Position numbers and translations under genes: made by a program. From Singulisphaera sp. GP187 (GTDB lineage: Bacteria > Planctomycetota > Phycisphaerae > Phycisphaerales > SM1A02): 64,000 nucleotides of DNA. A model generated the notes under the pieces. It was not told where the DNA came from. It did not search any database and was given only the letters and a program-made list of their open reading frames with translations. Positions 1 to 64,000 of the stretch are shown one piece after another (position 1 is the stretch's first letter; the number at the start of each line of letters is the position of its first letter). The stretch is taken from the NCBI GenBank assembly GCA_945869475.1, contig CAMBOV010000001.1, positions 372,001 to 436,000 on the forward strand. The letters are read 5' to 3'.

Positions 1-1
1 G

Positions 2-1453
2 TTCGATGTGCGTGTCTACGCCGCACCTGGCACGGCCACGACGAGTCTCGAAGGGGGAAATTTGTGGACGACCGACTTGCGCCCTGGCGTGTTGCTCGTG
101 GGAAGCAAGGAGGCGCAGATGCTGGCTCAAGCGAAGGGACCGATCGTGATCAATCCATTCGCCGATGGAAGTGAAGCGAATAGTGCAACGATTAATCGGC
201 TCAGCGGGCGCGTGCTCAATGGCGGAATCTCGACGAAGGAACTTCCGATCAAACTCGTCATGGCGACGCCGAGCCACTCGCGCGCTCGACTGATTGCGAG
301 TGCGATCAATTCGAACTATCCGCGAGAGCCGACCCAGCGGGGCGAGACAGCGCAGGGAATGTCTGGCGAACTGATCAAAGTTTCAGTGCCTCCGTCGTGG
401 AAGGATCGCTCCGATCACTTCGTCGATCTCTTGCGACACACATCCGTAAATGTTGGACCAATCGACGCAACGGCCGCTGGAATTGCCAAGGCTGTTGTGA
501 ACAATCCAGGAGCAGCGAAGGCTGCCGCTATGCGCTGGGAGGCACTGGGGCGCAAGAGCATCTCTTCGATTCGACCGCTCTACGACTATCCAGAAGAACA
601 GCCACGATTCGCAGCGCTCGAAGCCGGAGCGAACTTGGATGACGCGCTCGTCGTCCCTCATCTGCTCGCGATTGCGACCTCAGGCAGCGCAGAACTTCGC
701 GCGCCGGCCATTAAGTTGCTGCAGCGGATGAGCATCAATCCGGCAGTCGATGTGGGACTGCGACCGATCCTCAATGACAGCGATATTGACGTTCGACTTG
801 CGGCTTATGAGGTGCTTCGAAGTCGAGGGGATCCGATTATTCAGCGGCGCGCCGTCGGGAAAAAGTTCTACATCGACATCGTTCCGAGCACGATCCCGAT
901 GATCTATGTGAAGCAGTCAGGCGAGCCAACGGTCGCCATCTTCGGTGAATCGTTTCAGGTCAAGATGCCTATGACGCTGAGAACCTGGAACGGGCGGCTG
1001 ATGTTCAAAGCCGACCCTGGCAAGAGTGAACTCGAGGTCTTCTTTCGCCCCACCGAAGGGGCGCAACCGCTCGTTGATGACGTGCAGCCAGACATCGCAG
1101 AAGTGGCACGTTTTCTTGGTCATTCCATGGATCCTGCCCACCCGGCTCCGGGCATGTCGATGACGTATAGCCAAGTCATCGGAGCACTGCATGCGCTCTG
1201 GGAAGGGGGCTTCATTCCAGGGGTTTTCAAGGTCGAGCAGGATCGAATTCTCGCAGCGATCGCGAAGGCTGGCGCAGAAGCCGAGCGAACCGATCGACCA
1301 GAGTTCATCGAAGACGAAACAGATCCAAACGCAGTCTCAGCGGCGACGGCTGGAGTGGTCGTTCCTGGCTTGACGCCGACGGTTCCTGCGCCGGCAAATT
1401 CGACCGGGCAACTTGATCCCAACGCGCCAAGACGCGATACTGTACCCCGCTAG
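2..1453 (+). CDS. flgI: FlgI-like flagellar P-ring protein, 5' end cut by window edge
   Basis: FlgI forms the periplasmic P-ring around the flagellar rod. The reading frame is open from base 2, before the first possible start at base 8, so the N-terminus lies outside the window. The first 110 visible residues follow the FlgI pattern: a short strand, then S-L-E-G-G-x-L with T-x-L-R (the family's SL-GG-L-T-L), an alternating segment ending in G-R-V-x-N-G, and an L-x-L-x-M segment followed by A-R-L-I-A-S-A-I-N. Unlike ordinary FlgI, a HEAT-like helical stretch follows at about residues 205-285, and the C-terminus is a Pro/Thr-rich tail. smc follows 71 bases downstream and is functionally unrelated. 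The family call rests on the N-terminal half; the C-terminal half is not recognised. Confidence 0.75.
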
Positions 1454-1524
1454 CGTCGTGGTCCCTTCGGGAGAAGATAATCCACGGATGGTTCTTTTGT
1501 TCTGAGTTGCGACAGGAGGTCGGC

Positions 1525-4500
1525 GTGCGTCTATCAAAACTCGTATTGAGCGGTTTCAAGAGTTTCGCTGATCACACTGAATTTCGATTTGACGAACCGA
1601 TCATCGGAATCGTCGGTCCCAACGGTTGCGGCAAGAGCAATGTTGTCGACGCAATCAAATGGGTCTTGGGCGAGCGCAGTGCAAAGAGTCTGCGCGGGAG
1701 CGCAATGGTCGACGTCATTTTCGCTGGAAGTGCTGTGCGCAAGCCGATGGGCTGTGCAACGGTCTCGCTGGTTTTTTCGAATCCAATTCTTGCTGCGCCG
1801 CGCGCACAGATCATCCGCGCACCCGGGCGCGATTCGAATGAGAGCGCCGATGGCGAACTGCAATCGACACACGAGCCTCAGGAATCGAGCCTTGAAGAGC
1901 CGACGATCGTGCAACGCGCTCACGTTCGCCATCGCTCGCTGCCAGTCGATGCCGATGAGGTGGATGTCACCCGCCGCCTCTACAGCGATGGACGGTCGGA
2001 GTACCTGATTAACTCCCGCAAGGTGCGCCTGCGCGACATCAAAGAACTTTTTATGGACACCGGCATCGGCACCGACGCCTACTCGATTATCGAGCAGGGC
2101 AAGGTTGCCGCACTGCTCGAGGCGAACCCCGCCGAACGACGGGCGATCCTCGAAGAGGCTGCTGGGGTTTCGAAGTTTCGAGCGCGCAAAGAAGAAGCGG
2201 CTCGCAAGCTTGAACTCGCCGAGAAAAATCTCGTGGTGCTTCGCGAACAACTCTCGAGTGCGGAGCGACGGTTGCGCATCGTGCGAGGACAAGCCGAAAA
2301 AGCGAAGCGCTTTGTCGAACTCGATTCGCGTCGTCGCGCGTTGCGCTCAGCGCTCACCTTTGACCAGTACTACGAACACCGCACCAAGCTCACCAACTGT
2401 GAAGAGTCGGTGGTTCTCGCTGAGACGGCTCGCAATGCGCTCACACACTCTCTTGAAGAGGCTGAGCATGCCAAGCGAAGTGCCGAGTCGCAGCGCGATG
2501 TTGTGATGCACCAACAGCAGGGGCTCGAACGCGAACGACTCGAAGCGGCATCCGCCGTGAAACAGGCGCAGCAGCGGTGCGAATTCTCGCAACAGTCGCT
2601 TGACGAGACCCGCGCGGCACTTGAGCAGGACGCGACCGCCATCGGCGCACTCGATGCGCGAATCGCTCTGCACGCCGACCAACTCGCTGAGCTCTCGCTA
2701 GCTGTGGTGCACGCTCTCGAAGCCGTCTCGCGTGCAGAAGAAGAGAATTCCCGCGCAGAAGAGGCGCGAGCGCAACAGGCATCGGCGACTTCCGCAGCTC
2801 GCGACGCCGACCTGCGCTGGCGCGAAGAGCATCTCGCGCTCGAACGCGAAAAGTCACGACTCGCAGCGCGCCGACAAGCGGCCGAAGTGCGAGTCGCTTC
2901 GATCGGTGAGGAGTCGGCACGCATCACCGCGCGCGAAGTTGAACAGGCACGCGAAATGCTGGTGCACGGGGCGGCACGAGATACAGCCGTTGCCCGGCGC
3001 AGTGAGTTTCAGATGGCGGCCGAGGCCGTGCAGGCAGAGGTCTCGGCAGAACTCCGAAGTATCGAATCGTACGGAGAAGAGGGCATTGTGATGAGCGCGC
3101 GACTCACGAGCTTGCGAGACGATCGCACCCGTGACGAGACCCGTCGCGCCGTGCTCGAGGAGATGGAGCTTGCTCGCGAAGGATTCGGCATTGCCGCACG
3201 CACCGTGCTGACCGACAGCGCGCGATTTCCGACGGTGCGCGGAGCACTGGGAGATTTGGTGTCCACCGACCGCGTGCACGCGGTCGCGGCCGAAGCGGCG
3301 CTCGGTTCATGGGTGGAGTCACTCGTCGTCGAAGGGGCGTTCGATGCCACACCGCTTCTGGCGCACGCCTGTGAATTGGATGGCCGGGTGACTTTCGTTC
3401 CGATGAGTCCACGAGAGGCGCGGCAGGAGCCCGCGATCGAATGCCCAGCAGGCGCGCGCGCACTGTGCGAGGTACTGCGCATGTCCGGAGGCGCGCGAGC
3501 GCTCGTCGAAAGCGTGCTGAGCCAGACGTGGCTCGTCGCTGACCTTGCGACTGCTCTCAATCTTGCGAAGGATGCCCCCCCGTCGTCGCGCTTTGTGACG
3601 ATGGCCGGCGAAGTCATTGATTCGCGCGGTGCCGTCACGGTGGGTCGGTTGCGTGGCGGCGGCGGCGGATCTGTGAGTCGCCGAGCCGAGCTCACCGATC
3701 TCGTTGCATCGATCGAGTTGCTCAACGCACGCATCAGCGATCTCGAGAGTGACGCATCGCGAATCGAAGCGCTCGGTGTTGCAGCAAAGGGACGGCACGA
3801 CGAACGCGACCGCGCGCTGCAGGTCTCTCGACGAACCATAATTGAATGCGAGTTTCAGACGGCCCGAGCTGAACAACTCATCACCCGAATCGAGCGCGAA
3901 CAGGCGTCGCTTCGCTTTGAAGCAACGGACATCGCTCGCCGCAGTCACGTCGCCACTGAAGAGCACACATCAATTTGTGAACGACTCACGGCGGCCGACG
4001 GTGCGCTGGCGGTGGCCGACGCGAACGCGACCTCGGCCCGCGAGGCAGCGACTGTGGGTCAGCAGGTTCTCGACGCAGCGCAGGAAGCACTCTCAACAGC
4101 GCGCTTGGCGCTTGGAGTTTCAACGAGTCAAGCGGGCGTCGCTCGCCGAGAGCAGTCCCTGATCGAGACGGCTCTGCAAGAGTCACGTCGACAGCGCACG
4201 ACCGCAGAAGATCACTTGCGACGCCGCGAGGCGCACATCGAAACACTCGAAGAGTCGATCGCCGAGTCGCGCACCATCGCGCAGCGCGATCAGCAGAAGC
4301 ATGACGGAGTCGCCGTGCAACTCGCCGATCTTGCGCAAGCGCTCTCGATGGCTGTCGTGGCAAATGATGCTGCTGGCGAGGCACTTCGTGCGCTTCGCGA
4401 CTCTGCTTCTGAAACCGAACGACAGTGGAGCGAAGCAGAACTCGCCCGACGCGAGTGTGCGATGCGTCTCGAGAGCCTCACTGCGCAAGCGCGTGAAGAG

Positions 4501-5343
4501 CTCGGGCTTGAACTTGACACGCTCTGGGCTTCACACGTCGCAGAACGCGAGTCTGGAGCCTTTGTGCTCACCGACCGGGCGATCGCATCGTTCGAAGCGG
4601 ATCAACTGCGCGACGAGATTCGATCCCTTGGAAACGTCAATCTCGATGCGATGACTGAGCTCACAGAACTTGAGACGCGCACCCAAGAACTCGCCAACCA
4701 ATTGACGGACATCGACCTCGCCAAGGGGCATCTCGAAACGCTTGTCGTCGAACTCGACAAGACGAGTCGCGTGCAGTTTGAAGAGACCTTCAATATGGTG
4801 CGCGAGAACTTCGGTGGCACCAACGGCATGTTCCGCCGACTCTTCGGCGGCGGCAGTGCCGACATGTATCTGCTTCCTCTCGAGGATGGAACGATTGATT
4901 GGCTGGCGTCTGGCATCGAGATTCGCGCCAAGCCACCTGGCAAGGAACCGCGCATCATCACGCAACTCTCTGGTGGAGAGAAATCGATGACCACCGTTGC
5001 GTTGCTCTTGGCCATCTTCAAGAGCAAGCCCGCACCATTCTGCATCTTGGATGAAGTTGACGCCGCACTTGATGAAGCAAACGTCGAACGGTTCTGTAAC
5101 GCGCTTGGCGGGTTCCTCGATGAGAGCCACTTCATCGTGATCACCCATCACAAACGCACGATGCAGGCATGCCACCGCCTTCACGGCGTCACCATGCCAC
5201 AGCGCGGCGTCTCGAAGCGGGTGAGCGTTCAGTTTGAGCAGGTCGGTACCGGCGGACGAATAGCCCCGTCGGCCCTGCAAGGCGAGTCTGATGACGCTCG
5301 ATCCGAAGAATCAATTCAGCCAGCCATTCAGCCAGCCATTTAG
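1525..5343 (+). CDS. smc: chromosome segregation protein SMC
   Basis: SMC is the ATPase core of condensin and organises the chromosome. The protein is about 1,272 residues, the usual size. Walker A (G-P-N-G-C-G-K-S) lies at residues 31-38, long coiled coils surround a hinge at about 560-720, the ABC signature L-S-G-G-E-K-S is near 1148 and Walker B (F-C-I-L-D-E-V-D) near 1172. I chose the GTG at 1525 because AGGAGG lies 5 bases upstream (1514-1519) and the product then begins with the family's typical R-L-x-K-L-x-L-x-G-F-K-S-F; an upstream TTG at 1507 would bypass that site. A roughly 55-residue charged insertion interrupts the N-terminal head after Walker A. The C-terminus ends in a 12-base tandem repeat (5314-5337) encoding I-Q-P-A twice. 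No ScpA or ScpB gene is nearby. Confidence 0.95.
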
Positions 5344-5356
5344 GGAGTCTTCACCA

Positions 5357-6424
5357 ATGTCGATCCGCGAATTCATGCGTCACAATTTCAGGCACTTCAA
5401 TGCTGCGACAGCCGTCGAAGCGTCGGAGGCGTACGCGACGCACATTCGTGGTGGTGGATCGATGATGGTCACGCTCGCTGGCGCCATGAGCACAGCAGAA
5501 CTTGGACTCTCGCTCGCAGAGATGATTCGCCGCGGGCATGTCCACGCGATCTCGTGTACGGGTGCGAATCTTGAGGAGGACGTCTACAACCTCGTGGCGC
5601 ACACCCACTACGAGCGCATACCCCATTGGCGTCAACTCACTCCCGATGATGAGCAAAAGTTGCTCAAGCGCCATCTCAATCGCGTCACCGATACCTGCAT
5701 CCCTGAAGAAGAGGCAATTCGACGCATCGAACGGGCGATTCTCGATGAGTGGACGCGCGCTGACCGCGCGCACGAGTCGTACTTTCCGCACGAGTTCTTC
5801 TACCGCATCTTGCTCTCTGGCGCCCTCAAGAAGTACTACGAGATCGATCCAAAGGATTCGTGGTTGCTCGCTGCAGCCGAGCGAAACCTTCCGATGGTCG
5901 TACCGGGTTGGGAAGACTCAACCACCGGAAACATTTTTGCCTCGCACTGCATTACGGGCAACATTCAGAATGTGCACACCGTGCGCACGGGCATTGAGTA
6001 CATGATGTCGCTCGCAGAGTGGTATTCGAAGACCGCACCCACATCGAGCATCGGGTTCTTTCAAGTCGGCGGCGGAATCGCGGGCGACTTTCCAATTTGC
6101 GTTGTTCCGATGCTCCATCAAGACTTGGGACGGCGAAAGATTCCGCTCTGGGGCTATTTCTGCCAGATCAGCGACTCGACGACTTCGTACGGCTCCTATT
6201 CAGGCGCGACACCCAATGAAAAGATCACGTGGGGCAAGCTTGGAAAGACAACGCCGCGATTCATCGTTGAAAGTGACGCGACGATCGTGGCACCGATGAT
6301 GTTTCACTACGTCATGGACACTCTCGCATCGAAAGCGACGAGTTCGAAGGCGACGAGTTCGAAAGCGACAAAGGCGAAGCGCGCCCCGGCGAAAGCGCGA
6401 CGGGTCTTGGCACGACGAAGCTGA
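5357..6424 (+). CDS. deoxyhypusine synthase family protein
   Basis: Deoxyhypusine synthase moves the aminobutyl group of spermidine to a lysine of eIF5A, using NAD. Bacteria lack eIF5A, so bacterial homologues probably act on small amines, for example making homospermidine, as plant homospermidine synthase evolved from this family. The family core is intact: an S-G-A-T-P-N-E segment runs into W-G-K at about residues 292-294, the position of the catalytic lysine, preceded by the G-G-G and D-S-T-T-S-Y-G-S-Y-S-G nucleotide-binding region. The ATG at 5357 has GGGAG upstream; an earlier in-frame start at 5291 would lie inside smc. The last 30 residues are an added Lys/Ala-rich tail containing a 15-base repeat three times (6329-6373). 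The enzyme class is clear, the substrate is not. Confidence 0.87.
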   Translation: MSIREFMRHNFRHFNAATAVEASEAYATHIRGGGSMMVTLAGAMSTAELGLSLAEMIRRGHVHAISCTGANLEEDVYNLVAHTHYERIPHWRQLTPDDEQKLLKRHLNRVTDTCIPEEEAIRRIERAILDEWTRADRAHESYFPHEFFYRILLSGALKKYYEIDPKDSWLLAAAERNLPMVVPGWEDSTTGNIFASHCITGNIQNVHTVRTGIEYMMSLAEWYSKTAPTSSIGFFQVGGGIAGDFPICVVPMLHQDLGRRKIPLWGYFCQISDSTTSYGSYSGATPNEKITWGKLGKTTPRFIVESDATIVAPMMFHYVMDTLASKATSSKATSSKATKAKRAPAKARRVLARRS

Positions 6425-6429
6425 GTGGA

Positions 6430-6948
6430 TCACACCGCTGACTTCACGAACGTTCCGTGCGCGTTGTCTTTGGTGACTCCGGGAAAAGCGAGCACCTTGT
6501 TGTGTAAGACTGCGTAGACACCGGGCGAGAGAATCTGCACTGCGAGCAGTGCTTCGGTGAGGTTCTGAACTGCATCGGTGCGCCTGAGTTCGTAGGGTCG
6601 CATCGCTCCGGTGAGCACCACTGGAAGACGCGGCGCGCCAGGTTGCGACCACCTCGCACAAATCGCTTCTCCGCTCACCGTAAGTCGGTCGGTGCCATGA
6701 ACGATCACGATGCCATCGTGGTCTTTCGCGCCGTCGACCGCTGCGTCGGTGATACGTTGATGGTCGTCTGGGGTCATCTCGAGGCTGTCCTTGTTCATGA
6801 GTGCGAGGCGAGAGATCGCCACCCCGCCCGTCTCGAGCGAGGCCAGCATCACATCGAGCACGCTTACATTGTTCGCGAGCACCCCCTGCATCTCGCAGTA
6901 CGTCTTCTCGATCGTTCCGCCCGTTGAGATGATGAGAGCGCGAAACAT
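6430..6948 (-). CDS. short asparaginase-family protein (N-terminal domain only)
   Basis: L-asparaginases hydrolyse asparagine to aspartate and ammonia. This 172-residue protein matches only their N-terminal domain: I-S-T-G-G-T-I carrying the nucleophile threonine near residue 10, V-H-G-T-D-R at about 84-89 (usually H-G-T-D-T), and V-L-T-G-A-M-R-P near 111. The C-terminal domain that completes the active site in full-length enzymes of about 330 residues is absent, although the reading frame is clean, so this looks like the short stand-alone family rather than a truncation. It is convergent with the deoxyhypusine synthase homologue (5 bases between the stops) and lies 9 bases downstream of the YyaL-type gene on the same strand, so the two are probably cotranscribed. 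Whether it is catalytic as an asparaginase is unknown. Confidence 0.78.
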   Translation of the reverse strand: MFRALIISTGGTIEKTYCEMQGVLANNVSVLDVMLASLETGGVAISRLALMNKDSLEMTPDDHQRITDAAVDGAKDHDGIVIVHGTDRLTVSGEAICARWSQPGAPRLPVVLTGAMRPYELRRTDAVQNLTEALLAVQILSPGVYAVLHNKVLAFPGVTKDNAHGTFVKSAV

Positions 6949-6957
6949 CAGCAGAGG

Positions 6958-8820
6958 CTAATCGCTTTCCTCGAACGCGCAAGGCGCGAGTGCGCGCGCG
7001 TCCGCGAGCAGCGAGAGCATCGCACTCATCGACAACGGTTGCTCGCTGATGGACTGGCCAATCCCCTCGAGTGTTCTGGCAAGATCGGCGCAAGTTGCCA
7101 GCGCATCGCCAGGAGTCGCGAGAGCGATCATCAGTCGCACGATGCTCGTCGTTCCTGATGGCGTCGCGCCGTCCTGCAGACTTCGGGGGCGCACGAAGAG
7201 TGTCGTCTCTCCCGCGCGACAATCGTGCCAGCGACCGCTCGAGGGATCGAAGAACTCTGCGCGCGCCTGTTGAAACAATTCATCGGCCCGCTCGAACCAG
7301 AGCATCTCCCCCGTCGCGCGTGCGAGCGAGATGCATGCGTTGCCGAGCGATGCGAGATCTTCAAGTGTCGCGCCGATCGAGGCGCGCCCGTGAAACCAAC
7401 AACGTTGCCATCCCGCGGTCGTCTGAAGATGCGCAAAGACCCACTCTGCCGCGGTGACCGCGCGTGCGGTCCACGTCGAATTGTGCAGCGCTTCACCCGC
7501 CACGGCGAACGCCTCGATCATCATGCCGTTCCAACAGAGCAAGACTTTTTCGTCGCGAATCGGCTGCTCGCGCGCGCGTCGAACATCATGCAGTGCGCGA
7601 AGCGCCCGCTCGATGGACGGATCGAGTGCATCCGCCGCATTGCGCATCTGAAGCACCCACGCAGGAGGATCCGCAGGATGATGCGGATCGCGAAAGTTTG
7701 GATCGCTCGAGAGTCCCGTCGCGTCGGCGAAAGACGCTGCATCTTGCGTCGAGAATCCGGCCTGCGCGAGCGCCTCGCTCACTTCACGTGCGCTCCACAC
7801 ATGACCCGCCCCCTCGCGGTGGTTCACATCGGCATCAAGCGCACAGTAGAAACCTCCGCTGTCGATGGCGAGTTCTCGATCGATGAATGCGAGTGTTCGC
7901 TCACACACGTGCGCAAGAAACCGATCGCCTGTGCGTGCGCTGCACTGCGCGTAAAGCGGCACCAAGAGCGCATTGTCGTACAGCATCTTTTCGAAGTGCG
8001 GCACCTGCCACGCACTGTCAACGCAGTACCTGTGAAATCCACCAGCCACGTGATCGAAGAGTCCGCCGAGCGCCATCTTCGCGAGTGTCGTTCGCACGAT
8101 CGCTGCACCTGCCTCGCCGCCGGCTGCGAGCACCAGCGTGAGATAGGAGGGCTGCGGAAACTTGGGAGCATCGCCAAATCCTCCATTGGCCTCGTCGAAG
8201 ACTTGCATGAGCTTGCGCGCCGCACGCTCTGCGCAGTCACGGCGAATCTTCTTCGGCGGATGGTCGACTGCGACTGCGTCGATGACTGCATTCGCGATGC
8301 GCTTCGATTGTTCGAGAAGCGCTGGTCTGCGATCCTTCCACGCGGCCGAGAGCCCCTCGAGCAGCTGGATAAAACTCGCGCGCCCCCATGCGGGCTCTGG
8401 TGGAAAATACGTTCCGACGAAGAATGGAAACCCGGTCCCTGGATCGACGAACGCACTGAGCGGCCATCCGCCACTCGCGCGGCCCTCGGTTGCTTGAGTA
8501 AATATCTGACAGGCCGACATAAACAGATCGTCGACGTCGGGACGCTGTTCTCGATCGACCTTGATCGCGACGAACGATTCGTTCAGCCGAGCCGCACACC
8601 GCTCGTCCGCGAAACTTTCGCGCTCCATGACATGGCACCAGTGACAGGTCGCGTACCCGATCGAGACAAAGACTGGCAGATCTCGCTGCCGCGCGTGTGC
8701 AAACGCCTCGCTGCACCACGGCCACCACTGAACTGGATTGCCCGCGTGCTGCAGCAGATAGGGACTGTCCGCGGCGCTGAGCCGAGAGCCACCGCTCGCA
8801 CTCGAGGAGGGCTGATTCAC
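6958..8820 (-). CDS. YyaL-type thioredoxin domain protein (DUF255 / SPATA20 family)
   Basis: This 620-residue protein belongs to the widespread YyaL/SSP411 family: an N-terminal thioredoxin fold followed by an (alpha/alpha)6-type domain resembling N-acylglucosamine 2-epimerases. Direct signs are the opening segment D-S-P-Y-L-L-Q-H-A-x-N-P-V-x-W, the signature C-H-W-C-H at residues 59-63, then V-D-R-E-x-R-P-D-V-D and G-G-W-P-L-S. The second half carries the family's [10 protein letters not shown] and W-N-G-M-M-I motifs. Length is typical. The biochemical role of the family is not settled; a redox or quality-control role is inferred from the CxxC-type motif. It starts about 70 bases from a divergent membrane protein gene and probably shares a transcript with the short asparaginase. 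Confidence 0.92.
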
Positions 8821-8892
8821 CGACGAATTCCAGTCAATGCGATGAGAATCGGCAAGTGCAAGTGGTTCATCCGCCGATACTGTAACGATCCG

Positions 8893-9711
8893 ATGACGAC
8901 GCTCGTTCTTTCTCTCTTCGCCGCTCTCGGATTCTTTCTCATCATCGCGGGCATTCGACTACTCGGGCTCGTCGCCGCGTTCACAGGAGGAGTGTTGGGA
9001 TGGTGCCTCGGCGGATTCCTTCATGATTCCCTCGTTCCAGCCTGGTCGCCGACACTTTGTGCTGCGACCGCGTGCGTGATCGGCGCCGCAACTGCAGCGC
9101 TTTTCATTCGGCCTGGAGTTGCGATTGGATTTGGTGTTGTGGGCACCATCATCGGACTCTTGCTTGGCGGAATGCTCGTCGAACGAGGAATCACGCCCAC
9201 CGCCCCGCTGCTTCGCGAAACCACTGCGCTGATGAGTGATCGTGAAGCCCCACCTGCTGCGTCGGTGCGAGCTGCGCGCAGCGGACTCGCCCAAGCGATC
9301 CTCACCATTGTCGATGACGCGCGCCCCACCGCTGAGCCCACGGCACGATTCACCCAACTGGCAGGCGCTGGATCTCGCATCGCAACGCTCGTCAAGTCGC
9401 GATGGAGGCTCGTCCCTGAAGCAACCCAGACGTTTCTCACTGCGATGACCGCAGGTGGAGCGATCATCGGCCTTGGCATCGGCCTGCTCTTTGCGCGCTG
9501 GGCTCTCGCGGGAGCGTCCTCTGCACTCGGATCGCTGCTCTTTCTCGGGTGCGGAATGCCCCTGCTCGAATCACTCGTGGCAGGTTTCCGCTGCCCCGAC
9601 TCTGCCGCTGCTTGGGTGTTCCTCGGCGCTGCGACGACACTCTCGGGATGGGCTTTTCAGATGCGACGGATCCAAGAGCGCGCGGCGCCCGCAACGCCCG
9701 CACCCGAGTGA
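8893..9711 (+). CDS. multi-pass membrane protein, function unknown
   Basis: The 272-residue product has a cluster of hydrophobic, Gly/Ala-rich segments at the N-terminus (about residues 2-25, 30-45, 52-70 and 75-95), a polar cytoplasmic-type stretch of about 70 residues, and a second hydrophobic cluster at about 180-265. The small-residue-rich helices in two blocks resemble DUF4203/TMEM198-like proteins, but I hold that only as a suggestion. The frame stays open far upstream on the antisense side of the YyaL gene; I chose the ATG at 8893 because hydrophobic coding begins there. It precedes lysA by 21 bases, with a perfect palindrome across its stop codon, and the two may be cotranscribed. Confidence 0.72.
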
Positions 9712-9720
9712 TCGATCACT
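9707..9720. promoter_or_regulatory. perfect 14-bp palindrome before lysA
   Basis: The sequence AGTGATCGATCACT is its own reverse complement. It overlaps the stop codon of the membrane protein gene (9709-9711) and ends 12 bases before the lysA start. It is not followed by a T-run, so it is not an intrinsic terminator. It could be an operator half-site pair or chance. Confidence 0.3.
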
Positions 9721-9732
9721 ATCCTTCCACGG

Positions 9733-11028
9733 ATGGATGAATTTCACTACCGCGATGGTGCGCTCTTCTGCGAAGAGATTTCTGCGAATGAGATCGCCCG
9801 CAGCGCCGGCACGCCTTGCTATGTGTATTCAGCCGCAACATTTCGACAGCACTACACGCGATTGCGCGAGGCCTTCGCGCCGCTCAATCCGCTGATTTGT
9901 TATTCCGTGAAGTGTTGCTCAAACATCGCGATTCTGCGACTCCTCACAGAACTCGGCGCGGGGATGGACGTCGTCTCTGGCGGCGAGATTTTTCGAGCCC
10001 TTCGCGCGGGGGGCGATCCGAAGAACTTCGTCTATGCGGGAGTTGGGAAGTCGGAGGCGGAGATTCGCCTTGCACTCCAGAGTGGCGTTGGCCTCTTCAA
10101 CATTGAGAGCGAGATGGAATTCGAAAACATCGCACGCATTGCGCGCGAGATGAAGATTCACACAACGGCAGCGCTTCGCGTCAATCCCGATGTCGATCCT
10201 AAGACCCACCGGTACACGACCACTGGAAAACGCGAGAGCAAATTCGGCGTTGACCTCGAACGAGCCAGCGCTTTCTTTCGCGCCTACGGGCACGATCCGT
10301 ACGTCGCGCTCTGCGGCATCCATCTGCATATCGGATCGCCCGTCTACACGACGGGTCCCTACATTGAAAGCGTTCAGAAGGCGCTTGCACTGATGGATGA
10401 ACTCGCTCGCGAAGGATTCCGCATCGACACGCTCGATCTCGGTGGCGGATTCGGCGCCGACTACGAGAGCGATCAGTCACCGCTTGCGATCGAGTATGCC
10501 GCTGCGATCGTGCCGGTCTTGCAATCGCGTGTCGAGGGTGGACTGCGAATCATCCTCGAACCAGGACGAACGATCGCTGCGAATGCAGGCATCTTGCTCA
10601 CGCGCGTTGAATACGTCAAGAAGTCTGGCGACCGCACCTTCGTCATCTGTGACGCGGGAATGAACACACTGCTTCGCCCGAGCCACTACGGCGCATTTCA
10701 CTTCGTCTGGCCCGTGCACCCGGGGGTGGCGCTGACTCCCCCGCGTCGAGCACGTGAACTCGTTCTGCCTGGACTGCAACGCACCGAGGTGGTCGGTCCA
10801 CTCTGCGAAACAGGTGATTTTCTCGCGGAAGATCGGATGCTGCCACCCGTCAGTCGCGGCGACCTCGTCGCCATTTTCACGGCAGGCGCGTACGGCATGG
10901 CGATGGCGAGTCGCTACAACAGCCATCCACTTCCGACGGAGGTACTCGTCGAGGGCGCGACACTGCGAGTCATTCGCGCGCGCGAGCAGTATGAAGACCT
11001 CGTGCTCCATGAGCGCGACTCGTTTTAG
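9733..11028 (+). CDS. lysA: diaminopimelate decarboxylase
   Basis: LysA removes CO2 from meso-diaminopimelate to give L-lysine, the last step of lysine biosynthesis, using pyridoxal phosphate. The 431-residue length is usual. The PLP lysine is in C-Y-S-V-K at residue 60; H-L-H-I-G-S, the phosphate-binding G-G-G-F-G, the E-P-G-R-T-I-A-A-N-A-G strand and the substrate-side G-P-L-C-E-T-G-D (catalytic cysteine of the fold-type III dimer) are all present. Related ornithine/arginine decarboxylases lack this exact combination. It probably follows the membrane protein gene in one transcript, and an SRPBCC gene begins 13 bases after its stop. No dapA or dapF is nearby. Confidence 0.95.
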   Translation: MDEFHYRDGALFCEEISANEIARSAGTPCYVYSAATFRQHYTRLREAFAPLNPLICYSVKCCSNIAILRLLTELGAGMDVVSGGEIFRALRAGGDPKNFVYAGVGKSEAEIRLALQSGVGLFNIESEMEFENIARIAREMKIHTTAALRVNPDVDPKTHRYTTTGKRESKFGVDLERASAFFRAYGHDPYVALCGIHLHIGSPVYTTGPYIESVQKALALMDELAREGFRIDTLDLGGGFGADYESDQSPLAIEYAAAIVPVLQSRVEGGLRIILEPGRTIAANAGILLTRVEYVKKSGDRTFVICDAGMNTLLRPSHYGAFHFVWPVHPGVALTPPRRARELVLPGLQRTEVVGPLCETGDFLAEDRMLPPVSRGDLVAIFTAGAYGMAMASRYNSHPLPTEVLVEGATLRVIRAREQYEDLVLHERDSF

Positions 11029-11041
11029 GATCCATTCCACA

Positions 11042-11503
11042 ATGGTCATTCGCGACGACAAGGGAGTCTGGACAATTCTGCGAGAGACGATTGCCGCGCA
11101 TCCCGAGGAGATCTTCGCTGCGCTCACGAGCGAAGCAGGATTGATCCGTTGGTTCCCCGTCGCCGCAAAGGTTGACCTGCGCACCGGAGGTTCGGTCGTG
11201 CTGGGATGGGACCGCAAGTTCAAACGAACTCTCACGATCGGCATCGAAGAGTTCGACGCTGGAGGCCACGTGACCTGGCACTGGCCCTCGCGCGTCGATG
11301 ACAAGTTCGTTCGAATCGAGTGGACCGTTCACCCCTCGGTCGAAGCTGGCAGCGAGGTCGTCTTGCGGATGGGTCCGGTCGCCTCGGATGCGGAGTCGTT
11401 GATGGCGATGGCAGAGGATGGCGAGAGCTGGCGCTGGTACATGTGCAATCTTCGAACTGTTTTTGAAGCATCAGTCGACATGCGCACGGTGCGTCCGCTC
11501 TAG
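11042..11503 (+). CDS. SRPBCC / AHSA1-like domain protein
   Basis: A 153-residue single-domain protein with the features of the START/AHSA1 (activator of Hsp90 ATPase homologue 1-like) fold: an N-terminal strand, the helix A-H-P-E-E-I-F-A-A-L-T, a short W-F-P turn, successive strands beginning G-G-S-V-V-L and a long C-terminal helix (S-W-R-W-Y-M-C-N-L-R). Such domains bind hydrophobic ligands or act as chaperone cofactors; the ligand here cannot be read. The ATG at 11042 is preferred because the domain begins directly after it, whereas the frame upstream lies within lysA. It is close behind lysA and convergent with pgpA. Confidence 0.8.
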   Translation: MVIRDDKGVWTILRETIAAHPEEIFAALTSEAGLIRWFPVAAKVDLRTGGSVVLGWDRKFKRTLTIGIEEFDAGGHVTWHWPSRVDDKFVRIEWTVHPSVEAGSEVVLRMGPVASDAESLMAMAEDGESWRWYMCNLRTVFEASVDMRTVRPL

Positions 11504-11525
11504 AGTCTGACCACCGCTGACCGCT

Positions 11526-12080
11526 TCATGCGACCGGATAGAAATGCAGTGCGCAGGCTGCGCAGAGGATCACGGGTGGCCATGCCCACACACCTGCTGC
11601 GAGATCATCGAGCACGATTCCCCATCCAAACGGCTGTGACTGCAGGTCTGCGACGTATCCCGGCTTCCACACATCGAAGAGTCGAAAGAAAAAGAAACCG
11701 GTTGCGCAGACGATGGCCGTACGCATCAGTGCGTTGGCATCTGCCCCAGCGATCATCCACCACGGCGCGGCGAGCAACGTGACCGCGCAGCCGGCCGTCT
11801 CATCTGCAACGACCGACGACGGATCTTTCGCGCCGAACGCTTCTTCAGCGATCGCGCCGAATCGCACGCACGCAATCGTTCCGTACGCAGCAAGAAGTGC
11901 AAGCGATGCGACAATGACCCACCACGGCGCACCGCTCCAGACGATGACCATCACGAATCCCACCGGGGGGAGCGATCCCCACGATCCAGATGCGGGACGC
12001 AACAACCCAAGTCCGCCGACCGTCACCGCGAGCATCGCCCCTCGAGGCATCCCAAGTGCGATTCGTCGCCCAGCACTCAC
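11526..12080 (-). CDS. pgpA: phosphatidylglycerophosphatase A
   Basis: PgpA dephosphorylates phosphatidylglycerophosphate to phosphatidylglycerol at the inner membrane. Family signs are G-S-W-G-S-L-P-P near the N-terminus, D-P-S-S-V-V-A-D-E-T-A-G in the middle, and F-R-L-F-D-V-W-K-P followed by G-W-G-I-V-L-D-D-L-A-A-G, the conserved acidic patch near the last membrane segments. I chose the GTG at 12080, which overlaps the pgsA stop as GTGA, giving 184 residues, close to the family size; longer starts would run through pgsA. Position directly after pgsA fits the pathway, since PgsA makes the phosphorylated substrate. Confidence 0.87.
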   Translation of the reverse strand: MSAGRRIALGMPRGAMLAVTVGGLGLLRPASGSWGSLPPVGFVMVIVWSGAPWWVIVASLALLAAYGTIACVRFGAIAEEAFGAKDPSSVVADETAGCAVTLLAAPWWMIAGADANALMRTAIVCATGFFFFRLFDVWKPGYVADLQSQPFGWGIVLDDLAAGVWAWPPVILCAACALHFYPVA

Positions 12081-12694
12081 GCAGCGCGCTTTCCTGAAAG
12101 CGCCTGCATCGATCGCACGGCGCGCACCATCGCCGGAACTCCACTCACCACCGTGACAATGACCATCAGCCAGACCATGATCGCTGCGAACGTATTGAAA
12201 TCTGGTGAGTTGCGCCGTGATTCGATCGCTGCGTTTCCAAAGCACACCGGCACCGCAACACACTGCACGAGCATCTTGACTTTCCCCGTCCAATCCGCTC
12301 CAAAGGCACTCCCACTCGACTCAATCACCGCACGAACGCTCGTCACGAGCACCTCGCGTCCGATGACAACCACGACCATCCACGGCAAGACTCCACTGTT
12401 GTGCGCCAGCGGTGGAGCGACCAGAAAGACCAAGCCGCCGATGACCAAGACTTTGTCGACAACAGGGTCGAGCACCCTGCCGAAGGGAGAGACGCTGCCC
12501 CACTTGCGCGCGAGGTAGCCATCCAAGACGTCGGTGACTGCCGCGATAATAAAGACCCAGACCGCGAGCCATGCACGACTTGGATCCTCTCCTGGAGTGC
12601 ACTGAACACCTGAGATGATCACGAAGAAAACGACCGCCAACACCAGACGGCCAAGCGTGATTGCGTTGGGAAGTGACCGTTGCAGCGCACTCAT
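12077..12694 (-). CDS. pgsA: CDP-diacylglycerol-glycerol-3-phosphate 3-phosphatidyltransferase
   Basis: PgsA condenses CDP-diacylglycerol with glycerol-3-phosphate to form phosphatidylglycerophosphate. The 205-residue integral membrane protein has the exact CDP-alcohol phosphatidyltransferase signature DG-x2-AR-x8-G-x3-D-x3-D (about residues 58-80), beginning D-G-Y-L-A-R and ending L-D-P-V-V-D, with flanking hydrophobic helices. The N-terminal L-P-N-A-I-T-L-G-R is also typical of PgsA. It is translationally coupled to pgpA by a 4-base overlap and diverges from nuoJ across about 120 bases, which presumably hold both promoters. Confidence 0.93.
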   Translation of the reverse strand: MSALQRSLPNAITLGRLVLAVVFFVIISGVQCTPGEDPSRAWLAVWVFIIAAVTDVLDGYLARKWGSVSPFGRVLDPVVDKVLVIGGLVFLVAPPLAHNSGVLPWMVVVVIGREVLVTSVRAVIESSGSAFGADWTGKVKMLVQCVAVPVCFGNAAIESRRNSPDFNTFAAIMVWLMVIVTVVSGVPAMVRAVRSMQALSGKRAA

Positions 12695-12816
12695 TCGTGG
12701 GCGATCCTACGCAACTTGCCTCTGCCGTTGCAGGCAATTGGATTCGGCATTATCTTCCCCACTCGCCCGCACATGGATGTGTCGGGATTCGCCTCGGTTC
12801 ACGAACTCTGCTGCAA

Positions 12817-13773
12817 ATGGTGCCACTTCTTTTTTATGCCGCGTGCGCGGTTGCTTCAGCAGGACTCCTGCTCCTTCTCATGGCGAAGGCCGGCACCGGC
12901 GAGCATGGTCGAGCGAAGCGCGTTGCAGCTTCTCTCATTGGACTCGCCGGAATCGCGTGGATTCTTGTGCTGATCGTGCAAGCGATTCCAGTCCCCGACA
13001 ATTCGCTTGGGCAGCTCGGACTCATCCTGCTCTGCTCATTTATCTCGATTGCTGCTGCCGTTCGCGTCATCACCCACCACCGTCCCGTCTTTTGTGCGCT
13101 CTACTTCGTGTTGGTGGTTCTCAGCGGCGCCGCGACGTTTGTCCTGCTTTCCGCTGAATTTGTCGCTTTTGCGCTGGTCATCGTCTACGCGGGTGCGATC
13201 CTGATCACTTATCTCTTCGTGCTCATGCTCGCACAGCAAACTCCAGCAGACCTCAACGGGTCGGACGCCGTCAACTACGACAGCATTCCGCGCGAACCTG
13301 CAAGCGCAGTGATCGCAGGCTTTGTGCTCGTTGCGGTTCTCGGCGGAGCGGTGTTCGGTGCTGATCGCAGTCCAGCGCGCGCAACAATCGACCAAGCGAG
13401 GGCGATCGAGGGGGCGTGGTACGACCTCGCATGGATGCCCCGGACGCTCACAGAACAAGCTCGGCGCGTCGATCCCACCGTGATCGCAATCGTGCCAGAG
13501 GCGAATGGGCATCTGCTGCGCGTACAACCAGATCACTCCGCTCTCGTTCGTGTTCAGCACAGCGATGGACGCCCGGCATCAACGATTACGCTTCCTCCGT
13601 CGCTTCTTCCAGACAATACGAGTCGCGTCGGGATGGCTCTCGTCACGCGATTTCCAGTGAGCCTCGAACTCGCAGGCGTGATCTTGTTGATGGCGATGCT
13701 CGGCGCGGTCGTGCTCGCACGAAGAACCGTCGAGTCAACCACGACCACCGCGTCGAGAGAGAGCAACGCATGA
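12817..13773 (+). CDS. nuoJ: NADH-quinone oxidoreductase subunit J, with large insertion
   Basis: NuoJ is a membrane-arm subunit of complex I. The first four membrane segments fit the family, including the segment with F-V-A-F-A-L-V-I-V-Y-A-G-A-I-L-I-T-Y-L-F (the conserved Y-x-G-A helix). The fifth helix (E-L-A-G-V-I-L-L-M-A-M-L-G-A-V-V-L-A-R) is also typical, but it comes at about residue 280 instead of 150. The gap is a roughly 100-residue soluble insertion (about 165-265) between helices 4 and 5. The ATG at 12817 is chosen because the first membrane helix begins immediately; the frame is open upstream without membrane character. It is the first gene of nuoJKLMN and overlaps nuoK by 4 bases. 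Confidence 0.87.
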   Translation: MVPLLFYAACAVASAGLLLLLMAKAGTGEHGRAKRVAASLIGLAGIAWILVLIVQAIPVPDNSLGQLGLILLCSFISIAAAVRVITHHRPVFCALYFVLVVLSGAATFVLLSAEFVAFALVIVYAGAILITYLFVLMLAQQTPADLNGSDAVNYDSIPREPASAVIAGFVLVAVLGGAVFGADRSPARATIDQARAIEGAWYDLAWMPRTLTEQARRVDPTVIAIVPEANGHLLRVQPDHSALVRVQHSDGRPASTITLPPSLLPDNTSRVGMALVTRFPVSLELAGVILLMAMLGAVVLARRTVESTTTTASRESNA

Positions 13774-14114
13774 ACGATGCTCTCTCAAGTGCATTCACGA
13801 TCATCGCACCGGCGCAGATTTCAATCGCGCTCGCGGTAAGTGCGATTCTCTTTGGGCTCGGACTCATCGGTTTTCTCTGTCGCCGAAACATGATCATCAT
13901 GTTTCTCTGCACCGAACTGATGTTTCAGGGGGCGGCGCTCGCGATGGTCGCCTTTGCGCGAATGCGAATGGATGTCTCGGGTCAAGTCTTCGTTATTTTT
14001 ATTCTCACGGTCGCCGCTGCAGAGGCTGCACTGGCGCTTGGACTCGTCGTGCTTCTCTACCGCCGTCGCGAGACTTTGAACAGTGAAGTCTGGTCTGAGT
14101 TGGGTGAGTCATGA
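13770..14114 (+). CDS. nuoK: NADH-quinone oxidoreductase subunit K
   Basis: NuoK is a three-helix proton-channel subunit of complex I. The 114-residue product has three membrane helices with the two conserved glutamates, one in C-T-E-L-M-F-Q-G-A and one in A-A-A-E-A-A-L-A-L-G-L, which form the central proton path. The start overlaps the nuoJ stop and its own stop overlaps the nuoL start, both as ATGA, so translation is coupled through J-K-L. A polar N-terminal extension of about 15 residues precedes the first helix. Confidence 0.94.
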   Translation: MNDALSSAFTIIAPAQISIALAVSAILFGLGLIGFLCRRNMIIMFLCTELMFQGAALAMVAFARMRMDVSGQVFVIFILTVAAAEAALALGLVVLLYRRRETLNSEVWSELGES

Positions 14115-16273
14115 GCGGCGAACTTTCGATCCCACAGGCCGTGATCGCTCCTGAACTTGCGTGGGTGGGACTCGCGATCTTGCTTCCCCTGCTCTCGTCG
14201 GTCGTCTGCGCGCTCTGCGGCGCGCTTCGCGTCAAGAACAAATTGCCTGCGATTGTCACAGCACTCGCGCTGGCGATCTCGTTTGTGATCATTGTCCGGG
14301 CGTACTTCGCCTACGCCGGACCTGTCGAGGTTCCGATCTTTCAGTGGATGAGCTTTGAGTGGGGCTCAGGCGGCCGGTTTCAATCGTTCACTGCGAACTG
14401 CTCGCTCTACATCGATTCTCTGACGCTCTATTGGATGCTCTTCGTCACTGGACTGGGCACGCTCATCACGGTCTACGCAAGCGAGTACATGGAGAGCGAC
14501 GTGGGCGGTGGCTACTCCCGCTTCTTCTTTGGCATCAGCATCTTTCTCTTCGCGATGAGTGCGCTGGTGCTCGGCGACAACTTGGCGATGCTGTATCTGG
14601 GATGGGAAGGCGTCGGTCTCGCGAGCTACTTGCTCGTGGGCTACAACTACGACCGACCGAGCGCCGTCGCCGCGGCGAAGAAGGCGTTCATCATGAACCG
14701 CATCGGTGACCTCGGACTCGCGCTGGGCATCTTCATGCTCTGGGCGAACTACGGCACGATTCAGTACTCCGAACTCTTCGCGGCGATGAAGAATGGCGGT
14801 CAAACTGCAGTCGATTGGCATCTTTCGGTCATCCCGTTTCTGCTGATGCTCGGCGCGTTTGGCAAGAGCGCACAGATTCCGCTCTTCACGTGGCTGCCCG
14901 ATGCGATGGAGGGTCCAACCCCCGTCTCGGCGCTCATCCACGCTGCGACGATGGTGACGGCGGGTGTCTACCTCATCGCGCGGCTCTATCCATTCTTTGA
15001 ACTGCACCCAGAAGCGCTCGCAACAATCGCGTGGATCGGCTGCTCGACGGCTCTCTTAGCCGCGACGATTGGGATGATGCAGTACGACATCAAGCGTGTC
15101 TTCGCCTACTCGACGATTTCCCAACTTGGGTACATGTTTCTTGGACTCGGAGTCGGCACAAGTTTCGGCGCCTGCTACCACGTGCTCACGCACGCATTTT
15201 TCAAGGCGCTCTTGTTTCTCACCGCCGGCGCGATCATGCATGGATTCGCAGGTCAGCTCGATCTTCGAAAACTCAGTGGACTGCGCCACCTCGCGGGATG
15301 GCGCATCGTCTCGTGGACGATGTTCGTTGGTTGCCTCTGGCTCTCAGCGTTTCCCTACACCGCTGCATTTTTCTCGAAGGATGCAATTCTGCTGCAAGCT
15401 CTCACGAGCGCGCGCGCAGACTTTCGGTTCTTGGGATGGATGGGCCTTTTCACGGCCGCGTTGACCGCCTACTACACCTTTCGCGTCTGGTTTCGCGTCT
15501 GTGCCGGACCTCTGCACTTCGAGGGCGGCAATGAGGGTCACGGCGATCATGACGAACATGACAAGCATGCCGCACACGCCGCGCCCGCAGCTTTCCACCC
15601 CCACGCCCCAGGCTGGGCGATCAAGGGCGTGCTGCTGATTCTCGCACTCGGAGCGCTCGTTGTTGGTGTGCCTGCATACAAGGCTGTTTTCTTGCATGAG
15701 ACGAATTGGGTGCAAGAGATGATCGCCCATTCGAGCGCCTATCAGGGTTCGGGTTTGGGTTCGGGTTTGGGTTCGGGTTTGGGTTTGGGAGACGCCGGTC
15801 ACGCTGGTCCAGTCAGTCATGGTGACGCGCACACACCAACGGTGCTCGGCATGGATGCGCATACTGGACTGACCGTGGTTGGTTCGACCGCATCGATTGG
15901 CGGCATCCTTGTCGCTTGGTTCTTTCATCTGCGCTCACGAAAGTCTGCCGATCAGCTGCGCGCGGCACTCGCTCGTCGGTGGTGGCTCGGTTGGATTCCA
16001 ACCGCAATGGAAAACAAGTGGTACGTCGACGAGCTCTACCACTACCTCTTTCGATTACCCCTGTGGTTCGGTTCGCAGATTCTCTCCTTCGGCGACAAGC
16101 ACTTTCTCGACGGTGTGCTCGTCGATGGCATGGCGAAGCTTCCTCTGGCGCTGGGTCGAGTCTTCCGACCGTTGTACAGCGGTGCACTTCAGGGTTACGC
16201 CGTCACCATGGCTGGTGGCGTCGCATTGGTGCTCGCATGGGTGAGTTGGGTCTGGTTGCGAGGGATGCATTGA
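14111..16273 (+). CDS. nuoL: NADH-quinone oxidoreductase subunit L
   Basis: NuoL is the distal antiporter-like proton pump of complex I. The 720-residue protein has the family's many hydrophobic helices and key segments: M-Y-L-G-W-E-G-V-G-L-A-S-Y-L-L near residue 160, the proton-channel glutamate and lysine region (K-K-A-F-I-M-N-R-I-G-D; P-L-F-T-W-L-P-D-A-M-E-G-P-T-P-V-S-A-L-I-H-A-A-T-M-V is present in pieces), and the broken helix H-A-F-F-K-A. Two unusual insertions lie in the loop before the C-terminal helices: a His/Asp-rich stretch (about residues 474-497) and a Gly-Ser-Gly-Leu repeat (about 546-560). nuoM starts one base after its stop codon. Confidence 0.97.
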   Translation: MSGELSIPQAVIAPELAWVGLAILLPLLSSVVCALCGALRVKNKLPAIVTALALAISFVIIVRAYFAYAGPVEVPIFQWMSFEWGSGGRFQSFTANCSLYIDSLTLYWMLFVTGLGTLITVYASEYMESDVGGGYSRFFFGISIFLFAMSALVLGDNLAMLYLGWEGVGLASYLLVGYNYDRPSAVAAAKKAFIMNRIGDLGLALGIFMLWANYGTIQYSELFAAMKNGGQTAVDWHLSVIPFLLMLGAFGKSAQIPLFTWLPDAMEGPTPVSALIHAATMVTAGVYLIARLYPFFELHPEALATIAWIGCSTALLAATIGMMQYDIKRVFAYSTISQLGYMFLGLGVGTSFGACYHVLTHAFFKALLFLTAGAIMHGFAGQLDLRKLSGLRHLAGWRIVSWTMFVGCLWLSAFPYTAAFFSKDAILLQALTSARADFRFLGWMGLFTAALTAYYTFRVWFRVCAGPLHFEGGNEGHGDHDEHDKHAAHAAPAAFHPHAPGWAIKGVLLILALGALVVGVPAYKAVFLHETNWVQEMIAHSSAYQGSGLGSGLGSGLGLGDAGHAGPVSHGDAHTPTVLGMDAHTGLTVVGSTASIGGILVAWFFHLRSRKSADQLRAALARRWWLGWIPTAMENKWYVDELYHYLFRLPLWFGSQILSFGDKHFLDGVLVDGMAKLPLALGRVFRPLYSGALQGYAVTMAGGVALVLAWVSWVWLRGMH
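15745..15789 (+). repeat. in-frame G-rich tandem repeat inside nuoL
   Basis: A 12-base unit (GGTTCGGGTTTG) repeats three times and then decays, giving eight GGG tracts separated by three-base TTC or TTT spacers on the coding strand. It encodes a Gly-Ser-Gly-Leu repeat in a loop of NuoL. The regular GGG-N3 spacing is a textbook G-quadruplex pattern. Confidence 0.9.
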
Positions 16274-16274
16274 C

Positions 16275-17921
16275 ATGGAACTGATCTGGCTCAGCATCAT
16301 CGTGCCACTCATCACCGCATGCGTGATCGCAGTGGGACCCTCCAAGAATGCCCGCACAACGGCATTCGTCGGATCGCTGCTCTCTCTCGCCGCGCTCACG
16401 CTCTTCGCGTGGAACTTTCCTGCCTGGAAGAACGGCCAGCACTTTCCGATGGTTGCAGGTGCAGACTGGGTCTCGGGCGCAGGTGTCTCACTCTCGGTCG
16501 GCTTCGACACCGTCTCGCTCTTACTTGCGTTGCTCACGGCATTCTTGATGCCCCTGTGCATCGCGGGATCGTTCACGGCGATCAACGACCGCGTCAAAGA
16601 GTTCTATGGATGGTTCTTGGTTCTTGGCTCATCGATCTTGCTCGCGTTCGCTGCGCGCGATGCGATCCTCTTCTACATCGGCTACGAGTTCACGCTCGTT
16701 CCAATGACACTGATCGTGGCGATCTACGGTGGAACCGAACGGCGCATCGCCGCGATCAAGATGTTCCTCTACACATTCCTCGGTTCGATGTTCATGCTCG
16801 CAGCGCTGCTCTACGTGGGATGGGAACATCGCCTCGCCTCGGGAGCGTGGAACTTCGACATTGACGCGCTCACCGCGACAGCCGTGCGTCTTCCAATCGC
16901 GACGCAGTATTGGCTCTTCGCTGCACTGATGATCGGATTCGCAGTCAAAGTTCCGCTCTTCCCACTGCATACGTGGCTGCCGCTCGCGCACGACCAAGCT
17001 CCGACTGCGGGGTCGGTCATTCTGGCCTCGGCACTCTTGAAACTCGGCACCTACGGCAATTACCGATTCGCCCTGCCGATGGCGCCGGCGGGCGGAGCAG
17101 AACTCATGAACGTTGTCGCGGTGCTCTCGATCATCGCGATCATCTACGCCTCGTTGATCTGTTGGGTGCAAACAGACGCGAAGAAACTCATTGCATACTC
17201 GTCGGTCTCTCACCTTGGGTTGTGCATGCTGGGACTCTTCGCGCTCAATCCCATCGGAGCCGAAGGAGCGGTCTTCTACATGGTCAACCACGGAATCTCG
17301 ACTGGGGCACTCTTTCTCTGTGTTGGAATGTTCTACGAGCGCTATCACACCAAGGACACCGACGTGCTGGGCGGTCTCGCCAAACGCATGCCAGTCTGGG
17401 CGTGCTTCATGGTCTTCTTCACGCTCGCGAGCATTGGGCTTCCCGGACTCAACGGATTCGTCGGCGAGTTTCTCTGCCTCGGCGGAACGTTCATCGCAGA
17501 ACACGATTCACAGACGGGCTATCCCGGAGTTCTTGGACCCTGGTACGCCGTTGTCGCAGGTCTCGGACTGATTTTCGCAGCGATGTACCTGCTCATTCTT
17601 CTTGGCAAGATCGTCTGGGGACCGTTGCGCGAGCCAGCATCGCACGCATCGCATGCATCGCATGGAGAGACGCACTCGGCGTCATCGACCTTGCCCATCG
17701 ACCTCGGTTTTCGCGAGATTGCGATCTTGATGCCGCTCGCAATTTCGTGCCTCTGGCTTGGACTCCAGCCCAAGCCGATGCTCGATGCCATTCGCCCCTG
17801 CGCAGAACGGATGCTCGTGAACTACCCCGCGCAAGTTGAACGGGTTCTCGCCGAGTCGGCCGCGACTGCGCAGGTGACGGCGCCCATCACATCCTCTGAG
17901 ACTTCATCGAACTCGCAATGA
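16275..17921 (+). CDS. nuoM: NADH-quinone oxidoreductase subunit M
   Basis: NuoM is the second antiporter-like proton pump of complex I. At 548 residues with about 14 hydrophobic helices it fits the family. Clear signs are the conserved glutamate in F-Y-I-G-Y-E-F-T-L-V-P-M, the segment P-L-F-P-L-H-T-W-L-P-L-A-H-D-Q-A-P-T-A-G-S split around the proton path, K-K-L-I-A-Y-S-S-V-S-H-L-G, and N-G-F-V-G-E-F-L near the C-terminus. A 9-base repeat (17637-17663) adds three Ala-Ser-His units to the last cytoplasmic or periplasmic loop. nuoN overlaps its stop codon by 4 bases. Confidence 0.97.
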   Translation: MELIWLSIIVPLITACVIAVGPSKNARTTAFVGSLLSLAALTLFAWNFPAWKNGQHFPMVAGADWVSGAGVSLSVGFDTVSLLLALLTAFLMPLCIAGSFTAINDRVKEFYGWFLVLGSSILLAFAARDAILFYIGYEFTLVPMTLIVAIYGGTERRIAAIKMFLYTFLGSMFMLAALLYVGWEHRLASGAWNFDIDALTATAVRLPIATQYWLFAALMIGFAVKVPLFPLHTWLPLAHDQAPTAGSVILASALLKLGTYGNYRFALPMAPAGGAELMNVVAVLSIIAIIYASLICWVQTDAKKLIAYSSVSHLGLCMLGLFALNPIGAEGAVFYMVNHGISTGALFLCVGMFYERYHTKDTDVLGGLAKRMPVWACFMVFFTLASIGLPGLNGFVGEFLCLGGTFIAEHDSQTGYPGVLGPWYAVVAGLGLIFAAMYLLILLGKIVWGPLREPASHASHASHGETHSASSTLPIDLGFREIAILMPLAISCLWLGLQPKPMLDAIRPCAERMLVNYPAQVERVLAESAATAQVTAPITSSETSSNSQ

Positions 17922-19507
17922 TCGACTCCCTCTCCCCACGCTTGGCGCTTCTTGTTCCCGAGATGATTCTGTTTGTGGGAGCAGTGTTCGTCGCGATCCT
18001 TGGGCTCTCGAAGAATCGTGCTCGACGCGAGTCGCTGCCGTTCATCACTTGCGCAGTGCTCATCGCCTCGATCATCGCGGTTCCGCTCACCTGGACCGAC
18101 GAGAACGCACAGGGTGCGGGATTGCTTCTGCCGATGCTCGGTCGCTTCGTCAAACCACTGCTAGCAGCGATGGGAGTCTGGCTTGTGCTGCTCTCTGTTG
18201 GATCGGTCGATCGGCGGCTTGAAGAGTCCGTTGCACGCGGGCGCCAGCCGTTTGATGCGCAGAAGGTCGCGCGTGGTGAGTACTACGCATTCTTTCTGCT
18301 GAGCATGATGGGCGCAATGTTGCTCTGCAATGCGCACGACCTGATCTGGCTCTTCCTCGCACTCGAACTTGTCTCGCTGCCGACCTACATCATGGTCGCC
18401 GTCGGTGGCAACGGAAGTCGTCCGCAAGAAGCCGCGGTCAAGTACTTCTTTCTCGGCGCGATGAGCACGGCGGTCTTTCTTTACGGATTCGCTTTGCTCT
18501 ACGGCTCGACAGGCACCCTTGAATTGCTGGCGATTCGAGATGCACTCGCGTCCCAAGCAGCGGGCAGCGGCATCGACACACTCGCGACGATCGGCATCGT
18601 GCTCATCGTGCTCGGCCTTTGTTTCAAGATCACCGCGGTGCCGATGCATTTCTACGCACCAGATGTCTATGAGGGAGCGCCGACGCATGTCACCGCATTC
18701 CTCTCGTTTGTGCCAAAGACCGCAGGATTCACCGCGCTCGTGCTCGTCTTGACCTGCGTTGGATGGACGGGTCACGCGCTCATCGCCACCGATGGCGTGC
18801 GCGTGAACTATCTCGGACTGCCCACACCGATTGCAGCGATTCTCTGGATGATCGCGGTGCTCACGATGACTCTTGGAAACATCGCCGCGCTCTTGCAAAA
18901 CTCGGTGAAACGCATGCTCGCCTACAGCTCGATTGCCCACTCGGGCTATCTCGTGCTCGGCCTCATCGCTGGCTCCACGGTCGGCATCGACGCGCTCTAC
19001 CTTTACCTCGTCGCCTACGGCGTGATGACGATCGCAACCTTTGCGGCGCTCGCCTCCATCGAACGACGAGGCGAAGAGATCAACTCGTTCTCAGATCTCG
19101 CTGGACTTCGCGTGCGCCATCCACTGATGGCCTGGGTGATTGCGCTCTGCGCTCTTGCCCTCGTGGGCATGCCGCCATTCATCGGATTCTTCGGCAAGAT
19201 CTACCTGTTTATTGCCGCGTTCGAGGCGAATCAACTCGGCTTGGTGATCGCGGCTGTGATCAACAGTGCCATCAGCGGTCTGTACTACTTGAGGCTCGCG
19301 CTTGTGCCACTGGTCTCTGCACCATCTTCACGATCCGAGGAGGTGACATCCGTGCCGAGTCGATGGCCGCAAGTTGCCGCGGTCGTCTGCGCCGTCGCGA
19401 CCGTCGTGCTCTCGTTCGCTGTTGGATACTTGCTCAACGCGGCACGCAGTTCGACCGAAAGTGCCATGAGCAACGCCACGTCACCAACACACACCGAGCA
19501 ACCATGA
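17918..19507 (+). CDS. nuoN: NADH-quinone oxidoreductase subunit N
   Basis: NuoN is the third antiporter-like subunit of complex I. The 529-residue product shows the family features: L-F-L-A-L-E-L-V-S-L-P-T-Y-I-M with the key glutamate, the helix A-V-K-Y-F-F-L-G-A-M-S-T-A, the channel lysine in F-K-I-T-A-V-P-M-H-F-Y-A-P-D-V-Y-E-G-A-P, and K-R-M-L-A-Y-S-S-I-A-H-S-G-Y. It ends the nuoJKLMN run. The peripheral-arm genes (nuoA-nuoI) are not in this window. A hairpin sits over its stop codon, followed by tRNA-Arg. Confidence 0.96.
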   Translation: MIDSLSPRLALLVPEMILFVGAVFVAILGLSKNRARRESLPFITCAVLIASIIAVPLTWTDENAQGAGLLLPMLGRFVKPLLAAMGVWLVLLSVGSVDRRLEESVARGRQPFDAQKVARGEYYAFFLLSMMGAMLLCNAHDLIWLFLALELVSLPTYIMVAVGGNGSRPQEAAVKYFFLGAMSTAVFLYGFALLYGSTGTLELLAIRDALASQAAGSGIDTLATIGIVLIVLGLCFKITAVPMHFYAPDVYEGAPTHVTAFLSFVPKTAGFTALVLVLTCVGWTGHALIATDGVRVNYLGLPTPIAAILWMIAVLTMTLGNIAALLQNSVKRMLAYSSIAHSGYLVLGLIAGSTVGIDALYLYLVAYGVMTIATFAALASIERRGEEINSFSDLAGLRVRHPLMAWVIALCALALVGMPPFIGFFGKIYLFIAAFEANQLGLVIAAVINSAISGLYYLRLALVPLVSAPSSRSEEVTSVPSRWPQVAAVVCAVATVVLSFAVGYLLNAARSSTESAMSNATSPTHTEQP

Positions 19508-19519
19508 TTTGCATCATGG
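19502..19519 (+). other. hairpin across the nuoN stop codon
   Basis: CCATGAT and ATCATGG form a perfect 7-bp stem with a TTGC loop, enclosing the nuoN stop codon (19505-19507). No T-run follows, so it is not a standard terminator. It lies 20 bases before tRNA-Arg and could mark a processing or mRNA-end site. Confidence 0.35.
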
Positions 19520-19538
19520 TGCTATGCTTGTTCGCCTC

Positions 19539-19612
19539 GCGGCCATAGCTCAACTGGATAGAGCACGAGCCTACGAAGCTCGGGGTTGCAGGTTCGAGTC
19601 CTGCTGGCCGCG
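19539..19612 (+). tRNA. tRNA-Arg (anticodon ACG)
   Basis: A full cloverleaf can be folded: a 7-bp acceptor stem (GCGGCCA with TGGCCGC), D stem GCTC/GAGC, anticodon stem CGAGC/GCTCG with loop CTACGAA (anticodon ACG), variable loop GGGTT and T stem GCAGG/CCTGC with loop TTCGAGT. The discriminator is G and no CCA is encoded. A run of nine T residues follows (19615-19623). Confidence 0.96.
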
Positions 19613-19652
19613 CTGTTTTTTTTCACATCCGTTCACATTCACAGGGGTGCTC

Positions 19653-21407
19653 ATGGCGACGAATCAGGAGATTGCAAAGGCATTTTCAACGATCGCCGAT
19701 CTGCTCGAGATCACCGGCGCCAACGCCTTCAAGGTCGGCGCCTACCGCAAAGCGACACGCAGCTGCGAGGATGAACCGCGCGACCTTGGACGGCTCGCGC
19801 GCGAGTCGCCCACAGAACTCGACAGCATTGAGGGGATCGGTCAGAGCACGAAGGCCAAGATCATCGAACTCGAGACCACTGGATCGATTCACGAACTTGA
19901 AGAGCTTCGACTCAAGGTTCCACCGGGGCTTTCACTGCTGCTGACGCTCGCTGGGGTCGGTCCAAAGACCGTGAAACTGCTCTGGGATTGCGCACAGGTG
20001 ACCAGCATCGACGACTTGCGCACCGCCATCGAGAGCGGCGCGGTTGCGGCGATTCCACGAATGGGAGCGAAGACCGTTACGAATTTGCGCGACGCAGTCG
20101 CGGCGCACGACCTTGCCGGAAGCCGTCCCACCCGTTATCGATTAGGCGAGGCGATTCCAATCGCAGAGGCGTTTTTAACGCGCCTTCGCGCGGCGCCTGG
20201 CACGGTGCGCGCGACCTACGCAGGAAGTGCTCGACGGGGGCGCGACACGGTTGGCGATCTCGACCTGCTCGTTTCAACGCGCGATCATGCCGCGGCGAAA
20301 GAGGCATTCTTAACGGCGCCGACGGTTTCGAAACTGCTCGCCCAGGGTGAGACCAAGTGCGCCGTCGTGCTCACCAATGGATTGCAAATCGATTTGCGCA
20401 TCGTCGATGACAGCGCCTTTGGTGCAGCGCTCGTCTATTTCACTGGCAGCAAAGATCACAATGTCTTTCTGCGTGAACGGGCCAACCAACGCGCGATGAA
20501 GCTCAACGAGTACGGACTCTTTCGAACGGACTCTTCTGCGAGCGCCGACGGCTCGCTCGCACTTGTCGCCGCCGAAAGCGAAGAAGCGATCTATCGTGCG
20601 CTCGACCTTCCGCTGTGGCCGGCTGAACTTCGCGAGAGCCATACAGCGGACTTCACGCAGCCTCCCCCGCGACTCATCGAACTCGCAGAGATCAAGTCAG
20701 AATTGCACGCGCATACGACTGCGAGCGATGGATCGCTCTCGATTCTCGAACTCGCCACCCTCGCGAAGGCCCGCGGATTTCACACTATCGCCGTCACCGA
20801 TCACAGCAAAGCCAGCGCCCAGGCAAACGGGCTCTCGGTTGAGCGACTTCTGCAACATATCGCGGCGATCCGCGAAGCTGAAGCGGCGATCGGTGGCATT
20901 ACGATTCTCGCAGGAAGTGAAGTCGACATCCTTGCCGATGGACGGCTCGACTACGACGATGCGGTGCTCGAGCAACTCGACATCGTCGTGGCGAGTCCGC
21001 ACACCGCACTGCGCCAATCGCCCGAGGCGGCGACCGCGCGACTGCTCGCGGCGATTCGCCATCCACTGGTTCACATTCTTGGCCATCCCACCGGTCGCAT
21101 CATTCAGGGACGCGATGGACTCTCACCCGATATCGAAGCACTCTGCGTTGCAGCACACGAATGCAAGACCGCGCTCGAGATCAACTGCCACTGGTCGCGC
21201 CTCGACCTGCGCGATGTGCACGTGCGCGCGGCCGTCTCTGCGGGATGCTTGATCGCAATTGACTGTGACATTCACTCACCTCCCGACGCGGACAACCTTC
21301 GCTACGGCATCGCAACCGCTCGGCGCGGTGGCCTGTGCACCTCCCACTGTGTCAACGCGTGGAGCGCCGAAAAACTGCATGGCTGGCTTCGAAGCAAACG
21401 GTCCTGA
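19653..21407 (+). CDS. polX: DNA polymerase/3'-5' exonuclease PolX
   Basis: Bacterial PolX fills short gaps during base excision repair and also carries a PHP exonuclease domain. The 584-residue product has helix-hairpin-helix segments in the first 170 residues (I-E-G-I-G-Q-S-T and L-A-G-V-G-P-K-T), the nucleotidyltransferase signature G-S-A-R-R-G-R-D-T-V-G-D-L-D near 190, where the paired aspartates bind metal, and a C-terminal PHP domain from about 348 (E-L-H-A-H-T-T-A-S-D-G; A-V-T-D-H; C-D-I-H-S near the end). The ATG at 19653 is preferred because homology begins there; the open frame upstream crosses tRNA-Arg. It lies 40 bases behind the tRNA. Confidence 0.94.
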   Translation: MATNQEIAKAFSTIADLLEITGANAFKVGAYRKATRSCEDEPRDLGRLARESPTELDSIEGIGQSTKAKIIELETTGSIHELEELRLKVPPGLSLLLTLAGVGPKTVKLLWDCAQVTSIDDLRTAIESGAVAAIPRMGAKTVTNLRDAVAAHDLAGSRPTRYRLGEAIPIAEAFLTRLRAAPGTVRATYAGSARRGRDTVGDLDLLVSTRDHAAAKEAFLTAPTVSKLLAQGETKCAVVLTNGLQIDLRIVDDSAFGAALVYFTGSKDHNVFLRERANQRAMKLNEYGLFRTDSSASADGSLALVAAESEEAIYRALDLPLWPAELRESHTADFTQPPPRLIELAEIKSELHAHTTASDGSLSILELATLAKARGFHTIAVTDHSKASAQANGLSVERLLQHIAAIREAEAAIGGITILAGSEVDILADGRLDYDDAVLEQLDIVVASPHTALRQSPEAATARLLAAIRHPLVHILGHPTGRIIQGRDGLSPDIEALCVAAHECKTALEINCHWSRLDLRDVHVRAAVSAGCLIAIDCDIHSPPDADNLRYGIATARRGGLCTSHCVNAWSAEKLHGWLRSKRS

Positions 21408-21441
21408 AACCCATCCCCGCCTGCGATAGGATCGAACGTCG

Positions 21442-22926
21442 ATGTTTGAGACTCTCACCGACAAACTCTCGGGCGCACTGCGCACACTCTCGGGTCGCGG
21501 TCGCATCTCGCAGGCGAACGTGCGCGAGGCAATGGGCGCGATCGAGACGGCGCTGCTCGAAGCAGACGTCAACCACGAAATCGTCAAAGAATTCTGTGCG
21601 CAAGTGCTCGAAGAATCGCTCGGCACCACGGTGCTTGAGAGCCTTCGGCCGCAGGAGCAGATGGTTGGAATCGTGCACAAGCGTCTCGTCGCGCTGATGG
21701 GCGAGACAGCCGTGCGACTGACCTTTGTTGAACCGGGCCCCACCGTCGTCATGATGTGTGGACTTCAGGGTGCTGGAAAGACCACCACCTGCGGCAAGCT
21801 TGCCGCATACCTCGCGCGACGCGGCAAGAGTGTGCTGATCGCCGCCTGCGACTTGCAGCGCCCCGCAGCAATTGAGCAGCTCGGCATCGTGACCGCGAGC
21901 GCCGCCGCCTCTGCAGCTGGTGCACGCATCGCATTTCATGGCGAACCCGATCAATGCGGCGCGCACGGCACCGCAGTTGGAAATGCCGTCGGTGTTGCGC
22001 AGCGTGCACTCCGTCGCGCACGCACTGAGAAATTCGACGTGCTCATCGTCGACACTGCGGGACGATTGCACATCGACGACGCATTAATGCGTGAACTCGA
22101 AGCGGTCGATCGGGCCGTCGAGGCGCATGAGATCCTGCTCGTCGTCGATTCGATGACAGGACAAGATGCCGTGCAGAGCGCGAGCGCGTTTCACAAGCGA
22201 CTCGCCATCGACGGGGTGATCCTCACGAAGCTCGACTCCGACACCCGCGGCGGCGCTGCCCTCTCCGTGCGACGAGTCACTGGTGCGCCCATCAAGTTCG
22301 TTGGCACGAGTGAACGAGTCGATGGTCTCGACGAGTTCGATCCTCAGCGGATGGCTGGACGCATTCTGGGGATGGGCGACGTCGTCTCGCTCGTTGAAAA
22401 GGCGCAGGGTCAACTCGACGAGAAAGAGCAAGAAGAGATCGCAGCCAAGATGGCGAAGGGTCGCCTCACGATGGATGACTTCCTGAGTCAATTGCGATCG
22501 CTTCGTCGGATGGGGCCTCTGAAACAGCTGCTCGGATTGCTGCCTGGTGTCGGGTCGATGGTGAAAGACATCGACATCGACGAGAAACAGTTCGACCGCA
22601 TCGAAGGAATGATCCGCTCAATGACCAAGCGTGAACGGGAGACTCCCACGCTCATCGATCGAAGTCGCGTGAAACGAATCGCTGCAGGAAGTGGCACGGG
22701 GGCAACCGAAGTCGGACGGCTCACAAAGCAATTCGAGATGATGCAGAAGATGATGAAGCAGATGAGCGCTGGCGGTCTCGCGGGTATGTCAGGGAAGCTC
22801 AATGCGATGCGAGAGATGGCGGGTGGCGCAATGCCTGGCATGACGGGCCTGCCAACAATGCCCAGCGGCGCATCGCACAAGCACGACGCTGCCAAGGGTC
22901 GATTCAAGCAGCGCCCCCGCCGCTGA
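21442..22926 (+). CDS. ffh: signal recognition particle protein
   Basis: Ffh is the GTPase that binds 4.5S RNA and signal sequences to target proteins to the membrane. The 494-residue product has the N domain helices, then the G domain with G-L-Q-G-A-G-K-T-T (G1), D-L-Q-R-P-A-A, D-T-A-G-R (G3) and T-K-L-D-S-D-T-R-G-G (G4), followed by the M domain with the RNA-binding S-R-V-K-R-I-A-A-G-S-G and a Met-rich C-terminus. The insert A-S-A-A-A-S-A-A-G after Q-L-G-I is slightly unusual. It is convergent with the PerM-type gene. Confidence 0.97.
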   Translation: MFETLTDKLSGALRTLSGRGRISQANVREAMGAIETALLEADVNHEIVKEFCAQVLEESLGTTVLESLRPQEQMVGIVHKRLVALMGETAVRLTFVEPGPTVVMMCGLQGAGKTTTCGKLAAYLARRGKSVLIAACDLQRPAAIEQLGIVTASAAASAAGARIAFHGEPDQCGAHGTAVGNAVGVAQRALRRARTEKFDVLIVDTAGRLHIDDALMRELEAVDRAVEAHEILLVVDSMTGQDAVQSASAFHKRLAIDGVILTKLDSDTRGGAALSVRRVTGAPIKFVGTSERVDGLDEFDPQRMAGRILGMGDVVSLVEKAQGQLDEKEQEEIAAKMAKGRLTMDDFLSQLRSLRRMGPLKQLLGLLPGVGSMVKDIDIDEKQFDRIEGMIRSMTKRERETPTLIDRSRVKRIAAGSGTGATEVGRLTKQFEMMQKMMKQMSAGGLAGMSGKLNAMREMAGGAMPGMTGLPTMPSGASHKHDAAKGRFKQRPRR

Positions 22927-22967
22927 GTTTGATTTTTTCGCCTTGACTCTCGCCAGCGCTCGTCCAA

Positions 22968-24272
22968 TCACTCCCGACTGAGCGGCAGCGGATCGGACGA
23001 CTCTCCCGCCGCCCACCGTCGCAGCGACGGCATCATCGTTTCACGAATCAAGATCTTCGTGCACGCAGCAACTGGAATCGCCAGCAGCATCCCGTAGAGC
23101 CCTGCGACGCTCGCCCCTGCGAGCACCGCGACAAAGATTGAAACGGGTCCGAGGTTCGTGGCTCGTCCGGCGAAGATTGGCGTCAAGATGTATCCCTCGA
23201 TCGACTGAACGATGAGAAAGACAAGCGGCGGTCCGCCGATGATCCAGTACCACGCCATCCGCTGCGCTTCGGGTTGAGAGAGTTGGTGCGCGGCGAGAAT
23301 CGCCACCGCCGGCACGACGACAACCGCGCCGAGATACGGCACGATCGAGAGAAGCCCAGCGAGAAGTCCAAGCGTGAGTGCATAGGGCACTCCATTGATC
23401 CACCATCCCGCAGCAAACATCACGCCCATCCCCGCAGCGATGAGAATGCGTCCACGCACAAAGCCTGCGACTGCCGCGTCCATCTCGCCTGCGAGTCTGA
23501 AAATTGTCGGCTTGCGTGATTCCGGAACAAGAGTGCCAAGAAAATGGATCGCCCCTGGAAATCCGTTGCTGAAGAACCAGAAGTAGAACGGGATCAACAT
23601 CGCCGCGAAGATCACTCCCGAGAAATCGAGCAAACGCCAGAGCGCCGCTTGCGCGGTGGGATTCAGAATCGTCTGCGTGATCGTTTCACCAGAGATTGGA
23701 GAGACCTCTTCTTCGACCTTCGCAGGCACAGGTGTCTGCGGAATCGGATCGAGAATCACATTCGCATGGGCGCTGACAGGTTCGCCGCTCGTCGTGGAGG
23801 GCGAGGGCGGCGCGTCCGACGAAGCCAACGACTTGGCCCAGAGACGCACGCGCGCGACTTCATCGCGAAAGTCCTTGGGCAAGACGTCCTGAGCTCGATC
23901 GATCCACCGGTCGAACTGTCCCGCACGCACGTTTGCGACAAACTCTGACGATTGCCTCACCACCATCGGCACGAAGAGAAGGCCAGCGACGACGAGCGTA
24001 ATGCCGAACGTTCCCAAGATGAGCCCGACCGCAACGGGACGGGCAATCTTGAGCGCTGCGCAAATCCACTGCACGAGCGGTTCCACCAAGTATGCGAGCG
24101 CGAAGGCGAGCAGCAGCGGAACCGTGACAAATCTCAGCGCATAACCAGCCCAGATTGCAACGACGATGAGAGCGACAACCAGCACATCGCGCACAGCCTG
24201 GACCTGCCAGATGTGAAGCCGGGCGACATCGATCGGTTTTCGACCAGTTGGGTCAACACCATCGCTCCCCAT
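22968..24272 (-). CDS. AI-2E/PerM family membrane transporter
   Basis: This roughly 434-residue protein has two N-terminal helices, a soluble periplasmic-type insert of about 110 residues rich in Glu and Pro, and about five C-terminal helices. Family signs are L-L-A-F-A-L-A-Y-L-V-E-P-L-V, G-L-L-S-I-V-P-Y-L-G, the conserved V-I-Q-S-I-E-G-Y-I-L-T-P region, and G-P-V-S-I-F-V-A-V-L-A-G. Members have been linked to export of autoinducer-2 or to sodium/proton exchange; the substrate here is not known. I used the ATG at 24270-24272; a TTG codon lies just before it. It starts 3 bases after the stop of the Minf_1886-type gene, so the pair is an operon. Confidence 0.88.
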   Translation of the reverse strand: MGSDGVDPTGRKPIDVARLHIWQVQAVRDVLVVALIVVAIWAGYALRFVTVPLLLAFALAYLVEPLVQWICAALKIARPVAVGLILGTFGITLVVAGLLFVPMVVRQSSEFVANVRAGQFDRWIDRAQDVLPKDFRDEVARVRLWAKSLASSDAPPSPSTTSGEPVSAHANVILDPIPQTPVPAKVEEEVSPISGETITQTILNPTAQAALWRLLDFSGVIFAAMLIPFYFWFFSNGFPGAIHFLGTLVPESRKPTIFRLAGEMDAAVAGFVRGRILIAAGMGVMFAAGWWINGVPYALTLGLLAGLLSIVPYLGAVVVVPAVAILAAHQLSQPEAQRMAWYWIIGGPPLVFLIVQSIEGYILTPIFAGRATNLGPVSIFVAVLAGASVAGLYGMLLAIPVAACTKILIRETMMPSLRRWAAGESSDPLPLSRE

Positions 24273-24275
24273 CAA

Positions 24276-24713
24276 TCAACCCCTGCTTTCGAGCAGTTTC
24301 CTGCGCAGGACATCGGGAGCGAAGACTTCGCCAAAGTCGTAGACACTGCGAAAGTCCTCGAGCGAGTCGGTGGGAGACTTTCGAAAGAGCCCCAGATCGA
24401 TGAGCACAAAGACGATCCGTCCAAAATCATCGGTGCGCTGAACATTCCAGTGGCGCAGCACAACAGGCGCCAACATTCCATATTGATCGATCGCGAAGTC
24501 GAGCAGCCCAAAGCAGAGTTGCTGCCCGCTCAGGTGGCGGTCATCCTGCGAAAGGTGGTTTTCCCCTTCGCGCGCTCCGTGGGCGCGCTTCTTCAGCAAG
24601 CTCTTCGACGCGTGCGAAAAACCCGTCCGCACAAATTGCAACGCCTCGAGCGGATAGGGTCCGGCCCGAGCCCGAAGCGTCGCGAGATCTGCATCCACAA
24701 GCTGCGATTCCAT
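24276..24713 (-). CDS. Minf_1886 family protein
   Basis: A 145-residue protein matching the Minf_1886 family of Planctomycetota and Verrucomicrobiota: an N-terminal A-L-Q-F-V-R-x-G-F segment, then L-S-G-Q-Q-L-C-F-G-L-L-D-F-A-I-D-Q-Y-G split as the central motif, followed by W-N-V-Q-R-T-D-D-F-G-R-I-V-F and the terminal E-D-F-R-S-V-Y-D-F. No biochemical function is known for the family. It is divergent from the OmpA-type lipoprotein gene, 65 bases away, and probably cotranscribed with the PerM-type permease. Confidence 0.83.
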   Translation of the reverse strand: MESQLVDADLATLRARAGPYPLEALQFVRTGFSHASKSLLKKRAHGAREGENHLSQDDRHLSGQQLCFGLLDFAIDQYGMLAPVVLRHWNVQRTDDFGRIVFVLIDLGLFRKSPTDSLEDFRSVYDFGEVFAPDVLRRKLLESRG

Positions 24714-24778
24714 TGCCGAAGTCTATACCCAACCCGCGCAAGATCGCTACACTCCTGGCAACACACGGAGGTTTCACT

Positions 24779-25648
24779 ATGAACGCACAGGAAGCGTCGT
24801 TTCGCACAACACTCATCGGACTTGTTGCCCTGATTGGTGTTGGATGCGTCCCCCAAGCAAAGTACAACGATCTCGAACTGGCTTACCGCAGTCAACAACA
24901 ACAGTTGCTGCGAAGTCAGGGTGATCTCGAGACAACTCGTGCCAACGAGTCGCGGTTGCGCTCGCAACTTGCGCAAGCGGCGGGCGACCTCGCGAGCCTC
25001 GAGGCGCTGCGAAAGGGGCAAAATGTCGATGTCGACAAGTTGCTCGCAGACTACGAGTCTCTGCTCAAGAAGATCGGCGATCTCAACGGCGGACCCCTTC
25101 CTGCCGAAGTGAACGCCGCACTCTCAGCGCTTGCAGCGCAGTATCCAGACATCTTGCAGTTCGACGAGCGCAGAGGCATGCTTCGCTTTGCCGCGGACTT
25201 CACCTTTGATCCAGGCTCGGCCGCTCTCAAGCCAAGTGCGGCCGCTGTGCTTGGAAAATTGGCGAGCGTTTTGAATTCGACCGAAGCCGCATCCTTCGAA
25301 GTCGTCGTTGTTGGTCACACCGACAATGTGCCGATTCGAAAGTCTGCCGCGCAGCATCCGACCAACATGCATCTCTCGGCGCATCGCGCCATCTCAGTGC
25401 GTGATGGACTCGCACAGGATGGCGTTGCGGCATCCCGCTTTCTCGTCGCCGGCTACGGCGAGTTCCGCCCGATGGTGGCAAACGGTCCGACGGGCGCAGC
25501 ACAAAATCGTCGCGTCGACGTCTATCTGATGCCGTATTTCGTGACGACGGACGCAGACCTCTCGGGGGCGGCCGCGCTTCCAGCCCCTGCGCCTGCCGCT
25601 CAGCCCGCAGCTCCTGCTGCAGCGATTGACGACGAACCGACGAAATAA
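24779..25648 (+). CDS. OmpA-domain lipoprotein
   Basis: A 289-residue predicted lipoprotein. The signal peptide ends in a lipobox-like I-G-V-G-C near residue 22. A coiled-coil region follows (about 30-105, with many Gln, Leu and Arg), then a C-terminal OmpA domain (about 150-250) with F-D-P-G-S-A-A-L, V-V-G-H-T-D-N-V-P-I, the helix L-S-A-H-R-A-I-S-V, and N-R-R-V-D-V-Y-L, the residues that hold diaminopimelate of peptidoglycan. The tail is Ala/Pro-rich. The ATG at 24779 has GGAGG 7 bases upstream. The layout resembles Pal or MotB-like cell-wall anchors, without the MotB membrane helix. A strong terminator follows. Confidence 0.88.
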   Translation: MNAQEASFRTTLIGLVALIGVGCVPQAKYNDLELAYRSQQQQLLRSQGDLETTRANESRLRSQLAQAAGDLASLEALRKGQNVDVDKLLADYESLLKKIGDLNGGPLPAEVNAALSALAAQYPDILQFDERRGMLRFAADFTFDPGSAALKPSAAAVLGKLASVLNSTEAASFEVVVVGHTDNVPIRKSAAQHPTNMHLSAHRAISVRDGLAQDGVAASRFLVAGYGEFRPMVANGPTGAAQNRRVDVYLMPYFVTTDADLSGAAALPAPAPAAQPAAPAAAIDDEPTK

Positions 25649-25690
25649 CCGCGGCGGATCGAGCGCTTTTCGCTCCTGTTGACCTCACAA

Positions 25691-25716
25691 ACAACCCCTC
25701 GGCGGGGTTGTTTTTT
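25691..25716 (+). terminator. intrinsic terminator after the OmpA-domain gene
   Basis: CAACCCC and GGGGTTG form a 7-bp stem around a 5-base loop, directly followed by six T residues. It lies 43 bases after the stop codon. Confidence 0.9.
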
Positions 25717-25858
25717 CATGTGCGGTTCGTGAATTCAGCTGCGAATAGTTCGATAATTGGTAAAAGAATTGGCTTTCCATCCTCTGCGGACTAGACTCGG
25801 CACGACCACTTCTGCGTGACCCCTCTCACTCTGCACTCGACTTTTCTAGGAGAAAGAT

Positions 25859-28081
25859 ATGTTTATTCGAACGACTCGACGCCTTGCAACTCTCGTTGTT
25901 TCCACTGCGACACTCGCCGTCGCTTCGGGAGCGTTCGCGCAAGTGACCCTGAATGAGATTCGCGTCGATCAACCTGGACTCGATCTGAGCGAGTACGTCG
26001 AACTCAAAGGCACGCCTGGAGCATCACTCGCTGGACTGACCTTACTCGTGATCGGCGACAACGACGCAGCAGCAGCGCCAGCACAGAACGGAACAATCGA
26101 AGCGGTCGTGGCTCTTGCTGGAGTGATTCCATCGAGCGGGTTCTTCGTCGTAGCAGAAGCGACGTTTGCACTCGGGGTGGCCGATCAAGTGGCGATCCTG
26201 AACTTTGAGAATCCAGACGATCTCACCTTCCTCGTGGTGAGCGACTTCGTCGGAGCAGACGGCGCGGATGTCGACACGAACGATGACGGCACACTCGATG
26301 TCTTTCCATGGACGGCGATCATCGACTCAGTCGCCTTGGTGCAGACGCATACTCCAGATGGAACGACGGCAGACTTCGTGTACTCAACGACGCACGCTGG
26401 CCCTGACGGCTCGACCAGCCCATCCCAAACGTGGAAGTGCGCCAACAGTGCGAACTGGACCGTCGGCAGCGCCGATACCACACTCGCAAGCGATAGCCCT
26501 GGCGCTGCGAATCCAACCTGTGGAAGCACCGTTGCACTCAAGATCTCTGAAGTTCGGATCGATCAGGCGGGCACTGACAACGACGAATATTTCGAGATTC
26601 AGGGTCCACCGGGCATGAGTTTGGCGGGATACACCTACCTCGTGATCGGCGACAACAACGTCGTCGGATCCGTCGATCTCACTGGATCAATTGAGAGCGT
26701 CACGCCACTCGATGGCGCCGTCATCCCAGCGGATGGATACCTCTTGGTCGCAAAGTTAACGATGACCATCGCGATTCCAGACTTCATCGTCGTCGCCACA
26801 GCGATGAACTTCGAGAACAGTGACAACGTCACGCACATGCTCGTTGCGAACTTCACGGGCGTCCTCAACGGCGACGTCGATCTCGACAACAACTGCGCAA
26901 TCGATGCTGGCGCTCCGTGGAGTGCCATCGTCGATTCGATCGCACTCACCGGACTCGATACGACCTGCGTCTACTCGAGCGAGATTGCCGGACCCGACGC
27001 GACCTTCACAACCGTGCATGCCTTTCGCTGCTACCCAGATGGTCTCGTGTCGGTTGGCGCGTATGACCTCTTCGCCGGTGGAGACACACCTGGGTTCCAA
27101 AACCGCGCGTGCGGACTCGGACCAGTTCTTGAATGCGGCGAGTCCATTACTGGATTGTGCACACAAGCGCACGCGAATCCATACTGCGCCGATTCAGTCT
27201 GCTGCACACTGATCTGCAGCACACAGCCACTCTGCTGCTCAGTGACTTGGGATGCCGCCTGCGCCGCCGCAGCGACAGCCTCGTGCAACCAGACAGGCTC
27301 GGCTTCGTGCGAACGAGCCACCATTTCCTTCAGCGAAATCCGCATCGACCAGACCGGAACAGACACGGATGAATGGGTCGAATTCGTCGGCGCTCCAGGC
27401 GCAAGCTTTGCGGGTCTCACGATGATCGTGGTGGGCGACTCGACCGCTGGCGTCAGCGGCGTCATCGAGTGTGTGGTCAATCTCACGACAGCCGTGATGC
27501 CAGCGGATGGTCACTACGCGATCTCTGAGTTGACCTTTACCCAAGGAATCGCAAACATCGATTCTGTGCTCCCTGGAACGAACCCACTGAACTTCGAGAA
27601 CAGTGACAATGTCACGTTCATGCTCGTTTCGGATTTCACAGGCACCGTTGATCAAGACCTCGACACCAACGATGACGGCATCTTCAACGTCACTCCATGG
27701 TCTGCCGTGATCGACACGATCGCGTTGATCAAGACCACGACCCTTCCACCAACTGGAACAGAGTGGTACTACGGTCCAAACACGATCGGTCCAGACGTTA
27801 CATTCGTGCCAGGTCACATCTGGCGCTGCGAAGCGACGGGATGTTGGAACATCGGACTCTTTGACATTGTCGCGGCTCACGATGACACGCCAGGTGTTGC
27901 CAACGCCCCATGCGCGGTGCCATGTCCGGGTGACTACAACGCCAACGGCATCCGCGATGGTGCAGATCTTGCGACGCTTCTCTCGGCATGGGGAACACCA
28001 GGTGGTGACATCGACGGCGATGCGAACACCAGCGGTTCTGACCTTGCGACTCTGCTCAGCGGTTGGGGCGCCTGTCCATAA
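25859..28081 (+). CDS. secreted lamin-tail-like repeat protein with Cys-rich module and dockerin-like C-terminus
   Basis: A 740-residue exported protein. The signal peptide ends near A-F-A-Q (about residue 29). Three homologous domains of about 190 residues follow, each opening I-R-V/I-D-Q-x-G-x-D-x-x-E-Y/W and containing S-L-A-G-L and V-I-G-D. This suits a lamin-tail-like beta domain, though that name is an inference. Between domains 2 and 3 is one copy of the 43-residue Cys-rich module (27158-27286). The last 60 residues hold two dockerin-like segments (A-D-L-A-T-L-L-S-A-W-G and S-D-L-A-T-L-L-S-G-W-G) and end in Cys-Pro. AGGAGA lies just before the start. A surface or secreted adhesion role is likely but not shown. 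Confidence 0.85.
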   Translation: MFIRTTRRLATLVVSTATLAVASGAFAQVTLNEIRVDQPGLDLSEYVELKGTPGASLAGLTLLVIGDNDAAAAPAQNGTIEAVVALAGVIPSSGFFVVAEATFALGVADQVAILNFENPDDLTFLVVSDFVGADGADVDTNDDGTLDVFPWTAIIDSVALVQTHTPDGTTADFVYSTTHAGPDGSTSPSQTWKCANSANWTVGSADTTLASDSPGAANPTCGSTVALKISEVRIDQAGTDNDEYFEIQGPPGMSLAGYTYLVIGDNNVVGSVDLTGSIESVTPLDGAVIPADGYLLVAKLTMTIAIPDFIVVATAMNFENSDNVTHMLVANFTGVLNGDVDLDNNCAIDAGAPWSAIVDSIALTGLDTTCVYSSEIAGPDATFTTVHAFRCYPDGLVSVGAYDLFAGGDTPGFQNRACGLGPVLECGESITGLCTQAHANPYCADSVCCTLICSTQPLCCSVTWDAACAAAATASCNQTGSASCERATISFSEIRIDQTGTDTDEWVEFVGAPGASFAGLTMIVVGDSTAGVSGVIECVVNLTTAVMPADGHYAISELTFTQGIANIDSVLPGTNPLNFENSDNVTFMLVSDFTGTVDQDLDTNDDGIFNVTPWSAVIDTIALIKTTTLPPTGTEWYYGPNTIGPDVTFVPGHIWRCEATGCWNIGLFDIVAAHDDTPGVANAPCAVPCPGDYNANGIRDGADLATLLSAWGTPGGDIDGDANTSGSDLATLLSGWGACP
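27158..27286 (+). repeat. Cys-rich module, copy 1
   Basis: A 43-residue unit with the spacing C-x3-H-x4-C-x4-CC-x3-C-x5-CC-x3-WD-x2-C-x7-C. It is the same length, to the base, as the four copies near 58.7-62.0 kb. Confidence 0.9.
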
Positions 28082-28146
28082 GGCACGAGCCCTTCTGCTT
28101 CTGGTGTCGCTGATACCGTACGGTTGTGGTTGTTGTGACTTCTGTC

Positions 28147-28974
28147 ATGCCCGTGGTTTCACTGATCTCTCGCTTCGGCTGGCAGGTCTATGACGCCGTC
28201 TCGGGCTTTGGGAAATTTGTCACATTCGTCTGGGCTGTTGTCGTTCGATTCGCCGCCCATCCAGTCCGCTGCCTGAAGTGGTCACTTCTTGGACCGCAGT
28301 TGTTTTCGGTCGGCGTTGCGAGCATCCCGGTCGTCGCGATCACTGGTGCGTTCATTGGGATGATTCTCGCACTCGAAGGGTTCGAGTCCTTCGCGGCACT
28401 TGGTCAAGAGTCGCGTCTTGGAAGCGTCATCAACATCTCCGTGATCAAGCAGATCGGACCCGTGCTCGCAGCCGTGATGGTCGCGGGTCGCGTTGGTGGA
28501 GCGCTCGCCGCAGAACTCGGCACGATGGCGGTGACTGAGCAACTCGACGCGATGCGCGCGATGGATGCGGACCCTCTGCGAATCTTGGTGGTGCCCCGCG
28601 TCGTCGCATGCATCCTGATGACGCCGCTGCTGACGATTTACTCCGACCTGCTCGGTGCGTGGGGAGCGTGGTTCATCACCGTGCAAGTTTTCGGCGTGGC
28701 GAGCGTCGACTACTGGTTCTTCACCGCACAGACTGTCGATTGGTGGGATCCCACGTCTGGGCTGCTCAAGTCAGTCGCATTCGGTGGCGCGATCGGACTC
28801 ATCTCGTGTTACAAAGGGTTCTCGTGCTCGGCAGGTGCCGCGGGAGTCGGTCGCGCTGCAACCGATGCATTCGTCGCGAGTTTTCTTGCGATCATCTTGC
28901 TCAACCTCGTGCTCGCTGAATTCTTCGGAAGTCTCTACACGATGCTCTTCGATGATGCGATGCCATTTCTGTGA
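28147..28974 (+). CDS. MlaE-type ABC transporter permease
   Basis: MlaE permeases move phospholipids between membranes together with an MlaF ATPase and an MCE-domain protein. This 275-residue protein has the family helices and signatures: I-T-G-A-F-I-G-M-I-L-A-L near residue 65, G-P-V-L-A-A-V-M-V-A-G-R-V-G-G-A in pieces, E-L-G-T-M-A-V-T-E-Q-L-D-A-M, and V-V-P-R-V-V-A in the middle. GTG codons upstream (28126, 28138) are alternatives to the ATG used here. No MlaF or MCE gene is adjacent, so the partners must be elsewhere. The transglutaminase-fold gene overlaps its stop codon, which suggests a shared transcript. Confidence 0.9.
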   Translation: MPVVSLISRFGWQVYDAVSGFGKFVTFVWAVVVRFAAHPVRCLKWSLLGPQLFSVGVASIPVVAITGAFIGMILALEGFESFAALGQESRLGSVINISVIKQIGPVLAAVMVAGRVGGALAAELGTMAVTEQLDAMRAMDADPLRILVVPRVVACILMTPLLTIYSDLLGAWGAWFITVQVFGVASVDYWFFTAQTVDWWDPTSGLLKSVAFGGAIGLISCYKGFSCSAGAAGVGRAATDAFVASFLAIILLNLVLAEFFGSLYTMLFDDAMPFL

Positions 28975-30191
28975 TGACGCATTCGTCACTAGCGCGCCTC
29001 GTTCTCTGCGCTGGATTGCTCGCCTTCACGACGCTCGCGCTCACGGTGCCTGCATTCACATTTTTTGGTGCGCAGGCGACGGTCGAGACTGGATCTGCGC
29101 CACCGCCTGAAGGTCGGCCACCGACTGGGGCACTCACACGAACACAATCGCGGCGCTGGGAGATCACACTCTCACTTGATCTTCCAGAGTTGCGACGGCG
29201 AGAGACGGTCGAAGAGGCGCTGATTGTGCCCGTGAGTGTGCTCGACACCTGGTGGAGAGTCGACCCCCGCTCGTTTCGCACGCGTGTTTCCGTTGATTTC
29301 GTGCCCGTTCCGCCTACGCAGTTCACCATCACCGTCGCGCCAAGTCGATTTGGCGAATCGCGAGTTGAGATCCCAATTCCAAACGTCATCGAGCAGCGCC
29401 TCACCGCCGAACTTGCGTGGACGGTCGAAGTCTGGTCGTGCGCGCTCGACGAAGCGCGTGCATCGAAAATCGCGTGGCCGGCGGCGTGGCCCGATGAGGT
29501 GCAGCGCTTTCGATCGGCGAGCGCTGGGATCAATTCGCAAGATCCGCTCATCCAAGGAGCACTGCGCGAGATTTCGTCGCGCCTGCCAGAGCAACTCGCG
29601 CCGCTCTACGCGGCGAAGGAGATCATCCGCGCTGGCAGCCGAATTCTTCGCAATGCGGATCATTCGGAAGGTGGCATGGCGGGTTCGAAAAGTCGCGGCG
29701 TTGTTGTCTGGGGAGCAACTCAAGCCTTGTCGTCGCATATTGGCGGCGAGGCCGATGTGACGTGCATCTGCCTTGCGCTTCTGCGCGCTGCGGGATTTCC
29801 GGCGCGCCCCGTGATCGGCCTCGCGCACGATCGCAGTCGACGCAACAACGCATCCAACGCGGACAAACTCTCGCTCTGGGGAGAGGTGTTCTTGCCCGAG
29901 TGCGGATGGGTTCCGTTCGATGCCGCCCAGATTCGCGGCGGAATCTCAGCTCAAACTCCCGTCACGCAGCAATGGAATGGATTTGGAACGGACCGCGACT
30001 TCGACGAGCGCGTGCCGATCACCCACGAACTCGATCTCTACACACCCAAGGCAAGCGACATCGGGCGAACAGCATCGTTCGCGGCACTCTGCCGACTCAA
30101 GACAAAACTCGAACAGCCAGGACAGGGTCCCACCGACATTCTCATTCAGACCTCCGTTGTAAGTCGGGGTCGAGGGGATGGCGGGCCGTGA
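28974..30191 (+). CDS. transglutaminase-fold protein, probably inactive
   Basis: A 405-residue protein with an N-terminal signal or membrane segment (about residues 7-30) and a transglutaminase-like core at about 245-330: A-L-L-R-A-A-G-F-P-A-R-P-V-I-G followed by L-W-G-E-V-F-L-P-E-C-G-W-V-P-F-D-A. In the family the cysteine nucleophile sits 12 residues before the R of L-L-R and the histidine two residues before the W; here those places hold Glu and Ser. The Asp is kept. Cysteines do occur nearby (T-C-I-C), so a shifted active site cannot be excluded. The start overlaps the MlaE stop (TGATG). The 3' end overlaps dnaE2 by about 50 bases, tail to tail. Confidence 0.75.
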   Translation: MTHSSLARLVLCAGLLAFTTLALTVPAFTFFGAQATVETGSAPPPEGRPPTGALTRTQSRRWEITLSLDLPELRRRETVEEALIVPVSVLDTWWRVDPRSFRTRVSVDFVPVPPTQFTITVAPSRFGESRVEIPIPNVIEQRLTAELAWTVEVWSCALDEARASKIAWPAAWPDEVQRFRSASAGINSQDPLIQGALREISSRLPEQLAPLYAAKEIIRAGSRILRNADHSEGGMAGSKSRGVVVWGATQALSSHIGGEADVTCICLALLRAAGFPARPVIGLAHDRSRRNNASNADKLSLWGEVFLPECGWVPFDAAQIRGGISAQTPVTQQWNGFGTDRDFDERVPITHELDLYTPKASDIGRTASFAALCRLKTKLEQPGQGPTDILIQTSVVSRGRGDGGP

Positions 30192-33100
30192 AGTCGCCTT
30201 GACGCAATCCACAGAGTGCATCGAGCTGTGACACGATGAGGTGCGTGCTTTCATTGCGACGCTCGATCGTGCCATGTGCGATGATCGCTGATGCGAACCG
30301 CCCCACTGAGCGAACGCGCTCCCAGACTTTGGGACGAACGATCAGGTTGGCCGATCCCGTTTCATCTTCGAGTGTGAGAAAGACGATTCCCTTCGCTGTT
30401 GCCGGTCGTTGGCGCACGAGCACGATGCCCGAGATCGCTGTGCGACTTCCACAGGGAAAGGTCACGTCGGATTGAATTTCGCTGCAGGTTGAGACGCCGC
30501 GTGTGGCGAGCCATTCGCGCGCGAAAGACATGGGATGCGCTTTGAGCGAGAGTCCATTCTGCTCGTAATCGGCCGTGACATGCGCAATGGCGCTCATCGG
30601 TGGCAACTGATCGGTTGGATCGGGTGGCGCAACGCACGCACTCTGCGTGAAGAGCGGCGCATCTTCGAGCCGCAATCGCTGTGCCTGCCAGAGTGCTGCT
30701 TGGCGATCGAGACCCATTGAACGAAACGCGTCGGCGCGCGCGAGTTGCCGCATCGTTCGAAGTGAGACGCCGCTCGCGCGCCAGAGTTCTTCGAGTGAAG
30801 CGCATGTGGAGGCGCTCAATGCAGCGGAGGCGCTCAATGCAGCAATGCGCCGTCCATCTTCTTCGACCAGCCCGCGAATCATCCGCAAGCCAAGCCGCAA
30901 GCCCATGTGCACACGAGGCCGCAACGCGGGATCAGCGGTTGGCGATGATGCGTCCACTTCGAGCGTGCAATCCCACGCGCTGTGTCCAACGTCAATTGGG
31001 AGCACGCGAACCCCGTGACGTTGTGCGTCCATGACGAGTTGCGCTGGAGCATAAAAACCCATCGGCTGACTGTTCAAGAGCGCGCAGGTGAATGCCGCAG
31101 GATGATGGCACTTCAACCATGCCGAGGCGTACACAAGGTGTGCGAAACTTGCGGCGTGACTCTCTGGAAATCCATAGCCAGAGAATCCTTGAATCTGGAT
31201 GAACACCTGCTTGGCAAAGGTCATCGAATATCCGCGGGCGATCATGCCACTTTCGAGCCGCTCTTGAAAGTGCGCGATCTGATTTCCGATGCGCTTCCAC
31301 GACGCGATCGCTCGTCGCAATTGATCGGCCTCGCCTGGGGTGAAGCCCGCTGCGACAATCGCAAGCCGCATCGCCTGCTCTTGAAAGAGTGGAATGCCCA
31401 GCGTGCGCTCAAGAATCTCTCGCACGCCATCGCTTGGATAGGTCACCACTTCTTCGCCACATCGCCGGCGCAAATAGGGATGCACCATGTCGCCTTGGAT
31501 CGGTCCTGGACGCACGATCGCGACTTCGATCACGAGGTCATAGAAATTCGCAGGGCGCAGTCGCGGCAGCATCGACATCTGTGCGCGACTCTCGATCTGA
31601 AAGACCCCCACCGTATCGGCGCGCGTCATCATCGCGTACGTCGCGGGGTCTTCAGATGGGATGGTGTGCAGTGCGAGTTCGCGCACTCCCGTCTGCTCAA
31701 GTGCGTGCGGTCGAGTGTCGGATGCCATCCCGGCAAGTTCGAGTGCCTTGCGAATGCAGGTCAGGATGCCAAGCGCAAGCACGTCGATCTTGAGCATCCC
31801 TATCGCATCGATGTCATCTTTGTCCCACTCGATGATCGTGCGACCATCCATTGTGGCTTCACGAATCGGCACGAGTTCGCAGAGCGGCCCCTCGGTGATG
31901 ATGAATCCACCGCTGTGCTGCGAGAGATGACGGGGAAACCCCTCGAGTTCGGCCGCGAGACGAATGAGCGCGCGCATCGCGGCACTTGCAGGATCAAAGC
32001 CGAGCGCACGAATCTCTGCGTCGGTCGGTGACGAAGAGAGGTGACGCACGAGTCGATCGATGGCGTCGAGAGAGAATCCAAGAGCCTTGGCTGTTTCGCG
32101 CACCGCGAGTCGCCGCCGATAGCAGACAACTTCAGCGCAGAGCGCGGCGCGCAGGCGACCATAGCGAGCGTAGATGTATTGCATGACCTCTTCGCGTCGT
32201 TCATGCTCGAAGTCGATGTCGATGTCTGGCGGTTCGTTGCGCTCGCGACTGATGAACCGTTCAAAGAGCACCTTCGTGCGTGTCGGATCGACCGCGGTCA
32301 CTCCCAAGCAGTAACAGACGGCACTGTTCGCCGCTGCGCCACGGCCTTGACAGAGGATGCCACGTGAACGGGCAAAACGCACAAGGTCGAAGACCGTCAA
32401 GAAATAGTTGGCGTATCCGAGTTCATCGATGAGTGCGAATTCATACTCGACTTGTGTGCGCACTTCGGGTGGGATTCCCTGGGGGTAGCGCTCATTCGCT
32501 CCGCACTCTGTGACGTGACGCAAGTGATCGATTGCGCGCACCCCAGCTGGCACGACCTCAGATGGATAGTGGTAACGCAGTTGTGCGAGTGAGAATCCGC
32601 TGCAGCGGTTGGCGATCTCGAGACCCCGAGCGAGTGCACCGGGATAGGCGCACCACCGTGTGTGCAGCGTGGCCGCATCACGCAGATGTCGTTCGGCATT
32701 TGGCAGCGTCGCAAACCCAACGGCAGAGACGGTTGTTGCGAGTCGAATCGCTGTCAGAACATCGTGCAATTGCCGGCGTGCAGCGTCGTGAAAGCGCACC
32801 CCATTCGTCGCGACGACTTCAACAGCGCAGGCACGGGCGATCCACTGAATGTGCGCAGTGCGCAGAGCTTCTTCTGGCTCGCCGACGCGGGTGAGTGCGA
32901 GTGAGAGATGATCGCCAAGTGCACCGCGCATTCCATGCAGGACTTCGACGAGACGTTGGCAGAGCAGTGCGCCACCGTGTGGAGTTTGCACGATGACTTC
33001 AAGTCCCTGCGCGTTGTCCAGAAACTGGTGCAGTGTCAACGACCACTTTCCGCGCGCGACCTCTGGACAGTGCGCCGACGCTTCATCATCGCGCATGCGG

Positions 33101-33426
33101 CCCTGCGTGATCGCGCGGCAGAGGCGTCCATAGGAAGCACGGTCGGTGGCATAGGCGATCACCTCGATGCTCTGCAGCGGATTCTCGCGGTCGCTCCGAT
33201 CGATCGTCAGATCGAGGCGCGATCCAACACAGAGTGCGATGCCGTGCTGCTGCGCTGCGACATGCGCACGAACCATCCCAGCCATCGTGCCACGATCGGC
33301 GAGACCAATCGCTCGTAGTCCAAGGTGCGCCGCGCGTGCCACGAGTTCTTCAGGATGGCTCGCCCCCTCGAGAAACGAAAAATTGCTCACGCTGTCGAGT
33401 TCGGCGTAGGAGGCGCTTGCACTCAC
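30142..33426 (-). CDS. dnaE2: error-prone DNA polymerase III alpha subunit DnaE2
   Basis: DnaE2 is the translesion polymerase of the ImuA-ImuB-DnaE2 mutasome. The 1,094-residue product has an N-terminal PHP domain opening Y-A-E-L-D-S-V-S-N-F-S-F-L with G-A-S-H-P-E-E-L, the polymerase active site P-P-D-I-D-I-D-F-E-H-E-R-R, Q-H-S-G-G-F-I-I typical of DnaE2, and a C-terminal OB-fold. The GTG at 33426 is chosen because it follows the imuB stop by two bases and puts the family N-terminus at residue 7; a longer start at 33480 would overlap imuB. An 18-base direct repeat (30808-30843) duplicates six residues, A-A-L-S-A-S, in the tau-like region. Confidence 0.95.
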   Translation of the reverse strand: MSASASYAELDSVSNFSFLEGASHPEELVARAAHLGLRAIGLADRGTMAGMVRAHVAAQQHGIALCVGSRLDLTIDRSDRENPLQSIEVIAYATDRASYGRLCRAITQGRMRDDEASAHCPEVARGKWSLTLHQFLDNAQGLEVIVQTPHGGALLCQRLVEVLHGMRGALGDHLSLALTRVGEPEEALRTAHIQWIARACAVEVVATNGVRFHDAARRQLHDVLTAIRLATTVSAVGFATLPNAERHLRDAATLHTRWCAYPGALARGLEIANRCSGFSLAQLRYHYPSEVVPAGVRAIDHLRHVTECGANERYPQGIPPEVRTQVEYEFALIDELGYANYFLTVFDLVRFARSRGILCQGRGAAANSAVCYCLGVTAVDPTRTKVLFERFISRERNEPPDIDIDFEHERREEVMQYIYARYGRLRAALCAEVVCYRRRLAVRETAKALGFSLDAIDRLVRHLSSSPTDAEIRALGFDPASAAMRALIRLAAELEGFPRHLSQHSGGFIITEGPLCELVPIREATMDGRTIIEWDKDDIDAIGMLKIDVLALGILTCIRKALELAGMASDTRPHALEQTGVRELALHTIPSEDPATYAMMTRADTVGVFQIESRAQMSMLPRLRPANFYDLVIEVAIVRPGPIQGDMVHPYLRRRCGEEVVTYPSDGVREILERTLGIPLFQEQAMRLAIVAAGFTPGEADQLRRAIASWKRIGNQIAHFQERLESGMIARGYSMTFAKQVFIQIQGFSGYGFPESHAASFAHLVYASAWLKCHHPAAFTCALLNSQPMGFYAPAQLVMDAQRHGVRVLPIDVGHSAWDCTLEVDASSPTADPALRPRVHMGLRLGLRMIRGLVEEDGRRIAALSASAALSASTCASLEELWRASGVSLRTMRQLARADAFRSMGLDRQAALWQAQRLRLEDAPLFTQSACVAPPDPTDQLPPMSAIAHVTADYEQNGLSLKAHPMSFAREWLATRGVSTCSEIQSDVTFPCGSRTAISGIVLVRQRPATAKGIVFLTLEDETGSANLIVRPKVWERVRSVGRFASAIIAHGTIERRNESTHLIVSQLDALCGLRQGDFTARHPLDPDLQRRSE

Positions 33427-33428
33427 GG

Positions 33429-35003
33429 TCAACTCCAGATGCCCACGAGCGACCAGACGCGTGAACTGTGTGCGATCCACAGCCAGGCTCCCTGCGCAGT
33501 TTCGACGCGCCAGTAATCGGCTGAGGCCGCGACTGAGGTCGTGGCCGAAGTCGCAACCGAGGTTGCCGACAGGTCAGCGTCATTCCACGGAGATGCGATG
33601 CGTTCTGGACCGAGCCACCTCGCAATCTCGACGACGGTTCCCCGCCAACGAATCGATGGTGCGTGCGCTGCCGCGACCACGATGGGTTCGGGTGGTGAAC
33701 ACCAGGTCGATGGACGCCACGCCGACGCGGCGCGCGTGTGCGCGTGGCGCAGTGCCACGCGCGCGGTCAATCCACAACGCGCGATGGGGATCCAGCGAAA
33801 TGATCGCAATGGTTCATGGTGCTCTGCGAATCCACCGCGAAAGAGCGCGCGGTCACCGAGTTGTGCCATCAGCGTGTCGGCCCATTCGCCCACCCCGCAA
33901 CTCGACCCCGCGGCATGTTCGCTCTGCGCTGACCACGCGCCCATCCGAAGCACTGCGATGCGCAGCGATTCGACGCCCATTCCCATTGGAATCTTTTCAA
34001 GGTGCGGCGCGAAGAGTTTGAAGAGATGCGCGGCGCGTGCGCTTGGCGATCCAAGCATGATGCGGCGGTGATAGGTCGGGGCATCTGCGCAGCATGCCGT
34101 CAGTTCGAATTCGCGTCCGCCGCGCACCCGCTCTTTCAATGTTGCGCAGAGTTCTTGCAAGAGACGCGCGACCGTCAGCGCGATTCCCTCGTGATTCGTG
34201 ACAGGTCCGTCGAAGATGTGTTCAACCGATGGAGGCGGCTGCGAACGAATCGGAATCAAGATCTCGCACCGCTCTGCGCCCGTGCCCTCGAGAGATCCCA
34301 CGAGAGACAAGTCGAGTCGTTGCAAAACATCACGTCCATACCGCGACGCCACACTGACCCGCGGCAATCGTGCGAGTTCGCCAATGGTCTGCACGTTGAC
34401 CTCTGCGAGTGCGGCGATTGCCTGCGGCGAAATTCGAAGTGTGCGCAGAGCGCATTCAAGCAGAGGCGTGCTCGCGCGACTCTGCGCACGTGCGACTGCA
34501 GCAGCTGTTGTCGGCGCAAGTGCGACGCGCGCCGCGAAACCACGCGCTGCGAGTTCACGCACCACACGTTGTGTGAGTTGCGTGTGCGAGTGGTAGATGC
34601 CCTCGCATCCTGTGATATCGACAAGAATTGCAGTTGGACCCTCGGTCGGTTCGATCGCGGTGATCGGCGCATACCGCTGGCACCACCGCGCAACGGCGCG
34701 AAGCAGTGCAGCCTCGCGCTCTGGTTGCGCATCCACTTCGATGCGGGGTGGTGGACAGATGGCGCGCGCGTGGGCGAGGTCCATCCCGATCTGCACCCCG
34801 TGTCTCTGCGCCTGCACGCAACATCCACAGACGATGCGTGCGCCCCGTTCACTGCTGATGACGAGCAGCGGCGTGCGCTCAGAGGCGCGAAGCGCATGAC
34901 AAACGTGCCCAGCACGCTCATCCTGTTGCCGCACCAGTTTTCGCGCGCATTCTGCCCGCCACCTGGGCAAGACAATCGCCATGATGGTGCGGGGGTGATT
35001 CAT
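33429..35003 (-). CDS. imuB: Y-family polymerase-like protein ImuB
   Basis: ImuB is a catalytically inactive Y-family polymerase relative that links DnaE2 to the beta clamp during SOS mutagenesis. The 524-residue product begins M-A-I-V-L-P-R-W-R-A-E-C after a short leader and contains the family's V-D-I-T-G-C strand, where active Y-polymerases have a D-E pair, a helix-hairpin-helix segment (I-G-E-L-A-R-L-P), and a little-finger region. The start at 35003 overlaps the imuA stop as ATGA, and the stop is next to dnaE2. The C-terminal 60 residues include a Ser/Ala/Thr/Val-rich low-complexity stretch. Gene order adds strong support. Confidence 0.9.
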   Translation of the reverse strand: MNHPRTIMAIVLPRWRAECARKLVRQQDERAGHVCHALRASERTPLLVISSERGARIVCGCCVQAQRHGVQIGMDLAHARAICPPPRIEVDAQPEREAALLRAVARWCQRYAPITAIEPTEGPTAILVDITGCEGIYHSHTQLTQRVVRELAARGFAARVALAPTTAAAVARAQSRASTPLLECALRTLRISPQAIAALAEVNVQTIGELARLPRVSVASRYGRDVLQRLDLSLVGSLEGTGAERCEILIPIRSQPPPSVEHIFDGPVTNHEGIALTVARLLQELCATLKERVRGGREFELTACCADAPTYHRRIMLGSPSARAAHLFKLFAPHLEKIPMGMGVESLRIAVLRMGAWSAQSEHAAGSSCGVGEWADTLMAQLGDRALFRGGFAEHHEPLRSFRWIPIARCGLTARVALRHAHTRAASAWRPSTWCSPPEPIVVAAAHAPSIRWRGTVVEIARWLGPERIASPWNDADLSATSVATSATTSVAASADYWRVETAQGAWLWIAHSSRVWSLVGIWS

Positions 35004-35833
35004 CCGCCGCTCCACGACCACGTTGCGCCCACCACGAACGAGCACTCTCCAACGTGTCCTCCCACGCGTCCTCCAACCTGACGACCAATCTGACCACCAA
35101 CCTGACTACCAACCTGACTACCAACCTGACTACCAAGTGCGCCGCGTGCGCGCAGCAATTCAGCACGCCAGTGTGGCGATCGATCTGGTGCAGTGTCGCT
35201 GGTGCACTCGCAAACATGTGGTGTCACACTCCACCGCGTTGCTGCACACGTCAAGGTCGTGCGTTCACACCAGGGACGCACGGCAAGGGCGAGCACGGGC
35301 GGTCGTTCTTTCTCGCGCGCAGCTGCGAGTTGCATGCGACGTGTTGCGGTGAGGTCACATCCACTTGCATCCCAAATGACGGTCATCACCTCATCGCACG
35401 CGAGCGATTGTTGCACGGCCCACATGTGATTTGCCAGTGCACTTCGCGATCGATCCGCGGATGGATCGACAAAGATTGAACGGGCCAACAGCGCGCGCGA
35501 TCCATCCACTGCAATCATTGCTCGCGGGGATGGCCAGACGCGACGACCGATCCACACGATGACTCGGCTGTGTGTCGCGCTGCCGTGCGCCGCGCCGTGC
35601 GCCGCATCATCTGCGCGCAACATGTGCCAGGCGAGCGCGAGCAGCACGCCATGCGGCGCGAGCCACTGGGTGCGATTCGAGTGCGTCGTCTCGGCAGTGA
35701 TCCATTCGTGCACGACACCCAGAGCGAAGTCGAACGCGATGCCACCCGCCCGATCATCGCCACGTAGGCAATGACCCGCGGGTCTTGCAACCGCCGTCAC
35801 TTGATCGATGATGTCATCAGGAATGCGCTGCAT
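35000..35833 (-). CDS. imuA: ImuA-like protein, first gene of mutasome operon
   Basis: ImuA is a RecA/SulA-related accessory factor of the ImuA-ImuB-DnaE2 mutasome. The 277-residue protein shows the general pattern (G-I-A-F-D-F-A-L-G-V-V-H-E-W near the N-terminus, then V-I-W-I-G-R-R-V-W-P-S-P, later V-I-W-D-A-S-G-C-D-L-T-A-T-R-R-M-Q-L-A-A-A in pieces), and operon position makes the call firm. The ATG at 35833 has GGAG upstream; the frame continues back to 35962 without a ribosome site. The C-terminus holds a tandem Gly-Ser-Gln-Val repeat from five 12-base units, which normal ImuA lacks. A dyad about 63 bases upstream may be its operator. Confidence 0.82.
   Translation of the reverse strand: MQRIPDDIIDQVTAVARPAGHCLRGDDRAGGIAFDFALGVVHEWITAETTHSNRTQWLAPHGVLLALAWHMLRADDAAHGAAHGSATHSRVIVWIGRRVWPSPRAMIAVDGSRALLARSIFVDPSADRSRSALANHMWAVQQSLACDEVMTVIWDASGCDLTATRRMQLAAAREKERPPVLALAVRPWCERTTLTCAATRWSVTPHVCECTSDTAPDRSPHWRAELLRARGALGSQVGSQVGSQVGGQIGRQVGGRVGGHVGECSFVVGATWSWSGG
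35073..35132. repeat. 12-bp minisatellite in imuA
   Basis: Five head-to-tail 12-base units, consensus CCAACCTGACTA on the plus strand; the last three are identical. On the coding (minus) strand they encode Gly-Ser/Gly-Gln-Val units near the ImuA C-terminus. Confidence 0.93.
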
Positions 35834-35895
35834 GAGAGCTCCAAACTTCGCACCGTCGCTACTGAGTTCGGGATTTGTTAGGGTATCATTTCTGC

Positions 35896-35918
35896 GCAAT
35901 CGTTCGCACGAATGTTGC
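35896..35918. promoter_or_regulatory. imperfect dyad upstream of imuA, possible SOS operator
   Basis: GCAATCGTTCG and CGAATGTTGC form near-symmetric arms around CA. The centre TTCG-CA-CGAA is symmetric. It lies about 63 bases upstream of the imuA start and 67 before the pilin-like gene. A LexA site is expected near mutasome operons, but this does not match a consensus I can state for planctomycetes. Confidence 0.3.
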
Positions 35919-35984
35919 AGAATGCAAAATGCGTGGTAGTGTCCTCTCGTGCACCAGACCACTCATTCCTTGCGAATGGGCTCG

Positions 35985-37142
35985 ATGAAGAATTCAACCA
36001 CCAATCGCCGTGCGACAACACTTGTCGAAACGCTTGTCGTGCTGCTCTCTGTGGTGGTCTTCATGCTGTTGTTCATGGCGGTCACGAGCAACGCGGTGCC
36101 GATGCGCATGCTCACCGGCGAAGAAGTTTCGAAGGCGAATCTTGTCGATATTCACGAAGCGCACGTGCTCTACGCCAACAACAACGGTGGCAAGCAGTGG
36201 AGCGCGCACCTTGACAACTTTGGAAACACCCTTGGAAACTGTTCGCAGTACGTCGCAACCGTTGGTTGCCCGCCGCAACAAATCATGGGCTTCGATGCAA
36301 ACGGCGGTCAATGGGGGTACTGGGCTGGCGGCGCGATGTGCCCACCGCAATATCCAAGCGGTTGCGGGAACTGGCCGGTGTATCTCCCAAATGCGTGGTC
36401 GGGAAACTGGTTTGGCTCATGGAACACCCTTCAGATGAAGTCGTTTCACGACTATCTCAATGGACGCTTCTACGACCGAACCTATTACGCACCCAACGAC
36501 ACAGCCTTGTACGCCGCAGCGGCGCCCTACTTCAATTCAGCCGTTGAGTTCAATTACCCACCAACCACGATCGCCTGGTCGAGCTACGGCATGTCACCCG
36601 CTGCGATGTGGAATCCCGAAGTTTTGCGCGCACCCTCGGCCGGAGGTTTTCGAAATCCATCCGCTTTCGCAGGAGCATTCGAGCGACAGCAACTCGCAGG
36701 TGCAACCTACCCCGAACTCAAGTCACTCACCTTTGAGAAGAATTGGAATCAAGATGCTCCAACCGCATCTGGATTGCCCTTCAACAAGTCTCCATCCGGG
36801 CGTCCAATCACGCTTTTTTATGACGGCCATACAGATGGACTCTCGAACGCGCGAGCGATCGAGGATGACGCACGAGTCACCGCGCAAGGCGGCGATGGGC
36901 TCTGGCACCGAGGCACGCCGTGGGGGACAAGTGGCTATTCCGCTGGCGTCACCAGTCACTCAGTACTCACAACCGATGGAATACGTGGGCGAGACATCGT
37001 GGCATGTGTCACGAGCGGTCATGTGCTCGCCGACATGCTTGTGAACTGGGGAGGCACTGGATCGACCGATCTCAACGGCGACGGAGTCATCAACGGCCTC
37101 GATCTCAACGTCTTACTGAGCGACTGGCGCAGTTGTCCGTGA
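35985..37142 (+). CDS. type IV pilin-like/pseudopilin protein with dockerin-like C-terminus
   Basis: A 385-residue protein with a class III signal: a basic leader (K-N-S-T-T-N-R-R-A), then T-T-L-V-E-T-L-V-V-L, with Glu at position +5 as in pilins, and a long hydrophobic helix. Prepilin peptidase would cut after the Ala. The body is rich in Trp, Tyr, Asn and Gly and resembles the large pseudopilin-like proteins common in planctomycetes. The last 40 residues carry two dockerin-like segments (N-G-L-D-L-N-V-L-L-S-D-W) ending in Cys-Pro. The ATG at 35985 gives the shortest leader; 35976 is an alternative. It diverges from imuA. Confidence 0.83.
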   Translation: MKNSTTNRRATTLVETLVVLLSVVVFMLLFMAVTSNAVPMRMLTGEEVSKANLVDIHEAHVLYANNNGGKQWSAHLDNFGNTLGNCSQYVATVGCPPQQIMGFDANGGQWGYWAGGAMCPPQYPSGCGNWPVYLPNAWSGNWFGSWNTLQMKSFHDYLNGRFYDRTYYAPNDTALYAAAAPYFNSAVEFNYPPTTIAWSSYGMSPAAMWNPEVLRAPSAGGFRNPSAFAGAFERQQLAGATYPELKSLTFEKNWNQDAPTASGLPFNKSPSGRPITLFYDGHTDGLSNARAIEDDARVTAQGGDGLWHRGTPWGTSGYSAGVTSHSVLTTDGIRGRDIVACVTSGHVLADMLVNWGGTGSTDLNGDGVINGLDLNVLLSDWRSCP

Positions 37143-37182
37143 TGCGACTTCTTGCTCGGCAGTTTCACTTTGAGAGACCATC

Positions 37183-37923
37183 GTGCTAAATCACCGCCAC
37201 ATCGCCCGCAGTTCAATTCTTTCAACATTCGCAACGAGCGTGATCGTCGCATCGACCGGCACCGGCGCGAGCGCCCAGTCGATCGCAACCTTCGAATCGG
37301 CGCAGTCGCATCCAGTTGAGTTGACTCCCGACGGCACAAAACTGCTCGTGTGCAACACCGCTGATAATCGCATCGAAGTCTTCACCGTCACCAAGTCAGG
37401 ACTTGCATGGGCAGGAGTGATCGCGGTCGGACTCGAGCCCGTCTCGGTACGTGCACGCACTTCGTCCGAGGCGTGGGTCTGCAACCATCTGAGCGACAGC
37501 CTCTCGATCATTGATCTGTCCACGATGTCGGTGCGCGCAACAGTGCAGACTGGTGACGAACCTGCCGATGTGATTTTCGCCGGTACGGCTGGTCGCGCAT
37601 TCGTCACCGCATCGCAACTCAATCGCGTCGAGGTCTTCAATTCGCAAAACCTCGCGACGGCACCGACGATCATCGCCATTGCTGGTGAGAATCCCTGCGC
37701 ACTCGCAACCGACGGAACGCATGTCTGGTGCGCAATTTTCGATTCCGGCAATGACACGACTGCCATCTCAGAAATCACAGTTTCGACGGCGGTCAATCCC
37801 TATCCGGGCGATCCCAATCCTCCGCCAAATTCTGGCACGACATTCTCGCCGCCCAAGGCAGCAGGACTTCCGACGCCTCCAAAGACGAGCCTCATCGTGC
37901 GCAAGGCAACCGACGGATCCTAG
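37183..37923 (+). CDS. YVTN beta-propeller / di-heme peroxidase, 5' part, ends at in-frame TAG
   Basis: This is the N-terminal 246 residues of what appears to be one longer gene. A signal peptide (about residues 1-32, ending A-S-A-Q) leads into YVTN-type propeller blades: L-T-P-D-G-T-K-L-L-V-C-N-T-A-D-N-R-I-E-V in pieces, V-W-C-A-I-F-D, and N-H-L-S-D-S-L-S-I-I-D-L. The frame ends at TAG (37921-37923), but the same frame continues without another stop through 39858 and the propeller carries on. A single G-to-A change from TGG (Trp) would explain the stop. The start is GTG at 37183. Either a recent nonsense mutation, a sequence error or readthrough. Confidence 0.8.
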   Translation: MLNHRHIARSSILSTFATSVIVASTGTGASAQSIATFESAQSHPVELTPDGTKLLVCNTADNRIEVFTVTKSGLAWAGVIAVGLEPVSVRARTSSEAWVCNHLSDSLSIIDLSTMSVRATVQTGDEPADVIFAGTAGRAFVTASQLNRVEVFNSQNLATAPTIIAIAGENPCALATDGTHVWCAIFDSGNDTTAISEITVSTAVNPYPGDPNPPPNSGTTFSPPKAAGLPTPPKTSLIVRKATDGS

Positions 37924-38013
37924 CGTGACGTCAATCAAGCAAACTGGTCTGCCGCGGTCACATGGGGGCTTCACGGCAACGATGTCGCACAGATTGACGG
38001 CAACACACTCGCA

Positions 38014-39858
38014 GTGACATACAAGAAGGGATTTCTCACGACCAACATGGCGATCGCTGCGCGCGCGAACGGCGCGGTTGCCCTCGTGGGGACCGAAGCC
38101 AAGAACGAGATTCGCTTTGAACCGAATGTGAATGGCATCTTTGTTCGTGTCGAGGGAGCGCTCTTCACCGCTGCGAGCACGACGCCAACAACGCGAGCGG
38201 ATCTCAATCCCCACCTCACCTATGCGACGCCAACAATTCCTCAGGCGCAGCGATTGCTGTCGATCGGTGATCCGCGCGGTGTTGCATTCTCGAGCGATGG
38301 CAGCAAGCTCTACATTACCGGCTTGGGATCACACAACCTTGTCGTCGCGAACGCGACGAATCTTTCACGCGTTGCGCTGACTCCGACGGGCCTGGGACCC
38401 ACCGGCATTGCCGTCGATGCGGCGAATGACCGCATCTACGTCCTCAATCGATTTGAGGCTTCGATCAGCGTGTTCGACGAGTCATCGCTCGGAGAGTCGC
38501 AGCGAATCTCGTTTTTCGATCCGACTCCTGCCGTCGTGCACAGTGGACGACCATTCTTGTATGACACGCACTTCTCGAGCGGTCTTGGGCACGTCTCGTG
38601 CGGCTCGTGTCACATCGATGGACGGCTCGACCATCTCTCATGGGATCTCGGCGACCCGCAGGGAGACGTCGTCGACAACACCGAGAGTTGCAACCTCGGC
38701 CTGCCGCTGGGTACCTGCGAAGATTTCCATCCGATGAAGGGACCGATGAATACACAGACTCTGCTGGGGCTCCTCGGCAACGAGCCCTTTCACTGGCGTG
38801 GTGATCGAACGGACTTTCTTGCATTCGCGCACGCCCCCGTAACTCTGCTGGGCGGCGACGGCGACTTCACGACGAACGAGATGTCGAGGCTTAGGCAATA
38901 TGTGAACAGCATCCGGTTTCCGCCGAATCCAAATCGCAATCTCGACGGCTCGCTTAAAACGAGTTTTGAGGCTGGCAATCCGGTCACTGGATTCAATCTC
39001 TACCAAGTCGGCAATCTCGATTTCGTGCAGTGCGTCACATGCCACACGCTTCCGACGGGTGGGCTCGGCGAAATCATTTCTGCAAATTTGCTCGCTGAAG
39101 CGCAGAGCATGAAGGTGCCGCAACTTCGAAACATGTACGAGAAGGCTGGAATGGACAAGACAAGCCAAAACAACAGTCGTGGATTTGGATTCGTTCACGA
39201 TGGAGCGACCGACACGCTCGTGAGTTTCCTTTCGCTTTCTGTCTTCAACTTTGCGACAGGCGCAGCAGGACAGCAGCAACGACGCGATGTCTCCGCATTC
39301 CTGATGAGCTTCGACTCTGGCACCCATGCGAGCGTTGGCGCACAGGCGACCAAGGGTGGTGCGGTCGATCAGACGGCACGGCGAGGGGAACTCGTCACGA
39401 TCGCGAGCGCAGGATCGAGCCAACTCACAGCGCGCGGCAATTTCAACGGCACACTGCGTTCGTTCCTCTTCACAGGCGGCGCTGCATTTCAGTCTGACCG
39501 CCTTGCGGAGATACGGACACTTGCAGAGCTCGACGCGCAGACCAGCGCATCGAACCCATTTACCTACACGCTTGTCGTCAATGGCACAGGCACACGCATC
39601 GCACTCGACCGTGACGGTGACGGTTTTTATGATCGCGATGAGATTGAACAGTGTGCCGACCCGTCGGACGCTTCGAGCGTTCCTGGCGGCAGTGGCGGGT
39701 GCCCCGATGTCGATCACAACGGCTTCGTAGACGGAACCGATCTCGCTGTGATCCTGTCGAATTGGGGTGGAACGGGCATGGGCGATCTTGATTGCTCAGG
39801 TCTCGTCGATGGAGGCGATCTTGCACGGATGCTCAGCGGATGGGGCGTCTGTCCGTAG
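38014..39858 (+). CDS. YVTN beta-propeller / di-heme cytochrome c peroxidase, 3' part, dockerin-like C-terminus
   Basis: The continuation of the gene interrupted at 37921; coding in this frame resumes directly after that stop, and 38014 (GTG) is only the next possible start. It has further propeller blades (G-V-A-F-S-S-D-G-S-K-L-Y-I-T-G), then a peroxidase/MauG-like region with two c-type heme sites, C-G-S-C-H and C-V-T-C-H, and P-M-K-G-P-M-N-T-Q-T-L-L-G-L, usual for this family. The end has two dockerin-like segments and Cys-Pro. The fusion of electron-transfer hemes with a propeller suggests periplasmic or surface oxidation of an unknown substrate. Confidence 0.83.
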   Translation: MTYKKGFLTTNMAIAARANGAVALVGTEAKNEIRFEPNVNGIFVRVEGALFTAASTTPTTRADLNPHLTYATPTIPQAQRLLSIGDPRGVAFSSDGSKLYITGLGSHNLVVANATNLSRVALTPTGLGPTGIAVDAANDRIYVLNRFEASISVFDESSLGESQRISFFDPTPAVVHSGRPFLYDTHFSSGLGHVSCGSCHIDGRLDHLSWDLGDPQGDVVDNTESCNLGLPLGTCEDFHPMKGPMNTQTLLGLLGNEPFHWRGDRTDFLAFAHAPVTLLGGDGDFTTNEMSRLRQYVNSIRFPPNPNRNLDGSLKTSFEAGNPVTGFNLYQVGNLDFVQCVTCHTLPTGGLGEIISANLLAEAQSMKVPQLRNMYEKAGMDKTSQNNSRGFGFVHDGATDTLVSFLSLSVFNFATGAAGQQQRRDVSAFLMSFDSGTHASVGAQATKGGAVDQTARRGELVTIASAGSSQLTARGNFNGTLRSFLFTGGAAFQSDRLAEIRTLAELDAQTSASNPFTYTLVVNGTGTRIALDRDGDGFYDRDEIEQCADPSDASSVPGGSGGCPDVDHNGFVDGTDLAVILSNWGGTGMGDLDCSGLVDGGDLARMLSGWGVCP

Positions 39859-39886
39859 CGCTGTTCGACTCTGTACAGGATCCCAT

Positions 39887-40163
39887 TGTTGACACAAGTG
39901 TTTGAATAAATCACGCGGGCGTCTTGTCGCCAAGACGCTCGATGATCCGGTGATTGTTATATCGATGCACAAAGTCTCGAATCGCAACGTCGAGTTCGTC
40001 GACGGCTGCACGAATCGCGTGACGAAGCGTGTCGATCGCCACCGAAGTTTCATTACGGTTTCGTAAAGAATCTCGTTCTGAAGACGACTACGCCCACAGC
40101 GAGTCAATGCACGCTTGTCGACTGCGTTTACTTCAAACAAAGATTTGCACTTGTGTTGTCACA
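39887..40163 (-). mobile_element. decayed IS3-like insertion element with inverted ends
   Basis: This 334-base gap between genes holds a relic of an insertion sequence. On the minus strand, 40087 to 39911 reads as the C-terminus of a DDE transposase: V-D-E-L-D-V-A-I-R-D-F-V-H-R-Y-N-N-H-R-I and then L-G-D-K-T-P-A before a stop, the F-I-x-x-Y-N-x-x-R-x-H-x-x-L-G-x-x-T-P tail of IS3-type enzymes. Its ends are inverted copies: 39887-39900 TGTTGACACAAGTG matches the reverse complement of 40148-40163 (TGTGACAACACAAGTG). Most of the transposase gene is missing, so it cannot move by itself. Confidence 0.75.
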
Positions 40164-40192
40164 TGCTGTGCGACGGGAGGGTCGAGAGCTCC

Positions 40193-41335
40193 CTACGCCT
40201 CTGACGGCCTCAACAAGTCGCGCGTAACTGCAGCAACAGTCGCGCATCCAGCGAGCGCCATCGATCGATCGAAGTCGCTGGCAAGGATGTCGATGACACG
40301 CTTCACGCCAGGCTGACCTGCACATGCGAGACCCCAGAGAATTGGTCGACCAATCTGCACGGCTGTCGCACCGAGCGCAAGAGCTCGAAGAATGTCGACA
40401 CCTTGGCGAATTCCTCCATCGACAATTACGGGCACGCGACTCGCAACCGCTTGCGCGATACGCGGCAGTGCATCGGCAGTGGATGGCGCCCCGTCAAGTT
40501 GACGACCGCCGTGATTACTCACGACGATTCCGCGCGCCCCCGATCGAACTGCTGTGAGCGCATCGTCGGCTCTGCAGAGTCCCTTGACGATCACAGGCAG
40601 AGTTGTGAGCGAACAGAGCCATTCGAGATCTTTCCACGAGAGGTTTGGCGAGATCGTCCATCCCAATGTTTCACTGATGCCGACTCCTGTGTGACCGGTG
40701 GGACCAGTTGCGCCCTGCGGATCGATGCGCTCAAGATTGACGATGCGTAAGTGCGGGGGCACATGAAATCCGCTGCGCATCTCTCGCTCGCGCAGTCCCC
40801 AGACTGGAGCGTCGACCGTGAGTTGGATCGCGCGACATCCTGCACGCTCGACGCGATTCACGAGTTCGCGAACGAATCCACGGTCGGGTCCGATATACAT
40901 CTGAAAGAGCACCGGAGCAGTCGCCGCAGCGCAGACCTCCTCAACGCTCGTCGTCGACAGACTGCTCAGAACCATCGGGATTCCCGCCTCGCCGCACGCT
41001 CGCACCGTCGCCAATTCACCTTCTGGATGTGCCATTTTGTGCAGTGCGGTCGGAGCAGCGAGCAGTGGGAATGACAGTGGAAGATCGAGCAGCGTTGTCG
41101 CCGTTGAGCGGCGCGAGACGTCAACCATAACGCGGTACCAGATCGAGAGGGCATCCCATGCAGCGCGATTTCGCTCGAGCGTCAATTCACGCCCTGCCCC
41201 GCCGACGAAGTATGCGAATGCCATCGGGTCGAGGCGCGCTCGCGCTGCGTGCTCGAACTCGTCAATTTGAAAAATCGCTGCAAGCTCTGCGGCCGTGCAC
41301 TCTGCTGGATTCTTCACCTGCTCTGTGTTGATCAT
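40193..41335 (-). CDS. FMN-dependent alpha-hydroxy-acid dehydrogenase/oxidase
   Basis: A 380-residue enzyme of the lactate dehydrogenase/glycolate oxidase family, which oxidises 2-hydroxy acids with FMN and passes electrons to oxygen, cytochromes or quinone. Family signs are F-A-Y-F-V-G-G-A-G-R-E-L near residue 40, P-L-L-A-A-P-T-A, the catalytic S-N-H-G-G-R-Q-L-D-G near 277 with His base and Arg, and D-G-G-I-R-Q-G-V-D-I-L and G-R-P-I-L-W-G-L for FMN phosphate. The substrate is not resolved. The start overlaps the stop of the preceding small gene as ATGA, which makes it the last gene of the respiratory operon. Confidence 0.92.
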   Translation of the reverse strand: MINTEQVKNPAECTAAELAAIFQIDEFEHAARARLDPMAFAYFVGGAGRELTLERNRAAWDALSIWYRVMVDVSRRSTATTLLDLPLSFPLLAAPTALHKMAHPEGELATVRACGEAGIPMVLSSLSTTSVEEVCAAATAPVLFQMYIGPDRGFVRELVNRVERAGCRAIQLTVDAPVWGLREREMRSGFHVPPHLRIVNLERIDPQGATGPTGHTGVGISETLGWTISPNLSWKDLEWLCSLTTLPVIVKGLCRADDALTAVRSGARGIVVSNHGGRQLDGAPSTADALPRIAQAVASRVPVIVDGGIRQGVDILRALALGATAVQIGRPILWGLACAGQPGVKRVIDILASDFDRSMALAGCATVAAVTRDLLRPSEA

Positions 41336-41898
41336 CGCAAAAGTCTATCGGGGATGTCGCTCGATTCACGATCCTCCCAAGCATGACGCGTCGCGCGTTG
41401 ACGCTGCACCAGTCGTTCGCGCATGATGATGAGCACCGCGATAGGAATCCACAACAGCATCCACGGAAGCACAGTCGTCACAGCAGCCGGTGCAGGCGCA
41501 ACGCCGATGATGAACGAACCGACATCGTGTGGATCGCTTGCAATCTGAACTGAAATCTCCCACGTTCCGGGCAATTCGAGCGCAACCCGCGCCTCGTGCA
41601 GCAGTCGATTGCCGCTCGTTGCAGCGCCAAATACGACCTCTGTAACGATTCCCGATGGGCCCACCGCGCGCAGCGAGCCAGGCAGTCCGACTTGCGCTTC
41701 GCCATTACGCGAGATCAACATTGAGAAGTCGACGACTCCCTCAGTTGGTGGAATCGGCGAGAGAAAGACTGTCACGTCAAACGCGCCGTACATCGCACGG
41801 TCGACGACTGCGCCGCCGTCGGCGTGTGCGTGAGGCGCGAATGCGGTGAGCGCGGTGAATGCGACCGAGAGCGCGCAGAGCAGACGTCGAGCGTTCAT
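41332..41898 (-). CDS. periplasmic protein with C-terminal membrane anchor, unknown
   Basis: A 188-residue protein with a signal peptide (about residues 1-27, ending A-H-A-D), a beta-rich periplasmic domain containing V-D-F-S-M-L-I-S-R-N-G and L-P-G-T-W-E-I-S-V-Q, and a C-terminal hydrophobic helix (W-M-L-L-W-I-P-I-A-V-L-I-I) before a basic tail. It resembles FixH/YtkA-like domains found near oxidase assembly genes in topology and in the P-G-x-W segment, but that is tentative. Its start overlaps the CtaG fusion stop and its stop overlaps the start of the hydroxy-acid dehydrogenase, both as ATGA. Confidence 0.78.
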   Translation of the reverse strand: MNARRLLCALSVAFTALTAFAPHAHADGGAVVDRAMYGAFDVTVFLSPIPPTEGVVDFSMLISRNGEAQVGLPGSLRAVGPSGIVTEVVFGAATSGNRLLHEARVALELPGTWEISVQIASDPHDVGSFIIGVAPAPAAVTTVLPWMLLWIPIAVLIIMRERLVQRQRATRHAWEDRESSDIPDRLLR

Positions 41899-44201
41899 AG
41901 CGAGGCCGTCCCACGCATCTGCATCGGTTGCAGGATGATCCACGAACCGACGCACCAGAGCGCCAGAGCAACACACCACCATGGCAGCGCGCTCAGCAGT
42001 GGACGAGCTGACCGAGCGCCGCTGCCACGCCAGATCATCCATCCGCTGACCAAGAGTCCCACTTGCAACAGGATGAGTTCGGCTGGCAGCAACCACGTTG
42101 GCGTCACTCCGCAGCAGGATGCCGCCCACTGAGGTTGCCCGAACCATCCGATGCCGATGTCGTTGAGCGCGCGTTGAATCACTGGCACGCCAGTTGATGC
42201 GCTCGTCACAAGATGGAAGCACCAGTGGATGCACCACATCGCTGCTCCGATGGGCACAATCGCATGCGCGCCGCGACAGAACGACTCGTGCACCGTTGTG
42301 TGCGAAGCGCGTGCGCTGAGAGTAGACGCGAGAGCGAGAACAAGTGTCGGCACGACGATCACTGCACTGCTCGTGATCACGGCCTCGACGAGAATCGACG
42401 AACTCCATGCGAATGCCTGCGCGACCGATCCGACGAATTCGATCCACGGACCAGTCATCCCCGCTGCATTCGCGAACGCGCCAAACGTCAACAGACCCAG
42501 GAGTGCCGCAACGTCACCGCGCGATCCAATGCGACCAATCGATGAACCCCACGAACGCGCCGTCAGACTCACTGATGGAGTCGAGACGACGATTGCGACA
42601 TTCTCATGCGGACACGCATCGACGCAATCGAGACAGAAGGTGCAATCGAGATTGCCGCGCTTGACGGGTTGAAAGAGTTCAAGTTCGCAGCCGGGCACGC
42701 GCACAGTGAGCGCAACACTCTGCGACTTCAGTTGGCCACGATCGGATCCTCGAATGCACTCGCGACCGACACATGTGTCGCAGGTCGCGTGGTTGACAAC
42801 CGCCACGGTGAGTGGCGCAACCAAACTCTGCGTCATATGAAACTGCCCAATTGGACAGACCCACTTGCAGAAACTCCCGCCGCGAAAGAGCCCGTCGACC
42901 AGCAGAATCCCAGCGAAATAGCCCAGAATGATCCATGCTGTTGCCCACGGACTCGCCCAGAGATCACACGCCTCGTAGCAGACGAGCCAGAGCGCGATGA
43001 GGGCGACGGCGATCCACTTCGACCGAAGTCGCTCTGGCCATCGAAGCCTCGGAGTCCACCAGCGACGCAGCAGATTGCGCGGCGCGATCAGTGGACAACT
43101 CATGCAGAGAAAATTTCCACCAAAGAGCAGTGCAAGAACGACGACGCCGCGCCAGTGGGTCCACGCAAGCGTGCCTGCGAGATTCGACGGCGCATCTGTT
43201 GGACCCCACAACCCATCAATCACGATGATCACTGCCGCAGCGACGAGCATCCAGCGAATTGTGGTGCGCACAGTGCGGCTTCGCAGCAGGCGACCGATGC
43301 CGCGCACACGCAAGAGATCGAAGCGCGCATGCGCAGCGGGTTCGATGCGATCGCCCCTCGTTGGTGCAACTCGGCCAGTGGGCGATGGCGCGCGAACGAT
43401 CTTGAGTGCTCGCAGAATCAAGAAGATCGCCGCCGGCAACATGATGAGCTGCCCAACCGTCCACATGAAAGCACCTGCGACTTGTTGGTCTTGCAGGGCG
43501 CTCCATCCGAGTGCCGGCGCCGTTGCCTCGTAGTGCGCATACCAGACTCGATCTGAGTAGGTCATCACAGCAGAGAAGATCGTGTTCTGCACATCGGCGG
43601 TGAGTAGATAAATGACGAGCGCACCGTCTGACCAACGCGCTCGCCAGGGCCACGGCTGAATGATCTGCCACCAGAAGAGCGTTGCGGCTGCAAGAAACGA
43701 CGCATGTTCAAGCCGATGGATCACCGGCGATTCGAGCGCGGCGCCGTAGAGCAGCGGTGAATGCCACGCCCAGTTCGTCACTGCGAAGGCGATCCATCCC
43801 GTGAATGGAGAGAGCACGACGTTCAAGCACCGCCGAAGAAACGCACTCGCAAGAAAGGGTCCGAGCGCACCTCGACGCACGACACGCGGAAGTCCGCGCA
43901 GGATCGGAATTCCTGGAGCACCAAGCAAGAGCAGTGGCGCCACAACCATGATCAGCAAGAAATGCTGCACCATGTGCACCCACAACAACATGTGACCGAG
44001 TGAGTCGATCGGTGATGCGAGCGCGAGAAAAAGCACGAGCATTCCGGCAAAGAAACAGCGAGGACGCAGCGCTGGAAATCCACTGACACGCCCCACCAAG
44101 CCGCGCGCGCCTCGCACGTACAACCACGAGAGCACTGCGAGTGCGCCGATCAACCACGGATCAAAGTTCCAACTCGTGAGGATTGCGTCAGCGACGCTCA
44201 G
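41895..44201 (-). CDS. CtaG oxidase-assembly domain fused to membrane 4Fe-4S ferredoxin domain
   Basis: A fusion of about 768 residues. Residues 1-260 are a CtaG (caa3-type) assembly factor with its helices: W-N-F-D-P-W, A-L-A-S-P-I-D, H-M-V-Q-H-F-L-L, and W-H-S-P-L-L-Y. Residues about 330-560 resemble NapH/CcoG-type membrane ferredoxins, with F-C-K-W-V-C-P-I-G and a ferredoxin C-x2-C-x2-C-x3-CP. About 200 further hydrophobic residues follow. The likely start is CTG at 44201, overlapping the cytochrome b stop as CTGA: the 16 codons before the first normal start (TTG 44153) encode conserved CtaG residues. It probably helps build the copper/heme sites and may add an electron input. Confidence 0.82.
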   Translation of the reverse strand: MSVADAILTSWNFDPWLIGALAVLSWLYVRGARGLVGRVSGFPALRPRCFFAGMLVLFLALASPIDSLGHMLLWVHMVQHFLLIMVVAPLLLLGAPGIPILRGLPRVVRRGALGPFLASAFLRRCLNVVLSPFTGWIAFAVTNWAWHSPLLYGAALESPVIHRLEHASFLAAATLFWWQIIQPWPWRARWSDGALVIYLLTADVQNTIFSAVMTYSDRVWYAHYEATAPALGWSALQDQQVAGAFMWTVGQLIMLPAAIFLILRALKIVRAPSPTGRVAPTRGDRIEPAAHARFDLLRVRGIGRLLRSRTVRTTIRWMLVAAAVIIVIDGLWGPTDAPSNLAGTLAWTHWRGVVVLALLFGGNFLCMSCPLIAPRNLLRRWWTPRLRWPERLRSKWIAVALIALWLVCYEACDLWASPWATAWIILGYFAGILLVDGLFRGGSFCKWVCPIGQFHMTQSLVAPLTVAVVNHATCDTCVGRECIRGSDRGQLKSQSVALTVRVPGCELELFQPVKRGNLDCTFCLDCVDACPHENVAIVVSTPSVSLTARSWGSSIGRIGSRGDVAALLGLLTFGAFANAAGMTGPWIEFVGSVAQAFAWSSSILVEAVITSSAVIVVPTLVLALASTLSARASHTTVHESFCRGAHAIVPIGAAMWCIHWCFHLVTSASTGVPVIQRALNDIGIGWFGQPQWAASCCGVTPTWLLPAELILLQVGLLVSGWMIWRGSGARSARPLLSALPWWCVALALWCVGSWIILQPMQMRGTASL

Positions 44202-45694
44202 TGGGCGTTCGCGCTGCCAGGTGGAGGTGGCAACTGCGCTCCAGGAATCTTCGCATCTGGTTCGTTCGATGGATGAAGCGTCGCCAAGAACGCCACAACT
44301 GCGGCAGTCTGAGCACTATCGAGGTTCTTTCCATACGCCGGCATGTTGCCACCGCCTTGCTGCACTTGGCGCACGAGTTGGTCATACGAGAGTCGCGACG
44401 CGACATCATCAAGCTCAGGACCGCGCTTGCCGCCGAGTCCATCGAGCGAGTGGCAGTTGCGGCACTGTGCGAATTGAAAAACGACGGCGCCTTGCATCTC
44501 GAGGGGCGTTCGACCGTGCGTGAATTTCGCAGGGGTTGGAAGCGCCGACCAGCCATCCATCACAGGAGACCACGGACTTGTCATTCCTTCCCACGTCAGC
44601 GCTGCGATCGCCATCACCGTCACAAGCGCGACGAGCACCATCGCAGGTCGCTTGCTCGGTGCGCGTTCACCAGAGTTCGAAAGGAACGGCACTGCAATGA
44701 GCACAAGCACGCCAACCCCTGGAGCAATCAACATGATCGCAGTCTCAGACGCTGGCGGCAAGAGACTGACTGCGCCAAAGAGCCACATAAATGGATAGTC
44801 CGGCCGAGGATTCGTGTTGATGAGCGTTGGATCGGGCATTCCTCCAGGTCCAAATGGACCGTAGAACGCCGCGAGCGCAACGAGTGCGATCAAACAGACT
44901 CCGCAAAAAACCATGTCGCGCTGCACGGCTTCGGGCACGAAAGGAACGCCTTCGGTCTTCATCCGCTCTTCGAACCCTTCGCGATAGGTCGATGGCACAA
45001 CAATCGCACCAGGCTTGGGCATTTCGCTGATGCCGTTCTTGATGATCAACATCATGTGCAAACCGACAAGACCAAGCGCCGCACCCGGCAAGATGAAGAC
45101 GTGAAGCGCGAAGAATCGGTTGAGAGTTTCGCCGCCGATGATTGGTCCGCCCAGAAGAAGCGCGCGCACTTGATCACCGACGAGTGGAATGCGATCGGCG
45201 ATTGCTGCACCGATGCCGAGTCCCCAGTATGCGTCTTGATCCCATCGCATGACCTGTCCAGTAAAGGCAAGCGCAAGAGTCGTGAGCAAGAGAAAGACGC
45301 CGGTGATCCAATTCAATTCGCGTGGATACTTGTACGAAGCGTGCAGAAAAACCTGCAGCATGTGGATCGCCATCATGACGACCATCGCGTTGCTCGACCA
45401 ACCGTGCAGCGCACGCAGCATCCATCCCATCGGCACTTCCTTGTCGATGTAGTTGAGGCTCTCCCATGCCTGTGCGGCGCTCGGGGCGTAGACCGTTGCG
45501 AGGCAGACGCCCGTCACGAGCTGAATCGTAAAAAACATCAGCGTCGCGCTGCCAAAGACATACCACCACTTCGCGTTGCGCGGCACGTGATGAAAGAGCA
45601 GCGGTTTGGCAAAGGCGACGACGCCCGTGCGCTCTTCGATCCACTGCATCGTTGCCTTGGAGGAACTCAGGAGTGCACTGGTGAGGAAACTCAT
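44198..45694 (-). CDS. cytochrome b with fused C-terminal cytochrome c domain
   Basis: A 498-residue subunit of a quinol:cytochrome c oxidoreductase. The N-terminal half has the two heme-binding helix pairs, H-x13-H (H-G-W-S ... M-A-I-H) and H-x14-H (L-H-V-F ... G-L-H); the x14 spacing is as in b6-type proteins. A-Y-W-G follows R-W-D-Q-D. The Qo-site motif, normally P-E-W-Y, reads P-D-Y-P. After about eight helices the last 100 residues form a cytochrome c domain with C-R-N-C-H and a distal Met in N-M-P-A-Y. Start and stop overlap the Rieske and CtaG-fusion genes by 4 bases. Confidence 0.92.
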   Translation of the reverse strand: MSFLTSALLSSSKATMQWIEERTGVVAFAKPLLFHHVPRNAKWWYVFGSATLMFFTIQLVTGVCLATVYAPSAAQAWESLNYIDKEVPMGWMLRALHGWSSNAMVVMMAIHMLQVFLHASYKYPRELNWITGVFLLLTTLALAFTGQVMRWDQDAYWGLGIGAAIADRIPLVGDQVRALLLGGPIIGGETLNRFFALHVFILPGAALGLVGLHMMLIIKNGISEMPKPGAIVVPSTYREGFEERMKTEGVPFVPEAVQRDMVFCGVCLIALVALAAFYGPFGPGGMPDPTLINTNPRPDYPFMWLFGAVSLLPPASETAIMLIAPGVGVLVLIAVPFLSNSGERAPSKRPAMVLVALVTVMAIAALTWEGMTSPWSPVMDGWSALPTPAKFTHGRTPLEMQGAVVFQFAQCRNCHSLDGLGGKRGPELDDVASRLSYDQLVRQVQQGGGNMPAYGKNLDSAQTAAVVAFLATLHPSNEPDAKIPGAQLPPPPGSANAH

Positions 45695-46278
45695 GTGGAC
45701 TCTTCCAACCCTGGAAGTCGTCCAGCATCGATGAGCAGCTTGCCGCCTTCAATTTTCCACACGTATTCAAAGAGTCCCCGCGGCGGCGGACCTGCAGCGC
45801 GCGTGCCATCTTGGTAGTAGACCCCGCCGTGGCAGGGACACATGAAAAGCTTCGACTGTTCGAACCAGCGCACGGGGCAGCCGAGATGCGCGCAATTGAT
45901 CGCGAAGACCTGAAAGTGAGTCGCGTCGATGCAGCGCACCCAACAGGCTGTCTTGGCGCTGTCGCCGTCGGTCGGTTGACGAATCGGATTCAGAAACGTT
46001 GCGAAGCGCGTCGCACCATGCGGAAAGATCGAGAGTTCACCGAGTTCAACCCAGAGGTTCGAGTATCGCTTTGTCGCCGGGCCGATGAGGTAACCGACAA
46101 TCGGAAGCGCGGTGATCGCGCCGCCGATGCCGAGCAACCCGACCCCCAACTTGAGCATGAATCCACGGCGCGGGGCTGGAGTGACCCCAGCAGTCGCCGC
46201 GGCCTTCGCCTTCTGCTCACAACCGCATCCACCACAACCGCACGAACCTTTTTCTTGTTGCTTCTCTTGTTCGCTCAT
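45691..46278 (-). CDS. Rieske iron-sulfur protein
   Basis: A 195-residue Rieske subunit. It has a Cys/Gly-rich N-terminus (five Cys within about 15 residues), one membrane helix (about 40-65), and a periplasmic domain with both cluster motifs, C-A-H-L-G-C and C-P-C-H-G-G, whose two Cys and two His bind the 2Fe-2S cluster, plus a G-P-P-P-R-G-L proline loop. It carries electrons from quinol to the c-type hemes of the same operon. The N-terminal cysteines are unusual and could bind metal. Overlaps its neighbours on both sides as ATGA. Confidence 0.94.
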   Translation of the reverse strand: MSEQEKQQEKGSCGCGGCGCEQKAKAAATAGVTPAPRRGFMLKLGVGLLGIGGAITALPIVGYLIGPATKRYSNLWVELGELSIFPHGATRFATFLNPIRQPTDGDSAKTACWVRCIDATHFQVFAINCAHLGCPVRWFEQSKLFMCPCHGGVYYQDGTRAAGPPPRGLFEYVWKIEGGKLLIDAGRLPGLEEST

Positions 46279-46943
46279 TTCGTCACCTTCTCGTTCGACA
46301 CGCGCTGTGATGAGATCCAACTCACCACATCGCAGACCTCTTGGGCGGAGAGTCCAGTCGGTCGACCGGGCATCGCTTGATTCCACGCGGGCATCCCAAG
46401 TTCGCTTCGTCCGTAGACCACCGCGCTCCAGAGACCCTGATCAGAAATCATCCGCAAATACATTGGATCGACCACACTTCCCGCGGTGCCCTGCCCCGCG
46501 TGACAGGAAGCGCACGCAGTCGAAAAGACGAGCGCGCCGGCACTCGCGCTTCCCGCGGTCAACACTGGCGAGATCCCACCGCCTCCGCCCGGCTGGCCAT
46601 CACCCCACAGTGTGCGCATCCCGTGCACGAGTGACGTGATTTGTTCGGCCGTGAACGGACCGCCTTCGCTCGCGAGATACGCCGGCATCGATCGACCTTG
46701 ACCATGTGAGATCGCTTGAATGATGGTCGCATCGGTCGCGACCTTCCAATAGTTCGCGTTCACGAGCGGAAGCGCTGCTCCCTCGGCTCCCTGCGAATGA
46801 CACCCGCGACAATTCGTATCGAATGCACTCTGCGTCGACAATTCACCGGCGAGTGCAACATGCTGCACGGCGGGAGACGCACTCGGACGATCGCATCCAC
46901 TTGCACAGAGCACCATCGAACAGAACATGACTGCGCGTTTCAT
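46275..46943 (-). CDS. di-heme c-type cytochrome lipoprotein
   Basis: A 222-residue exported protein with a lipobox-like C-A-S-G-C near residue 17 and two c-heme motifs, C-R-G-C-H (about 46-50) and C-A-S-C-H (about 145-149), with Met-containing distal segments (S-M-P-A-Y-L and G-M-P-A-W). Each heme domain is of the cytochrome c class I type. It probably links the Rieske/cytochrome b part to the oxidase. The Gly-rich linker between domains is G-G-G-G-G. ATGA overlaps on both sides. Confidence 0.9.
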   Translation of the reverse strand: MKRAVMFCSMVLCASGCDRPSASPAVQHVALAGELSTQSAFDTNCRGCHSQGAEGAALPLVNANYWKVATDATIIQAISHGQGRSMPAYLASEGGPFTAEQITSLVHGMRTLWGDGQPGGGGGISPVLTAGSASAGALVFSTACASCHAGQGTAGSVVDPMYLRMISDQGLWSAVVYGRSELGMPAWNQAMPGRPTGLSAQEVCDVVSWISSQRVSNEKVTK

Positions 46944-47770
46944 CGCTTCTCTCCTCGTTCGATCTGCAGTCGTTCCGCGAGCGTTTGCCCCGTCCGCGTC
47001 GAGACTTTTTCGGTGCGGCTCACGATCCATCCACAGACGAGTCCAAACGCAACCTGGCTCGCAATGAACCACGGCCACGAGATATAGCGCTCGAGCACAG
47101 GATTCACGATTCCAAGACTTGCCCAGACGAGTCCTGTGACGATCACTGGAACGAGCACGCCTCCAGCAAGCAGTGGGTAACGCGGCATCATCGGCAGCGC
47201 CGTCGTGTAGAGCAGTCCAACGGAGATCGACATCACGAGGTGAATGGCGATTGCCAGCGCAAACCACCCTCCGTGAAAAAGTTCGAGCGTCTGCAAATCT
47301 GAAGCCTCAACACCGGGAACCAGCGCGCCCGTGAGCAAGTTGATTGGCAACCAGACACTGTTATGCATCGCGATCCCCCACATGCACGCGACGATGGCCA
47401 TCGCGACACCGCCGATGAGTCCACCGCGCACACCCGAGCGAATGGGATGCATCTCTTCGGGAAACGTCGCGCGTGGTATCGGCCGCTCGGTTGCAGCGAT
47501 CGCGTAATTGGGCGCGGTCATATTCAACAACTCTTCTGGGATCGGCTCGAGTCGCTCGTCGGGAAAGATCGCCTTGAACCAGAGCACCGCTCCGTAAATC
47601 GCACACGTCGCACCGACGACCAGCACGTAGTAGTTCGTGACAAGGGACGCAGCGAGAAGTGCAACACCCAGCGCCGTCACGAGCGGACCCGCGCTTGGCT
47701 CGGGAATCGCTCGGCTGTAGGGAGCTTCGAAGGGCTTCTCGTTTAAAGGTGGAGTGTTGGAGTGGTTCAT
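46940..47770 (-). CDS. membrane protein in respiratory operon, unknown
   Basis: A 276-residue protein with about six hydrophobic helices in two groups (about residues 28-70 and 110-250) and a cytoplasmic, charged C-terminus. I do not recognise a family. Its position, directly after oxidase subunit III (adjacent stop/start) and overlapping the di-heme cytochrome, indicates a structural or assembly role in this respiratory complex. It might replace the small subunit IV, but is much larger. Confidence 0.8.
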   Translation of the reverse strand: MNHSNTPPLNEKPFEAPYSRAIPEPSAGPLVTALGVALLAASLVTNYYVLVVGATCAIYGAVLWFKAIFPDERLEPIPEELLNMTAPNYAIAATERPIPRATFPEEMHPIRSGVRGGLIGGVAMAIVACMWGIAMHNSVWLPINLLTGALVPGVEASDLQTLELFHGGWFALAIAIHLVMSISVGLLYTTALPMMPRYPLLAGGVLVPVIVTGLVWASLGIVNPVLERYISWPWFIASQVAFGLVCGWIVSRTEKVSTRTGQTLAERLQIERGEKR

Positions 47771-48373
47771 TTAGCGACCGATCACGTAGACGGTGAGGAA
47801 GACGACGACCCAGATGGCATCGACGAAGTGCCAATACCAACTGACGAGGTCAAACGCGTTGGTGTGGCGGCTCTTGACGCAACCCAAAAGTCCAAGCACT
47901 AGGACAGTCGACAACAAGACCAATCCGACGATCACGTGAAAGAGATGCAGTCCAACGAGTGAATAGAAGGTCGTGCCAAAGAGGTTTGTTGTTGGATAGA
48001 GCGCGTGGTCGCTCATCAATCCTGACCACTCCCAGATCGTGCCGCCGACGAAGAACGCACCCAATGCGATCGTGATCGCAAGCCACATCCAACACTTCTT
48101 CTGTTCGCCCCGCTCGAGCATGCGCACCGCTGCGATCGCCGTGAACGAACTCGAAATGAGCGCGATCGAATTCACAATCACGAGTCCGAGTTCGAGCACC
48201 TGTGCAGGTTGTGGACCCGTCGCGCTCTTGCCGATGTAGAACAAGTACGCGACCACGAAGGTCAGAAAGATGCAGCTTTCTGCTGCGATCAAACAGACCA
48301 TGCCAGTCTTACCACGCGATGGACGCCACAACTCAGGCAATGCCGTTCCTGCAAGTGTGCTCACGCTTGTCAT
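47771..48373 (-). CDS. coxC: cytochrome c oxidase subunit III
   Basis: A 200-residue heme-copper oxidase subunit III with five hydrophobic helices. Typical segments are E-S-C-I-F-L-T-F-V-V-A-Y near residue 32, T-N-L-F-G-T-T-F-Y-S-L-V-G-L-H-L-F-H-V-I-V-G in pieces, and the C-terminal W-Y-W-H-F-V-D-A-I-W-V-V-V-F. The family role is to stabilise the proton uptake path. The start at 48373 overlaps the coxA stop as ATGA; the open frame upstream is antisense-like within coxA. Confidence 0.93.
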   Translation of the reverse strand: MTSVSTLAGTALPELWRPSRGKTGMVCLIAAESCIFLTFVVAYLFYIGKSATGPQPAQVLELGLVIVNSIALISSSFTAIAAVRMLERGEQKKCWMWLAITIALGAFFVGGTIWEWSGLMSDHALYPTTNLFGTTFYSLVGLHLFHVIVGLVLLSTVLVLGLLGCVKSRHTNAFDLVSWYWHFVDAIWVVVFLTVYVIGR

Positions 48374-50052
48374 ATTGAACCCTCGTGATTCGAGTCGGGA
48401 TCGGTTGGATTCTTGATGTCCCACAGCGGACGGGCTGATCCCACGGTTGGAACTTGATCGAAGTTCCACTCTGGCGGCGGACTCGTTGTCGCCCACTCGA
48501 GCGTCCATGCATCCCACGGATCGTTGCCCGCGATCTTTCCCTTGCGCAGCGATCGAATGACATTCCAGATGAACAACGCGACCGCGACTCCTTGCAGCAC
48601 AACGCCGAGCGATGAGAGCATGTTCCAGAGTTCGAGACCGCGGTCGGGTTGATACATATAGATGCGCCGCGGCATCCCCAGGATTCCTGAGATGTGCATC
48701 GGGAAAAAGGTCAGGTTAAAGCCGGCGAACAGAAGCCAGAAGAACCAGGTGCCGAGCCGTTCGCAGAGCATGCGTCCGGTCGCCTTTGGAAACCAGTAGA
48801 AGAATGCGCTGAAGATTCCAAAGACTGTTCCGCCGAAGAGCACGTAGTGAAAGTGACCGACGACGAAGTAACTGTCTGAAAGTTGCCAGGTGACTGGAAC
48901 GAGAGCCAACATGACTCCCGTCAGACCGCCGAAGGTAAAGATGCCAAGAAATGCGGTGGCGAAGAGCATCGGTGTTGCAAAGATGATGCGACCGCCGACC
49001 ATCGTTCCCATCCAGTTAAAAATCTTGATGCCGGTGGGAACTGCGATGAGCAAGGTGCTCGCAGCGAAGAAGGAATTGAGTGCCGGCGACATTCCGATTG
49101 CGAACATGTGATGTGCCCAGACACTCAGCGAGATGAATCCAATGGAAACAGTCGCCGCAACCATCAAGGGATAGCCGAAGATGACCTTGCGACTGAAGAC
49201 GGGGATGATCTCAGAGAAGAATCCAAACGCCGGCAAGACCAAGATGTACACCTCGGGGTGACCAAAGAACCAGAAGAGGTGCTGCCAGAGAACCGACGAT
49301 CCGCCATTCTGCGTATCGAAGAAATGCATCCCGAGCGATCGGTCGAGCAGCAACATGATCTGCGCTCCGGTGAGCACTGGGATCGCGATGATCACGAGCA
49401 CGCTCACAACAATCATCATCCACGCCATCAGTGGCAGGCGCATCAGTGTCATGCCGGGGCAGCGCATCACGAGAATCGTGACGAGCAAGTTGATTGCGGT
49501 CGTGATGCTTCCAAACCCGCTCACCATGATTCCAAGAATCCAGTAGTCGGTTGAGTTGCCGGGCGAGAAGGTCTTGTTCGTCAACGGCGCGTACGCGAAC
49601 CAACCCACGTCTGGCGCGGCCGAGGTGCCGTACAACCCTTGTGCGCCGATGTAGGAGTAGTAGAGCAGCGCTGCGCCGAAGAGAAAGAGCCAGAGTCCAA
49701 AGGCATTCAACCGCGGAAACGCCATATCGCGCGCGCCAACCATGAGTGGAATGAGATAGTTCGCCATCCCAAGAAGCACCGGCATTCCGACGAGAAAGAC
49801 CATCGTCGTGCCATGCATCGTGAAGAGTTGATTGAATGTCGCAGGATCGACGATTTTTCCCGCGGCTTGAGCGAGCTGTGCGCGCATCATCGCTGCTTCG
49901 ATGCCGCCGATCACGAAAAAGACCAATCCAAAGCAGACGTAGAGAATTCCAAGACGTTTGTGATCAACCGTCACAGCCCATCCGTGCAACCGCGCGCCAA
50001 GCGTCTGCGACACCTCGGCTGGAACGATTGGATGGTGGTGGGCAGTTGTCAT
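48370..50052 (-). CDS. coxA: cytochrome c oxidase subunit I
   Basis: The catalytic subunit of an aa3-type oxidase, 560 residues with 12 helices. It carries the heme and CuB ligands, including W-F-F-G-H-P-E-V-Y-I-L, where the His is a CuB ligand and the Tyr crosslinks (A-type K-channel), H-H-M-F-A-I-G after V-W-A, and V-V-G-H-F-H-Y-V for the heme a3 and a ligands. It receives electrons from the CuA and c-heme of CoxB. It begins 7 bases after the coxB stop and overlaps coxC. Confidence 0.97.
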   Translation of the reverse strand: MTTAHHHPIVPAEVSQTLGARLHGWAVTVDHKRLGILYVCFGLVFFVIGGIEAAMMRAQLAQAAGKIVDPATFNQLFTMHGTTMVFLVGMPVLLGMANYLIPLMVGARDMAFPRLNAFGLWLFLFGAALLYYSYIGAQGLYGTSAAPDVGWFAYAPLTNKTFSPGNSTDYWILGIMVSGFGSITTAINLLVTILVMRCPGMTLMRLPLMAWMMIVVSVLVIIAIPVLTGAQIMLLLDRSLGMHFFDTQNGGSSVLWQHLFWFFGHPEVYILVLPAFGFFSEIIPVFSRKVIFGYPLMVAATVSIGFISLSVWAHHMFAIGMSPALNSFFAASTLLIAVPTGIKIFNWMGTMVGGRIIFATPMLFATAFLGIFTFGGLTGVMLALVPVTWQLSDSYFVVGHFHYVLFGGTVFGIFSAFFYWFPKATGRMLCERLGTWFFWLLFAGFNLTFFPMHISGILGMPRRIYMYQPDRGLELWNMLSSLGVVLQGVAVALFIWNVIRSLRKGKIAGNDPWDAWTLEWATTSPPPEWNFDQVPTVGSARPLWDIKNPTDPDSNHEGSI

Positions 50053-50059
50053 CGTTGAT

Positions 50060-51133
50060 TCATTTCAGGGTCAAGAGATACGCGACAACCGAATCGAGTT
50101 GCGCAGCGTCCAATTTCAAACTCGGCATGTTGCATCCAACTTTGAGATTCTGTGGATCATCAATCCACGCGCGCAGAGTTGTCGGGTTCAAGGGCACAAC
50201 ACCCGCACCGATGGTCTCGCGACTCATAAGGTGGGTGAGATTCGGTCCGAAGGAACCAGACGAAATCCCATCGATTGTGTGGCAGTTCATGCAAGCGAAC
50301 TGGAGAAAGCATGCGCGGCCTTCTGCTACCGACTCGTCGACCACGGCGGGTTGCATCTGCGCGGTGCGCCATGCATCGAATTCTTCGGTCGTCACGACTC
50401 GCACGCGCAGGAGCATGTTGGCATGTTGGTTGCCGCAGTACTCGGCGCACTGACCGAGATAGGTTCCGACAGTCTCTGCTTGAAACCACAGATGGTTGAC
50501 GTGATTTGGAATGACATCCGTCTTTCCAGCAAGGCGGGGAACCCACCACGAGTGGATGACATCGGCCGACTGCAGATTCAACCAGACCGGTCGACCCACT
50601 GGAACAATGAGCTCATTGGCGGTGACGAGCGTTGAATCGGCGACCGTGCCGGGCATTCGGTACTCCCACCACCACTGATGTCCAATCACATCGACTTCGA
50701 GCGCCCCCGCTGGAGGTGACTCGAGTTGAACCTCGCGAATCGTCCGCAGGGTTGCGAGCCCGAGCACAAAGACAATGATGCAGGGAATGATCGTCCACGC
50801 GAGTTCGACGGGATTGCTTCCGAAGACTTGCACTGGTTCACCAGTCTCGTGCGCTCGCTTGCGAAACCGAACGATCGACCAGATGAGTACCCCTTCAACA
50901 ACCACGAAAATCGCAGCTGAAACAGCAAAGACAAGCCACGCGAGCTCTCGAATTTCGTACGCCGGCACACTCACCGGATTGAACATGTTCAAGTCGCCCG
51001 CGTTGATGTTCGCAGTCGCATCTTGAACAGTGGGAGCACAGACGACCGCTGTGCCTTCACCGACAGCCGACGCGCTGGTCGTTGCAAAGCACCAGCACCC
51101 AGCGAGAATGAAAAGGAACCACGAGAAACGCAT
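50060..51133 (-). CDS. coxB: cytochrome c oxidase subunit II with fused cytochrome c (caa3 type)
   Basis: The CuA subunit, 357 residues. A signal-like N-terminus (about 1-25) and two membrane helices lead to a cupredoxin domain with the aromatic W-W-W-E-Y and the CuA ligands C-A-E-Y-C-G-N-Q-H-A-N-M. The C-terminal 100 residues add a cytochrome c domain with C-M-N-C-H and distal Met in N-M-P-S-L, the caa3 arrangement. The ATG at 51133 is chosen because the signal peptide begins there. It is the first gene of the ten-gene operon; its promoter should lie in the roughly 70 bases before divergent tRNA-Leu. Confidence 0.95.
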   Translation of the reverse strand: MRFSWFLFILAGCWCFATTSASAVGEGTAVVCAPTVQDATANINAGDLNMFNPVSVPAYEIRELAWLVFAVSAAIFVVVEGVLIWSIVRFRKRAHETGEPVQVFGSNPVELAWTIIPCIIVFVLGLATLRTIREVQLESPPAGALEVDVIGHQWWWEYRMPGTVADSTLVTANELIVPVGRPVWLNLQSADVIHSWWVPRLAGKTDVIPNHVNHLWFQAETVGTYLGQCAEYCGNQHANMLLRVRVVTTEEFDAWRTAQMQPAVVDESVAEGRACFLQFACMNCHTIDGISSGSFGPNLTHLMSRETIGAGVVPLNPTTLRAWIDDPQNLKVGCNMPSLKLDAAQLDSVVAYLLTLK

Positions 51134-51203
51134 GCGCGCAGCAAGACTAGCAAGAGGAAATCCAACGCGCGAAGCGCAAATGGTTACCATCAAAATTGTT
51201 CTT

Positions 51204-51289
51204 GCCGGCGTGGCGGAACTGGCAGACGCGATGGACTCAAAATCCATTGGGGCTCACACCTCGTGCAGGTTCGATTCCTGTCGCCGGTA
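51204..51289 (+). tRNA. tRNA-Leu (anticodon CAA)
   Basis: An 86-base class II tRNA: acceptor GCCGGCG with CGCCGGT (G-U at the end pair), anticodon stem ATGGA/TCCAT with loop CTCAAAA (anticodon CAA), a long variable arm and T stem GCAGG/CCTGT with loop TTCGATT. The discriminator is A, as usual for tRNA-Leu. No CCA is encoded. Confidence 0.95.
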
Positions 51290-51302
51290 CTTTTTCTCTC
51301 AG

Positions 51303-52778
51303 TCACTCGGATGACAATCCCCTCGAGTAGTTGGGGGATTCTTTCGTGATCTGAATATCGTGTGGATGGTTCTCCACGACGGTCGCAGCACTCACTCGAA
51401 CGAACTGCGCATCTCGTCGAAGTTCTTCGATTGTTGCACAACCGCAGTAACCCATTGCGCTGCGAAGTCCGCCGACCATTTGATACACAAAATCGCCGAG
51501 GTGTCCTCGATATGGAACGCGACCTTCAACTCCCTCTGGCACAAACTTGCGCGAGCCCGCTTGTGAATAGCGATCTGCGCTGCCTGCGTTCATCGCTCCT
51601 TCGCTTCCCATGCCTCGGTACACCTTGAAGCGCCGATTGCTGTGCAATACAAGTTCGCCTGGACTCTCGTCGAGTCCGGCGAAGAGTCCACCGAGCATCA
51701 CGCTGTGAGCTCCCGCGGCGATCGCCTTGGCAATATCGCCAGAGAGCCGGACGCCACCGTCGGCAATCACAGGAACCCCCGCCTTCTCGGCGATCGAGAC
51801 AGCGTTCAAAATCGCCGTGATTTGTGGCATTCCCACGCCGGTCACCACGCGCGTCGTGCAGATCGAACCTGGACCAATCCCAACTTTCACTGCATCTGCA
51901 CCTGCATCAATCAGAGCACGCGCGCCGTCGGCCGTTCCGACGTTGCCAGCGATCACTTCGATCGAGTATCGCTTCTTCATCTCTCGCACCGTTTCAAGGA
52001 CGTTTTCGCTGTGCCCATGCGCTGTATCGACGACGATCACGTCGACTTCTGCTGCGATCAACGCCTCGATTCGCTCATACTGCCGAACTCCCACGGATGC
52101 CCCCACGCGCAATCGCCCGCGTGAATCACGACAGGCTCGTGGATGGCGCCGCGTGTTGTCGATGTCTCGCAGCGTGACGAGTCCGGTCAGCCGTCCATTC
52201 TGGTCGACGAGCGGCAACTTCTCAACACGCGCGCGCACCATGATCGCTTCAGCCTCTTCGAGTGGGGTGTTTGCTCGACCCGTCACGAGCACCTTGCTCG
52301 TCATCGCGTCGCCGACCGTCGTCGCACCAGAAACTTTCGCGATGAACTTCATGTCGCGGCGCGTCAGGATTCCAACAAGTCGACCGCCACGCGTTCCGTC
52401 ATCGGTCACTGGGAATCCGCTGACGCCATGCTCGCTCATCAGCGCAAGAGCACGAGCGACCGACTCGGTCGGACTCAAGATCACCGGGTCAACGATGATG
52501 CCATTTTCACTTCGTTTGACCCGCGCGACCTCACTCGCCTGGCGCTGCGGCGTCATGTTCTTATGGATGATGCCGATCCCCCCTTCTTGTGCGAGGGCCC
52601 GAGCTAATGTTGACTCGGTGACGGTGTCCATTGGTGCTGAAACCAGCGGAATTCCGATTGAAATTGTGCGCGTGAGCCGCGTTGAGATATCCGCGGCTTC
52701 GGGAATGATCGAACTGAATCGCGGGATCAGGAGGACGTCATCAAAGGTGATCCCGTCTTGGGAAATCTTCTGTTCCAT
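51303..52778 (-). CDS. guaB: inosine-5'-monophosphate dehydrogenase
   Basis: GuaB oxidises IMP to XMP with NAD, the committed step of GMP synthesis. The 491-residue product has the typical N-terminus [10 protein letters not shown], the paired CBS domains (about residues 95-220), V-D-T-A-H-G-H-S, the loop [11 protein letters not shown] with the catalytic cysteine, G-V-R-L-S-G-D-I, and the [11 protein letters not shown] flap. It is convergent with tRNA-Leu and divergent from the PilT-type gene. Confidence 0.97.
51316..51340 (+). terminator. hairpin after tRNA-Leu, within guaB 3' end
   Basis: AATCCCC and GGGGATT form a 7-bp stem with an 11-base loop, followed by CTTTC. It lies 26 bases after tRNA-Leu on the plus strand and overlaps the last codons of guaB on the other. 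The T-run is weak. Confidence 0.4.
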
Positions 52779-52885
52779 TGGGGGATGATCGGACGATTCT
52801 TCAATCCCGTCAAGCGACCGCTCCCAGAGTCGCGCTTCCCTTGCTACCCTTCGGAATTCTTGGGTCAGTCATCAAAGGAAACGCC

Positions 52886-54025
52886 TTGAGTAACGCACGA
52901 AATGAACTTCTGACTCCCGTCGCGACGGACAATCGCGGAACCCAACCCGGCGAAGGCCGCAAGGCGTGGAATTCATGGCTGACAGCCATTATCAAGATTG
53001 AGGGAAGCGATCTCATCGTGAAGTCTGGGCTTCCGCCCCGCATTCGTCACCGAGGTGCACTCCGCGATCTTGCAACGCCGCCCGTGAGTGAAGAACTGAT
53101 GTTTCAGGTCGCCAAGGACATCTTGGATCCCAACCAGCTCGATCACTTTCGACGCAATGGATCGATGGACTTCGCATTCGACTTCGATCAAGGTCGTCGG
53201 TTTCGAGTGAATCTCTTTATGGCGCGCGGTCGGCCCGCAGTCGCCGCGCGACTCATCACAAGCAAGATCAAGACGTTTGAAGAGCTCGGACTTCGACCCG
53301 CGCTCGGTGACATTGCGATGGCTGCGCAAGGGCTGATCCTCTTTTCGGGAGTGACCGGTTCGGGTAAGAGCACCTCGATCGCTGCGATGATTCAGTATGT
53401 GAATGAGCGCAAGAAGGTGCACATTGTCACGATCGAAGATCCAATTGAATACATCTTCACAGACGTCAAAGCGACAATAAATCAGCGCGAGATCGGTATC
53501 GACTGCACAAATTTCAACGATGCTCTGCGAGCGCTCGTGCGCGAAAATCCCGACATCTGCCTCGTGGGTGAAATGCGCGACTACGAAACATTCGAGGCCG
53601 CAGTCCGTGCCGCTGAAACAGGGCATTTGGTCTTCGGAACGATCCATGCCTCGAGTGCGTGGCAGACGTTCGGTCGCATCTACGACCTCTTTCCTGAGAA
53701 CGAACGAGACCAGATTCGAAAGTTGCTCGCCTACAACCTTCGCGCGATCATCTATCAGAAGTTGCTGCCAACTCTCAAGCCTGAGATCGCGCGAATTCCG
53801 GCGCTTGAGATTCTTCTCAACACCCCGGCGGTGCAGAAGTACATCCTTGAAGGTCGCGAAGGCGACTTGCTCGAAGTCATCAAGGGTGGACGCGACGAGG
53901 GCATGCTCGATTTCACCTCGGCGCTTGTCGAGTTGGTCGAGTCCGAAATGGTTCATCAACGTGTTGCGATCGAGGCAACTCCCCGCCCCGAAGAACTCAA
54001 GATGCGCTTGAAGGGCATCACGTAA
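52886..54025 (+). CDS. pilT: PilT/PilU-type twitching ATPase
   Basis: PilT-family hexameric ATPases retract type IV pili. The 379-residue product has the family motifs: Walker A G-V-T-G-S-G-K-S-T, the Asp box I-V-T-I-E-D-P-I-E-Y, Walker B L-V-G-E-M-R-D, and the His box H-A-S-S-A-W-Q-T-F-G-R-I-Y-D-L-F-P. The start is probably TTG at 52886, with AAAGGA about 8 bases upstream; earlier in-frame codons lie in the divergent region before guaB. H-A-S-S and M-R-D differ slightly from PilT and fit the PilU group. Two related secretion genes follow. Confidence 0.92.
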   Translation: MSNARNELLTPVATDNRGTQPGEGRKAWNSWLTAIIKIEGSDLIVKSGLPPRIRHRGALRDLATPPVSEELMFQVAKDILDPNQLDHFRRNGSMDFAFDFDQGRRFRVNLFMARGRPAVAARLITSKIKTFEELGLRPALGDIAMAAQGLILFSGVTGSGKSTSIAAMIQYVNERKKVHIVTIEDPIEYIFTDVKATINQREIGIDCTNFNDALRALVRENPDICLVGEMRDYETFEAAVRAAETGHLVFGTIHASSAWQTFGRIYDLFPENERDQIRKLLAYNLRAIIYQKLLPTLKPEIARIPALEILLNTPAVQKYILEGREGDLLEVIKGGRDEGMLDFTSALVELVESEMVHQRVAIEATPRPEELKMRLKGIT

Positions 54026-54061
54026 TTTTTCGAAGTCTTTTTTCCGACCCTGGACGCGCTC

Positions 54062-55807
54062 GTGCCCACAGACCTCTCATCTCCCCCGTTGTTTCTTGCA
54101 GGAACTGCAACCGCCGTCCACCTCCTTTCGGTCTATAAGCCACTGCTCATCATTGCGTTCACGCTTCCATATGCGTGGCTGATCTCGACGGTCATCGATA
54201 AGGATCTTCGATACTTTCACTTGAACGTCCCGGCGTGGACGTCAACGTGCCTCGCAGGATTGGTCGCTGGTCTTTGCGCGGCGCTCGTGACCCCGCTCTT
54301 CTGGGTTGGGTTTCCGCTGATGATTGTGATCTACCTCGCGGTTCCCTATGCCTACTGGAAGTACCGCAATCCAAAGGTGCCTGCGAAATTTCGCTTCGAT
54401 CTCTTTGCAGGCAAGTGGGCAAAGATGATCGCTGCTCGTAAGACTCAGAAAGCCTTCGGAGAGGTCACTGTTTCGTACGCCGACGGCAAGGGAAACCGAC
54501 TGACTCCTCCAGGCAAAGAGAGTCCCCTCTTTGAAGTGCACCTTGCAACTGAGCAGTTGCTTGTTCCAGCGCTGCCCGCGCGCGCAAGTCGCGTCGAATT
54601 GACGCCTGGGACCAGTGGCTACGTCAACGTGCAGTACGTCGACTCGATGCGATATCGCCGAGGAAACTTGACTGCGGAACTCGCCGTCAAGGTCATCGAC
54701 TATTTGAAAACTGCGGCTGGACTTGAAACCAAGGATCGCCGCAAGCGGCTCTCTGCCCCGATCAAGATGGAAGTCGCTGGAAGCAAGATCAACCTCGTGC
54801 TCACGACGTGGGGATCGAGCGCCGGCCAAGTCTTGCGCATCGACTTTGAACGCGAGAAGCAACTGACGGTTGCTCCGGACAAGCTCGGGTTGCTCCCAGC
54901 GCAGTTGCTGCTGCTCGCTGACGCGGTCAAGGATGTGCGCAGTGGAGTCGTCGTTGTCGCGACGGCACCGGGCCAGGGACTCACGACGTTGGCGTATTCG
55001 TTGATCTCGCGACACGATCCGTACAACTCGAACATCAAGACGCTCGAGCGTTTCGTCGAACGGCGACTCGAGGGCATCGACCACAATGTGTGGGACAGCG
55101 CCGATCCAAACATCGACTACGCGACTGCTTTGCAATCGATCGTGCGGCGCGGACCAGATATTGTCTTGGCCTCTGACCTCGGCGAGCCCGGAGTCGGCAA
55201 GGTCTTAGTGAATCCCAACAACGCGGGAACACTCTTCTATGTCTTGACGCCGAGCGAATCGGTTGAAGCCGCTCTCACCGCGTACTTCAAGGCAGTTGGT
55301 GATTCGAAAATTGCCAGCGCGAAAATCATCGCTGTCGTGACGCAGCGGCAGGTGCGCACTTTGTGTAGCGAGTGTCGTCAGCCGTATCAAGCATCGCCTG
55401 AACAGTCCAAAAGACTTGGCGGCGCCGCAGGCAAGACTCTGCAACTTTTTCGATCGAGCGGCAAGATTCAAGAGAAGAATCAAGTCATCGATTGCCCCGC
55501 ATGCCAAGGCACTGGCTTCATCGGCGTGACCGGACTTCTCGAGGTCGTCCGGGCGGATGAGAGGAGCCGCGAGTTTCTCGCCGGCGGCGACGTTGCAAAT
55601 GGCACGCAGCAGATGCGACGCGCATTTCGAAGTCCACTCGCGCAAGAAGTGGCGCTAATGAAAGTTCGCGGTGGCGAGACGAGTCTCGAAGAAATTGCGC
55701 GCATCTTTGCTCCACCAAAAACAGCAGCGACGACGAAGCCCGCAGCAGCGGCATCACCTGCAACGCGGCCTGTGTCGAAAGAGCCGCCACCGAGGAAGAC
55801 CACATGA
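54062..55807 (+). CDS. membrane-anchored GspE/PilB-like protein with degenerate ATP site
   Basis: A 581-residue relative of type II/IV secretion ATPases. It starts with two or three membrane helices (about residues 15-95), unlike normal GspE. The ATPase core is recognisable from A-T-A-L-Q-S-I-V-R-R-G-P-D and the zinc tetracysteine C-S-E-C / C-P-A-C. But the Walker A place reads A-P-G-Q-G-L-T-T, with Leu for the Lys, the Asp box E-D-P-x-E reads E-R-F-V-E, and Walker B reads A-S-D-L-G-E instead of V-G-E-I-R-D. It is probably a non-hydrolysing structural partner. The start is GTG at 54062; the Pro/Ala-rich tail overlaps the CvpA-like gene. Confidence 0.85.
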   Translation: MPTDLSSPPLFLAGTATAVHLLSVYKPLLIIAFTLPYAWLISTVIDKDLRYFHLNVPAWTSTCLAGLVAGLCAALVTPLFWVGFPLMIVIYLAVPYAYWKYRNPKVPAKFRFDLFAGKWAKMIAARKTQKAFGEVTVSYADGKGNRLTPPGKESPLFEVHLATEQLLVPALPARASRVELTPGTSGYVNVQYVDSMRYRRGNLTAELAVKVIDYLKTAAGLETKDRRKRLSAPIKMEVAGSKINLVLTTWGSSAGQVLRIDFEREKQLTVAPDKLGLLPAQLLLLADAVKDVRSGVVVVATAPGQGLTTLAYSLISRHDPYNSNIKTLERFVERRLEGIDHNVWDSADPNIDYATALQSIVRRGPDIVLASDLGEPGVGKVLVNPNNAGTLFYVLTPSESVEAALTAYFKAVGDSKIASAKIIAVVTQRQVRTLCSECRQPYQASPEQSKRLGGAAGKTLQLFRSSGKIQEKNQVIDCPACQGTGFIGVTGLLEVVRADERSREFLAGGDVANGTQQMRRAFRSPLAQEVALMKVRGGETSLEEIARIFAPPKTAATTKPAAAASPATRPVSKEPPPRKTT

Positions 55808-57468
55808 TTCTGAACATTGCAGTCATCGCGCTTGTGGCGTTCATTGCCTACTGGTGGGCAAATCAAGGTCTTTTTAGCGCAATTTTGCATTGCCTCTGCG
55901 TGATTGCGGCAGGCGCACTCGCACTTGCCTTTTGGGAGCCCATGGTCGTTGGCTACCTCCTGAAGGGCGAAGACTTTGACAATTATGCATGGGGGATGGC
56001 ACTTGGTGGACTTTTCATCATCTTCCTCTTTGTCCTGCGCCTGATCTGCGATCGTTTCGCGCCGAGCAACGTGAGGTTTTCGCCCGCAGTCAATCTCATT
56101 GGCGGCGGTTGCTTCGGGGCCTTGGCTGGTGTGCTCACTGCAGGCATGACCTGCATTTCGTGCGGCCTCATTCAAGCCCCCGTCGAAGTCATGGGATACG
56201 TGGGATGGGCTCGTGCCGCCGATGCAGCTGGCGCTCCGATGCAACTCAACATGATGATGTTGCCCGCTGCCGACTTCACTGAAAAGTTCTATTCGATGCT
56301 CTCCAAGGGATCGCTCTCGCCATTTCGTCCAACCGCGCTCGCTGATTACTACCCACGTCTCGCCGACACAGCGCTGAGCCTTCACCGCGACGGCTATTCC
56401 GACGGCGAGGCGCGCGCAGCACTCGCGCCAGACTCTGTCACTCTTGGAGAAATCATCTTTGACCCGACGTACTCTTCCTCTTCGCGTGATGGTTCGACCT
56501 CGGGCACCTTTGCCGTCGACTTCACCGTCAATTCCGGAGCGTTCGACGCCGGGGAGCAATTCATCATCTCGTGCGCCCAAGTACGAATCTCTTCAGATGA
56601 GAAGAATCCGAAACTCGCATTCCCAACGCAGTTCTATCAACCCATGAGCGACGGGACGAGCCGACTCTATCCCTTTGACGACATCAGCAATTTCGCCACG
56701 AGTGTCCCAGGCGAGCAAGATGTCAAGCTCACGTTTCTCTTCCCTGCCGATGATTTCCCCAAAGGAAACCAGCCGAAATTCCTCTTCGTCAAAGGACTTC
56801 GTTTTCAACTTCCTGCCACCACCGAAGTCTCTGATCTCAAGCAACGACTCAATGGCGACGAAGAAGAGGTGGTCGAACAAGATGATTCGAGCCTCGACGG
56901 AGGATTCGTCGACGATGTGTCGAAGCTGATTGCGGTGAAGAACTCCATCCTCCCTGTACAGATGAACACCAACATGGCGTCGCCGATGACCCACGTGGCT
57001 GGAAAGTCGGGCAATTTCCTTAGCGGTGGCAAGGGCGTCTACCGCAAGGGTTCTGCGATGTCGATCTCTCGTTCGCAGCGAATCAAGGGATTCAGCCACG
57101 CTGATGGAACCGAAGTGATCATGCTCGACGTCTCTCGATACGACGGCGGACTCGATCTCTATGGCGACGGATCAGCGGCGATCAAGGCACTCGGCCGAGA
57201 CGGTGCCATCGAACTCGTCGACTCGCGAAGCAAGGGCTACAAGCCAACTGGATATGTCTGGGAGCGACAGAGCGACGTCGAGATCAATTACGAACCGGGA
57301 AAGCCGATCCAGAAATTGTCTCAGCTGCCAAACCAGCCCTCATCCGGCGAGAACAAACTCAAGCTTGTCTTCGTCGTTCCCGTTGGCACGAACATCACGG
57401 GTGTTCGCCTTGGAAAGACGATCATCGGTCGGTGCGACGTGACCGCCAAAGATGGCCTGCTCGACTGA
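55804..57468 (+). CDS. CvpA-like membrane protein with large unknown C-terminal domain
   Basis: A 554-residue protein. The N-terminal 165 residues have four hydrophobic segments with the spacing of CvpA-family proteins (F-L-F-V-L-R-L-I-C-D-R-F then N-L-I-G-G-G-C-F-G-A-L-A-G-V-L). The remaining 390 residues are soluble, with several beta-rich segments (F-A-V-D-F-T-V-N-S-G-A-F-D) and no family I know; the C-terminal V-G-T-N-I-T-G-V-R-L resembles a DUF-type cell-surface domain only loosely. It overlaps the degenerate ATPase gene as ATGA, so the two are surely cotranslated and probably interact at the membrane. Confidence 0.78.
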   Translation: MILNIAVIALVAFIAYWWANQGLFSAILHCLCVIAAGALALAFWEPMVVGYLLKGEDFDNYAWGMALGGLFIIFLFVLRLICDRFAPSNVRFSPAVNLIGGGCFGALAGVLTAGMTCISCGLIQAPVEVMGYVGWARAADAAGAPMQLNMMMLPAADFTEKFYSMLSKGSLSPFRPTALADYYPRLADTALSLHRDGYSDGEARAALAPDSVTLGEIIFDPTYSSSSRDGSTSGTFAVDFTVNSGAFDAGEQFIISCAQVRISSDEKNPKLAFPTQFYQPMSDGTSRLYPFDDISNFATSVPGEQDVKLTFLFPADDFPKGNQPKFLFVKGLRFQLPATTEVSDLKQRLNGDEEEVVEQDDSSLDGGFVDDVSKLIAVKNSILPVQMNTNMASPMTHVAGKSGNFLSGGKGVYRKGSAMSISRSQRIKGFSHADGTEVIMLDVSRYDGGLDLYGDGSAAIKALGRDGAIELVDSRSKGYKPTGYVWERQSDVEINYEPGKPIQKLSQLPNQPSSGENKLKLVFVVPVGTNITGVRLGKTIIGRCDVTAKDGLLD

Positions 57469-57473
57469 GGCGC

Positions 57474-57941
57474 TCACGCCACCGCCACGGCCTTCTCAAT
57501 CGCCGCGAAGTCAACTTGCTCGCCTGGGTTTTCGGTGACCCAGCGGTACGAGACGATCCCCGCACGATTGACAACGAACACCGATCGCTTGGCGACCCCC
57601 TTCATCCCCTTGAGATCCTCGTGAATCACGCCAAAGAGGCGCGCGGTGCTCTTGTTGAAGTCTGAAAGCACGGGAAAGGGCAGGTTTTCAAGTCGCCGAA
57701 ACATGTCCGTCACGAAAGGACTATCAACCGTAATCGCAAAGACTTCTGCGCCAAGGTCTTGCCACTTCTTCCACTCATCGCGAAAGGTGCAGGCTTCGTG
57801 GGTGCAGACTGGGCTAAAGGCGAGTGGCATGAAGAGCAGTACGACCTTCTTCGACCCTAGGAGCGCTCCCACGTCGACTTCCTCCCCTGGTTTGCATGCG
57901 AGTTTGAAGGGCGGACAGCGGTCGTTGAGTTGAATCGTCAT
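57474..57941 (-). CDS. peroxiredoxin (AhpE/BCP-like)
   Basis: A 155-residue thiol peroxidase that reduces peroxides. The active site A-F-S-P-V-C-T holds the peroxidatic cysteine near residue 46, and a second cysteine five residues later (C-T-H-E-A-C) matches the resolving position of the BCP/PrxQ group. The T-V-D-S-P-F and F-P-V-L-S-D-F segments and the late V-V-N-R-A-G-I-V-S-Y strand fit AhpE-like members. The ATG at 57941 is preferred; upstream in-frame codons lack homology. Convergent with the CvpA-like gene, 5 bases apart. Confidence 0.9.
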   Translation of the reverse strand: MTIQLNDRCPPFKLACKPGEEVDVGALLGSKKVVLLFMPLAFSPVCTHEACTFRDEWKKWQDLGAEVFAITVDSPFVTDMFRRLENLPFPVLSDFNKSTARLFGVIHEDLKGMKGVAKRSVFVVNRAGIVSYRWVTENPGEQVDFAAIEKAVAVA

Positions 57942-58206
57942 TTGGGAACAATAGTCCGAAATCGAGGTGACCGCAACGGGTGTTCGGGCTTCTCTCGCAG
58001 TCACAACACCGATTTATTGTGCAAATAATTCGTGAATTTTTTGGATTTGCGCAATCTGAGGTTACCTTGTGCCGACGGGTTGCGTGGTGCAACTTGTTCT
58101 GCGTGGATTTTTCGCCCGTTGACTGACGCATGATGCTGAGGCGACTGATGGAACAATCCATGTTCAACGCGTTTGGTTCAATATTCTTGAAGAAAATACT
58201 GGAGAA

Positions 58207-60723
58207 ATGATGCTTACTAAAAAAGTTTTCTTGACCGCGGGTGCTCTGCTCGCTTCCTGTACCACCGCGGGCGTCTACGCCCAAGGCAGTCTCACCTGTG
58301 CTGATGCGGTCGTCGCCGTCGATGGTGACAATGCCTACAACAACGCTGGCGCAACACTCGTCATGGACTACACAGGTCTGTGCGACATGGGTCAATTCGG
58401 TACCGACTTCAATTACAACACAGTCTGGTTCAAATGGGTCGCTGCGACGACTGACACCTACACGGTCTCGAATTGCAATGTCGCTGGCGGCGTCGACACA
58501 CGCTTCTCGGCGCAGACGGACTGCACTGCAGCATCCGTGGTCGGATGCAACGACGACGGCGCGGGATGTGCCAATTTCTCGAGCATCATGACGTTCGCTG
58601 CGAATGCAGGAACGACCTACTACATCGCTGTCGGCGTCTATTCCGCAACGACGGTCGGCGGTCCCGGAACGATGAACATTTCTGCCGGTGGTGGTGGTGG
58701 TGGTGGCGGTGGCGGATGCGGCACAGGCGGCGATTGCTGCATTTCCAACCCCGGCACGATGGGTTGCATCGACACAGAGTGTTGCGACACGGTCTGTGCT
58801 GCTGACGCATACTGCTGCGCAACCGAGTGGGATCAAATCTGCGCGGACCAAGCCGCAGTGATGTGCACCGCATGCGGCGCAGGTGGCTGCTCACTTCCAC
58901 CGTTTGGACAGGCTGAAGTTGAACTCTGCAGCGAAGACACCAACGGTGGTTGCAACGCTGGCGGAGCGAGTGAACCAGCAAGCTTTCCCGTGTCAATCGG
59001 TGGAAGCTATTGGTCAAGCGCCGCGATGCGCGACACCGACTGGTACTCCTTCACCACATCCGAAGGCACCGAGATTACTGCAACTCTGTACAGCAACATT
59101 CCAGCCTTCTGCGCCCTCGTCGATGCAAACGCATGCACGATCGTCGGAACAGTCAGCACTGGAAGCTGCCCAAGCACGATGCTCACGGCATGCGTTGGAC
59201 CAGGCTCGTACTACATCGTCGCACTGCCAAGTGCATTCGCTGAGTTTCCTTGCGGCGGATCGATCTCAGGCGACTATGTGCTTGAGCTCTCAGCGGTGAC
59301 CTGCACATTCACTCCACCAGCGGGTGACGATTGCGCAAACGCCGTGGTCGCAACTCTTGGTGCGAACCCCTTCGACAACAGCAATGCAGGCACAAGCGTT
59401 CCTGACGTCACATGTGGATTCGGCGGAGCGCCATTCACCAAGGACGTGTTCTTCACATTCGTGGCTCCTGCCACTGATGGATACACCTTGCAAACCTGCG
59501 ACTCGTCGATGCCATTCGATACAGGCGTCGAAGTCTGGGATTCATGCCCCGACACGGGCGGCATGATGTTGTTCTGCAACGATGACGGCCCAGGATGCGT
59601 GAACTATTCGTCCCTCTTGGCTGCTCAACTTGTGCAAGATGTCACGTACGTGATTCGAGTTGGTGGATGGAATGGCGCAACTGGTGCAACGGAACTCAAC
59701 ATCACTCAGGGAGCCCCAGTGGGTCCTGCGAATGATGATTGCTCTGATGCCGCAGTTGCGATCATTGGATCGAATGCATTCGATACGAATGGTTCGACCA
59801 CCGATGGTCCAAACCCAACCGACCCAAGCTGCGGTAAATTGGGTGCAGGCTTCTACAACGATGTCTGGTTCTCACTCACGACGCCGACGACCGAGGGATA
59901 TCTCGTGTCACTCTGCTCAGCGACATGGGATACCCGTCTCGATGTCTATGCCAGTTGCGGCGGTGCTCTGGTTGTGTGCAACGACGACGCGTGCGGAACA
60001 CTTGCTTCCGAAGTGACGATCGCGGCAACTGCTGGATCGACCTACAGAATCCGCATCGGTGGATACGGCGCGGCCAACTTCGGAGTGGGTGACATGGTCA
60101 TCTCCGCAGCTGGTGGCGGTGGTGGTGGTGGCGGCGCTGGACTCACCTGCGCGACGCCAGTGGCTCTCGCAATGGGTGCTACACCGTTCACTCGCGTGGG
60201 TGCAACAGTTGACTTGGACTTCACCGGATTCTGCGACATGGGTCAATTCGGAACAGACTTCAATTACAACTGCATCTTCTACACCTTCACCCCAACCCAA
60301 GCTGGTCTCTACCGGTTCTCGACCTGCGGCACTGCTGGTCACGACACACGACTCTCAGCATCGACCGTGTGCAGTGACGTGACGACCGTCGTTGGTTGCA
60401 ACGATGACGGCGCGGATTGCACACTCTTTACATCCATCATGGATGTTCAGTTGGAATGCGACGTCGAGTACAGCATCGCCCTCGGTGGGTACTCCACAAC
60501 GACACCACTCGGAACAGGCACGCTCAACGTGACTGTTACGAGCCCAGTGGCTTGCGGAACACCATGCCTTGGCGATTACAACCTCGACGGGATCCGCAAC
60601 GGTATGGATCTTGCGACGTTGCTCTCATCGTGGGGAGCGCCTGCTGGCGACATCACTGGCGACGGCACCACAAGCGGCCCCGATCTCACCACACTGCTGA
60701 GCGGTTGGGGTCTCTGCCCATAA
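58207..60723 (+). CDS. secreted repeat protein with PPC-like domains, Cys-rich module and dockerin-like end
   Basis: An 838-residue exported protein with a signal peptide (ending near V-Y-A-Q, residue 26). It holds four or five copies of a domain of about 110 residues, each opening with C-A-x-A-V or D-D-C-x-x-A and containing F-x-x-x-A/T-x-T-x-G-Y/T and G-C-N-D-D-G, like bacterial PPC domains. The first and last copies share nearly identical DNA (58382-58420 and 60232-60270), a sign of recent duplication or conversion. Poly-Gly linkers (9 and 7 Gly) separate blocks. One Cys-rich module lies at 58738-58866. The last 50 residues are dockerin-like and end in Cys-Pro. A GGAG site precedes the start. 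Calcium-binding or adhesive roles are inferred only. Confidence 0.85.
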   Translation: MMLTKKVFLTAGALLASCTTAGVYAQGSLTCADAVVAVDGDNAYNNAGATLVMDYTGLCDMGQFGTDFNYNTVWFKWVAATTDTYTVSNCNVAGGVDTRFSAQTDCTAASVVGCNDDGAGCANFSSIMTFAANAGTTYYIAVGVYSATTVGGPGTMNISAGGGGGGGGGGCGTGGDCCISNPGTMGCIDTECCDTVCAADAYCCATEWDQICADQAAVMCTACGAGGCSLPPFGQAEVELCSEDTNGGCNAGGASEPASFPVSIGGSYWSSAAMRDTDWYSFTTSEGTEITATLYSNIPAFCALVDANACTIVGTVSTGSCPSTMLTACVGPGSYYIVALPSAFAEFPCGGSISGDYVLELSAVTCTFTPPAGDDCANAVVATLGANPFDNSNAGTSVPDVTCGFGGAPFTKDVFFTFVAPATDGYTLQTCDSSMPFDTGVEVWDSCPDTGGMMLFCNDDGPGCVNYSSLLAAQLVQDVTYVIRVGGWNGATGATELNITQGAPVGPANDDCSDAAVAIIGSNAFDTNGSTTDGPNPTDPSCGKLGAGFYNDVWFSLTTPTTEGYLVSLCSATWDTRLDVYASCGGALVVCNDDACGTLASEVTIAATAGSTYRIRIGGYGAANFGVGDMVISAAGGGGGGGGAGLTCATPVALAMGATPFTRVGATVDLDFTGFCDMGQFGTDFNYNCIFYTFTPTQAGLYRFSTCGTAGHDTRLSASTVCSDVTTVVGCNDDGADCTLFTSIMDVQLECDVEYSIALGGYSTTTPLGTGTLNVTVTSPVACGTPCLGDYNLDGIRNGMDLATLLSSWGAPAGDITGDGTTSGPDLTTLLSGWGLCP
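58738..58866 (+). repeat. Cys-rich module, copy 2
   Basis: The same 43-residue unit with the conserved Cys spacing and W-D; the N-terminal His of the other copies is replaced by Pro, and an extra Cys precedes the unit. Confidence 0.88.
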
Positions 60724-60754
60724 GTTGGTTTCAGATTCACTTCTTCGAGAGTGC

Positions 60755-60794
60755 AACCCCCCTCGGTCACTGGACCGGGGGGGTTTTCTTTTTG
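60755..60794 (+). terminator. strong intrinsic terminator between the two secreted protein genes
   Basis: AACCCCCCTCGGTC pairs with GACCGGGGGGGTT around a short loop, followed by TTTTC and TTTTT. It lies 31 bases after the stop of the upstream gene. Confidence 0.92.
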
Positions 60795-60837
60795 GGCAAT
60801 TCGCCGAGTTTGTAGTGACAAATCACGGTGGTCACGT

Positions 60838-62553
60838 ATGTTCACTGTGATGCTTTCAATGAAGTTCTCCCCTCGAGTGATTTCTGCCCGGTGCTTCGTG
60901 CTTCTGCTGCCTGCCCTCTGGGCTGCACTCTGGGCTGCGAGCAGCGCATCTGGGCAACTCTGCCCGCCCGGAGCGAGCGGACCCTGCACAAGCGCGCATT
61001 CCACGCCAGGATGCGCCAACCTGGAGTGCTGCGAACTCATCTGCGCGAGCGATCCTGCATGCTGCACAGCTTCCTGGGATGCCTACTGCGCCTTCGTCGC
61101 ATCACTCTCGTGTGACGCGCCTCCGCCAGTGCCATGCGGCTCACCAACGAGTGGCAGTTGCAATGAACCACACGCAACACCATCCTGCTCAGACGCTGCG
61201 TGCTGCACGACGGTCTGCGCGTTTGTGCCATCCTGTTGCACCGTCGCATGGGACACACTTTGCGTCACAATCGCTGATGGCAATTGTGCAACACAATGCA
61301 CTCCGACCTGTCCAACTGGATCGCTCGCTGAAGGGGAAGTGTGTGGCACGCAAAGCAATGGCGCGTGCCCCGCAGGAGTTCCAAATACAAACCTCGTCAC
61401 CATCGGCAATGGCCAGTCACTCTGTGGTCGATTGCAACAGATCAACGATCTCTCACCCGATCTCGATGCCTATCGCATCAACGTCTCCGATCCAAACGGT
61501 GATGGACTTGCGCGACTGACCCTGCAATACACCGCCGAGTACGCGTCTGACTCGAAGAGTTTCATAGCGCTCTTGCCAACCGCATGCACCCCGCTCGCGT
61601 CTGCCTCGCATGTGCTTCAGATGACATCCTGCGGTGTGCAGACCTTTAGTGCGTGTATCCCAGCTGGATCAGCTGGATCAGCTGGATCAGCTGGATCATG
61701 GATCGCCGTCGTTGGCCGAGGAACGTTTCCAAATCCGCAGGTCTACCCACTTGGATGCGGCGGTTTTCACTCGTATTCGCTGGGTGTCTCGTGGAATGAT
61801 CAGTGCTCGAATCCCTGCGGAACCGGTGGCAGCTGCTACGAACCACATGCGGCTCCTGGGTGCGACAACGCAGTCTGCTGCGCGGACGTCTGTGCAGTCG
61901 ATCCAGTCTGCTGCGAGAAGAGCTGGGATCAACTCTGCGCCGACCGAGCGCTCACCACGTGCCCTCCACCAACACCAGCAAACGATCTCTGTCAGAACGC
62001 GAGCGTCGTGCATCTTGGCAACACCACATTCACACTCGTGGGGGCAAACGCGACTGCCTACCCGGCGCCGTCTGGTTGCTTGGTCGGTGGTGGCACGACA
62101 CTCGGTCGTGATGTCTGGTTCCGATTGAGTGACGTTTCTGGAAACGTCGCGATGAGCACCTGCGGTCCTGGCGCACTTGACAGTGTCATCGTGGTCTACG
62201 ACGCGTTGTGCGGAACAACATCGATCGCGTGCAACGACGACGCGTCGACCTGTGCCGCGAATCAACTGAGCTCACACGTCGAATTCGCTGCGACCTGCTC
62301 GAGCGAGTACTTCATTCGGGTCGCGGCGATGCCTGGACAGATTGGCTCTGGAACTCTCAAGATCACATCGACTCTGCCCGCCTGCGCACCCTGCCCTGAC
62401 GTCAACGGAGACAATCAAGTCGACGGGGTCGACCTCTCAGCGGTGCTCGCGGGATGGGGCGCTGGCGGAAGTGGTGACGTGGACGGCGACGGCGCGGTGA
62501 ACGGCGTAGACCTCACGGCGATCCTTGCGGGTTGGGGTGCGTGTCCGAACTGA
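60838..62553 (+). CDS. secreted Cys-rich protein with three Cys modules and dockerin-like end
   Basis: A roughly 571-residue exported protein. The likely signal peptide is M-K-F-S-P-R-V ... A-S-S-A-S-G-Q, so a start at 60859 is nearly as likely as 60838. Two Cys-rich modules (60985-61113 and 61159-61287) come first, then a PPC-like domain of about 160 residues containing a Ser-Ala-Gly repeat from four 9-base units (61662-61697), a third module (61834-61962), another PPC-like domain (C-N-D-D-A-S-T-C) and a dockerin-like end (V-D-L-S-A-V-L-A-G-W-G twice) finishing W-G-A-C-P-N. It is related to the 58.2 kb gene but separated by a terminator. The 3' end overlaps the AMP ligase by 41 bases. Confidence 0.83.
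   Translation: MFTVMLSMKFSPRVISARCFVLLLPALWAALWAASSASGQLCPPGASGPCTSAHSTPGCANLECCELICASDPACCTASWDAYCAFVASLSCDAPPPVPCGSPTSGSCNEPHATPSCSDAACCTTVCAFVPSCCTVAWDTLCVTIADGNCATQCTPTCPTGSLAEGEVCGTQSNGACPAGVPNTNLVTIGNGQSLCGRLQQINDLSPDLDAYRINVSDPNGDGLARLTLQYTAEYASDSKSFIALLPTACTPLASASHVLQMTSCGVQTFSACIPAGSAGSAGSAGSWIAVVGRGTFPNPQVYPLGCGGFHSYSLGVSWNDQCSNPCGTGGSCYEPHAAPGCDNAVCCADVCAVDPVCCEKSWDQLCADRALTTCPPPTPANDLCQNASVVHLGNTTFTLVGANATAYPAPSGCLVGGGTTLGRDVWFRLSDVSGNVAMSTCGPGALDSVIVVYDALCGTTSIACNDDASTCAANQLSSHVEFAATCSSEYFIRVAAMPGQIGSGTLKITSTLPACAPCPDVNGDNQVDGVDLSAVLAGWGAGGSGDVDGDGAVNGVDLTAILAGWGACPN
60985..61113 (+). repeat. Cys-rich module, copy 3
   Basis: 43 residues with C-x3-H-x4-C-x4-CC-x3-C-x5-CC-x3-WD-x2-C-x7-C; identical spacing to the other copies. 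Confidence 0.92.
61159..61287 (+). repeat. Cys-rich module, copy 4
   Basis: 43 residues with the same spacing and conserved His and W-D; separated from copy 3 by 15 residues. Confidence 0.92.
61834..61962 (+). repeat. Cys-rich module, copy 5
   Basis: 43 residues with the same spacing, lying between two PPC-like domains of the same protein. Confidence 0.92.
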
Positions 62554-64000
62554 GAACGACCAGCGCCGTCAGGGCGCGACGCTGAATCTTTCCCGTTGGA
62601 TTGCGTGGCAGTGCCTCAAGCAGCCTGATTTCACGCGGAACCTTGAACTGCGCAAGGTGTTCACGGCACCAGGATCGCAGCGCCGCCTCATCAAACGACT
62701 CTCCATCGCGCAGCTCGACAAATGCAATTGGCAATTCTCCGCGTGATTCATCGGGGAGTCCGATGACGGCGCTCGCCTTCACCGCGGGATGGCGATCGAG
62801 CACCTCTTCAATCTCTCGGGGAAAAACGTTTTCACCCGCGATGATCAGCATCTCCTTGATTCGTCCCGTGATGAAAAGGTGGCCGTCACGATCGAACCGT
62901 CCCATGTCGCCCGTTCGAAAATACCCCCGCTCATCGAAGGCTTCTTTCGTCTCGACAGGAAGGTTCCAATATCCCGCCATGACGTTGGGGCCAGCCACCC
63001 GAATCTCGCCCTCGCAGCCCATCGCGACGTCCTGGCCTGCCGCGTCAACGATGCGCTGATGGATCCGCGCGAGAGGTCGCCCGACACTGCGCCACCGCCA
63101 CTCTGCTGGCAAACACCAGTTCGTGACGGGTGAGGTCTCGGTGAGTCCATACCCCTCGCTGATCCGAATGCCAAAGCGCTCGAGAAATCCGTCCGAGACT
63201 GATTGCGCAAGGGGTTCGCCACCACTCACCACGTATCGCAGACTCTTGAGATCTTCGCGCTTCGCATCTTTGACGAGCCGAAGCGCTCCATACATCGATG
63301 GGATCGCCACGAGAACGGTCGGCGCGTGCCTTCGTGCGAGCTCGATGAGTTTGCGAGGTACAAAGCGCGCGGTGTAGATCGCGCGACAACCGATTGCCAG
63401 CGGAAGCAGCGTCAGAACCGTGATGCCGAAGGTATGAAACTGCGGCAGAACCCCAAGCATCGTGTCGGTGCGGTTGAAGTGCGCGCGGTCGACGATTTGC
63501 TCGATGTTGCTCATCAGATTGCCAGCGCTCAGCATCACACCCTTGGGACGACCGCTCGTTCCTGATGTGTAGAGAAGCAGCGCGAGGTCATCCGCGCCTC
63601 GACGGCGCGAGAAGCGCATCGGTGGAAAGCCCGTGAATTTCATCTGGTCCATTCGAAGTGCCTGCACTCCCTGCGGCAATCCTCCAACGAGGTCGATCAT
63701 CGGTGTGACCGCAACGCACACGTCGAGCCCCGCGTCTTTGCAGACGTACTCAAGATCAGCCTTCGGAAGGAGGTAATTGAGCGGCACGACCGTGCGGCCG
63801 AGAATCCATCCTGCCATAACGGCTGCAGGAAAGAGCCCTGAGGTTGGCAAGAGGATGCCAACCCGCTCACGCGACGAGAGGCGCTCGATCTCGCGCGCGA
63901 GATGCCACGCGACGATCTGCAACTCGAACGCGCGCCACGATCGCTGGTCGTCGATCACAGCGACCCTCCACGGGCGCAAGAGAATCTGACGTTGGATGGT
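62513..64000 (-). CDS. AMP-dependent acyl-CoA/acyl-ACP synthetase, 5' end cut by window edge
   Basis: A member of the ANL superfamily that activates a carboxylic acid as an acyl-AMP and passes it to a thiol. The frame is open to the window end, so the N-terminus is missing. Motifs are the P-loop L-L-Y-T-S-G-T-S-G-R-P-K-G, Y-G-L-T-E-T-S-P, the T-G-D-M-G hinge with F-I-T-G-R-I-K-E, and the catalytic lysine in P-T-G-K-I-Q. The visible 495 residues are almost the full family length of about 500. Medium- or long-chain fatty acids are the most likely substrate, but the acyl pocket cannot be read. The 3' end overlaps the 60.8 kb gene tail to tail by 41 bases. Confidence 0.92.
   Translation of the reverse strand, partial: TIQRQILLRPWRVAVIDDQRSWRAFELQIVAWHLAREIERLSSRERVGILLPTSGLFPAAVMAGWILGRTVVPLNYLLPKADLEYVCKDAGLDVCVAVTPMIDLVGGLPQGVQALRMDQMKFTGFPPMRFSRRRGADDLALLLYTSGTSGRPKGVMLSAGNLMSNIEQIVDRAHFNRTDTMLGVLPQFHTFGITVLTLLPLAIGCRAIYTARFVPRKLIELARRHAPTVLVAIPSMYGALRLVKDAKREDLKSLRYVVSGGEPLAQSVSDGFLERFGIRISEGYGLTETSPVTNWCLPAEWRWRSVGRPLARIHQRIVDAAGQDVAMGCEGEIRVAGPNVMAGYWNLPVETKEAFDERGYFRTGDMGRFDRDGHLFITGRIKEMLIIAGENVFPREIEEVLDRHPAVKASAVIGLPDESRGELPIAFVELRDGESFDEAALRSWCREHLAQFKVPREIRLLEALPRNPTGKIQRRALTALVVLSSDTHPNPQGSP

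Follow-up and report, generated by a model that had tools for sequence, protein, structure and literature searches.

What kind of unit is a short cysteine-rich segment that recurs five times in three secreted proteins of a planctomycete, how are its cysteines used, and what might it do for the proteins that carry it? The stretch of DNA that raises these questions, referred to here as the window, is 64,000 nucleotides long, and the genome to which it belongs is referred to as the source genome.

A ten-cysteine module of about 50 residues

A sequence-only reading of the window had listed five copies of the segment, each of 129 bases; all five were located where they had been placed, and all are in frame, yielding 43 residues (Table 1). 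Each of these 43-residue cores has cysteines at positions 1, 10, 15, 16, 20, 26, 27, 35 and 43 and a W-D at 31-32. Written as a DNA pattern, CC-x3-C-x5-CC-x3-WD-x2-C-x7-C occurs at exactly five sites across the 64-kb window and at none in 100 dinucleotide-preserving shuffles of it (chance expectation zero), and a profile scan of all six frames found no sixth copy in the window. The earlier delimitation, with nine cysteines, had the core right but missed one conserved cysteine and about six to eight residues at the upstream end. In nearly all copies a further conserved cysteine precedes the first listed one, usually as C-G-x(4-6)-C; since it belongs to the module, the unit comprises 49-51 residues and ten cysteines. 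The invariant spacing described for the segment likewise holds for the five window copies, whereas elsewhere the module has acquired loop insertions and lost pairs of cysteines. Cysteines are numbered below by the columns of a 51-column profile, with Cup denoting the upstream cysteine.

Table 1. Module copies, the genes that encode them and their dockerin-like tails (positions in the window)
Feature	Position	Strand	Remarks
Gene of secreted 740-aa protein	25859..28081	+	copy 1, between repeated domains without Pfam match
Module copy 1	27134..27286	+	ten Cys; 43-residue core 27158-27286
Dockerin-like tail, 740-aa protein	27932..28078	+	two D-x-N/D-G loops, ...DLATLLSGWGACP
Gene of secreted 838-aa protein	58207..60723	+	copy 2; GBD_T9SS_assoc domains (PF23759)
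Module copy 2	58717..58866	+	core 58738-58866; Pro replaces His
Dockerin-like tail, 838-aa protein	60574..60720	+	C-terminal
Gene of secreted protein with copies 3-5	60751..62553	+	third window carrier
Module copy 3	60961..61113	+	core 60985-61113
Module copy 4	61135..61287	+	core 61159-61287; in tandem with copy 3
Module copy 5	61816..61962	+	core 61834-61962; copy used for structure prediction
Dockerin-like tail, protein with copies 3-5	62395..62550	+	weak Dockerin_1 match, E 0.17

A new family with a predicted compact fold

The view that the module corresponds to no named domain was borne out by searches of Pfam and NCBIfam with 103 diverse copies: no NCBIfam family matched at E <= 1, and Pfam returned only chance matches to single members (best E 0.012). 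Profile searches of PDB sequences gave nothing credible (best E 0.92, a 17-residue chance match). Foldseek comparison of the predicted module with solved structures returned none at E <= 10, a result that leaves room for a known fold because Foldseek is weak on domains of 50 residues. No description of the module was found in the literature. An initial likeness to the CC-x2-H-D motif of phospholipase A2 was dropped, as the module has a tryptophan in place of the catalytic region and a different spacing.

Structure prediction had been suggested as a check on a shared fold, and AlphaFold2, given 103 aligned rows drawn from the window and from public sequences, yielded a confident compact model (pLDDT 95.9). 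In the model, made for copy 5, the N-terminal half is irregular and a helical hairpin comes after it, with helices at 21-30, 33-36 and 41-50. The conserved aspartates 20, 31 and 40 lie directly before the three predicted helices; in the model they would act as helix caps and W39 would form part of the core, so that conservation appears to be largely structural. Since nearly all conserved positions look structural, the remaining surface is free to vary. When three tandem modules of an orthologous array were modeled together, the same helices formed in each (pTM 0.44); the relative orientation of the modules was not confident in this model, and the idea of the array as a rigid rod was set aside.

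Comparison with known cysteine-rich systems places the module among familiar kinds of proteins. The Cys-rich repeats of TraA in Myxococcus xanthus, for which a stalk has been proposed (PMC3325183, PMC6372800) and some of which are dispensable and others essential (PMC6372800), resemble the module in that they are bacterial, secreted, rich in cysteine and arranged in tandem next to recognition domains. TraA repeats (TIGR04201) differ from it in their length of about 20 residues and in having three invariant and two marginally conserved cysteines, and the NCBIfam model for them matched none of the 103 modules. The myxobacterial family C_rich_MXAN6577 (NF041328), also Cys-rich and found in secreted proteins, matches another region of one module carrier (L109). 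DUF4215/TIGR02232 is likewise a Cys-rich family of secreted myxobacterial proteins; the module itself matches neither family. Among animal proteins, EGF and granulin are small disulfide modules that combine a conserved cysteine scaffold with a variable surface and occur in tandem in extracellular proteins. The module shares their working principle but has a different cysteine framework and an all-helical core. It is thus a new family of a known kind, the small disulfide-rich extracellular repeat modules, with a cysteine framework of its own. The family now has an explicit cysteine framework, a predicted fold and, in part, a map of its disulfides, in lineages whose secreted proteins are mostly unannotated.

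Cysteine pairing and the oxidation problem

The sequence-only reading had left the choice between a disulfide-bound and a metal-bound fold under selection. A selected, compact, cysteine-stabilized fold is upheld, and of the two options disulfides are favored because the cysteines vanish in specific pairs. Among 394 non-redundant copies, with kinship ignored in all co-loss tests, coupled loss was found for C9-C18 (both lost in 19, one in 17; p = 1e-20), C28-C35 (both in 7, one in 2; p = 1e-13) and Cup-C24 (p = 5e-13). The same three pairs ranked highest when the set was narrowed to 243 copies sharing less than 60% identity, with myxobacteria excluded (p = 1e-9, 1e-10 and 1.5e-6, respectively), and the co-losses are spread over 18, 7 and 30 loci. 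The ten conserved cysteines thus form an even set in which three pairs are lost together, as is expected of a disulfide-rich secreted module. For the other four cysteines, elimination and helix geometry tentatively point to C34-C43 and C23-C51, and co-loss of C23 with the terminal cysteine is weak (p about 0.01 in the 243-copy set). A cysteine at column 26 appears only where C24 is missing, and C10 is then nearly always present (49/50). This pattern hints at a variant framework in which C10 is bridged to C26 instead. The cysteine count is odd in several natural copies; array copies 4, 12, 14 and 16 (L029) and similar ones carry a single extra cysteine, in column 10 or the upstream loop. Judging from these sequences, odd-cysteine array copies could form disulfides between modules or between chains.

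That the module instead binds zinc or copper through its cysteines and the commonest histidine is suggested by the presence of ten cysteines with a histidine at about half of positions 13, and by the failure to find a recognized Dsb/VKOR pathway in the source genome. We nevertheless consider metal binding highly improbable. A conserved four-ligand zinc set is absent, the cysteines being lost in pairs and not in sets of four; only 225 of 415 copies have His13; and every carrier in the source genome looks secreted.

The oxidation machinery itself presents an anomaly. No match to VKOR, DSBA, DsbB or Thioredoxin_4 was found in the source genome, and in a comparison of 61 genomes of its family VKOR or DSBA was present in 8 of 27 genomes with at least 20 modules versus 26 of 34 with fewer (Fisher p = 3e-4, kinship ignored). 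Elsewhere in the family, VKOR and DSBA are often encoded together in a single open frame of 600-700 residues. Either the module-rich organisms rely on an oxidase that has diverged or is of another type, or the cysteines oxidize spontaneously outside the cell; the missing Dsb/VKOR matches thus pose the question of how secreted proteins become oxidized in these organisms.

Carrier proteins and their dockerin-like tails

The source genome (2.55 Mb, about 97% complete) encodes 28 module copies across eight proteins, all eight of which have a signal peptide as read by eye. For the gene with copies 3-5, translation probably starts at an internal ATG, around 60838 or 60859, directly upstream of the signal peptide (by eye). 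The eight carriers are the three window proteins, an FG-GAP protein, two more tailed proteins, an S8 protease with two degenerate module copies, and a protein of 1400 residues composed of a module array. The domains found beside the module in carriers include S8 protease, FG-GAP, C-type lectin and kelch.

The module had been described as residing in three secreted proteins, always together with a dockerin-like tail. This is accurate for the three window proteins, but genome-wide a C-terminal tail is present in only six of the eight carriers, the exceptions being the array protein and the S8 protease. Conversely, two window proteins (35940-37139 and 37924-39855) have a tail without a module. 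The module and the tail are therefore separate parts that often travel together.

The tail shares with type I dockerins and the GC-type dockerin (NF041540) duplicated C-terminal segments resembling D-x-N/D-G calcium loops. Some module carriers are weakly matched by dockerin_GC or Dockerin_1, and the tail itself is distinct from the module. Dockerin_1 matches fall below the cut-off: beyond the window match in Table 1, there is one to a paralogue (E 0.002) and none to the others, with no Pfam match to the 740-aa protein at E <= 1. Docking of the window tails on cohesins was abandoned as an explanation, since a search of the source genome, at its completeness of about 97%, gave no match to cohesin PF00963 at E <= 1. 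A 'planctosome' that also invokes dockerin and lamin-tail proteins has been proposed for freshwater Phycisphaerae (PMC6461901); the source genome differs from that proposal in lacking a cohesin match.

Distribution across bacteria

Occurrence in planctomycetes and myxobacteria, as anticipated by the sequence-only reading, was confirmed by genome scans. Within the family of the source genome, 84 of the 101 genomes, from 41 of the 45 genera, encode the module, with up to at least 68 copies per genome, and among 392 genomes drawn across the phylum matches were found only in members of this family. Public genomes were scanned with a degenerate DNA pattern; the resulting set is biased towards DPxCC-x3-WD-x2-C, and the pattern itself accounts for part of the invariance of C34, W39 and C43. 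Among the matches listed in that scan, most are from Phycisphaerae and other Planctomycetota, many are from Myxococcota (Sorangium, Corallococcus, Paraliomyxa and others), and one is from a member of the Crocinitomicaceae. At a profile threshold of E <= 1e-5, Paraliomyxa has at least 52 matches; Sorangium and Corallococcus have none, the copies there having a variant framework. The nearest relatives of planctomycete copies are mostly other planctomycete copies, and the myxobacterial copies are more diverse. A profile built from the module copies would label hundreds of proteins.

An old array of 17 modules

The array protein of the source genome carries 17 tandem modules in its single open frame. 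Orthologues are present in several genera, and uppS, purA or both adjoin the array gene wherever the flanks are readable, which places the arrays at an orthologous site between these two genes. Of nine arrays, six have 17 copies; two others have 18 and 16, and one that ends at a contig end has 15. In all pairs of arrays, the similarity between copies at the same position far exceeds that in shuffled order (z 2.5 to 13.4), while copies within one array are only 44% identical to each other. These two observations indicate an old array of individual copies without recent expansion. The spacing from tryptophan to tryptophan is also kept position by position with few exceptions, for example as 54, 56, 56 and 54 at positions 9-12. 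Such a fixed array is a testable candidate surface protein in a poorly known planctomycete family. A run of six copies in Paraliomyxa miuraensis (C72:465638-467419) has identical scores at an exact interval of 330 bases, which suggests that, in contrast to the old array of the planctomycetes, it arose by tandem duplication not long ago. Two relatives (L180, L084) have an additional gene between uppS and the array gene, encoding a reprolysin-like metallopeptidase with FG-GAP repeats (L180:11446-14448); the source genome has no such gene at that place.

Proposed role of the module

We regard it as probable, with moderate confidence, that this is a five-disulfide extracellular module for interaction or display, or for building a stalk. 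The sequence, copy numbers, distribution, coupled cysteine losses, predicted fold and conservation of the array are results of the analysis, whereas oxidation of the cysteines, binding and the nature of any ligand are what we infer. The module would be a self-folding unit of about 50 residues in which five disulfides tie the irregular N-terminal half to the helical hairpin, and it would be used singly or in tandem beside other domains of secreted proteins. In the array protein, 17 non-equivalent modules would be strung together at fixed, position-specific spacing. The likely task would be to display variable binding surfaces, or to build an extended arm, on proteins of the cell surface or matrix.

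The main rival to this interaction or display reading is a passive spacer, an inert and protease-resistant stalk that, as proposed for the TraA repeats, would hold other domains off the cell, without binding anything itself. A conservation pattern that looks wholly structural, the existence of tandem arrays and the stalk hypothesis for TraA (PMC3325183, PMC6372800) make such a spacer possible, and we would give it a minor share of the probability. An inert spacer would hardly need array copies that differ from one another and are each conserved at their own position in other genera; moreover, many proteins have just one copy, which is not long enough for a stalk, and the orientation between modules is not rigid in the three-module model. 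The module might alternatively serve as an inhibitor or pro-region controlling secreted proteases, in keeping with its place N-terminal to the S8 domain in several subtilases, with two divergent copies so placed in one protein (L030), with further module-bearing S8 proteins (L087, L090, L144) and with the fact that disulfide-rich inhibitors are a common kind. We judge this unlikely, given that most carriers, including the array protein and all three window proteins, have no protease domain and that a conserved exposed reactive loop is not evident.

Modules in uncultured phages

The module is also encoded on about ten IMG/VR contigs; structure matches in BFVD (E >= 2.3) had prompted the scan of viral contigs and were themselves dismissed as evidence. 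One carrier (L228:6802-10710) has genes for tail sheath and portal upstream and for head scaffold and major head protein downstream, and the layout recurs around a second (L218:3005-5272), there with portal and scaffold. Two others lie near head-closure Hc2 (L232) and near an internal virion protein (L221), and two further contigs (L233, L234) were grouped with these as having carriers in virion clusters. Since they sit in virion gene clusters, the phage carriers probably belong to the virion. The phage module has no match in cultured phage genomes, and the long phage protein matches these genomes only over its RCC1 part. Occurrence in virion clusters would fit naturally with a role in attachment, and it would allow host prediction and hint at function. 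A bolder version of the interaction reading, which we consider doubtful, is that the module is a dedicated recognition unit of the surface or matrix, that the conserved 17-copy protein is a family-wide organizer of the surface, that phages of these bacteria captured the module as a means of attaching to their host, and that module-rich lineages oxidize it by an undescribed thiol-oxidation system. A disulfide-rich module on a phage protein, made in the cytoplasm, is in itself unexpected.
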